Shown: piece by piece, positions 1-34,141 of the stretch
How the letters are laid out: each line of letters begins with the position of its first letter
Position numbering within the stretch: position 1 is the first letter of the stretch
DNA from: Candidatus Fermentibacterota bacterium
GTDB taxonomy: Bacteria > JAFGKV01
Direction of reading: 5' to 3'
Assembly: GCA_016928395.1 (NCBI GenBank)
Contig: JAFGKV010000045.1
Location: 1-34,141, forward strand
Length of the DNA stretch: 34,141 bases
Program-made: the position numbers and the translations under genes
The notes under the pieces: model-generated
Told to the model about the DNA's origin: nothing
Seen by the model: only the letters and a program-made list of their open reading frames with translations
Databases searched by the model: none

Positions 1-4
1 CTAT

Positions 5-59
5 CGGAGCCGCAGCTCCGAGTACGAGTATTCCGAGTACGAGTATGAGTACGAGGTCA
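5..59. repeat. GAGTACGAGTAT tandem repeat with adjacent small hairpin
   Basis: The unit GAGTACGAGTAT occurs at 20-31 (followed by TCC), at 35-46, and as a partial copy from 47. Immediately to the left, CGGAGC (5-10) and GCTCCG (15-20) form a 6-bp inverted repeat around CGCA. The array may continue beyond the window's left edge. No coding frame explains the periodicity. Confidence 0.6.
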
Positions 60-67
60 GGATGTAC

Positions 68-790
68 TCTCAAACAAGTCGGGCCTCGAAGGCGCGGGGT
101 ACACTCAGATTTTCCAAGGGTGAGAGTATGCGGCGCAGCGGGCGGGCACAGAGTCCAGGGCAGAGCTCTGCGAGGAACCGTTGCCTCGTAGGGGCGATCG
201 TCCCTGGTCGCCCGCCAGTGGCTCGGGGTCGGTATCGCTATCGTTGTCGTAATCGCAGTCGACTCGCCGGGCAGTCGAGCATGAGCACGACTTTGCGGGT
301 TCTCTCAAACAAGTGGGGGCCCCGGGCCCGCCCGGACGATACACGGCGTACCTTCCACCCCTCCCCCGTCATTGCCCGACTTGATCGGGCAATCCAGGCC
401 AAAGCGTCTGCACCGAGTTCAGGATCACCCGGTCAAGCCGGGTGATGACATTCGTGCTCCTCACCACACCCGCTCGTTCCATGCCCTGGGTGGGAACGCC
501 TCGCCGCCGTTTCGCGGTGAGGGTGGGCGCCGGCTCCTTCCCGCAGCGTTGGATGCTGGGGCGGCTTTGCGTGAAGTTACAGCTCAGTCGTTTCTCCGCG
601 GCCTCTCCTCACTCTGTTGCCGACTGCCTACCGGCTCGGGGTCGATATCGCTATCGGCGTCGATTACTCGCCCATTCGACTGCGAAGCTGACTGCGAGAG
701 CGATCGCCACGAGATCGCATGATCGCCTGCTCTCACACAAGGGAAGGCCGGGCCGGGCCGGACGATCCATGGCGTACCCTCCGGTCCTGC
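68..790. repeat. two diverged copies of an intergenic repeat unit
   Basis: Three blocks recur in the same order. A 24-bp block beginning GGCTCGGGGTCG occurs at 220-243 and 633-656, differing at one base. TCTCAAACAAG occurs at 68-78 and 301-311, with a one-base variant at 731-741. A block around CCGGACGATNCAYGGCGTACC occurs near 334-354 and 758-778. Spacing between blocks is similar but the intervening bases have diverged. Copy A spans roughly 120-355 and copy B roughly 530-780, with the paired-hairpin element between them. Confidence 0.5.
371..446. repeat. paired-hairpin (BIME/REP-like) element
   Basis: Two perfect 9-bp hairpins sit 30 nt apart. The first is ATTGCCCGA / TCGGGCAAT with loop CTTGA (371-393). 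The second is ATCACCCGG / CCGGGTGAT with loop TCAAG (424-446). The loops are reverse complements of each other, so the two hairpins form a composite inverted pair like a bacterial interspersed mosaic element. Its plus-strand translation includes VIARLDRAIQ, a spurious peptide I recall being common over intergenic repeats in alphaproteobacterial genomes. Confidence 0.7.
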
Positions 791-950
791 AGCGTGAAGT
801 CGCAGCGTAGTGCCGGCAACCGTTCCTGACGCCGCACTTTGCCCTGTCTTGGATCCCGCGAGCCCCACTCGGTACGCCGAATGGCTGGCGAATAATGCGC
901 CAGGCCTCCCTCCGGTTTCCTGAAACCACAGAGTCGCCGTGCCGACCGCC

Positions 951-2378
951 TCACTCTTCCCGCGAAACGATGAACTGGGGACCGTGCGGTATGGAGCACA
1001 TCACGCACCGGGGAGCGTATGCCGCGGCGCCGTAGCCGCGCATACCGCCGGAGGCATTGCGCACCTGTGCAAATCCCCGCTGCAGCAGCAGGCTTGCCGC
1101 CATACTGGAACGCTGGCCCGTGCTGCAGACAGTGATGAGGGGACGATCCAGCGGCAATTCCCGATGCCTGGTACGAAGGTCGGCCGCAGGGATATTCACG
1201 GCACTTCGAATGTGTGACTGGCCGAACTCCTTGGCGCCGCGCACATCCACGATCACCCGGTTGCCTTCATCGAGCACGCGGTCGTGAAGTTCCTGAGACG
1301 AGAGCTGAGGTACATGGGCAGTCGGCAGTCCGTCGGCCGTCCACTCAAACATGCCCCCATCCAGATAGCCGACCACGCGGTCATGCCCTACCTTCTGCAG
1401 CCAGAGCACGGCATCCTCCACCGCCATCTCGTCATCGGCCACCAGCAGGATATCGCTGCCCGGCGGCACGATCCACCCGGCAAAGATGGGGAAGTTCCCA
1501 CCCAGAGGGAGGCTCAAGGCGCCCGGAACATGCTGGCCGCCAAAGGCATCGTAGTCACGAGTATCGACAACCACGGTAGTGCCCAAAGCGGCTGCCTCGT
1601 TGAACGTCTTCGGGTCCATCGGAACCGGGGACGCCAGTGCAGCCACGAGAACCGGCCCCTGCCTGTTCACCTCGCTGCACCTGCTGAAGTGATCGGGCAC
1701 CTCGGGCATGTCGGTGGTCAGAGCTCGCACGAACTCGTCGCGATTGGTGATCTGAAGAGCCCCATTGTGGTGACGCTCATACCCGATGGTGCTGTGCCGC
1801 TTTGACGACATGGAACGCCCGCACAACGATCCGGCGCCATGAGCCGGATACACCTCACAGTAATCAGGGAGAAGGAGCAGCTTCTCATGGAGACTGGCAT
1901 GAAGCGCCTCGGCGAGCTCCGTGGCCCGGGACGGGAAGAGATCGGGACGGCCAACATCGCCGACAAACAGGGCATCGCCGGTGAACACCCCCACCGGGTC
2001 TTCTGATCTCGAACCGTCTCGGAGTACGAAGCATACATGCTCGGGGGTGTGCCCGGGCGTCTCCATCACCTCCAGAGTCATATGCTCAAGGGTAAGCAGA
2101 TCCCCATGGCCGACTCCGACATGGGGAAACGCACAGCCCGCTGACCGGGAGGCATAGATGGCAGCACCGGTCTCCTCCGCCAAGTCGCGATGGCCGGAGA
2201 CAAAATCGGCGTGCAGATGGGTCTGGAGCACGTGGGTGATCCGAACGCCGAGTTCCCTGGCTGCATCCAGGTAGATGCCAGTATCGCGCTCCGGATCGAT
2301 AACGGCGCAGGCGTCAGAGCCCGCCAAGAGATACGAGCTATGGGCGATCTTCTGCACGAAGAAGTGCCGTAGCAGCAT
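951..2378 (-). CDS. MBL-fold hydrolase with two rhodanese domains (persulfide dioxygenase-like)
   Basis: Predicted cytoplasmic enzyme of sulfane-sulfur metabolism, 475 aa. Residues 1-210 form a metallo-beta-lactamase domain with the metal motif THLHADF (53-59), H63, PGHTPEH (H110), TGD (D135) and PAHG (H180), the layout of ETHE1-like persulfide dioxygenases. Two rhodanese domains follow, at roughly 265-355 and 375-455. The second has an active-site loop VCSTGQRS with its cysteine. The first has VADDEMAVEDA at that place and no cysteine, so it is probably structural. The ATG start follows GGAGG at good spacing. The gene stands alone with long non-coding stretches on both sides. Family assignment is firm; oxidation of glutathione persulfide or a similar thiol persulfide is inferred. 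Confidence 0.85.
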   Translation of the reverse strand: MLLRHFFVQKIAHSSYLLAGSDACAVIDPERDTGIYLDAARELGVRITHVLQTHLHADFVSGHRDLAEETGAAIYASRSAGCAFPHVGVGHGDLLTLEHMTLEVMETPGHTPEHVCFVLRDGSRSEDPVGVFTGDALFVGDVGRPDLFPSRATELAEALHASLHEKLLLLPDYCEVYPAHGAGSLCGRSMSSKRHSTIGYERHHNGALQITNRDEFVRALTTDMPEVPDHFSRCSEVNRQGPVLVAALASPVPMDPKTFNEAAALGTTVVVDTRDYDAFGGQHVPGALSLPLGGNFPIFAGWIVPPGSDILLVADDEMAVEDAVLWLQKVGHDRVVGYLDGGMFEWTADGLPTAHVPQLSSQELHDRVLDEGNRVIVDVRGAKEFGQSHIRSAVNIPAADLRTRHRELPLDRPLITVCSTGQRSSMAASLLLQRGFAQVRNASGGMRGYGAAAYAPRCVMCSIPHGPQFIVSREE

Positions 2379-2768
2379 GAGAACCTCCGTGGGGGAAGGA
2401 CTGAAGTAGCGGCCTTAGGTCGGTACCAGTGATCATGACGAAGCCTTCACTGGCAGCAGACCCATGGGCATCCTGCTTGAGACAGAGCAGAGTACGGTGT
2501 CACGAGTCAACACACACCCGCTCGGTCCCCGCTGTCCATGTCCAGTGCGAGAGACCGAGACCGGGGCCGCGCGGCCATTCCACTATGGGGACAGCGTCGT
2601 CTCCAGGTCGGCATCGTGGATGCGGTGCCCAACAAGGAATCTCAGCAGGAGTGCGCGTTGGGTGGGCTGGGCGGGGTCACATCGGGGTAGGTCGCCGTCA
2701 AGGGAATGCACTGCCTCGAACCGACTGCCGCGCCGCTGAGGAAACGGTGGCGCCCCTCCTCCGTTCTG
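2379..2768. other. intergenic gap upstream of the MBL-rhodanese gene
   Basis: About 390 bases separate the start of the MBL-rhodanese gene from the 3' end of the PATAN protein gene, both on the minus strand. The promoter of the MBL gene should lie here. I found the ribosome site (GGAGG just upstream of 2378) but no convincing -35/-10 pair. Plus-strand frames crossing it lack a ribosome site and run antisense into the next gene, so I call none. Confidence 0.5.
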
Positions 2769-3488
2769 TCAGGCAGACTCCGGAATCTGGACACGCGAAA
2801 GCACGAGGTCGGCGGCCTTCTTGAACGCGAAATGGAGCTGGCCCAGGCCTGCCTGGCCCTTGGCCACAGCGCCAAGGAGCAGCAACGGGCCAATGCTCCT
2901 GGCCGCGACCCACGCACCTTCGCCGCCCCAGTAAATCTGTTCCCAAGCCGTATCGGCGCCTTTCCATATCTTGACGCAGGTCCGAAGGGCGGCATACTCT
3001 GCGGTTCCCTCGGCGGGGGGTGCGGGCCACGCCGCCAGGATTCGGGCGTCCTTGTCCACCAACCATGCGACCTTGAGCGCAACTGCGGCCCCCGTCATGC
3101 AGCCGGTGAGGAGGTCTGCCAATGCCGCCTCATCGCCCAATTGCTCCCGCCAGCGCCGTTGGTGATCGGCCTCGGCCTTGGCTCGCTCATCCATGCGTCG
3201 AAGACCTTCCAGGAGAAGGTGCTGGACATCCTTCTTTATCGTGGTGACATCGCTCATTCTGCCCTTGTCAAAGCTGAACTTCCCTTCCACCCACTCCAGC
3301 AGGTCGTAGATCACCCCTTCCCCCTTGAGATCCCCAGCCTCTGCGTGAACAATCGTCCCATTATGGTAATACACCACGGCCTCGCGGTCTCCGTTGGAGA
3401 ACGCAAGTGAACCGGTGAGTCGCCCGATCAACGGTATCTGCAGTAGGTCGGGAACGCTGAGATCGCCCAGTGTGCCTTTCAACGACAT
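2769..3488 (-). CDS. PATAN (DUF4388) protein with C-terminal Roadblock-like domain
   Basis: 239-aa cytoplasmic signalling protein, last gene of the Mgl-type operon. The N-terminal ~90 residues read as a PATAN/DUF4388 domain (start MSLKGTLGDLSVPDLLQ, then SGSLAF-type strand, GTIVHAE and GKFSFDKG). A charged helix follows. The last ~110 residues have strand-helix-strand-strand-helix order (ALKVAWLVDKDARILAAW to LHFAFKKAADLVLSR) resembling a Roadblock/LC7 fold; this second domain is inference. I chose the ATG at 3488, preceded by GGAGGTGA at ideal spacing, over an upstream TTG at 3512 that overlaps the mglA stop and lacks a ribosome site. The gap to mglA is 16 nt, so the two are co-transcribed. 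PATAN domains often act as adaptors in two-component and GTPase circuits. Confidence 0.75.
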   Translation of the reverse strand: MSLKGTLGDLSVPDLLQIPLIGRLTGSLAFSNGDREAVVYYHNGTIVHAEAGDLKGEGVIYDLLEWVEGKFSFDKGRMSDVTTIKKDVQHLLLEGLRRMDERAKAEADHQRRWREQLGDEAALADLLTGCMTGAAVALKVAWLVDKDARILAAWPAPPAEGTAEYAALRTCVKIWKGADTAWEQIYWGGEGAWVAARSIGPLLLLGAVAKGQAGLGQLHFAFKKAADLVLSRVQIPESA

Positions 3489-3504
3489 GCCATCACCTCC
3501 CCCT

Positions 3505-4083
3505 TCACTCAAAACGAGAGAGGACTTCCTTCATAACCGTGCGGACGGTGTCCAGGACTCCGGCTCCCTGTGTAGCAACCGATGCAAACCTCGGCCAGGA
3601 ATCCGCCCTGAGATCGGCGTCGAGATCCTCGACCGTCAGGATTCCATCCATATCCCTCTTATTATACTGCAGTACCACTGGCACCGGGCCCGGCTGCAGC
3701 CCGTAGGAGGCCATGTTCTCCAGCATGCCACGGAGGCTCTCCACGTTGTCGGGCCTTCGCGACGCCTGCGAGTCAGCCACGAACACAACCCCGTCGGCTC
3801 CCGATAGCACAATCCGGCGACTCGCCTCGTAGTACACCTGACCAGGCACGGTGTAGAGATGGAACCTTGTCTTGAATCCCTGGATCTCTCCCAACTCCAG
3901 CGGGAAAAAATCAAAGAACAGAGTCCGCTCCTGCTCCGTATCAAGGGTGATCAACTGCCCCTTCCGGTCATCTGTGAGACGCGAGTACATGTAGACAAGA
4001 TTCGTAGTCTTCCCGCTCATACCGGGCCCATAGTATACGATCTTAAAGTTGATCTCCCGAGTCGCAAAGTTGATGGTTGACAC
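3505..4083 (-). CDS. mglA: MglA-family small Ras-like GTPase
   Basis: 192-aa bacterial small GTPase. The P-loop is GPGMSGKTT (residues 19-27). The switch II region is TVPGQ (78-82), where the usual DxxG aspartate is replaced as is characteristic of MglA. The base-recognition motif is NKRD (141-144). MglA switches between GTP and GDP states and sets cell polarity and motility in Myxococcus; its GTP hydrolysis is stimulated by the Roadblock protein MglB. The start is GTG at 4083, sharing a base with the TAG stop of the upstream Roadblock gene (TAGTG), which indicates translational coupling. No membrane segment or signal is present. Identity as a MglA-type GTPase is firm; the process it controls here is not shown by the sequence. 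Confidence 0.93.
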   Translation of the reverse strand: MSTINFATREINFKIVYYGPGMSGKTTNLVYMYSRLTDDRKGQLITLDTEQERTLFFDFFPLELGEIQGFKTRFHLYTVPGQVYYEASRRIVLSGADGVVFVADSQASRRPDNVESLRGMLENMASYGLQPGPVPVVLQYNKRDMDGILTVEDLDADLRADSWPRFASVATQGAGVLDTVRTVMKEVLSRFE

Positions 4084-4571
4084 TACTCGCTGAATATTCT
4101 GTCAATAAGGCTTGAGGCAAATTCCTTGAACTGCGCCACGATGAGTTCCTCACGATCTGTTCGCTCGCGAGACACGCTCATAAGCGCTGCGAGCCCATCT
4201 GCGGCACGCTTGGCGTGAAGACGCACGAGCCCGATACGCTGGGAGTCCTCGAACACCGCTATGAGCATGGCTGTACCGGCCACCAAAGAGATATGCACAT
4301 GCCGTGATGCGCCTTGCTGGAACAAGATGGAAAATTCCTTCTCACCGATGAGTGCGGCAACCTGTCTCGTTGCGGCAAATGAGCCCGCTACCAGGGTCGC
4401 AAGGGCCGTAATATTCAGAAAGGAGGTTGTGCCACGAGCCGAAATGGTGTGGCCGTCCTTGGTGATAAGTATGGCACACAGCGACCCACTCTTTTCTATC
4501 AACGTATCAAGAACATCTTCAATTCTCTCACGTTCATCAGACAACATGATAACTTTACTGAGAGGGCTCAT
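4083..4571 (-). CDS. Roadblock/LC7 domain protein, likely MglB-like GAP partner
   Basis: 162-aa protein with a Roadblock/LC7 core: a strand-rich region SGSLCAILITKDGHTISARG, a helix with ITALATLVAGSFAATRQVAALIG, then KEFSILFQQG and HVHISLVAGTAMLIAVFED before a helix ending near residue 135. Position directly upstream of mglA with a one-base overlap is the classic mglB-mglA arrangement, so a GTPase-activating role is a reasonable inference. The length is close to that of Myxococcus MglB (about 159 aa). The ATG start has a GGAGAAGG ribosome site. The C-terminal extension (REELIVAQFKEFASSLIDR) is a predicted helix. Confidence 0.82.
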   Translation of the reverse strand: MSPLSKVIMLSDERERIEDVLDTLIEKSGSLCAILITKDGHTISARGTTSFLNITALATLVAGSFAATRQVAALIGEKEFSILFQQGASRHVHISLVAGTAMLIAVFEDSQRIGLVRLHAKRAADGLAALMSVSRERTDREELIVAQFKEFASSLIDRIFSE

Positions 4572-4590
4572 TCCTTCTCCTGCCGTTGGA

Positions 4591-5613
4591 TTACTTCATG
4601 ACTCTCTTGAGCAACTCGAATGCATCATCAATTCGGTTTTTCTGCAGCAGTATTGACACATCTGCCAGGCTATCCATGAGCGAAGTGTCTCCGTCCTCCG
4701 CGGCTTTGTCGATCCCCATATCCAGAAGCGATTGAACCGCGTCGCGCATCTCTCCAATGGTGCGGGCGGCCGCCAACGCCACCCTAAGCCGTTCTCGCAG
4801 CTCGCCGCCCGCCCGATGGGCTCTTGGCGCCTCCCCGGCAGAGGTCACCCGATCCGACCACGCATCGAGGAGCAGCAGTACATCCCGATCGACAGCGGTT
4901 TCCACGAAGCTGAACCAGCCATCCGCTATGTCCTGGGCATGCCCCAGAGGATCCTTGCACCGGACACCGGAGGCATAGGCGGCAATGGGCTCTCCATCAC
5001 GAATCCATACAGTGAGTTGCTCCGCGGAGCTGTCTACCGGCTCGATGACCAAGCGCCCACTGCGGCGCTCGGCCTCCAGCATCGGCAGGATGACCCTGAT
5101 GCCCCCGCCTGGCAACGCCCCACTCAGGGCAAAGTTGGATCGGGAGGCAACCCTCACTCCTGCCCCACACTCAAGGAAGGAGCATAGCGCCTCCTCATCG
5201 TCGTAGGAACATGACCAGGCGCGAAGCGAGCGAAGAAGTTCGCGATTCACGAAGTCCGAGCCCTCACCCACAACGCACATGACCGCGGACACGCACAATG
5301 GGGAGGAGCGAAAGCCCACAAGCCACTCGACCGGGACTTCACCCAGCACGGCGCTATCCACCAGCAGTCCGTCGGCGTAGTGTCCCGTGAGCCAGCACTG
5401 GGCCTGGGAGAGACTCGACAGCCCCATGACCTCCACCGGCATGCGCCCCGAGACTCGCCCCGCAAGGTGCTGGGTCTTCTCCGGGCCTACGACCGCCAAT
5501 CGAAGGCCGCGTGCCTCTCGTTGCCGGCCGCCCACCAAGCGAATGCCCGCAGAATCCGGCGAAGGGCGATCGTCATGCAAAGTCTGCTGGTCCGGCGACG
5601 CGGTCATGAGCAT
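4591..5613 (-). CDS. receiver-like plus PATAN domain signalling protein
   Basis: 340-aa protein without a close recognisable family match over its full length. After ~30 variable residues comes a segment resembling a degenerate response-regulator receiver (RLAVVGPEKT, then DGLLVDSAV). A PATAN/DUF4388-like domain follows (SGALPGGGIRVILPMLEAE, SGRLVIEP, GEPIAAYASG), and the C-terminus is helical (ADVSILLQKNRIDDAFELL). The start is uncertain: ATG at 5613 and ATG at 5607 are both downstream of AGGT, while an earlier TTG at 5640 has no ribosome site. It lies between two Roadblock genes in the same operon, 19 nt from the next gene, and is presumably an adaptor in the GTPase circuit. Domain calls are from pattern only. 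Confidence 0.6.
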   Translation of the reverse strand: MLMTASPDQQTLHDDRPSPDSAGIRLVGGRQREARGLRLAVVGPEKTQHLAGRVSGRMPVEVMGLSSLSQAQCWLTGHYADGLLVDSAVLGEVPVEWLVGFRSSPLCVSAVMCVVGEGSDFVNRELLRSLRAWSCSYDDEEALCSFLECGAGVRVASRSNFALSGALPGGGIRVILPMLEAERRSGRLVIEPVDSSAEQLTVWIRDGEPIAAYASGVRCKDPLGHAQDIADGWFSFVETAVDRDVLLLLDAWSDRVTSAGEAPRAHRAGGELRERLRVALAAARTIGEMRDAVQSLLDMGIDKAAEDGDTSLMDSLADVSILLQKNRIDDAFELLKRVMK

Positions 5614-5667
5614 ACCTGCCAACTCACCGGTACCGGCCAATGGCTACGCAGATCAACCGCCGCCTGA

Positions 5668-6018
5668 CTACAGCTCCGACGCCAACTGCTCGGCCGCCTT
5701 GCGAACGGCTATACGGATGGCGCCCAGATTTCCTCCGGTGGTGGCGGTGGCGGCCAGCATCGCTTGGTCACTCACGCCCTTCAAGAAAGCGACGCCCTGG
5801 TCAAATTCCATCATAGCCTGATTGAAGGCCCCCTGCTCCAAACCACTGCCCATCATCTCGGCGGTACCGAGCCCAGTAGAAATGATGGCGCCCACCGCTT
5901 CCACATCGACGCTCGAAGACGCGATGGCTTCTATCACAAACCCATCACGACTCACCAGAATTGCCGAGGTGATTCCCGGGGTCTTCCCCAATGTCTCCAA
6001 GGTGTCCTTCATTGCCAT
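5668..6018 (-). CDS. Roadblock/LC7 domain protein
   Basis: 116-aa stand-alone Roadblock/LC7 protein, first gene of the five-gene minus-strand operon. It shows the family pattern: ITSAILVSRDGFVIEAIAS, a helix with VDVEAVGAIISTGLGTAEMM, then MEFDQGVAFLKGV and QAMLAATATTGGNLGAIR before the final amphipathic helix. Its ~120-residue length is the typical minimal Roadblock unit; such proteins dimerise and act as GTPase regulators or scaffolds. The ATG at 6018 follows AAGGAGAA, and that ribosome site lies inside a perfect 8-bp inverted repeat (separate entry). Confidence 0.85.
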   Translation of the reverse strand: MAMKDTLETLGKTPGITSAILVSRDGFVIEAIASSSVDVEAVGAIISTGLGTAEMMGSGLEQGAFNQAMMEFDQGVAFLKGVSDQAMLAATATTGGNLGAIRIAVRKAAEQLASEL

Positions 6019-6024
6019 CCCAAA

Positions 6025-6043
6025 TTCTCCTTCCCAAGGAGAA
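6025..6043 (-). promoter_or_regulatory. perfect inverted repeat sequestering a ribosome binding site
   Basis: In the minus-strand transcript TTCTCCTT pairs with AAGGAGAA across a GGG loop (8-bp perfect stem). The right arm is the Shine-Dalgarno sequence of the Roadblock gene starting at 6018. The stem would block ribosome access unless opened, so translational control is possible. This could also be chance, because the arm is simply the complement of a ribosome site. Confidence 0.45.
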
Positions 6044-6272
6044 GGCCCTCAGCCTTCCCCGCAGACGTCCTCGCGTCACGGCACTCCTGTCCAATGCCGG
6101 CAGAAAGGCTTTCAGAAGCCAACAGCGCGGTCAGGACTGGCGTGCCATGACGGCGATCCGGGATGGCCAGCGGACAAGCCAACCCAGATACCCGTGAAAA
6201 CAAGAACAAAATACTCACGCGTGGGAGGGCAAGGCAAGGCAAACCGCAATCCCACGCACAGACACACGGAGC

Positions 6273-6302
6273 ATGGCCCGTGCCATTCCTGAGAGAGCTC
6301 AG
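6273..6302. promoter_or_regulatory. inverted repeats upstream of the sigma-54 promoter
   Basis: ATGGC/GCCAT with a 4-nt centre (6273-6286) and CTGAG/CTCAG with a 4-nt centre (6289-6302) lie about 45-70 bases before the -24 element. That is within the range where enhancer-binding proteins of sigma-54 promoters bind. Neither matches an activator site that I can name. Confidence 0.3.
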
Positions 6303-6344
6303 TGTGTTCGCGACGGTAATCCAGACCCTTGGTTCAGATGTCAA

Positions 6345-6360
6345 TGGCACAACAGTTGCA
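6345..6360 (+). promoter_or_regulatory. sigma-54 (-24/-12) promoter of the hydrogenase operon
   Basis: TGGCAC, five bases, TTGCA: an exact match to the sigma-54 consensus. The invariant GG (6346-6347) and GC (6358-6359) are 12 bases apart, as required. Expected transcription start is near 6371, leaving a leader of about 200 nt before the ATG at 6572. Several bacterial hydrogenase operons are sigma-54 dependent (for example hup/hox systems with HoxA/HupR-type activators), which supports the assignment. Confidence 0.85.
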
Positions 6361-6571
6361 GACTTCCTGCCACGAACAGCGCCATGACTCCACCATCGGC
6401 GTCTGAGTGCACCCAAAACACCGGCTCGTGGAATCGTAGCGGCGGGATGTTTGCCTCAGCCGTTCGCTGCGCTGCCTCCGCTCGGATGGACTGAATGCGT
6501 AGGGCATTTCCGAATGCCTGTATCGTTTTGAGACATACTTCTGGTTGTACGCCTGCTCAAGGAGGAAAACC

Positions 6572-7057
6572 ATGGCCGATGACAATGCTGCGATCCACCA
6601 GGTGTCACACTTTCTCGCCGCCCTCGCTCACGCCTGTGAGACAAACCTGGGCCGGAGCAGCCTGTCGCTCTCGGTTCTCGCCGGCAAGAAATTCGGCAGA
6701 GAGGCCGTGCAGGCTTCAGAGCAGACCACCGACCCGTTCAGGGCCGTGGAGATCCTGAGGGACGCCCTGACTGCCCGCGGCATCATGTGGGATTTCGCAC
6801 CCTTCGCGGGGGACAAGGGCACAGTCTTCGAGGAAGACGGAAAGAAGCGGATCCGGCTTGAGTTTCACACGTGCATGGTGCGCAACGCCCTGTTCAGGTA
6901 CGCTCATGACCAGAAACTGTCTCTCTGCTACATGTCCCATGGCGTGTTCGCCGGCGCCATGGAACGGGTCATGCCAAATACCACGGTCCATTTGGAGATC
7001 ATTCACGCTGGTCCCAATGCATGTCTGAAGGATCTGATCTGGGAGGATGCGTCATGA
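6572..7057 (+). CDS. V4R-like domain protein, first gene of hydrogenase operon
   Basis: 161-aa soluble protein that I do not match confidently to a named family. It resembles V4R-type (4-vinyl reductase) small-molecule-binding domains or ATC-hydrolase-like proteins. Cysteines C101 (in HTCMVRNA), C119 (LSLCYMSHG) and C151 (PNACLKDL) align in spacing with C183, C201 and C232 of the ferredoxin fusion three genes downstream, and the flanking residues also match (CxVR; AVEILRDAL versus AIQVVRDSL). The two therefore look like paralogous domains. The ATG at 6572 follows AAGGAGG with ideal spacing; an upstream TTG at 6545 has none. Its stop overlaps the hydrogenase small-subunit start (ATGA), indicating translational coupling. 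A sensing, assembly or electron-transfer accessory role is inferred from context only. Confidence 0.75.
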   Translation: MADDNAAIHQVSHFLAALAHACETNLGRSSLSLSVLAGKKFGREAVQASEQTTDPFRAVEILRDALTARGIMWDFAPFAGDKGTVFEEDGKKRIRLEFHTCMVRNALFRYAHDQKLSLCYMSHGVFAGAMERVMPNTTVHLEIIHAGPNACLKDLIWEDAS

Positions 7058-7977
7058 AGGTGACAATCTCCACAGAGTGGCTCTCCGGCTGCTCGGGATG
7101 CCATATCGCCCTGGTTGATCTCCACGAGAAGCTCCTTTCGCTTCTTGAAGAAGCGCAGATAGTCAGATCGCCCGTATTGATCGATGAGAAGGGGTATCCC
7201 CACGCCACGGTGGGCATTGTGGAAGGCGCCGTGCGGAGCGAGCATGACAAACATGCCCTGCTCAAGATGCGCGAGAGCGTCGACAAGCTGGTAGCATTCG
7301 GCACATGCGCCGTGTACGGCGGACCATCAGGCATAGGATGGCTGTATAGCCGGGATCAGGTGCTGGATGCGGCGTACGAGCAGGGGCCCACCAATGCGGG
7401 CGGCGAACGACCGGACGCGGAGGCCCCCGCTCTGGAGAACAGCGTCAGGCCCATCGATGAATACGTTGACGTCGACCTCTACCTCCCCGGGTGCCCGCCT
7501 CATCCGTTCTTCGTGGCGGCGGGGCTGAGGAAGCTGGCAGATGACTCCAGGCCGGGCTTGACCCATCGCTCCGTATGCGCCGATTGCGAGCGCAAGATGG
7601 AGAAACGGCAGGGGGTGCAGCTTCGTCCCGCGGCCGTCGCGGGAGACGATCCGGACCTCTGTTTTCTGTCGCAAGGGATCGTGTGTCTTGGATCAGTCAC
7701 GCTGAATCGTTGCATGGCACCGTGCCCCAAGATCGGCGTCGCATGCACCGGGTGTGCCGGTCCGGCGATAGACGTGCTGACCGATCCCCAAAGGGATCTC
7801 AGGAGTGAGCTAGCTTTACGCATGGAGAAACTATGCGGGATCCCCAGGAGCGAGATCATCGCCTATCTGGAGAAGAATGCCAACACCTTCTATGCCTATG
7901 CCATGAGCTCACCCGCTCTCTACAAGAAGCCGACGGTGGAGCTTCGAGAGTGGGCCGGTCCTTCGGCCGTAGCCTGA
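7054..7977 (+). CDS. [NiFe]-hydrogenase small subunit, group 3 (HoxY/MvhG-like)
   Basis: 307-aa electron-transfer subunit of a cytoplasmic [NiFe] hydrogenase. There is no Tat signal; the protein begins directly with the cluster-binding segment EWLSGCSGCHIALVDLHEK. C13, C16, C85 (FGTCAVYGG) and C147 (PGCPP) would bind the proximal [4Fe-4S] cluster. Eight further cysteines (C175, C178, C203, C211, C220, C224, C231, C234) suffice for two more clusters, as in F420/Mvh-type small subunits. An in-frame ATG at 7021 would overlap the previous gene by 37 nt. The ATG at 7054, with GGGAGGA in front and an ATGA overlap, is preferred. Subgroup 3c versus 3d cannot be settled by eye. Confidence 0.9.
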   Translation: MKVTISTEWLSGCSGCHIALVDLHEKLLSLLEEAQIVRSPVLIDEKGYPHATVGIVEGAVRSEHDKHALLKMRESVDKLVAFGTCAVYGGPSGIGWLYSRDQVLDAAYEQGPTNAGGERPDAEAPALENSVRPIDEYVDVDLYLPGCPPHPFFVAAGLRKLADDSRPGLTHRSVCADCERKMEKRQGVQLRPAAVAGDDPDLCFLSQGIVCLGSVTLNRCMAPCPKIGVACTGCAGPAIDVLTDPQRDLRSELALRMEKLCGIPRSEIIAYLEKNANTFYAYAMSSPALYKKPTVELREWAGPSAVA

Positions 7978-7994
7978 ACACGAGGAGCAGACCT

Positions 7995-9386
7995 ATGTCT
8001 ACGACACTCACCATAGACCCAGTCACCAGGATAGAGGGTCATGCGAAGATACTCCTCGACCTCGACGACCAGGGTGTGGTCCAGCACGGCCACCTTCAGG
8101 TGCTGGAAATCCGGGGTTTCGAGAAGCTGCTGGAAAAGATGGAGTTGTTCCGGATGCCGCAAGTCACCGGGAGGATTTGCGGTGTCTGTCCTGCGGCCCA
8201 CCACCTGGCCTCGGTAGCGGCCATAGAGGCCGGACTGGGCGTCGAGATTCCTGAGGCCGCCGGGATGCTCCGTGAGCTCCTCTACGTAGGCCACATACTC
8301 CATTCTCACGCCTTGAGCACCTTCGTCTTGCTTGGCCCAGATGTTGTGCTGGGAATCGATTCCGACCCGGCCACACGGAATATCTTCGGGATTTTGAAGG
8401 CACATCCCGAGGTGGCGAAGAAGGCCCTCAAGCTGCGGAGCATCGGCCAGCGAACGGTCGAAGTGGTCGGCGGCCGCGGCGTTCATCCCGTCGCCGCCAT
8501 ACCCGGTGGCATGGCCGGCGTGCCTTCCGAGGAACAATGGTCCCAAATGGCCGAGTGGGGCCAGGAGGCGATGACGCTGGTGGCGGACCTTGCTGACGCT
8601 CTGAGAAGCAAGCTGAGTGCGCTCGACGATGCCGCCGCCGCGTCGATGCTGCCCTTCCACAGCCTCGCGCTGTCCCGCGGAGGAACCGTGGACTTCCTTC
8701 AAGGTGATATCGTGGTGGTCGATGAGAACGGTGGAGAAGAACGGCGATTCCCGCCGGCGGACTACGCTGCCCACCTTGTGGAGCATGTGATGCCGGGATC
8801 CTACATGAAGGCAGTCGCCCTGCGGGGAAGGCCCGAGAAGGACTATCTTGTAGGTCCATTGGCCCGTCTCAATGTGAATGCGCACTTTTCGACGCCCAAG
8901 GCCGATGCGCTGCTGCAGGAGTACCGGCAGCGCCTCGGCATCGCTCGATCCCCTCTCCCGTACATCGAAGCACGGCTGCTGGAGATGATGCACTGTGCCG
9001 AACGAATGATCGCCCTGACTTCAGGTCCACGGCCTACATCACCGCCTCGTATCAGCGTACAGCCCGCTGAAGGTCACTATGTGAGCGCCATTGAGGCGCC
9101 CAGAGGCCTTCTGGTGCACGACTATACTGCTGACAAGGACGGCAGAATCGTGCGTGCTAATCTCATCGTAGCCACGCAGAACAACTACCGCGCCATCGAT
9201 GCGAGTATCACCTCCCTGGCGCGTCACTTCAAACCTCAAGGCGACGAAGCGTTGAAGAACGGGATGGAGTTCGCCCTTCGCTGCTTCGATCCCTGCCTTG
9301 CCTGTGCCACCCACGCAGCGGGCCGCATGCCCCTGGAAATCGTGGAACGGCAGAACGGCGCCACGATTCGACTCATTAGGAGGTAA
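7995..9386 (+). CDS. [NiFe]-hydrogenase large (catalytic) subunit, group 3
   Basis: 463-aa catalytic subunit carrying the NiFe(CN)2CO centre. The N-terminal ligand motif is RICGVCPAAHH (R60, C62, C65) and the C-terminal one is DPCLACATH (C434, C437, H440). The opening TIDPVTRIEGHAKILLDLDD and IRGFEKLLE are typical of group 3 HoxH/MvhA/FrhA subunits. A 23-residue tail follows H440 and is expected to be removed after nickel insertion, fitting the protease gene downstream. The ATG at 7995 is 17 nt after the small subunit and preceded by GAGGAG. Such enzymes interconvert H2 with protons and electrons in the cytoplasm, normally with NAD(P), F420 or ferredoxin/heterodisulfide partners. No such partner subunit other than the adjacent ferredoxin is encoded here. 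Confidence 0.93.
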   Translation: MSTTLTIDPVTRIEGHAKILLDLDDQGVVQHGHLQVLEIRGFEKLLEKMELFRMPQVTGRICGVCPAAHHLASVAAIEAGLGVEIPEAAGMLRELLYVGHILHSHALSTFVLLGPDVVLGIDSDPATRNIFGILKAHPEVAKKALKLRSIGQRTVEVVGGRGVHPVAAIPGGMAGVPSEEQWSQMAEWGQEAMTLVADLADALRSKLSALDDAAAASMLPFHSLALSRGGTVDFLQGDIVVVDENGGEERRFPPADYAAHLVEHVMPGSYMKAVALRGRPEKDYLVGPLARLNVNAHFSTPKADALLQEYRQRLGIARSPLPYIEARLLEMMHCAERMIALTSGPRPTSPPRISVQPAEGHYVSAIEAPRGLLVHDYTADKDGRIVRANLIVATQNNYRAIDASITSLARHFKPQGDEALKNGMEFALRCFDPCLACATHAAGRMPLEIVERQNGATIRLIRR

Positions 9387-9390
9387 GGCC

Positions 9391-10113
9391 ATGGTGACCA
9401 TCAGGGTTGACGAGAAGGCATGCGTCGGCTGCGCGCTCTGTGTCGACGAATGCCCCACCGATGTCTTCACCTTCGATGAAAAGAAGCGCCTGCCGGTGGT
9501 GGAGAAGCCAGAGATGTGTTTCGGATGCCTGAGTTGCTCAAAGATCTGCCCGGCCGATGCCATCGAGCACGAAGGCATCAAGGTGAGCACGAACTTCTAC
9601 CACGATGCCTATGCACTCAACATGGCAGCCAAACTCGGCTTGGCCGAAGAACTGGAGACCGGTGTCACCAGTGAGGAAGCTGACCGAAAGCGAGCCGTCG
9701 ATGACCTAGGAATCAGGCTGCTGTCCATTGCCTCGGTGCTCAGGCAGACTTTAGGCAACGCACTTCCGGCCGTGGGAAGGATGGCCGGCACGACCTTGGC
9801 TGCCCAGCTTCCCCGCTACCAGATGCCGGCGTCGTTCGACGAGGCGATACAGGTCGTGCGCGATTCCCTCAATCCCGCATGGATCATCGGCGAAACGACG
9901 CGAAGCAATGAATCGCTGAAGCTCAAGGTCGAAGGGTGCTTTGTCCGCGACCTCTGCAAAAAAGAAGGCCTGGAACTCGGTGGGGATCTGTGTATCCTCT
10001 TCGGGACCTATCTGCTGGGGTACTTGGGCAAAGTGACCAAGTCGCGACTCAGGCTGATGAACACGGCGCAAGGCTGGAAGGAATGCACGTACGATCTCGA
10101 AGTCCACACCTGA
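9391..10113 (+). CDS. 2x[4Fe-4S] ferredoxin fused to V4R-like domain
   Basis: 240-aa two-part protein. Residues 1-60 are a bacterial-type ferredoxin with CVGCALCVDECP (C11, C14, C17, C21) and CFGCLSCSKICP (C43, C46, C49, C53), binding two [4Fe-4S] clusters. After a linker, residues ~105-236 look like a second copy of the protein encoded first in the operon: AIQVVRDSL, GCFVRDLC, LCILFGTYLLG and a last cysteine in KECTYDL, with spacings 18 and 31 between C183, C201 and C232 versus 18 and 32 there. The ATG at 9391 lies 4 nt after the large subunit, and its AGGAGGT sits within that gene's 3' end. It is probably the electron acceptor or donor of the hydrogenase; the role of the C-terminal domain is unknown. 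Confidence 0.85.
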   Translation: MVTIRVDEKACVGCALCVDECPTDVFTFDEKKRLPVVEKPEMCFGCLSCSKICPADAIEHEGIKVSTNFYHDAYALNMAAKLGLAEELETGVTSEEADRKRAVDDLGIRLLSIASVLRQTLGNALPAVGRMAGTTLAAQLPRYQMPASFDEAIQVVRDSLNPAWIIGETTRSNESLKLKVEGCFVRDLCKKEGLELGGDLCILFGTYLLGYLGKVTKSRLRLMNTAQGWKECTYDLEVHT

Positions 10114-10135
10114 AAGGCCTCCCCATTACCGCGTT

Positions 10136-10603
10136 GTGATCGCCAGCGCGGGCAATCGCCTTCTGGGCGATGACGGAGTGGGGCACGTAGTGCTCGAAAG
10201 CCTCCGCGCCCACTCCCCATGGGACGGGCGCGTGGGCTTTCTCCCATTGGAGGGAGACCTGTTCGAACTGGCCGACTGGGTTGAGAAGGCTGACCATCTC
10301 ATTATACTCGATGCCATCGCCGGCGAGCCGGTGGGACAGATCGACAGGACTGCGAGGCAACTGAGGCCCCAGGCCCCCTCGTTTCACCAGACCGACGTCG
10401 CCACGGTCTTGTGGCACCTCGAGGCGGTCCTTGGGATTGAAAAGGTCGCCCTCTGGGAAATCTGGGGCATACGCATCGCCATGCCCACGCGCTTCTCCGA
10501 GCATCTTAGCCCATTCGTGGCACAGGCTGCGGTTCATCTGGAGCACATAGTGACTGCACGGGTGCATCAGATCCTCGATGCCCACACAGCCACCTCCGAC
10601 TGA
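10136..10603 (+). CDS. hydrogenase maturation endopeptidase (HycI/HyaD family)
   Basis: 155-aa protease that removes the C-terminal peptide of the hydrogenase large subunit after nickel incorporation. It has the family opening GNRLLGDDGVG, whose aspartate/glutamate-type residues sense nickel. Further matches are HLIILDAIAGEPVG (equivalent of the conserved ILDA segment with a metal-binding aspartate) and PSFHQTDVATVL (the conserved histidine segment). The start is GTG at 10136, the only start codon in the frame near the motif, 22 nt after the ferredoxin gene and with a weak ribosome site (AAGG). The N-terminus is a few residues shorter than usual before the GN motif. Its presence supports proteolytic processing of the adjacent large subunit. 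Confidence 0.85.
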   Translation: MIASAGNRLLGDDGVGHVVLESLRAHSPWDGRVGFLPLEGDLFELADWVEKADHLIILDAIAGEPVGQIDRTARQLRPQAPSFHQTDVATVLWHLEAVLGIEKVALWEIWGIRIAMPTRFSEHLSPFVAQAAVHLEHIVTARVHQILDAHTATSD

Positions 10604-10645
10604 GAACGACCGGCTCTCAGAGACAATGGAGGCTCTGGTGGGCGG

Positions 10646-10665
10646 GCAAGGGGGTTTTCCCTTGC
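10646..10665 (+). terminator. possible terminator after hydrogenase operon
   Basis: GCAAGGG pairs with CCCTTGC around a GGTTTT loop (7-bp perfect stem, with weaker pairing outside), 43 nt past the protease stop and 55 nt before speA. There is no T-run after the stem, so intrinsic termination would be weak. It may mark the operon boundary. Confidence 0.35.
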
Positions 10666-10720
10666 GCCTGCTCTGCCAAATGGGTACTTAGCGGGCGTCT
10701 TCCCCTTCCTGAGGTTACGC

Positions 10721-12649
10721 ATGAGACAGAAGCTCAAGCTAAAAGAGCAGACAGCTCTCAAGCGCTGGTCGGTGGACCAGGCTCGAGAGCTGTACGGGTT
10801 GCAGAGCTGGGGCAAAGGATTCTTCGACATCAATGGACGCGGCAACCTCATCGTGCGTCCTCACAAGAGCCCAGACTGCTACCTTGACATCAAGGAACTC
10901 GTCGACGAGCTGCGTATGCGAGATATCACGCCGCCTATACTCCTGCGCTTCACCGACATCCTCAGACAGCGGATTGAGGAGATTCAGGCATCGTTTCAGC
11001 ACGCCATCGACGAGTACGGCTACAAAGGCGCGTACATCGGCGTGTATCCGGTAAAAGTGAATCAGAGCAAGGAGGTCGTCGAAGACATCATTGAGTTTGG
11101 CAAGCCCTACGGCTTCGGCCTGGAGGCTGGCAGCAAGCCCGAGTTGCTCATCGCCGTCGCGTCGCTGGACACCCCGGGGGCACCCATCGTGTGTAACGGC
11201 TACAAGGATGCCGAGTTCGTGGAAATCGCGTTGTGGGCCCAGAAACTGGGCAGGACGGCAATCGTCGTGGTCGAAAAGCCGTCGGAGCTCGACATCGTGG
11301 TTCGCGTGGCCCACCGGCTCAAAGTACGGCCAGTTATCGGGATCCGGGCCAAGCTGGCTGCCAGGGGAAGGGGAAAGTGGGAGAGTTCGGGCGGTGATCG
11401 CTCCAAGTTCGGCCTGTTCCCTTCGGAAATCCTTGACGCCATCCAAAAGCTGGAGCGAATCGGCATGCTGGACTGCCTCCAGCTCCTGCACTTTCACCTC
11501 GGATCCCAGATCACGGCCATCCAGAGCATCAAAGATGCCCTACGGGAGAGCACGCGGCTGTTCGCCGAGATGGTCCGCCTCGGCGCGAACATCCGATACT
11601 TCGATGTGGGCGGCGGCCTGGCGGTAGACTATGACGGGAGCATGACCAACTTCTCATCCAGCGCCAACTACACACTGCAGGAATATGCCGCGGACGTGGT
11701 ATCTGCCATTGCCGAAACCTGCGCGGAACATGAGATCCCGCATCCGATCATCATAAGCGAGAGCGGCCGTGCCCTGGTCGCCTATCATTCGGCCTTGGTG
11801 TTCAATGTCCTGGGAACAAGCGAATTCAGCACGGCCACCGCGATACCGGAAATGCCTGCCGATGCGCCCGAGCCCGTGACAACGCTCCTGGAGATTCTGC
11901 AGAAGCTGTCGGTCAAGAACTTTCAGGAATCGTATCATGATGCGATTCAGGCACGAGATGAGGTACTCACACTCTTCAATGTCGGATTGCTGACCCTGGA
12001 AGCCCGTGCCACGGCGGAGCGCCTGTTCTGGCTCATTTGCTTCGGCATAGCCAAAGTCGTCAGAGGATTGGACTATGTGCCCGACGAGTTGGAACACCTG
12101 GACTCCTTCGTTTCGGATACCTACTACGGCAACCTCTCGGTCTTCCAGAGCCTCCCGGATCACTGGGCCGTCAAGCAGCTCTTCCCCATCGTACCCATTC
12201 ACCGCCACCAGGAGCGGCCGACGCGCAAGGCGACCTTTGCCGACATTACCTGCGATTCCGACGGAAAGATCGACCAGTTCATCGACCTTCGCGATGTGCG
12301 CAACACCATTGACCTGCATGAATTGCGGCGAGACCCCTACTACATCGGTGTATTTCTGGTGGGCGCCTATCAGGAGGTCTTGGGGGATCTCCACAATCTT
12401 TTTGGCGACACTCATACCGTGCACGTGAGCATCACGGGGAAGAACACCTATCGCATCGACAAGATCGTGGAAGGCGACAGCGTGCGTGATGCCTTGGCCT
12501 ATATGCAGTATCAGAAGCGCGACATGATGACCATGTTCCGGCGATCCATCGAGGAGAGTATCGAGCGCAAGAGGATCACGATCAAAGAGAGCGCCCGGAT
12601 CCAGAAATTTCTGGAGGATGGGCTCGAAGGCTACACCTATCTGGAGTAG
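10721..12649 (+). CDS. speA: biosynthetic arginine decarboxylase
   Basis: 642-aa PLP enzyme converting arginine to agmatine plus CO2, the first step of the agmatine route to putrescine and spermidine. It is full length for SpeA (about 630-660 aa). The PLP lysine lies in GVYPVKVNQ (K112). Further family segments are GLEAGSKPELL, HFHLGSQI, YFDVGGGLAVDYDGS and PIIISESGRALVA. The C-terminal part (DITCDSDGKIDQFID, VGAYQEVLGDLHNLFGDTH) includes the conserved cysteine region that completes the active site across the dimer. The ATG follows a GAGG ribosome site. No agmatine ureohydrolase or other polyamine gene is adjacent. Its last 68 bases overlap the convergent psuG gene. Confidence 0.96.
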   Translation: MRQKLKLKEQTALKRWSVDQARELYGLQSWGKGFFDINGRGNLIVRPHKSPDCYLDIKELVDELRMRDITPPILLRFTDILRQRIEEIQASFQHAIDEYGYKGAYIGVYPVKVNQSKEVVEDIIEFGKPYGFGLEAGSKPELLIAVASLDTPGAPIVCNGYKDAEFVEIALWAQKLGRTAIVVVEKPSELDIVVRVAHRLKVRPVIGIRAKLAARGRGKWESSGGDRSKFGLFPSEILDAIQKLERIGMLDCLQLLHFHLGSQITAIQSIKDALRESTRLFAEMVRLGANIRYFDVGGGLAVDYDGSMTNFSSSANYTLQEYAADVVSAIAETCAEHEIPHPIIISESGRALVAYHSALVFNVLGTSEFSTATAIPEMPADAPEPVTTLLEILQKLSVKNFQESYHDAIQARDEVLTLFNVGLLTLEARATAERLFWLICFGIAKVVRGLDYVPDELEHLDSFVSDTYYGNLSVFQSLPDHWAVKQLFPIVPIHRHQERPTRKATFADITCDSDGKIDQFIDLRDVRNTIDLHELRRDPYYIGVFLVGAYQEVLGDLHNLFGDTHTVHVSITGKNTYRIDKIVEGDSVRDALAYMQYQKRDMMTMFRRSIEESIERKRITIKESARIQKFLEDGLEGYTYLE

Positions 12650-13562
12650 GTGTCCGCGTCCCAATCAGGAGGCCGACGCGGGCCGCGAGGCGCGCATTGC
12701 TCACAAGAAGGCCCCGGTTCAGTTCCACCGATCGCGGTCCCAGACGCTCCTGTACGGCAGCAAGGTGGGCAGGCGTGGTTGACGGCCCGTGAGACGGGGT
12801 CTCCAGCGCGAAGCGAACCGCCTCTTCCACCGTGTGCCGGTCGTATGCCATTTCGGCCGGGGGCGGGTTCAAGAGCAGCACCGCTGCTGGGCTACCCGCG
12901 GCGCGGGCCGCATGCCAGACGGACGTGACCTCCTCAGGGGAATCGACCCGGTGTTCCAATGAGAGACCGGTAGAACATGTGTAGAACGCGGGGACTTCGG
13001 AGGTCCTATAGCCCAGCACTATCACGCCCAGCGTCTCCAAAACCTCCATGGTCGCCGCCATGTCCAGCAGTGATTTCGCCCCCGAACAGACCACTACCAT
13101 GGGCAATCGCGCCAGGCACCCAAGGTCTCCCGAGATATCCCATCCCCCGCCCCGGTGCACACCGCCGATCCCGCCGGTGGCAAGGGTAAGGACGCCGCGA
13201 TGGTGCGCCAGCAGCATGGCTGCCCCTGCGGTGGTGGCGGCCCACCGGCCCAAAGCTATGGCGCCGGGGAGAGTTGCGGGAGTCACTTTGTCGGGCTTTG
13301 CAGCAATAAGCCTCTTCAGGTCACCTGTTGACACGCCGACTGTGGGCTTCCCTCCCAGCACGGCGCATGCGGCCGGCTCGGCGCCTTCCTCCCGGATTGC
13401 CCGGGCCATATCCTCGAAGCAAGGCACCGCCTGATCGGGAGGAAGGCCGTGGGTGAAGACCACCGTCTCCAGACCGACAACGGCCTCCCGGTGCACCGCT
13501 CTGTGACCTGCATCGAGCCTTTGTGCGCGGGGATCCAGCGTGAGCTGTTGCGATTCGCTCAT
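12582..13562 (-). CDS. psuG: pseudouridine-5'-phosphate glycosidase
   Basis: 326-aa enzyme of the PsuG/IndA family that reversibly splits pseudouridine 5'-phosphate into uracil and ribose 5-phosphate. Diagnostic segments are GLETVVFTHGLP near residue 30, GKPTVGVS, TLATGGIGGVHRG (127-138) and the catalytic lysine in CSGAKSLLDM (K163). The recognisable family sequence ends near residue 302 (NARLAARVGLLIGT). The last ~24 residues are a tail encoded wholly within the antisense 3' end of speA, giving a convergent overlap of 68 bp. No pseudouridine kinase gene (psuK) is adjacent. The ATG at 13562 has a poor ribosome site. Confidence 0.92.
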   Translation of the reverse strand: MSESQQLTLDPRAQRLDAGHRAVHREAVVGLETVVFTHGLPPDQAVPCFEDMARAIREEGAEPAACAVLGGKPTVGVSTGDLKRLIAAKPDKVTPATLPGAIALGRWAATTAGAAMLLAHHRGVLTLATGGIGGVHRGGGWDISGDLGCLARLPMVVVCSGAKSLLDMAATMEVLETLGVIVLGYRTSEVPAFYTCSTGLSLEHRVDSPEEVTSVWHAARAAGSPAAVLLLNPPPAEMAYDRHTVEEAVRFALETPSHGPSTTPAHLAAVQERLGPRSVELNRGLLVSNARLAARVGLLIGTRTPTPDRCSLRAHPPEISGSGRSL

Positions 13563-13587
13563 GGTCTAGGTTTCTTCGCTTTCCTAT

Positions 13588-13620
13588 TCGAGTAGTGCAT
13601 TCTCGGTGCATGTTACTCGA
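13588..13620. promoter_or_regulatory. interrupted inverted repeat between psuG and ATP synthase operon
   Basis: TCGAGTA (13588-13594) and TACTCGA (13614-13620) form 7-bp arms, with two copies of GTGCAT inside. It lies in the 99-bp divergent gap between psuG and the ATP synthase operon, a natural place for an operator. No matching regulator is known to me. Confidence 0.3.
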
Positions 13621-13661
13621 TTTGGCCTCACTTGCCTACCTCGCTCACTCAGGAAACGCGG

Positions 13662-13850
13662 ATGACTCCATCACGACGATCACTGGCTCTGGCGGGAACA
13701 AACATGCTGGCCTCGGTGCTCATCGGTTCCTTCCTTGGGAGAGCCCTCGATGCTCGCTGGCACAGCGAGCCGTGGTGCTTCGTGGGCGGGTTTGTCCTGG
13801 GAGCTTCGGCGGGGTTCTGGGAACTGTACCGCATCGCGCGAGGGACATAG
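13662..13850 (+). CDS. AtpZ/AtpI-type small membrane protein of ATP synthase operon
   Basis: 62-aa protein with two predicted membrane helices (around MLASVLIGSFLGRALD and FVGGFVLGASAGFWELYRI), matching the ATPase_gene1 (AtpZ/AtpQ) pattern with its GxxLGxxLD and GxxxGxxxLYR signatures. Such proteins precede F-ATPase structural genes and are linked to magnesium or calcium handling or c-ring assembly; they are not part of the finished core enzyme. I chose the ATG at 13662, preceded by AGGA; an upstream in-frame TTG at 13632 has no ribosome site. It is the first gene of the ATP synthase operon. Confidence 0.75.
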   Translation: MTPSRRSLALAGTNMLASVLIGSFLGRALDARWHSEPWCFVGGFVLGASAGFWELYRIARGT

Positions 13851-13853
13851 GCG

Positions 13854-14114
13854 GTGTGCACCATGGTCTCTGCGGCAATGGGGGCGGCACTGGGAGTGGT
13901 GCATGCCTCGCTGGCACTGAGCCCCGTAGCGGAGTCTCCCTTTCGGCTTGAGCCGCAACGCATGGCATGGAGGTTTGTCGCGCGTTTGTGTGCCGTAGCC
14001 CTGATTCTGGGAGGCCTCATCGCGTCAGGGGCGAATCCGCCGGCCCTCGCCATCGCCCTCGTGACGGGCTTTTACATCCGGGCCGCGTGGCTGGTGTGGG
14101 GCGTCTTCAGATGA
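13854..14114 (+). CDS. AtpI-like ATP synthase accessory membrane protein
   Basis: 86-aa hydrophobic protein with several predicted membrane helices (MVSAAMGAALGVVHASLA, VARLCAVALILGGLIA, ALAIALVTGFYIRAAWLVW). Length and position directly before atpB fit the AtpI (ATP-synt_I) family, which helps assemble the c-ring. Sequence alone gives only a weak match. The start is GTG at 13854, with an alternative ATG at 13863. Its stop overlaps the atpB start (ATGA). Confidence 0.65.
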   Translation: MCTMVSAAMGAALGVVHASLALSPVAESPFRLEPQRMAWRFVARLCAVALILGGLIASGANPPALAIALVTGFYIRAAWLVWGVFR

Positions 14115-14857
14115 GATCCCTCGTCGACCCTATAGACCACCTGCAGCTTCACTCCCTGCTCCAGCTCAGTGTCGCGGGAGTACGGCTAGACATCACCCAG
14201 GCGGTGCTTTTCATGTGGATCGGGTGCGGCGTGTTGGTGACGATGTTTCTCCTGGCCTCCCGGCAGACAGCCGTTGTGCCCCGCGGCATGCGGGTCGTTC
14301 TGGAGGTGCTTTTGCTGTTCATCCGCGAGGATATCGTCAAGCGCACCATGGGGATCCACGGTATCCGCTACTTTCCCGTCATCGCCACCCTGTTCTTCTT
14401 CATTCTGGTGTGCAACTGGGTGGGTCTCGTTCCGCTGCCGCGATCCTACACCGCCACCAGCAATATCAGCGTAACCGCGGCATTGGCCTTGTTCGTGTTT
14501 GTGCTGGTTCAGGTGGAAGGGGTACGCATCAAGGGCATCCGCGGGTACCTCCGCGGCTTCATCCCTGAAGGCGTGCCGTCGATGCTGCTGCCGCTCATGG
14601 TGCCCATCGAGATCATCAGCTTGGTGGCGCGGCCGTTTAGCCTCGCCATCCGTCTCTTTGCCAACATGCTTGCCGGGCACATCCTGATTCTGGTATTCAT
14701 CGGCATGGCGACCACGGGATTCTGGCTCTTGAAAGCGGTGCCTCTGCTGGGAGCCGCAGTCATGTCGCTATTCGAGATCTTCGTGGGCCTCGTGCAAGCC
14801 TACATATTCTCCATGCTCACGGCCATCTACCTGTCTGAGGCAGTGGGTGAGAGTTAA
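14111..14857 (+). CDS. atpB: ATP synthase F0 subunit a
   Basis: 248-aa integral membrane subunit forming the two proton half-channels beside the c-ring. The essential arginine is in FSLAIRLFANMLAGH (R181), and the following helices (GHILILVFIGMA, FEIFVGLVQAYIFSMLTAIYLSEA) match the family C-terminus. About five or six membrane helices are visible. The length fits F0 a subunits. The ATG at 14111 overlaps the stop of the AtpI-like gene; longer in-frame starts would lie inside that gene. Confidence 0.94.
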   Translation: MRSLVDPIDHLQLHSLLQLSVAGVRLDITQAVLFMWIGCGVLVTMFLLASRQTAVVPRGMRVVLEVLLLFIREDIVKRTMGIHGIRYFPVIATLFFFILVCNWVGLVPLPRSYTATSNISVTAALALFVFVLVQVEGVRIKGIRGYLRGFIPEGVPSMLLPLMVPIEIISLVARPFSLAIRLFANMLAGHILILVFIGMATTGFWLLKAVPLLGAAVMSLFEIFVGLVQAYIFSMLTAIYLSEAVGES

Positions 14858-14874
14858 TCCAAGGGAGGATTTGC

Positions 14875-15105
14875 GTGGATAGCGTTGCAATGGCCTGGCT
14901 CGGTTCAGGGCTGGCCATAGGTTTGGCGGCCATGGGCACCGGCTTCGGCATGGGGTTTATGGTCGGGAAGGGTTTAGAGGGTGTGTCGCGGCAGCCAGAG
15001 GCGGCCGGTGCGATTCAACGCCTCATGGTCATGGGAATCGCCTTTGTGGAGGCACTGGCGCTCTATGCGTTGGTCATTGCCCTGTTTTTGGCATTCAAGG
15101 CATAA
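14875..15105 (+). CDS. atpE: ATP synthase F0 subunit c
   Basis: 76-aa proteolipid hairpin of two membrane helices joined by the polar loop GVSRQPEA (the RQP motif that contacts gamma and epsilon). The ion-binding carboxylate is E59 in AFVEALALYALV. The sodium-type ligands are missing: M26 replaces the first-helix glutamine and alanine follows the glutamate where sodium enzymes have serine or threonine. Proton coupling is therefore inferred. The start is GTG at 14875, preceded by GGGAGG with good spacing. Confidence 0.95.
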   Translation: MDSVAMAWLGSGLAIGLAAMGTGFGMGFMVGKGLEGVSRQPEAAGAIQRLMVMGIAFVEALALYALVIALFLAFKA

Positions 15106-15108
15106 GTC

Positions 15109-15672
15109 GTGGCGATGCTCCCGCTCCCGTTGATCAGCCCGGTGCTGGCCGCGGGCGACAGCACCGTGTCAGGCCAGGGGCTCCTGAAGCTGGACGTTGG
15201 ACTCATGATCTGGACATGGGTCAGCTTCTTCGTGGTGCTCTACGTGCTCAGCCGGTATGCCTACAAGCCCATGCTGGCCTTGGTTCGCCAACGGGAGAAA
15301 CGCATCCAGGAAACACTCGCCAAGGCGGAGGACGCTCGTCTCCGTGCCGAAGCGGTCGCAGCCGAGCGCGAGCGTGTGCTGAAGCATGCCCAGGAGGAGG
15401 CGCAGAAGGTGGTGGACGCGGCCCGAGAAGCCGCCGAGGCCCAGGGGAGGCGCATCGTGGACGAAGCGCGGCAGGATGCGTCCCGGATTGTGAAACACGC
15501 CGAGGAGGAACTCGATAGGCAGCGCCGAAACGCCATGGCTGAGCTGGGAGAAACCGTTGCTGATCTTGCGGTGGAGGCTGCATCCCGGATTCTACACCAT
15601 GAGCTTGATCGCTCCGCGCATCGCGCCCTCATCGACAGTGTCATTGAGGAGTTGGAGCAGAAGAGTGGATAA
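15109..15672 (+). CDS. atpF: ATP synthase F0 subunit b
   Basis: 187-aa peripheral-stalk subunit. One N-terminal membrane helix (LDVGLMIWTWVSFFVVLYVLS) is followed by the usual YKPMLALVRQREKRIQETL segment and a long charged, alanine-rich helix forming the right-handed coiled coil of the stator. The start is GTG at 15109, three bases after the atpE stop and preceded by AAGG. An ATG two codons on is possible. The TAA stop lies inside the atpH start region. Confidence 0.93.
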   Translation: MAMLPLPLISPVLAAGDSTVSGQGLLKLDVGLMIWTWVSFFVVLYVLSRYAYKPMLALVRQREKRIQETLAKAEDARLRAEAVAAERERVLKHAQEEAQKVVDAAREAAEAQGRRIVDEARQDASRIVKHAEEELDRQRRNAMAELGETVADLAVEAASRILHHELDRSAHRALIDSVIEELEQKSG

Positions 15673-16231
15673 CCTCTCGCTGGCCGGGGGGTATGCGGGT
15701 GCGCTGCTTTCGCTGGCGCGGTCGCGACGAGCCACGGAGGCTGTGGAAGCCGAGCTACGGGTCGTAGGCCAATTGCTGAAACGTGATCAGGGCGTCCGCC
15801 GCTCCCTGAGAGATCCCGAATTTCCTGAAGATGCCCGCATACAGGGTCTGCGGCACGCCTTGGGCGATTTGGTCAGCGACGTGGTCACGGGGCACCTAAT
15901 CATGATGATTCAGCAGGGTCACGGGCATCTCATCGGCTCGATGATCGATCTCTACCTGAACGAAGCATCTGCTACGAAGGAGAGCATTACTGCGGAGGTG
16001 CATGCCGCGATCCCGCTGGACGAGAATCAGATTTCCCGGCTGGAGAGGGCACTCTCGAAAAGGTTCAGCAGGCCCGTCCGCGTCCAAGGAATGGTCGACC
16101 CCTCTGCCGAGGGTGGGTTGCTCATCAAGGCCGGCAATGAACTCATTGACGCCAGTGTGCGAACCCGGCTGAACCACCTACGCACCGCCATGCGCCGTCA
16201 TCTGGGGGCTCTGGCAACACCCGATGCCTGA
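15665..16231 (+). CDS. atpH: ATP synthase F1 subunit delta
   Basis: 188-aa OSCP-type subunit linking the stator to the top of F1. The N-terminal helical domain (LAGGYAGALLSLA near the start, then VGQLLKRDQGVRRSLRDPEF) and the C-terminal part (ITAEVHAAIPLDENQISRLE, DPSAEGGLLIKAGNELIDAS) match the family. The start is GTG at 15665, overlapping the atpF stop by 8 nt with GGAG upstream. Earlier in-frame starts would lie inside atpF and give residues unlike the family. The end overlaps the atpA start by 8 nt. Confidence 0.9.
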   Translation: MDNLSLAGGYAGALLSLARSRRATEAVEAELRVVGQLLKRDQGVRRSLRDPEFPEDARIQGLRHALGDLVSDVVTGHLIMMIQQGHGHLIGSMIDLYLNEASATKESITAEVHAAIPLDENQISRLERALSKRFSRPVRVQGMVDPSAEGGLLIKAGNELIDASVRTRLNHLRTAMRRHLGALATPDA

Positions 16232-18008
16232 ACTTCTGGATACCGCCCGAATCGCCCACGCCATCCGCGGGGGCTTGGCGTCGTTCCGCGAGGAGGTACG
16301 GAACGAGGAAGTGGGCGAGGTGGTCCACGTCGAGGAAGGCATCGCCAGGATACGCGGCCTCCCGAATGTCATGACCGAAGAGATGCTGTTGTTTGAGGGC
16401 GGCGTGGTAGGCATGGCGTTCAACCTCGAACGCGACGAGGTGGGCGCTATCCTCCTGGGTGATGCCGGCTCGGTGGTGCAGGGCGCCTTGGTTAGACGTC
16501 TTGACCGAGTACTGTCTGTACCGGTAGGGCATGAATTGCTGGGTCGCGTGGTCAATGCTCTGGCCGAGCCTATCGATGGCCGGGGCCCCATCGCCGCCAC
16601 TGTCTATCGCGAGGTAGCTGGGCCGGCCCCACATGTTGCGGCGTCCCCGGCCGAAGAAGTGGACCGGGGGCGTTTGGACCCGTATATCCATCCCGATGGA
16701 CTCACGGTTCGAGCACTGGAAGCGCCGGCGCCGGGCGTCACACAACGCCAGCCGGTGAGTGAGCCGCTTCACACCGGCGTCACCTGTATCGATGCCCTAA
16801 TCCCCCTCGGCCGGGGGCAGCGGGAGTTGGTCATCGGTGACCGGCAAACAGGCAAGACCAGCGTGGCTATCGATGCCATACTGAGCCAGCGGGATAGTGG
16901 CGTGCTGTGCATCTATGTGGCGATCGGCCAGAGACTCTCCAGTGTCGTGTCCGTAGTGGAGACGCTCAAGAGCCACGGAGCAATGGATCATACCGTGGTA
17001 GTGTCGGCTACGGCTGCGGAACCCATCACGTTACAGTACATCGCGCCGTATACGGGCTGCGCCATCGGTGAGCATTTCCGCGATAGCGGCGGTCATGCTC
17101 TGGTCGTGTACGATGATCTCTCCAAACACGCCGTCGCCTACCGATCTATCTCACTCTTGCTCCGGCGCCCTCCCGGCCGTGAGGCGTTTCCTGGTGACAT
17201 TTTCAACATTCACTCACGCCTGCTGGAACGCTCCGCCAAGCTGCTGGAGAAGCATGTACTCGTTCCCCGTGCCCGGCCTGCCGCCGGCGTCTCCCAAGAC
17301 GATGCGGTTGATGGCAGCGTCTGGGAAGGCGAAGACGGGCGGACACGGGCAGTGGCGGCGCTCGAGGCCCATCCCCGGCAGGGTGAATTAGAGGTCGCCT
17401 TAGTGAGTGGAACCGGCGGCTCCTTAACGGCGCTGCCCATAGTGGAAACGCTGGAAGGCGACTATGCCGCCTACATACCCACGAATATCATCTCCATCAC
17501 CGACGGCCAGATCTACCTGGAGGCCGACCTGTTCAGATCGGGCATCAGGCCCGCGCTCAACGTCGGTTTGTCGGTATCCAGGGTTGGCGGCCACGCGCAG
17601 ACCAAGGCAATGAAGCAGGTGGCGGGGAAGACCCGGCTCGATCTGGCTCAGTATCGAGACCTGGCCGCTTTCGCCCAGATCTCGGCGGAAATCGATCCGG
17701 CCAGTCAGCGACAACTGACCCGTGGCGCCCGCCTCATCGAGATCTTGAAGCAACCCACCGGCACACCGCTGCCTCTGTGGAGGCAGGTTGTTGTCCTGTG
17801 GCTTGGGGTCAATGGCCACCTCGATTCGATACCGGTGGAACGCGTGCCTTCCGCCATGGCGACCTTGTTCAGCCTGATCGAAAGCAGATATCCGCACGTC
17901 CAGCGCTTTATCACGGAACACAAGGCCTTGGACGATGATATCCAGGCGGATCTTCATCGCTGCGCACGGGAGCTGGCCGCCGTCTTGGGTGTGGAGGTCT
18001 CATCCTGA
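16224..18008 (+). CDS. atpA: ATP synthase F1 subunit alpha, with two insertions
   Basis: 594 aa, about 80 residues longer than the usual 500-515. The family framework is intact: Walker A GDRQTGKTS (K211), IYVAIGQ, YDDLSKHAVAYR, LLLRRPPGREAFPGD, SLTALPIVET, TDGQIYLEADLF and the arginine finger in SVSRVGG (R454). Set against E. coli alpha (K175, R376), there is an extra ~36 residues before Walker A (about residues 127-165) and an extra ~41 after LLERSAKL (about 341-397). Both are charged or proline-rich and in frame. Alpha forms the non-catalytic sites and part of the alpha3beta3 ring; with its key residues present it should be functional. It overlaps atpH by 8 nt, and atpG starts one base after its stop. 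Confidence 0.95.
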   Translation: MPELLDTARIAHAIRGGLASFREEVRNEEVGEVVHVEEGIARIRGLPNVMTEEMLLFEGGVVGMAFNLERDEVGAILLGDAGSVVQGALVRRLDRVLSVPVGHELLGRVVNALAEPIDGRGPIAATVYREVAGPAPHVAASPAEEVDRGRLDPYIHPDGLTVRALEAPAPGVTQRQPVSEPLHTGVTCIDALIPLGRGQRELVIGDRQTGKTSVAIDAILSQRDSGVLCIYVAIGQRLSSVVSVVETLKSHGAMDHTVVVSATAAEPITLQYIAPYTGCAIGEHFRDSGGHALVVYDDLSKHAVAYRSISLLLRRPPGREAFPGDIFNIHSRLLERSAKLLEKHVLVPRARPAAGVSQDDAVDGSVWEGEDGRTRAVAALEAHPRQGELEVALVSGTGGSLTALPIVETLEGDYAAYIPTNIISITDGQIYLEADLFRSGIRPALNVGLSVSRVGGHAQTKAMKQVAGKTRLDLAQYRDLAAFAQISAEIDPASQRQLTRGARLIEILKQPTGTPLPLWRQVVVLWLGVNGHLDSIPVERVPSAMATLFSLIESRYPHVQRFITEHKALDDDIQADLHRCARELAAVLGVEVSS

Positions 18009-20290
<2,282 letters not shown>

Positions 20291-20299
20291 AAGACCCTC

Positions 20300-20593
20300 A
20301 TGGAAACCACCCCCGACTACCGGCTTACAGTCGTGACACCGGATGGCACGGCATATGACGGTCATGTGCAGAGCATCGTTGCTCCGGGCAAGAGCGGACG
20401 GCTAGGGATCCTCGCCAAACACATGCCGCTGCTGTGCGTACTCAAGCCTGGGTCGCTTCTTTTCCACGAGAAGAGAGGGAGCTGGCTCCAGTTCGAGATC
20501 GGCGAAGGAATCCTTGAGGTGACTCCCGAAGGCGCCGCCATCATGGCTGACTTCGCCCGCAGGGCCCCCTTGCGCGTGGCGCCGCGGTTCTGA
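20300..20593 (+). CDS. atpC: ATP synthase F1 subunit epsilon, short form
   Basis: 97-aa subunit consisting essentially of the N-terminal beta-sandwich (YRLTVVTPDGTAYDGHVQSI, GRLGILAKHMPLL, FEIGEGILEVTPEGAAIMADFA). The C-terminal two-helix domain present in most 130-140 aa epsilon subunits, which inhibits ATP hydrolysis by inserting into the central cavity, is absent. The stop falls where the helices would begin. It starts at ATG 9 nt after the atpD stop and is the last gene of the operon. Confidence 0.9.
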   Translation: METTPDYRLTVVTPDGTAYDGHVQSIVAPGKSGRLGILAKHMPLLCVLKPGSLLFHEKRGSWLQFEIGEGILEVTPEGAAIMADFARRAPLRVAPRF

Positions 20594-20717
20594 GGTTACC
20601 ACCGACGGCTGACCCGCTCGGCCTCGGGCGACACCGGAATGCGCGCGTTATCCTTGCGCGCGGCGTCCCGGATGCGCAGAATCGGGCGGTCTTCATGGCC
20701 CGTTCGCAGGAGGAGCA

Positions 20718-21692
20718 ATGATTCGTGATATCAAGGTGTTCGCCGGGAGGTCGAATCCAGACGCGGCTGCACGGCTCGCCAAGGAACTGGGAATCGAGTT
20801 GGGCAAGGTGTCCATCGCTGAGTTCTCCAACGGCGAGATCTACGTCTCCTACGAAGAAACCGTCCGCGATGCCGATGTGTTCGTGTTCCAGACCATGTGC
20901 CAGCCGATCAACACGAATTTCGTGGAGCTGTGCATCATGATCGATGCCCTGAAGCGAGCATCGGCGGGTCGAATCAATGTCATCATGCCGTACTACGGAT
21001 ACAGCCGTCAGGAGAAGAAGCACGCTCCTCGCGAGCCTATCTCCGCCCGCATGGTGGCAGACATCCTTCAGACTGTCGGCGCCGATCGGGTCATCAGTTT
21101 TGACCTTCACTCGCCCGCGATCCAGGGGTTCTTCTCCATCGTGTTGGATCACCTGACCGCATATCCCTTGCTGAGGGATTACCTCCGGGCCGAGTGCATC
21201 GAGGAGGGTGTGATAATTGCGGCGGATGCCGGCGGCGTGAAGCGGGCGGAACGCATGGCCATGGACTTGAGGCTTCCCCTTGGGGTGCAGTACAAGCGGC
21301 GCCCAGGGCACAATGAAACGGAACCCAGCACCTTCACCGGGGATGTGGCGGGCAAGACGCCCATCATCATCGAGGACATGATCGATACCGGCAAGAGCCT
21401 GCTCACGGCGGTGGAGACCCTGGTCAGCCTCGGTGCCCGCCCCGATATCCGCGTGCTCGCAACCCACGCGCTGTTTAGCGGGGATGCCCTGCAGCGGCTG
21501 CAGCACGTAGCAGTCAGGGAGATCATAGTCACCGACACCCTGCCCCTCCCCCCGCATCGACGCCTGCCGACCATGCATGTCTTGTCGGTCGCGCCCATGC
21601 TGGCAGCGATTGTCCGCAATATCCACCAGGGGGAATCCATCTCCCAGGTTATGGCCCATCCCAAGCCCGACTTCATCGTGGAGACGACGTAG
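20718..21692 (+). CDS. prs: ribose-phosphate pyrophosphokinase (PRPP synthetase)
   Basis: 324-aa enzyme making 5-phosphoribosyl 1-diphosphate from ribose 5-phosphate and ATP for nucleotide, histidine and tryptophan synthesis. Recognised segments are FAGRSNPDAAARLAKELG near the start, EFSNGEIYV, PYYGYSRQEKKHAPREPISA, FDLHSPAIQGFF (the usual glutamine before IQGFF is alanine here) and the PRPP-binding loop IIEDMIDTGKSL. Normal length for a class I enzyme. The ATG at 20718 has AGGAGG just upstream. A 124-nt gap separates it from atpC, so it may have its own promoter. Confidence 0.96.
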   Translation: MIRDIKVFAGRSNPDAAARLAKELGIELGKVSIAEFSNGEIYVSYEETVRDADVFVFQTMCQPINTNFVELCIMIDALKRASAGRINVIMPYYGYSRQEKKHAPREPISARMVADILQTVGADRVISFDLHSPAIQGFFSIVLDHLTAYPLLRDYLRAECIEEGVIIAADAGGVKRAERMAMDLRLPLGVQYKRRPGHNETEPSTFTGDVAGKTPIIIEDMIDTGKSLLTAVETLVSLGARPDIRVLATHALFSGDALQRLQHVAVREIIVTDTLPLPPHRRLPTMHVLSVAPMLAAIVRNIHQGESISQVMAHPKPDFIVETT

Positions 21693-21721
21693 CCCGCCCT
21701 GCGGCTGGGGAGTAGGGGTAC

Positions 21722-21776
21722 GGAATGGTGGAATGGTGGAACGATGGATGATTGGATGGAATGGTGGAATGATGGG
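21722..21776. repeat. GGAATGGT-type minisatellite-like repeat
   Basis: Degenerate repeats of GGAATGGT/GGAATGAT begin with GGAATGGTGGAATGGTGGAA and run for about 55 bases. A shorter run of the complementary sense (CATTCCATCAACATCATTCC) lies at 21842-21861, so the two could pair. Purine-rich strand bias is marked compared with the surroundings. Confidence 0.6.
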
Positions 21777-21877
21777 GCAAGGGCGAAGGGAGGGCGGCGT
21801 GTCCCTTCCCGCTCTGTAGCCGTCGATCCACTCGGCCCGATCATTCCATCAACATCATTCCAGGAGCCGCGTCCCCC

Positions 21878-21899
21878 GCTATTCTAATATTAGAATAGC
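21878..21899. promoter_or_regulatory. perfect 22-bp AT-rich palindrome
   Basis: A perfect self-complementary 22-mer whose core is ATTCTAATATTAGAAT, flanked by GCT and AGC. It stands out in GC-rich surroundings. It could be an operator for a dimeric regulator or a cruciform site. It is followed by GCTCC rather than a T-run, so a terminator role is less likely. Confidence 0.45.
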
Positions 21900-21996
21900 T
21901 CCTCCGGCACAACCTCCTTGGCACCCGGGCCGGGCCTCTCCGGCTGTACTGCGTCGATACGCGATCCGGTCGCTCGATTACTATGAGGATACGCAC

Positions 21997-22026
21997 AAAA
22001 AGGGAGAGGCGCAATGCGCCTCTCCC
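21997..22026 (-). terminator. Rho-independent terminator of the exported-protein gene
   Basis: On the minus strand GGGAGAGGCGC pairs perfectly with GCGCCTCTCCC (11 bp) around a 3-nt loop and is followed by TTTTT. It begins about 20 nt beyond the stop of the gene ending at 22048. This is the clearest intrinsic terminator in the window. Confidence 0.92.
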
Positions 22027-22047
22027 GTCAAGAACAGGAAGCCTGGA

Positions 22048-22980
22048 CTACTTGAACTCCGCCTTGATGGCGCCCCACGTGCGCGCATCCGGCGGTGTCA
22101 GGCGGGCATTGACTGGCCCGTGCACCGTCTCTGTGCCGGAAAGATCAACATCCACCAACTGGTAGAAGTAGCGGATGCCAACCTGCACGTCGCGATCGGT
22201 GAACGAGTAGGACTGCGGCACATTCGTCGTACCGGCACCGGGGACCATGTCACCAATGGCACCGAAGGAGGCGTCGTCCTGCAGGGACCTCAGGATACGA
22301 TAGCCAAAGGTGTTGGTTTCACTGGCGGTCGCCCAGGTCAGCTCGATGGCATTGTCACCCGGCTGCGCCTGGAAGGACGTGAGCTCAACCGGAACTCCCT
22401 CCGAAGCCCAGGCACGGAAATACAACCCGAGGGGGATACCCGCATAGGGCTCCATCGCTTCCCACCCGCCGGCTGGCGTATACATGTACGTATTGCAGGA
22501 AGTGGGGTTGTCAAGATACGGCTGGTAGGTCATGGAGCCGTCATCCAGGTAGCCGATCCAGAAACTGCCGTTGACGATGATATTCTCTTCCGCGAGGGGC
22601 AGGTTGACCCACCAGTAGAAGCCGGGGTCGGGAACAGGCAGATTGTAGAGACCCTGGTAGAGAGGGGTTCCCGGCACACCGCCTGCATCGGCCCAGATGC
22701 AGAGATACGCAGTCTGCACGGGTTGAGGGGTGCTGGTGCTGTGCATAACCGTGAAAAAGAGCGTGTCGATTCGGGCGATCCCGCCGGCATTGAACTGGTT
22801 TGCCATGCCCTCACCGGCGTAGTCGGCATTCCAGAAATACTCCGAAGTGCCGTCATCACACTGGTAGAGACCCCTGCCCGGCTCATTGCCGACGGGCAGC
22901 ATCTCTCCGGTGACCACGGGCCCGGCAAAAGCAAGAGAAGAGAAAAGAAGAACAAGGGCGGCACTACATGCCGTACGCAT
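22048..22980 (-). CDS. exported protein with FCB-style C-terminal beta-sandwich
   Basis: 310-aa predicted secreted protein of unknown function. The signal peptide is MRTACSAALVLLFSSLAFA, cleaved before GPV. I chose the ATG at 22980, preceded by AAGGAGG; upstream in-frame residues are polar and would bury the signal. The mature N-terminal ~190 residues are aromatic and Gly-rich (for example CDDGTSEYFWNADYAG, YLCIWADAGGVPGTPLYQG), suggesting a beta-sandwich found in FCB extracellular proteins. From about residue 215 comes VPVELTSFQAQPGDNAIELTW and TASETNTFGYRILRS, the motif that often precedes C-terminal secretion domains. The protein ends in TWGAIKAEFK rather than a classic type IX sorting domain. 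It is monocistronic with its own promoter-like sequence and a strong terminator. Confidence 0.8.
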   Translation of the reverse strand: MRTACSAALVLLFSSLAFAGPVVTGEMLPVGNEPGRGLYQCDDGTSEYFWNADYAGEGMANQFNAGGIARIDTLFFTVMHSTSTPQPVQTAYLCIWADAGGVPGTPLYQGLYNLPVPDPGFYWWVNLPLAEENIIVNGSFWIGYLDDGSMTYQPYLDNPTSCNTYMYTPAGGWEAMEPYAGIPLGLYFRAWASEGVPVELTSFQAQPGDNAIELTWATASETNTFGYRILRSLQDDASFGAIGDMVPGAGTTNVPQSYSFTDRDVQVGIRYFYQLVDVDLSGTETVHGPVNARLTPPDARTWGAIKAEFK

Positions 22981-23132
22981 ACCTGCAACCTCCTTGGGGC
23001 GATCCCGCTTTCTATCCCATGGCGCACTCACAGCGGCAATGGGAGCACGGCGCAGGCACACCTCCTTCCCTGAAAGGCCGAGCCCCTTGTAGGGTGATCT
23101 CTGGTCGCTGCGAGGCATTCACAACAATCACG

Positions 23133-23161
23133 AAGGTATGGTTCTGGCAGAGCTATGTCAA
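23133..23161 (-). promoter_or_regulatory. sigma-70-type promoter for the exported-protein gene
   Basis: On the minus strand a perfect TTGACA (-35) is followed after 17 nt by TACCTT (weak -10). It lies about 150 nt upstream of the ATG at 22980. A second TTGACT lies 12 nt further upstream. The -35 is strong and the -10 poor, so this is tentative. Confidence 0.4.
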
Positions 23162-23170
23162 CTATGATAG

Positions 23171-24229
23171 TCAACGCTCGCGGTGTTCAGCGGGAGATTG
23201 CAGGCACACCAGATGCCCGTCCTCACACGCGATGACGATTCTCGTGCCCGCACTGGCGATTCCCACTGGGGGGCGAGCCAAAGCGGCAATGCGCACCGGA
23301 GATAGTCGAGTATCGAACACCCCTGACACGTGGCCATCAAAGGTTGCCCACGCCACGCCGTCATGCCACGGCGTCATGGGGCAGGAGAGTGGGCCCGAAA
23401 GCGGCACATCACCCAGAAACTCCCCGTGCCGCATGTCGATGAGCACGAGCCGTCGATTCCGCAATGCCGCCCAGATCCTTCCATCGTGCACGATCGGATC
23501 GAATTGAAGACCCGCAGTAAGTGTGCACTCCCACACCACGGAGCAATCTTCGTCAAGGAGTGCGAGTGTGCCCTCGGCGCCCACGAGGACCAGTCTGTCG
23601 CCGAACCCCGCGGCTTCGATGACTCCACCCCGGAATACCGTACCCAAGGCGATGAGTGAATCGCCGCGCAGGACCATGGTCTGACCATCGCGCCGCGAGA
23701 AGACCAGAACGGTGTCGTCGCCGGCGCAGGCCACCTGTACAGTGGCCCAGCCCTGGACGCTGGCCCGTGGGAAGGCCTTGGGCATCCACTGAGGTCCCGA
23801 CAGCAGGCCCACGGAGCCATGACCGAGGAGCACTGCAATGAGCGATCCGCGACAATCGGCGGCGAGAATCCGGCGGCCTGGTGTGTGCCGATACAGAAGC
23901 CTGATGGGATCAGACCCGAACACCGACACGGAACCCTTGAGATACCGCCGCAACGCCAACACCGAATCCCCACCCATGTCGTATAGTCGAACGCTCCCGC
24001 TGACCCTGTGGCGGAAACGGCGAGACCCATCCGTCAAGGAGTGGGCCTGCACCGCGCCCTTCTTGGCCACCCACACGGACGTTGAGGTGCCGACGGGAGG
24101 AACTGCAAGCCGCGATGCCACCCGCGTGACCCAGGCTGTATCCAGCGATGCAACCGCCCCTGGATCGCCCAGTGCATCCAGGGGAACCAGTACGGACATC
24201 ACCATAATCGAAAGAAGAGCCCTGCCCAT
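23171..24229 (-). CDS. exported beta-propeller (PQQ/WD-like repeat) protein
   Basis: 352-aa predicted exported protein. A short hydrophobic leader (ALLSIMVMSVLVPLDALG) is followed by repeated ~40-residue blades of the form GDRLVLVGAEGTLALLDEDCSVVWE, DGRIWAALRNRRLVLIDMRHGEFLG and DGVAWATFDGHVSGVFDTR. These are typical of PQQ-like or WD-like beta-propellers with an estimated six to eight blades. No catalytic residues can be named; such proteins usually bind partners or are surface-exposed. The ATG at 24229 is followed by a plausible signal sequence. It lies on the same strand and upstream of the other exported-protein gene, with a 190-nt gap. Confidence 0.75.
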   Translation of the reverse strand: MGRALLSIMVMSVLVPLDALGDPGAVASLDTAWVTRVASRLAVPPVGTSTSVWVAKKGAVQAHSLTDGSRRFRHRVSGSVRLYDMGGDSVLALRRYLKGSVSVFGSDPIRLLYRHTPGRRILAADCRGSLIAVLLGHGSVGLLSGPQWMPKAFPRASVQGWATVQVACAGDDTVLVFSRRDGQTMVLRGDSLIALGTVFRGGVIEAAGFGDRLVLVGAEGTLALLDEDCSVVWECTLTAGLQFDPIVHDGRIWAALRNRRLVLIDMRHGEFLGDVPLSGPLSCPMTPWHDGVAWATFDGHVSGVFDTRLSPVRIAALARPPVGIASAGTRIVIACEDGHLVCLQSPAEHRER

Positions 24230-24399
24230 CTCGTCATCCTGCGCAGGAGCTGATCTCGAGGGGAGAAGTCATGCGGACCTCGCCGACCCTGCCTCGTCGG
24301 TGTACTCAGCCGCGGGTCATGATGGGCACGGTACGCGGCGAACATCCATGCCACGCCGCACAGTCATAGTCAGCCGATCCGAGGCATGATGCCGCGCTC

Positions 24400-26877
24400 T
24401 CAGCTTTCGGATGCGCGTGGCTGACCCTTCGTTTCTCGCGGCTCATCATGCACGGGACTCTGGAACTGTCGAAGACCCATGGCCAGCTCCCGCAACCGTC
24501 GCTCTGCCCTGCCATTGATGCTGTTCTTGGGGTAGTTCCCGCCGCGCCCCCGCCGGATGCCCGCGGGGATGCCAGTCAGAATCTCGACACCCTGATCCAC
24601 GTGGCTGACAGCCCAGATGTGAAACTCCCCCCGCTGCACCGCGTCGACGACCTCAGGCGACACATGCAGATCATCCACATTTCTCTGGGGAACCAAGACC
24701 CCCTGCGTTCCCGTGAGTCCCCGGTCATTGCATAGGCGGAAGAACCCCTCGACCTTCTCGTTGATCCCGCCGATGGGAAGCACATTGCCCTTCTGGTCAA
24801 CCGCGCCGGTCACTGCCACCTCCTGACGAAGCAAAGCGTCTGACAAGGCGGAAAGCAACGCATACACCTCGGCGGAGCTGGCGCTGTCACCGTCGACCTC
24901 GGAGTAGGATTGCTCGAAGCACAGCGTGGCCGAGAGGCAGAGCGGCCATCGCGTCGCGAACCTCCCCCGCATGAATCCTGTCAGGACGAGGACCCCTTTG
25001 GAATGGGTGCTCCCCGAGAGCGCCACTTCCCGCTCGATACTGACAATGCCCGCCTGCCCCATGCCGATGCTGGCGGTGATACGGGTCGGCTTGCCGAAGA
25101 CATGATCCCCCAACCCGTATACTGCAAGACCGTTGACCTGGCCCACGGCAAGACCCGCGGTGTCGATCCACTTGATGCCTTCCGTGATGAGATCCTGGAT
25201 CTTGTCATCAACAAGACTCACACGGCGCTTCCGGTGGAGGAGTGCCTCTCGGACGTCGCACCGTGACACCAGCGAGCCACCCCGCTGTCGAGCCACGTGG
25301 GCCGCCTCTCGCGCGACGTCTGCCAGAATGCTGAAACGCGTGGACAGCCGCGACTTTCTCCCGGCATTGCCTACGCCGAACTCCATCATGGCGGCCACGC
25401 CGGAAGCGTCAAAGTGGGGAAGGTGGGCCTCATCTACGATTTTGCGGACGAATGCCGGGTAGTGCCTGATTCCGTCAGGATCACGGGGCATCTCCGAATC
25501 GAACTCCGCCTTGATCTTGAAGATCTTCTTGAAATCGGTGTCCAAGGCGTACAGCATCTGGTACAGGCTCGGGTCGCCCACCATGATGACTTTCACGTCG
25601 CAGGGGATAGGCTCGGGCTTGAGAGCGATACTTCCCAGCATTCCATACAACGGTTCGTAGGTATGCACCTCAATCTTGCGGTTCCGGAGCGTTCGCTTGA
25701 GCACATTCCACACACTCGGTTCGGTGAGAACATCCAGCGCGTTCAGTATGAGATACCCTCCGCTGGAGCGTAGGAAGCTGCCCGCCTTGATCTTCGTAAA
25801 ATCGGTGCGCACTTGTCCCGATCGGTCAAAGGTCTTCTCGATGACGCCGAAGAGGTTTGTATAGGTCGGCGCGGTCTCGTACACCACCGGTGCTCCCCGG
25901 AGCGCGGCATTGTCCACGACGACATTCACCTCGTACTGGAGGAAGCGGTCCTCAGCGAGCGCATCCTTCTCCTTCTCGTCATCTTCTTTGGCGAACAACT
26001 CGAGACTGGAGAGGACGCTTGCCTCCACGTCATCAAGGTAGCCGCAGACCTCGACGCAGGGATAACGCTCCTTCAAGTCGGCGATATGCCCATTCACCAG
26101 CGGCTTAGCCAGCTCGTTGGCGATTCGTTCGAGCTCTATTTGAGTCTCACGTTCCAGAGCCCTGCTCTGCTTGAAGACACTCTCCAAGAGTGCGGAGAGC
26201 TGTCGGTGTTTCTCCTTGAGAGCCTGAGCCTTCTCTGCGCTCAATGCGCCCGATGCCACCATCTCGTCGAGTTGTGACACGGTCACCGGCTTCTCATCGA
26301 TGACCGCCACCAGCTCAGGCCTGGTGTAGGGGCCGACCTGCACCTGCGCCATGGCAAACGAGGCGGCAGTAACCTCCTTTTCCAAGGAGCTGTGAAGCGC
26401 CTGCTCCTGCGCCTTGACCCGGTCTACGACCGCGCGCCGCAAATCGCTGAACTGGTCGCTCTCCAGCAGCAGAGGAAGCTTGGTGCGAAGCGATCCCACA
26501 AGATTGCGCATGTCATCACGGAAACGCCGGCCGAGGCCCGCGTCGAATCGAAGAGCCCTCGGCATATAGGAATCCTGGAAGTTGTGGACATAGCACAGGT
26601 CGGACGGCGGTGGCTTGGCTGAGGCATACGCCTCCACTCGGGATCTGATGGCAGTGGTGCGCCCCGTACCCGGTTCGCCGGCCACAAAGGTATTGTACCC
26701 GTCCGCCTCGATCTCCAAGCCCAGACTGAGCGCCTCGATGGCGCGATCCTGAGCCAGAATCGTAGCGGGGGGGGAGACATCCTTGGTGCTGGCGAATCCG
26801 AAGGCGGCCTCATCACATCGCCATGCTACCTGGTCTGCCGTGAGCATGTACGGAGAATCGAGAGAATCGCGAGCCAT
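24400..26877 (-). CDS. Lon-like ATP-dependent protease (LonB/AAA_32 family)
   Basis: 825-aa AAA+ protease with ATPase and Lon-type proteolytic domains in one chain. The P-loop is GEPGTGRTT with arginine (R73) in the Walker A lysine position, which I recall as common in this AAA_32/YcbZ-like group. A long helical insertion (residues ~150-290) follows. The protease domain has catalytic S665 in EVDGDSASSAE and K708 in INEKVEGF; the 43-residue spacing equals that of E. coli Lon (S679/K722). GYLILNALDVL and SLYQMLYALD segments also match the family. Unlike Lon it has no N-terminal LAN domain. It degrades damaged or regulatory proteins. It follows sucD by 47 nt on the same strand, but has no clear ribosome site at its ATG. 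Confidence 0.88.
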   Translation of the reverse strand: MARDSLDSPYMLTADQVAWRCDEAAFGFASTKDVSPPATILAQDRAIEALSLGLEIEADGYNTFVAGEPGTGRTTAIRSRVEAYASAKPPPSDLCYVHNFQDSYMPRALRFDAGLGRRFRDDMRNLVGSLRTKLPLLLESDQFSDLRRAVVDRVKAQEQALHSSLEKEVTAASFAMAQVQVGPYTRPELVAVIDEKPVTVSQLDEMVASGALSAEKAQALKEKHRQLSALLESVFKQSRALERETQIELERIANELAKPLVNGHIADLKERYPCVEVCGYLDDVEASVLSSLELFAKEDDEKEKDALAEDRFLQYEVNVVVDNAALRGAPVVYETAPTYTNLFGVIEKTFDRSGQVRTDFTKIKAGSFLRSSGGYLILNALDVLTEPSVWNVLKRTLRNRKIEVHTYEPLYGMLGSIALKPEPIPCDVKVIMVGDPSLYQMLYALDTDFKKIFKIKAEFDSEMPRDPDGIRHYPAFVRKIVDEAHLPHFDASGVAAMMEFGVGNAGRKSRLSTRFSILADVAREAAHVARQRGGSLVSRCDVREALLHRKRRVSLVDDKIQDLITEGIKWIDTAGLAVGQVNGLAVYGLGDHVFGKPTRITASIGMGQAGIVSIEREVALSGSTHSKGVLVLTGFMRGRFATRWPLCLSATLCFEQSYSEVDGDSASSAEVYALLSALSDALLRQEVAVTGAVDQKGNVLPIGGINEKVEGFFRLCNDRGLTGTQGVLVPQRNVDDLHVSPEVVDAVQRGEFHIWAVSHVDQGVEILTGIPAGIRRGRGGNYPKNSINGRAERRLRELAMGLRQFQSPVHDEPRETKGQPRASES

Positions 26878-26924
26878 TCAATCACGTCCCATGAAGAAGA
26901 TAGTGTCCGTGCGCTCTCTGGCAG

Positions 26925-27797
26925 CTACTGGATACCTCGCTGGCGAAGCAAGCCGGGGATCTCCGACGGAACCCGGGCAACGGGGACTCCGGCATCCTCC
27001 AGCGCCTGGGTCTTCTCGGCCGCAGTTCCCTTGCCTCCGGCGATGATAGCGCCTGCATGCCCCATCCGCTTGCCCGGCGGAGCCATCCGCCCGGCGATGA
27101 ATGCAACCACCGGCTTGGTCATCTCCCGTTTGATGAACTCGGCCGCCCGCTCCTCGTCATTGCCGCCGATTTCCCCAATCATCACCACCGCGAGGGTCTC
27201 TAGGTCTTTCTGGAAGAGCTCCAACGCATCCAGAAACGTAGTCCCGATTACCGGATCGCCGCCGATGCCCAATGCGCTGGATTGGCCTAAACCATCCTTG
27301 GAGAGACCCGCCACGACTTCATAGGTAAGGGTGCCGGATCGGCTCACCACGCCGACTGAGCCCGGTTGGTGAATGGAGCCTGGCATGATGCCGACCTTGC
27401 ATCTTCCCGGGCTGATAACGCCGGGACAATTGGGCCCGATAAGACGAATACCAAAGCGCTGCATGACCGCCTTGACCCTGACTACGTCCAGGGCGGGCAA
27501 GCCCTCGGTAATGCACACCACCAAGGGAATCCTCGCTTCAGCCGCCTCGAGCATGGCATCCGCCGCCAGCCCCGCAGGTACGTAGATCACCGAGCATGTG
27601 GGACACACGGCCGCTACCGCATCGGCCACGGTGTCAAACACGGGCACTCCTTCGACCTCCGTGCCCCCCTTGCCCGGGGTTACGCCGGCCACGACGTTGG
27701 TGCCATATTCCTTCATCTTTCGCGTGTGAAAGCTCCCATCCCTGCCGGTTATACCCTGTACCAGAACGCGGGTGCTCGTGTCCACGAGAATGCTCAT
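26925..27797 (-). CDS. sucD: succinyl-CoA synthetase alpha subunit
   Basis: 290-aa subunit carrying the CoA site and the phosphohistidine. CoA-binding segments include [13 protein letters not shown] at the N-terminus and [11 protein letters not shown]. The active-site histidine is in [12 protein letters not shown] (H247, equivalent to E. coli H246). With SucC it converts succinyl-CoA plus nucleoside diphosphate to succinate, CoA and nucleoside triphosphate. Its ATG overlaps the sucC stop by 4 nt, giving translational coupling. Confidence 0.97.
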
Positions 27798-28960
27798 CTC
27801 TGCCCTCCCTCAGCGGCCTTCGCCACGGCCTTCTGGACGGCCTCTTCCATGGAGGAACCAACCTCCAAACCAACCTCCTGCAGAATCCGGCGGCCCTCAT
27901 CCTCATTCGTGCCGGTAAGACGCACCACCACGGGAAGCGGTGTTCCGATTTCACGGAGCGCCTGCACCATTCCCTTGGCAACATCATCGCACCGGGTGAT
28001 TCCGCCAAAGATGTTGAAGAGCACGGCCTTCACTCGGGGATCGGCAAGGAGAATGCGCATCGCTGCCAGCACTTTCTCCGGGCTGGACGAACCGCCGATG
28101 TCCAGGAAATTGGCGGGTGAACCCCCGAAGTACTTCACCATGTCCATGGTGGCCATGGCAAGCCCCGCTCCGTTCACAACGCAGCCAATATCGCCATCGA
28201 GGCTGACGAAGCTCAGACCGAGAGCCCGGGCCTCCTCTTCCAGGTCGTTCTCCTCCGCGGGATCCCGCATTTGGGCGATCTCTTGACGGCGGTAGAGCGC
28301 GCTGTCGTCGAAGTTCATCTTCGCGTCCAAGGCGATGACGCGTCCGTCCTCTGTCACCACGAGAGGATTGATCTCGACCAGCGAGGCGTCAGTCGACATG
28401 AAGGCTCCATAGACGTTCGAGATGACTGCGGAGAGCTGGCGTACGACCTGGCGATCTGACGAGAAGCGCATTGCCAACCGACGCGCCTGGAAGTCTGCCA
28501 GGCCGACAAAGGGATCGGCCCACTCCTTGAAGATCTTCTCCGGCGATCGCGCGGCGACTTCCTCGATCTCAACTCCTCCCTCGGTGCTGCCCATGATCAC
28601 GACACGACTGAGCGAGCGATCCAGAACTGCGCCGAGGTAGAGCTCGTGGGCGATGGGCACCACCTCTTCGACAAGCGCACGCTTGACGAGCACGCCCTGG
28701 CCGCCGGTCTGGTGCGTGGTCAGGTAGGAACCCAACATCTTGCCGGCCTTCGCTTCGGCCTCCTCGGGATTGCTCGCGATCTGGATACCGCCCGCTTTGC
28801 CGCGGCCACCGGCATGCACTTGGGCCTTAATTACCACGGGCCCGCCCAATTCCCGAGCCGCCTGATAGGCATCTTCGGGATTGCCCACCACACGGCCTCG
28901 GGGAATCGGTACGCCTGCCTTGGCCAGAATGGCCTTGGCCTGAAATTCGTGGACTTTCAT
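27794..28960 (-). CDS. sucC: succinyl-CoA synthetase beta subunit (ADP/GDP-forming)
   Basis: 388-aa ATP-grasp subunit, the same length as E. coli SucC. It begins [18 protein letters not shown], with [17 protein letters not shown] for nucleotide binding, then [16 protein letters not shown] and the C-terminal [16 protein letters not shown]. The ATG at 28960 has GGAGG in front. An in-frame start at 28999 adds residues unlike the family. It lies between the sdh genes and sucD on the same strand; a hairpin separates it from sdhB. Confidence 0.97.
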
Positions 28961-28982
28961 CGATTCCTCCGACTCAAGAGTC

Positions 28983-29016
28983 GCGGGGCTCCCCGGCATA
29001 CCCGAAGGAGCCCCGC
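28983..29016 (-). terminator. hairpin between sdhB and sucC
   Basis: GCGGGGCTCC and GGAGCCCCGC form a perfect 10-bp stem around a 14-nt loop in the 92-nt gap between sdhB and sucC. There is no T-run on either side. It may attenuate transcription, or stabilise the upstream sdh message after processing, rather than terminate fully. Confidence 0.5.
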
Positions 29017-29052
29017 ATGTGCAATGCGATCAGTTCCGTGTCAGAACTCCGA

Positions 29053-29751
29053 TCAGATCTTTAGCGCGGTAAGCTTCTGCCGAAGCTTGACGATGGCCTC
29101 GGTGGGATTGAGACTCTTCGGACAGGCCTCCACGCAGTTGAAGATGGTGTGGCAGCGCCACAGCCCGTTCCGGCTGTCCAACACATCGACACGCTCCGCG
29201 AAGCCCTCATCCCGGGTATCCATCACGTATCGCGCCGCTTTGAGAAGCGCGGCCGGACCGAGAAAATCATCGTTCACCCAGTAGGAAGGACATGCCGAGG
29301 TGCAGGCGCCGCAGAGAATGCACTCGTAAAGACCGTCCAGTTGTTTGCGGTCTTCGGGTGACTGCAGACGTTCACCATCGGTGGGCGGTGTCCCGGCGAT
29401 AAGCCACGGCTTCACCGCTTCAATGTGGGCGAAGAACCCGTCCATGTCGGTCACCAGGTCACGGAGTATTCTGAACCCGTGCAGCGGCTCGACAGTGATG
29501 ACGCCCTTGAGCGATTCCACCTGAATCTCGCACGCCAGCCCGTTCTTCCCGTTTATCTTCATGCCGCAGGATCCGCAGATGCCGTGCCGGCAGCTTCTGC
29601 GGAATGTGAGGGATCCGTCCTGATCCCACTTGATGGCATTGAGGGCATCCAGCACTGTCCACGCGGGCTGCACGTCCACGGTGTAAGTCTTGAACGAAGG
29701 CGTTGGGGAAACCTCGGGATTGTACCGGTATATTCTGAACTGCCGCTCCAT
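29053..29751 (-). CDS. sdhB: succinate dehydrogenase iron-sulfur subunit
   Basis: 232-aa subunit passing electrons from FAD in SdhA to the membrane anchor. It has three cluster sites: [2Fe-2S] (C54, C59, C62 in CRHGICGSC, and C74), [4Fe-4S] (C144, C147, C150 in CILCGACTSACP) and [3Fe-4S] (C154, C200, C206, C210, with the usual exchange of cysteines between the last two sites). Start ATG 29751 has GGAGG just upstream. In-frame upstream codons overlap sdhA and do not resemble the family. The gap to sdhA is 10 nt. Confidence 0.96.
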   Translation of the reverse strand: MERQFRIYRYNPEVSPTPSFKTYTVDVQPAWTVLDALNAIKWDQDGSLTFRRSCRHGICGSCGMKINGKNGLACEIQVESLKGVITVEPLHGFRILRDLVTDMDGFFAHIEAVKPWLIAGTPPTDGERLQSPEDRKQLDGLYECILCGACTSACPSYWVNDDFLGPAALLKAARYVMDTRDEGFAERVDVLDSRNGLWRCHTIFNCVEACPKSLNPTEAIVKLRQKLTALKI

Positions 29752-29761
29752 GTCGACCTCC

Positions 29762-31495
29762 TCAGTACTTGCGTTCCTCGGGTTGGAAACGGTTGATGAC
29801 CACGGGTTTGTAGTCAAGCCGGATGGAGCCGTCCGCCTCACGAAAGGCCAGGGTGTGGCGAAGCCACTGCACGTCGTCGCGCTTCGGGTAGTCTTTTCTC
29901 GAATGCGCGCCACGGCTCTCCTGTCGCGCCAGGGCACTCACCGAGATGATCTCGGAGAAATCCAGCATGCCGCCCAGCTCGATCAGCTCGGTCAGCTCGG
30001 TATTGAACGCCCTGGATCCATCCGAAACGCCGACTTCCTTGAAGCGTTCCTTGAGCGTCTGCATGAATTTCACTTGCTTCTGGAGCTTTTCGGCGGTGCG
30101 GAAGATGCCCACATTCTCGGTCATCGAGGCCTGCAGCTCGGCACGGATGACCTTTGCGGATTCCCTCCCTGTACGGGACCGAAGGGCCTCGATTTCCTCC
30201 TCTGCCGCGGCGGTGTCGCGTTCATCGCCGGGGAGGATCGGGCCGGCACCCCTGACGAACTTCGCCATGGCAATGCCTCCCCTGCGGCCGAACACGGCGG
30301 CCTCCATGGTCGAGTTGGTCCCCAAGCGGTTGGCGCCATGGTTCGAGACGCAGGCGCATTCGCCGCTGGCGTACAAGCCCTCGACGACCTGCTTCTTGCC
30401 GTCCAAGAGCACCCGGGTATCGAGATCGGTGGGAATACCGCCCATGGAGTAGTGAGCCGTGGGCTGTATCGGTATCGGCTTCTTCGTGCAGTCGACGGCA
30501 GCGAATTTCACCACCAGCTCATGGATCTGAGGAAGCCTCTCCAGTATCGCATCCGCGCCCAGATGCGTCAGGTCGAGATTGAGATACTCGCCTCCGTCGA
30601 TGCCCCGGCCTTCGTCGATCTCCGTCTGCTCGGCCCGGCTGACCACATCCCGAGGCGCCAGTTCCATCTTGGAGGCGGCGTACTTCTCCATGAACCGCAC
30701 GCCCTCCCCGTTGAAAAGGTAGCCGCCTTCGCCACGGGCAGCCTCGCTGACGAGGATGCCGTGGGGATAGAGCCCCGTGGGGTGAAACTGGACAAACTCC
30801 ATGTCTTCCAGCGGCACGCCCGCCTTGGCCACCAGGGGCAGGCCGTCACCGGTATTGGCGTGGGAATTCGAGGTAACCCGCCACGCCCGCGCATAGCCAC
30901 CGGTGGCCAACATGACGGCTCTCGCCCAGAAGGCATGGAGATTGCCTGTCCTGATCTCCAGAGCAACCAGGCCACGGCACACGCCGCCTTCGATGATCAG
31001 CGAAGTAACCAGGAACTCGTTGTAGAAACGGACGCCCTGCTTCAGGCTCTGCTCATACAGGAGGTGAAGCTGCGCATGTCCGGACCGGTCGGCCACATAG
31101 CAGGAGCGCTTGACCGGTCCCTTGCCGAACTTCGAGAAATGACCTCCGAAGGGGCGCTGCGCGATCTTGCCCTCGGGAGTGCGGGAGAACGGTAGCCCGA
31201 GGTGCTCCATCTCGTATGTGACCGGAATTGCTTCCTTGACCAGAAGCTCCTGGGCATCCTGGTCGCCCAGGAAGTCGCCGCCCCTCACCGTGTCGTACAG
31301 GTGGTATTCCCAGCTGTCTTCGCCCTCATTCCCCAAGGCTGCAGCAGATCCGCCCTGAGCCGCGCCGGAGTGGGAACGTGTGGGGTAGACCTTCGAAAGC
31401 ACTCCGACATCGGCGCTCTCCCCCGCCTTCATGGCCGCGTAGAGCCCTGCGATGCCGGCGCCGACCACGACTACATCATGTCGATGGTGTTCCAT
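29762..31495 (-). CDS. sdhA: succinate dehydrogenase flavoprotein subunit
   Basis: 577-aa catalytic subunit oxidising succinate to fumarate. It has the FAD dinucleotide fold [19 protein letters not shown], the covalent flavin histidine in [15 protein letters not shown] (H42), the substrate segment [21 protein letters not shown] and the C-terminal active-site region [16 protein letters not shown]. Normal length. The ATG follows GAGGAGG. Lies between sdhD and sdhB. The antisense strand carries a long open frame (29690-31195) that I read as a shadow. Confidence 0.96.
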
Positions 31496-31530
31496 GGATC
31501 CTTGCCTCCTCTTAGTGCGGCCGGCACTCG

Positions 31531-31890
31531 TCAGGCCGAGAACGGGATGATCGTCACCAGGCCCAGAACGTACAGGGCCAGCCCGATGGTGACGATGAGA
31601 GAGAAGAGGACGGCGCGGAGCGCCGGCTTCTTCGAGAGATAGTCAAGCAGGACGTTCCACAGCCCATAGAGGCCATGGAACAGCACGATGGTGAGGAACG
31701 CTATATTGAGGAACTTCCAGGTCGGGGTTGCCACCCGCGCCGCAATCTTGTCGTACTCCACGAAGTGGGATGTCTGCAGATGGGTCGCCACGTAGTGAAG
31801 AAGCAGCACGGGAAAGAGCAATATTCCCGTCACGCGCTGCATCAGCCACCACCAGAATCCGCCGGAACCGTGACCGCGATTGACTGTCAT
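31531..31890 (-). CDS. sdhD: succinate dehydrogenase membrane anchor (SdhD-like)
   Basis: 119-aa membrane protein with three predicted helices ([18 protein letters not shown]-like first helix, [45 protein letters not shown]). Together with SdhC it anchors the complex and binds quinone and probably haem; the histidine in the second helix (LFHGLYG) is a candidate haem ligand. The ATG at 31890 has GGAGG upstream; a longer version starting at 31911 lacks one. The order C-D-A-B is preserved. Confidence 0.88.
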
Positions 31891-31921
31891 GATGCCTCCG
31901 TATGTCTGCACGCGCTGGGAT

Positions 31922-32275
31922 TCAGTGCGCGGTGATATGGGGTATCGCCACTACTATCGCGGCGAGAAACAGGGCCCCCGCCACGCCCAGAACGCCGACG
32001 AAAACCGCCTTCTGATGCCGCGATACACCGGCGAACTCCACCAGCATGATCCGCACGCCGTTGATCGCGTGGTACAGAACGGCCCCGATGAGAAGCAGCT
32101 CGAACACCATGGTCACAGGGCTCTGGATGAACTTCATCACGTGGTCAAAACCCTCGCGACCCTGGCCAAGGTGGTGAATCACCCAGATGTGCACACCCAG
32201 ATACAGGGTAACCGCCAAACCAGTCACACGATTGAGCAGCCAGGCAATGTACCCGGGATGCCAGCGATACATCAT
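31922..32275 (-). CDS. sdhC: succinate dehydrogenase cytochrome b subunit (SdhC-like)
   Basis: 117-aa membrane protein with three predicted helices and the family segment WLLNRVTGLAVTLYLGVHI near the start, plus LYHAINGVRIML, whose histidine is the likely haem ligand. It is the first gene of the sdh-suc operon. ATG codons at 32275 and 32272 are both usable after AAGGAGG; I chose the first. A longer in-frame start at 32362 would add polar residues unlike the family and would lie over the promoter. Confidence 0.9.
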   Translation of the reverse strand: MMYRWHPGYIAWLLNRVTGLAVTLYLGVHIWVIHHLGQGREGFDHVMKFIQSPVTMVFELLLIGAVLYHAINGVRIMLVEFAGVSRHQKAVFVGVLGVAGALFLAAIVVAIPHITAH

Positions 32276-32332
32276 GACCGAGACCTCCTTTTCCCTCACT
32301 CCATGGGGGGCTTGAGGATAACGTTGCCGAAC

Positions 32333-32362
32333 ATAGTATTCCCATGAGAGGACCCACGTCAA
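32333..32362 (-). promoter_or_regulatory. promoter of the sdh-suc operon
   Basis: On the minus strand TTGACG (-35), an 18-nt spacer and TACTAT (-10) fit a sigma-70-type promoter. Transcription would begin about 45-50 nt before the sdhC ATG at 32275. Confidence 0.6.
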
Positions 32363-32390
32363 GGTTCAGGACCACCCCTCGATGACCTGC

Positions 32391-32419
32391 TTGCCTGACC
32401 GCGATGAGTGTGCTATTCT
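32391..32419 (+). promoter_or_regulatory. promoter of the HD-GYP response regulator gene
   Basis: On the plus strand TTGCCT, a 17-nt spacer and TATTCT lie about 60 nt before the ATG at 32480. It is back-to-back with the sdh promoter, so a protein binding the ~28 nt between them could affect both. Confidence 0.5.
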
Positions 32420-32479
32420 GGATGGCCGTGCTCCCAACGAACGTGTCTCGATCCTAGCCTCGACCCACGGGGATGCTGT

Positions 32480-33583
32480 ATGCGGAGTGAACTGGAGACG
32501 GCGGAGCGGGCCTCGAAGGCGGAATCGGTGCTGGTTGTCGACGATGAAGCCGGGGTTCGCGAAGTGGTGCAGATGGCCCTGCGTGACTCCGGATATCCCT
32601 GCCATGCGGTATCCAGCGCCCGTGAAGCCATCGAGCTTCTGAGCAGTGAACCGGTTGCCTTGGTAATCACCGATCTTCGGATGCCGGGGGATGACGGCGT
32701 GTGGCTCCTCCACCAGGTGCAGGAGAAGAGCAAGGATATCGCGGTCATCATGGTTACCGCAGTACGCGATCTGCGGATAGCCATCGATTGCCTCAAACAG
32801 GGCGCCTACGACTACATCACCAAACCCTTCGACATGAGCGATATGCTGTTTTCCGTTCGCCGTGCCCTCGAGCGCCGGGAACTGATCCTCATGAACAAGG
32901 AGTACCAGCGCAATCTGGAACACATGGTGAATGAGCGAACGGCAGAGCTCCATTCCGCCCTTGATGCACTCCACGCCACCTACCGTGAGACGCTTCAGGC
33001 TCTGGTGGCCAGTCTTGACGCCAGGGAGAAGGAGACGACGAATCATTCTCTGCGCGTCACGGAATACACGACCTTCCTGGCCCGCCAGGTCGGGATTCCC
33101 GAGTCCGAGATCGTGCAGATCTCCTGGGGCGCCCTGCTTCACGACATCGGCAAGCTGGGCATCCCCGACTCGATCCTCCTGAAGCCGGGGCTGCTCGACC
33201 CCGAGGAATGGAGAATCATGCGGCGACATCCGACCATCGGACACCAGATTCTCAAGGGGGTCACGTTTCTGGATCAGGCCCGCGAACTGGTGCTCTGCCA
33301 TCAAGAGCAGTTCTCCGGGGCGGGCTATCCGAACCACCTTAAGGGAGAGGAGATTCCGCTGGGCGCCAGAGTGTTCGCAGTGTGCGATACGCTGGATGCA
33401 ATCACCAGCAACCGGCCGTATCGACAGGCTCGATCCTTTGAGCAGGCCTATACAGAGATGATCAACGCCCAAGGTGAGCAATTCGACCCGGAGGTGGTCT
33501 CGGTATTCGCAGGGGTACCCTTGGACACCTGGAAAGAAATCAGGCGACAGAGCCTACCGCCGGGAGTGACGCCGCCGAACTGA
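32480..33583 (+). CDS. response regulator with HD-GYP phosphodiesterase domain
   Basis: 367-aa two-component regulator. The N-terminal receiver has the acidic pocket VVDDE, phospho-acceptor D65 (ITDLRMPG), T93 and K115 (TKPF). A coiled linker (residues ~128-180) leads to an HD-GYP domain: NHSLRVTEY (H189), the HD pair in LLHDIGKLGIPD (H221, D222), RRHPTIGHQIL (H250, H255), HQEQFSGAGYP (274-284) and VCDTLDA (D303). HD-GYP domains hydrolyse cyclic di-GMP; metal ligands are present. The usual HHExxDGxGYP reads HQEQFSGAGYP, so the conserved aspartate is serine. No partner histidine kinase is in the window. I chose the ATG at 32480, close to the receiver fold; an earlier in-frame start at 32408 adds a non-conserved stretch. 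Confidence 0.92.
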   Translation: MRSELETAERASKAESVLVVDDEAGVREVVQMALRDSGYPCHAVSSAREAIELLSSEPVALVITDLRMPGDDGVWLLHQVQEKSKDIAVIMVTAVRDLRIAIDCLKQGAYDYITKPFDMSDMLFSVRRALERRELILMNKEYQRNLEHMVNERTAELHSALDALHATYRETLQALVASLDAREKETTNHSLRVTEYTTFLARQVGIPESEIVQISWGALLHDIGKLGIPDSILLKPGLLDPEEWRIMRRHPTIGHQILKGVTFLDQARELVLCHQEQFSGAGYPNHLKGEEIPLGARVFAVCDTLDAITSNRPYRQARSFEQAYTEMINAQGEQFDPEVVSVFAGVPLDTWKEIRRQSLPPGVTPPN

Positions 33584-33589
33584 CTGGGC

Positions 33590-33979
33590 CTATGCCTGTT
33601 TGATCTCGAACAGGTTCCCGTCGGCGTCGGCAACGAAGCACACTTCGTGATCGCCTACCCATGCCGTACGTACTTCCACGCTCCTGGCGCGGCAACGCTC
33701 CACCACATCCTCACGATTGGACACCGCGAGACAGATATGGGCGGGCGAATCCGCCGGAACGTGATCTGGGCACACGATCGCCTCCACGAGCCGCTGATCA
33801 TTGCCAAAGACCAGCACACTGACGGCTGCCGGATCCCTAAAAAGGGCCGTGGCCACGTTGGCAGTCAGGGTGAATGACCGCAGGAAGCGCAGGCCAAGAC
33901 AATCTCCCAGCATTGCATGGGCCGCGCGGGCGGTGCGGTAGACGCAGCCCGCGTGATCGAGGGAAGGGTGCCCGCCCAG
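33590..33979 (-). CDS. VOC-family (glyoxalase/bleomycin-resistance fold) protein
   Basis: Roughly 129-aa protein of the vicinal-oxygen-chelate superfamily. The opening SLDHAGCVYRTARAAHAMLGD resembles the first beta-alpha motif of methylmalonyl-CoA epimerase/glyoxalase modules, and the ending EVCFVADADGNLFEIKQ is the classic VOC closing motif with its metal-type glutamate. The start is uncertain. AAGGAGG lies just upstream of a CTG at 33979, the first codon of the recognisable fold. No ATG occurs in frame until residue ~23, and an ATG at 34099 would overlap the preceding gene. Substrate unknown. It converges on the HD-GYP gene with a 6-nt gap. Confidence 0.7.
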   Translation of the reverse strand: MGGHPSLDHAGCVYRTARAAHAMLGDCLGLRFLRSFTLTANVATALFRDPAAVSVLVFGNDQRLVEAIVCPDHVPADSPAHICLAVSNREDVVERCRARSVEVRTAWVGDHEVCFVADADGNLFEIKQA

Positions 33980-34055
33980 GTGTACACCTCCTTGCGGTGA
34001 ACCGACGAGAAACCGAGGCCCGGGCTCCGGCGAACGGGACCCAGGCCCCTTCGCG

Positions 34056-34141
34056 CTAGAGTCCCAGGTCGGCCAGAATCGCCTGGCCCAAGGGTGCAAG
34101 ATCCGCAGGTTCGAGATACATGAGGGGGAAGCCGAAGAACA
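34056..34141 (-). CDS. C-terminal end of an unidentified gene (cut by window edge)
   Basis: The last 27 codons of an open frame run in from the right edge and stop at TAG (34056-34058). They read FFGFPLMYLEP, then a short helix-like ending QAILADLGL. The fragment is too short to assign. It is on the same strand as the VOC gene and about 75 nt upstream of it, so the two may be co-transcribed. Confidence 0.4.
   Translation of the reverse strand, partial: FFGFPLMYLEPADLAPLGQAILADLGL

Follow-up and report, generated by a model that had tools for sequence, protein, structure and literature searches.

A probable pair of outward-facing sigma-54 promoters between a [NiFe] hydrogenase operon and a small-GTPase operon in a Candidatus Fermentibacterota bacterium

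Upstream of a [NiFe] hydrogenase operon in a Candidatus Fermentibacterota bacterium lies a short sequence that resembles the −24/−12 element of sigma-54 promoters. Does this sequence act as a promoter, and if so, which genes does it switch on? The question was addressed in a stretch of 34,141 nucleotides (the window, which denotes the whole stretch of DNA analysed here) and by comparison with related genomes. The call of a promoter is probably correct, with comparative support now added, and the site belongs to a conserved pair, whose other member faces a divergent operon encoding a Ras-type GTPase and its likely partners.

The putative −24/−12 elements of the intergenic spacer

A string match places TGGCACAACAGTTGCA exactly at positions 6345–6360 of the plus strand. 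Its GG (6346–6347) and GC (6358–6359) stand at the sigma-54 spacing, the expected transcription start is 6371, and 211 nt separate the site from the ATG at 6572 of the first hydrogenase-operon gene. The original prediction of a correctly spaced sigma-54 element about 210 nt before this gene is thus borne out. Its description as an exact consensus holds for the core TGGCAC-N5-TTGCA, which is matched at every base, but not for the longer consensus TGGCACG-N4-TTGCW quoted in PMC2725144, from which the site departs by an A for G at position 7. A second sigma-54-type site, absent from that prediction, is located on the opposite strand at 6285–6270 (TGGCACGGGCCATGCT, with A for T at −15; predicted start 6259). 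It points outward to the divergent roadblock/small-GTPase/DUF4388 operon, the first gene of which (roadblock) begins at 6018. The −24 GG elements of the two sites are 62 bp apart, and each site carries 11 of the 12 informative bases of the longer consensus, with GG and GC at the fixed distance.

Every position of the window was scored over 16 positions against TGGCACG-N4-TTGCW, with weights set by hand from the consensus. Only these two sites exceed 0.9 (plus site, 0.95; minus site, 0.93). The window holds two sites of at least 0.925 against 0.075 per shuffled window (~0.08; 40 first-order Markov shuffles), and 60 further shuffles, amounting to 4.1 million strand positions, yielded five. Both top sites fall within one 553-nt spacer (6019–6571), in which about 0.0013 such sites would be expected. 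A third, overlapping site on the minus strand at 6372 scores 0.87, and nothing of at least 0.80 is found at its place in the sister genome. With up to two mismatches to the motif allowed, the window shows no excess (8 matches vs. 10.17 expected).

Three genomes of the phylum were compared: the one containing the window, one other of the same genus (the sister genome, G001) and one of the same family (G002). The sister genome shares the divergent gene order, and in an in-register alignment the 30-nt blocks around the two sites are 63% identical each, against 16–32% in three blocks outside them. The counterparts of the pair, CGGCACGGCGGTTGCA on the plus strand and CGGCACGGGCCATGCT on the minus strand, both carry C in place of the leading T and are the best two sites of the whole 14-kb stretch (0.92 and 0.85); their orientation is kept, and so is their start-to-start distance of 60. 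Position and orientation upstream of the gene are therefore conserved between species, in two genomes. The minus site is identical at 15 of 16 positions and the plus site at 12 of 16. Shifted by one base from the minus site, the 16-mer at 6269–6284 is preserved at 16/16, a value reached by 0 of 200 shuffles of the sister spacer. The best 16-mer of the plus site is preserved at 14/16, and because this value on its own was reached in 26 of 200 shuffles, the case for the plus site rests on its register with the minus site and on its pattern of change, in which GGCAC and GTTGCA are kept and three of the four bases between them have changed. The family-level relative has rpoN and no match to the first gene of the hydrogenase operon.

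The motif string by itself is weak evidence, since TGGCAC-N5-TTGCW occurs four times in the whole 4.79-Mb genome against three times for the reversed control; the case is carried by position, orientation and conservation. One mismatch to TGGCACG-N4-TTGCW gives 36 matches vs. 47 for the reversed pattern, without genome-wide enrichment, and motif counts at or below the reversed control were rejected as evidence. The placement of the sites is more informative. Among those with loci returned (30 of 36 sigma-54 matches and 30 of 47 control matches), 16/30 sites with at most one mismatch are intergenic, compared with 4/30 for the reversed pattern, and 13/30 vs. 2/30 are followed within 350 nt by a gene in the same orientation (Fisher p 0.001). 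This promoter-like placement holds when the two sites of the window are left out (11/28, p 0.003). On another contig (C227), a Metal_resist gene begins 79 nt after one exact site. Nine other genes behind such sites encode an FMN reductase, ankyrin repeats, NusA, a TonB receptor, an M16 peptidase, a radical SAM protein, one weak carboxypeptidase-regulatory match and two proteins without match. Because these downstream genes are so mixed, some of the genome-wide sites may be due to chance. The stretch around hypD contains no sigma-54 site above 0.79.

The locus with the Metal_resist gene (L154, C227 6878–10658) deserves mention in its own right. The exact sigma-54 site and the heavy-metal-resistance-type gene are followed there by a 562-aa ORF and then by the gene of a receiver-AAA activator, a gene order that looks like that of ZraP-ZraSR.

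The genes of the two operons and their relatives

The plus-strand operon opens with a gene for a 161-aa protein (6572–7057), for which a V4R/Bet3 (TRAPPC3)-like fold is predicted. The fold search gave 13 PDB matches with E <= 0.001 (TRAPP Bet3/TPC6 chains, the MopR sensor domain and BcsD), with TM-scores of only 0.42–0.60 and a model pLDDT of 79. The protein has no Pfam match over the cut-off, and its family matches Pfam V4R weakly (best E 0.06, 9 of 14 members). Profile matches identify the next two genes as the small (VhuG-like, 7054–7977) and large (VhuA/MvhA-like, 7995–9386) subunits of a [NiFe] hydrogenase. The best NCBIfam matches of both are to Mvh/Vhu (group 3c), and the PDB search with the large subunit likewise ranks Mvh-type chains near the top. 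By sequence, the enzyme most resembles Mvh/Vhu as its closest relative, at scores far below the curated group 3c cut-offs (304.9 of 800; 209.7 of 450). No heterodisulfide reductase was recognised among the ten proteins scanned.

The following gene (9391–10113; the profile searches used start 9385) encodes a 4Fe-4S dicluster ferredoxin by profile match. The mean pLDDT of its model is 58.9, so that the C-terminal half alone is usable; the fold matches of this half include H-NOX and designed proteins besides MopR, Bet3 and BcsD, and it may adopt a V4R/Bet3-like fold. Its alignment with the 161-aa protein is weak (19% identity, E 0.018). The last gene (10136–10603) encodes a HycI-like hydrogenase maturation protease, whose 22.4 bits narrowly miss the cut-off of 23 bits. 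The hydrogenase operon would thus hold two predicted V4R/Bet3 (TRAPPC3)-like folds, one standing alone and one fused to a ferredoxin (in a low-confidence model), adjoining the genes of a Ras-like GTPase and roadblock proteins.

The divergent operon is read on the minus strand. Its first gene (5668–6018) encodes a roadblock/LC7 protein (47.3 bits, cut-off 23) that is 95% identical in the sister genome. This is followed by a DUF4388-like protein (4591–5640, start possibly 5613; 21.2 bits, below the cut-off of 25), an MglB-like roadblock/LC7 protein (4083–4571; 23 bits, at the cut-off, and 76.1 bits with the MglB model, whose cut-off is 200), a small Ras-type GTPase (3505–4083; Pfam Arf 23.7 bits, cut-off 22.3) and a DUF4388 protein assigned by profile match (2769–3512, start possibly 3488). 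The GTPase may be of the MglA type, judging from its MglB-like neighbour. On the same strand, about 390 nt beyond this operon, a metallo-beta-lactamase-fold protein with two rhodanese matches is encoded at 951–2378.

Genes were called by a home-made codon-usage caller trained on the window, which missed the gene at 12582–13562 and overlooks others in Fermentibacterota loci of high AT content. At 12582–12649, an arginine decarboxylase gene (plus strand) and an Indigoidine_A-family gene (minus strand) converge and share 68 nt at their 3′ ends, compared with an overlap of 13 nt in the sister genome.

A homologue of the 161-aa protein (61–70% identical) was found in 12 Fermentibacterota loci. Homologues of nine of the ten two-operon genes occur in Fermentibacterota, with 35–70% identity in the best matches; the protein of 4591–5640 has no BLAST match in these loci. 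In seven of the 12 (L057 and L061–L066), genes for roadblock, MglB-like, GTPase and DUF4388 proteins, a larger gene and that of the 161-aa protein are all co-directional, and the hydrogenase genes come next wherever the contig extends far enough and the gene caller performs well. The larger gene occupies the place expected for the 4591–5640 protein, with no BLAST link between them. Of the others, L055 has MglB-like and GTPase genes and then the 161-aa gene, L056 and L060 begin near a contig edge, and in L058 and L059 different genes precede that of the 161-aa protein.

The good sigma-54 sites do not accompany this arrangement. In the stretch in front of the 161-aa homologue, covered over at most 700 nt, 11 of the 12 loci have no site of at least 0.78 and L058 has one of 0.78; upstream of the homologous run, six of the seven loci lack a site of at least 0.70 and L063 has one of 0.73. 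These loci lack good sites even though rpoN is present in all 12 genomes; by contrast, the window has divergent halves with twin sites. The genes of the two operons thus belong together, and in this sample only the lineage of the window has them split, with a sigma-54 site facing each half. In five of the seven loci (L062–L066), the sequence CTGGACAAT-N-GTCT followed by an AT-rich stretch lies about 107–112 nt before the roadblock gene. This element, which is absent from L057 and L061, is perhaps another promoter or operator.

A proposed common switch and its alternatives

The preferred reading, to which a probability of about 0.8 is given, is that the spacer at 6019–6571 carries two outward-facing sigma-54 promoters that co-induce the hydrogenase and GTPase modules through an activator encoded elsewhere. 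The plus promoter (6345–6360) would serve the V4R-like gene, the Mvh/Vhu-like [NiFe] hydrogenase, the ferredoxin and the maturation protease, and the minus promoter (6285–6270) the roadblock, small-GTPase and DUF4388 operon. Sigma-54 holoenzyme would rest in the closed state at both sites until an ATP-hydrolysing enhancer-binding activator, encoded elsewhere, opened both, and hydrogenase and GTPase module would thus be switched on together. The use of both sites as promoters and the sharing of one activator are inferences. Due to the distance of only 62 bp between the −24 elements, which leaves scant room between two holoenzymes, the enhancer is likely to lie outside the promoter pair.

The genome provides for such a mechanism. 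The original prediction implied rpoN, which is present in the genome of the window (contig C243, E 5.1e-59) and was not found in the sister assembly, which is 82% complete. Of 16 matches to PF00158, 13 are strong sigma-54 activators, nine with an exact GAFTGA loop and four with a one-residue variant (GSFTGA or GAFTDA). None is encoded in the window, as all 16 matches sit on other contigs. Domain and NCBIfam scans covered ten of the 13 activators, and in seven of these ten a receiver domain precedes the AAA domain.

The closest architecture among known systems is that of the E. coli hyc/hyp region, in which two outward-facing −24/−12 elements serve hydrogenase-related operons, those of the FhlA-activated formate hydrogenlyase and of its maturation genes. 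The same scorer gives 0.95 on the hypA side and 0.88 on the hycA side, and elsewhere in the 11-kb E. coli stretch 0.88 inside hycA and 0.86 at 2031. An RpoN holoenzyme peak has been reported in vitro in this spacer (PMC8743547). The two systems differ in three respects: in E. coli, fhlA directly follows hypE, whereas the window has no activator; the partner operon consists of maturation genes instead of a GTPase/roadblock module; and the enzyme is hydrogenase 3, whereas that of the window is Mvh/Vhu-like. An FhlA orthologue was not recognised among the ten activators scanned out of 13, which score at most 307.2 with the formate hydrogenlyase activator model (cut-off 830).

A narrower reading would grant promoter function to the plus site only, with the minus site being a conserved operator or a chance resemblance and the GTPase operon having another promoter. 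The A for T at −15, the lower score of the minus site in the sister genome (0.85) and the partly self-complementary nature of its core GCATGGCCCGTGC, where one-mismatch dyads occur, would fit this. We nevertheless hold it to be unlikely, for the minus site has changed less than the plus site between the two genomes, is aimed at the divergent operon, lies at an equal distance from the plus site in both and shares its ATGCT ending with E. coli hyc. It is very improbable that a regulator acting with the main sigma factor uses both conserved islands as its operators, which would then resemble −24/−12 elements incidentally. Genome-wide motif counts at control level and the failure to find rpoN in the sister assembly speak in favour of this reading, and are outweighed by two outward-facing sites with exact GG/GC spacing and by the way in which the halves of the plus site hold while the bases between them vary. 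No sigma-70-like promoter was found in the spacer either (0 in 5900–6700), which says little given that only 0.1 is expected.

A third alternative concerns the activator, and places the promoters under a hydrogen-sensing system of the HoxA type, as in Cupriavidus necator. The plasmid pHG1 of this organism likewise combines a [NiFe] hydrogenase with an activator annotated as a sigma-54 dependent regulator, which we take to be HoxA by its position. Receiver-before-AAA is the layout of HoxA-type regulators, and it is shared by the seven activators described above. The pHG1 cluster, unlike the window, also includes the activator gene, a regulatory hydrogenase and an ATP-binding gene, presumably that of a kinase, and the enzyme of the HoxA system is membrane-bound, whereas that of the window is most like Mvh/Vhu. 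All 13 activators are 33–47% identical to the pHG1 activator, with no standout, and no sensor hydrogenase was recognised; one further PF00374 match (48.6 bits) sits on contig C240. The original suggestion of a HoxA/HupR-like activator thus found no candidate, either in the window or as a HoxA orthologue standing out among the 13, and a HoxA-type system is regarded as quite improbable. HupR of Rhodobacter capsulatus is the response-regulator activator of a hydrogenase. It has been reported to be sigma-70-dependent and to have a changed GAFTGA (PMC3162934), and is for the former reason a poor precedent; the 13 activators, by contrast, have GAFTGA (nine) or a one-residue variant (four). The comparison with HoxA and HupR is therefore weak. 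The PF00374 match on C240 (12501–12707) may in itself belong to a complex I subunit or a second hydrogenase.

For the twin-promoter reading, a candidate enhancer is offered by a dyad in the leader of the hydrogenase operon, GAATGC-N5-GCATTT at 6493–6509, which lies inside the conserved island 6487–6512 and is perfect in the sister genome. It is located at about −234 to −250 from the minus start and +123 to +139 from the plus start, and could act on both promoters. Among predicted enhancer sites of Clostridiales, most lie 100–250 bp upstream (PMC6615313). The best match of the island to the sister genome is 14/16, which on its own was reached in 26 of 200 shuffles. Alternatively, the region at 6493–6519 could be an attenuator or a repressor operator of the hydrogenase operon. 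The conservation of an island in the leader and a terminator-like hairpin with a T-rich tail (6502–6519, plus strand) are compatible with such a role, which is rather doubtful given the same shuffle result, the loss of the hairpin stem in the sister genome, where the 6493–6509 dyad alone is kept, and a count of such hairpins that is not above chance (1 found, 0.5 expected).

Within the island 6487–6519, the dyad overlaps the hairpin, and the two structures would be mutually exclusive in RNA. The folding of the leader RNA was discarded as a lead, as the structures differ between the two genomes, and one Rfam match in the spacer, far below the gathering score, was not credible. GAATGC-N5-GCATTY was also rejected as a genome-wide regulon motif. 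Its strand matches number 60, against 3 for the reversed form; of the 20 loci examined, a subset of all matches, 16 lie inside genes and four between genes, and among these four only that of the window has a good sigma-54 site nearby. Because of this distribution, the excess looks like word composition.

A GTPase module possibly tied to hydrogen metabolism

Sigma-54 control of Ni,Fe-hydrogenases has been reported for Proteobacteria (PMC12316311). Its signature now appears in a poorly sampled lineage, where it accompanies an enzyme of another class and takes the form of two divergent, conserved sites. The interesting part is that this pair ties a hydrogenase to a bacterial Ras-like GTPase module. 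Together with the co-directional run in Fermentibacterota, it provides a testable reason to suspect that small GTPases act on hydrogen metabolism. A more far-reaching and tentative proposal, held to be possible and somewhat against the odds, is that of a single functional system, in which the Ras-like GTPase (MglA type) and its pair of roadblock partners, together with both DUF4388-type proteins and both V4R/Bet3-fold proteins (the ferredoxin-fused one included), would control or localise a cytoplasmic [NiFe] hydrogenase. Here, a single enhancer in the leader of the hydrogenase operon would fire both sigma-54 promoters and so keep the two halves of the system in step, as a rewired form of the single Fermentibacterota run. 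No paper combined three of the four subjects hydrogenase, roadblock, MglA and DUF4388, and no description of a hydrogenase-roadblock-GTPase gene cluster was found among the best-matching literature titles, a search that mostly left subscription journals outside its scope.

Short tandem repeats are present elsewhere in the window: a 15-nt unit is repeated twice at 17–46, and a GGAATGGT-like unit occurs about six times at 21722–21775.
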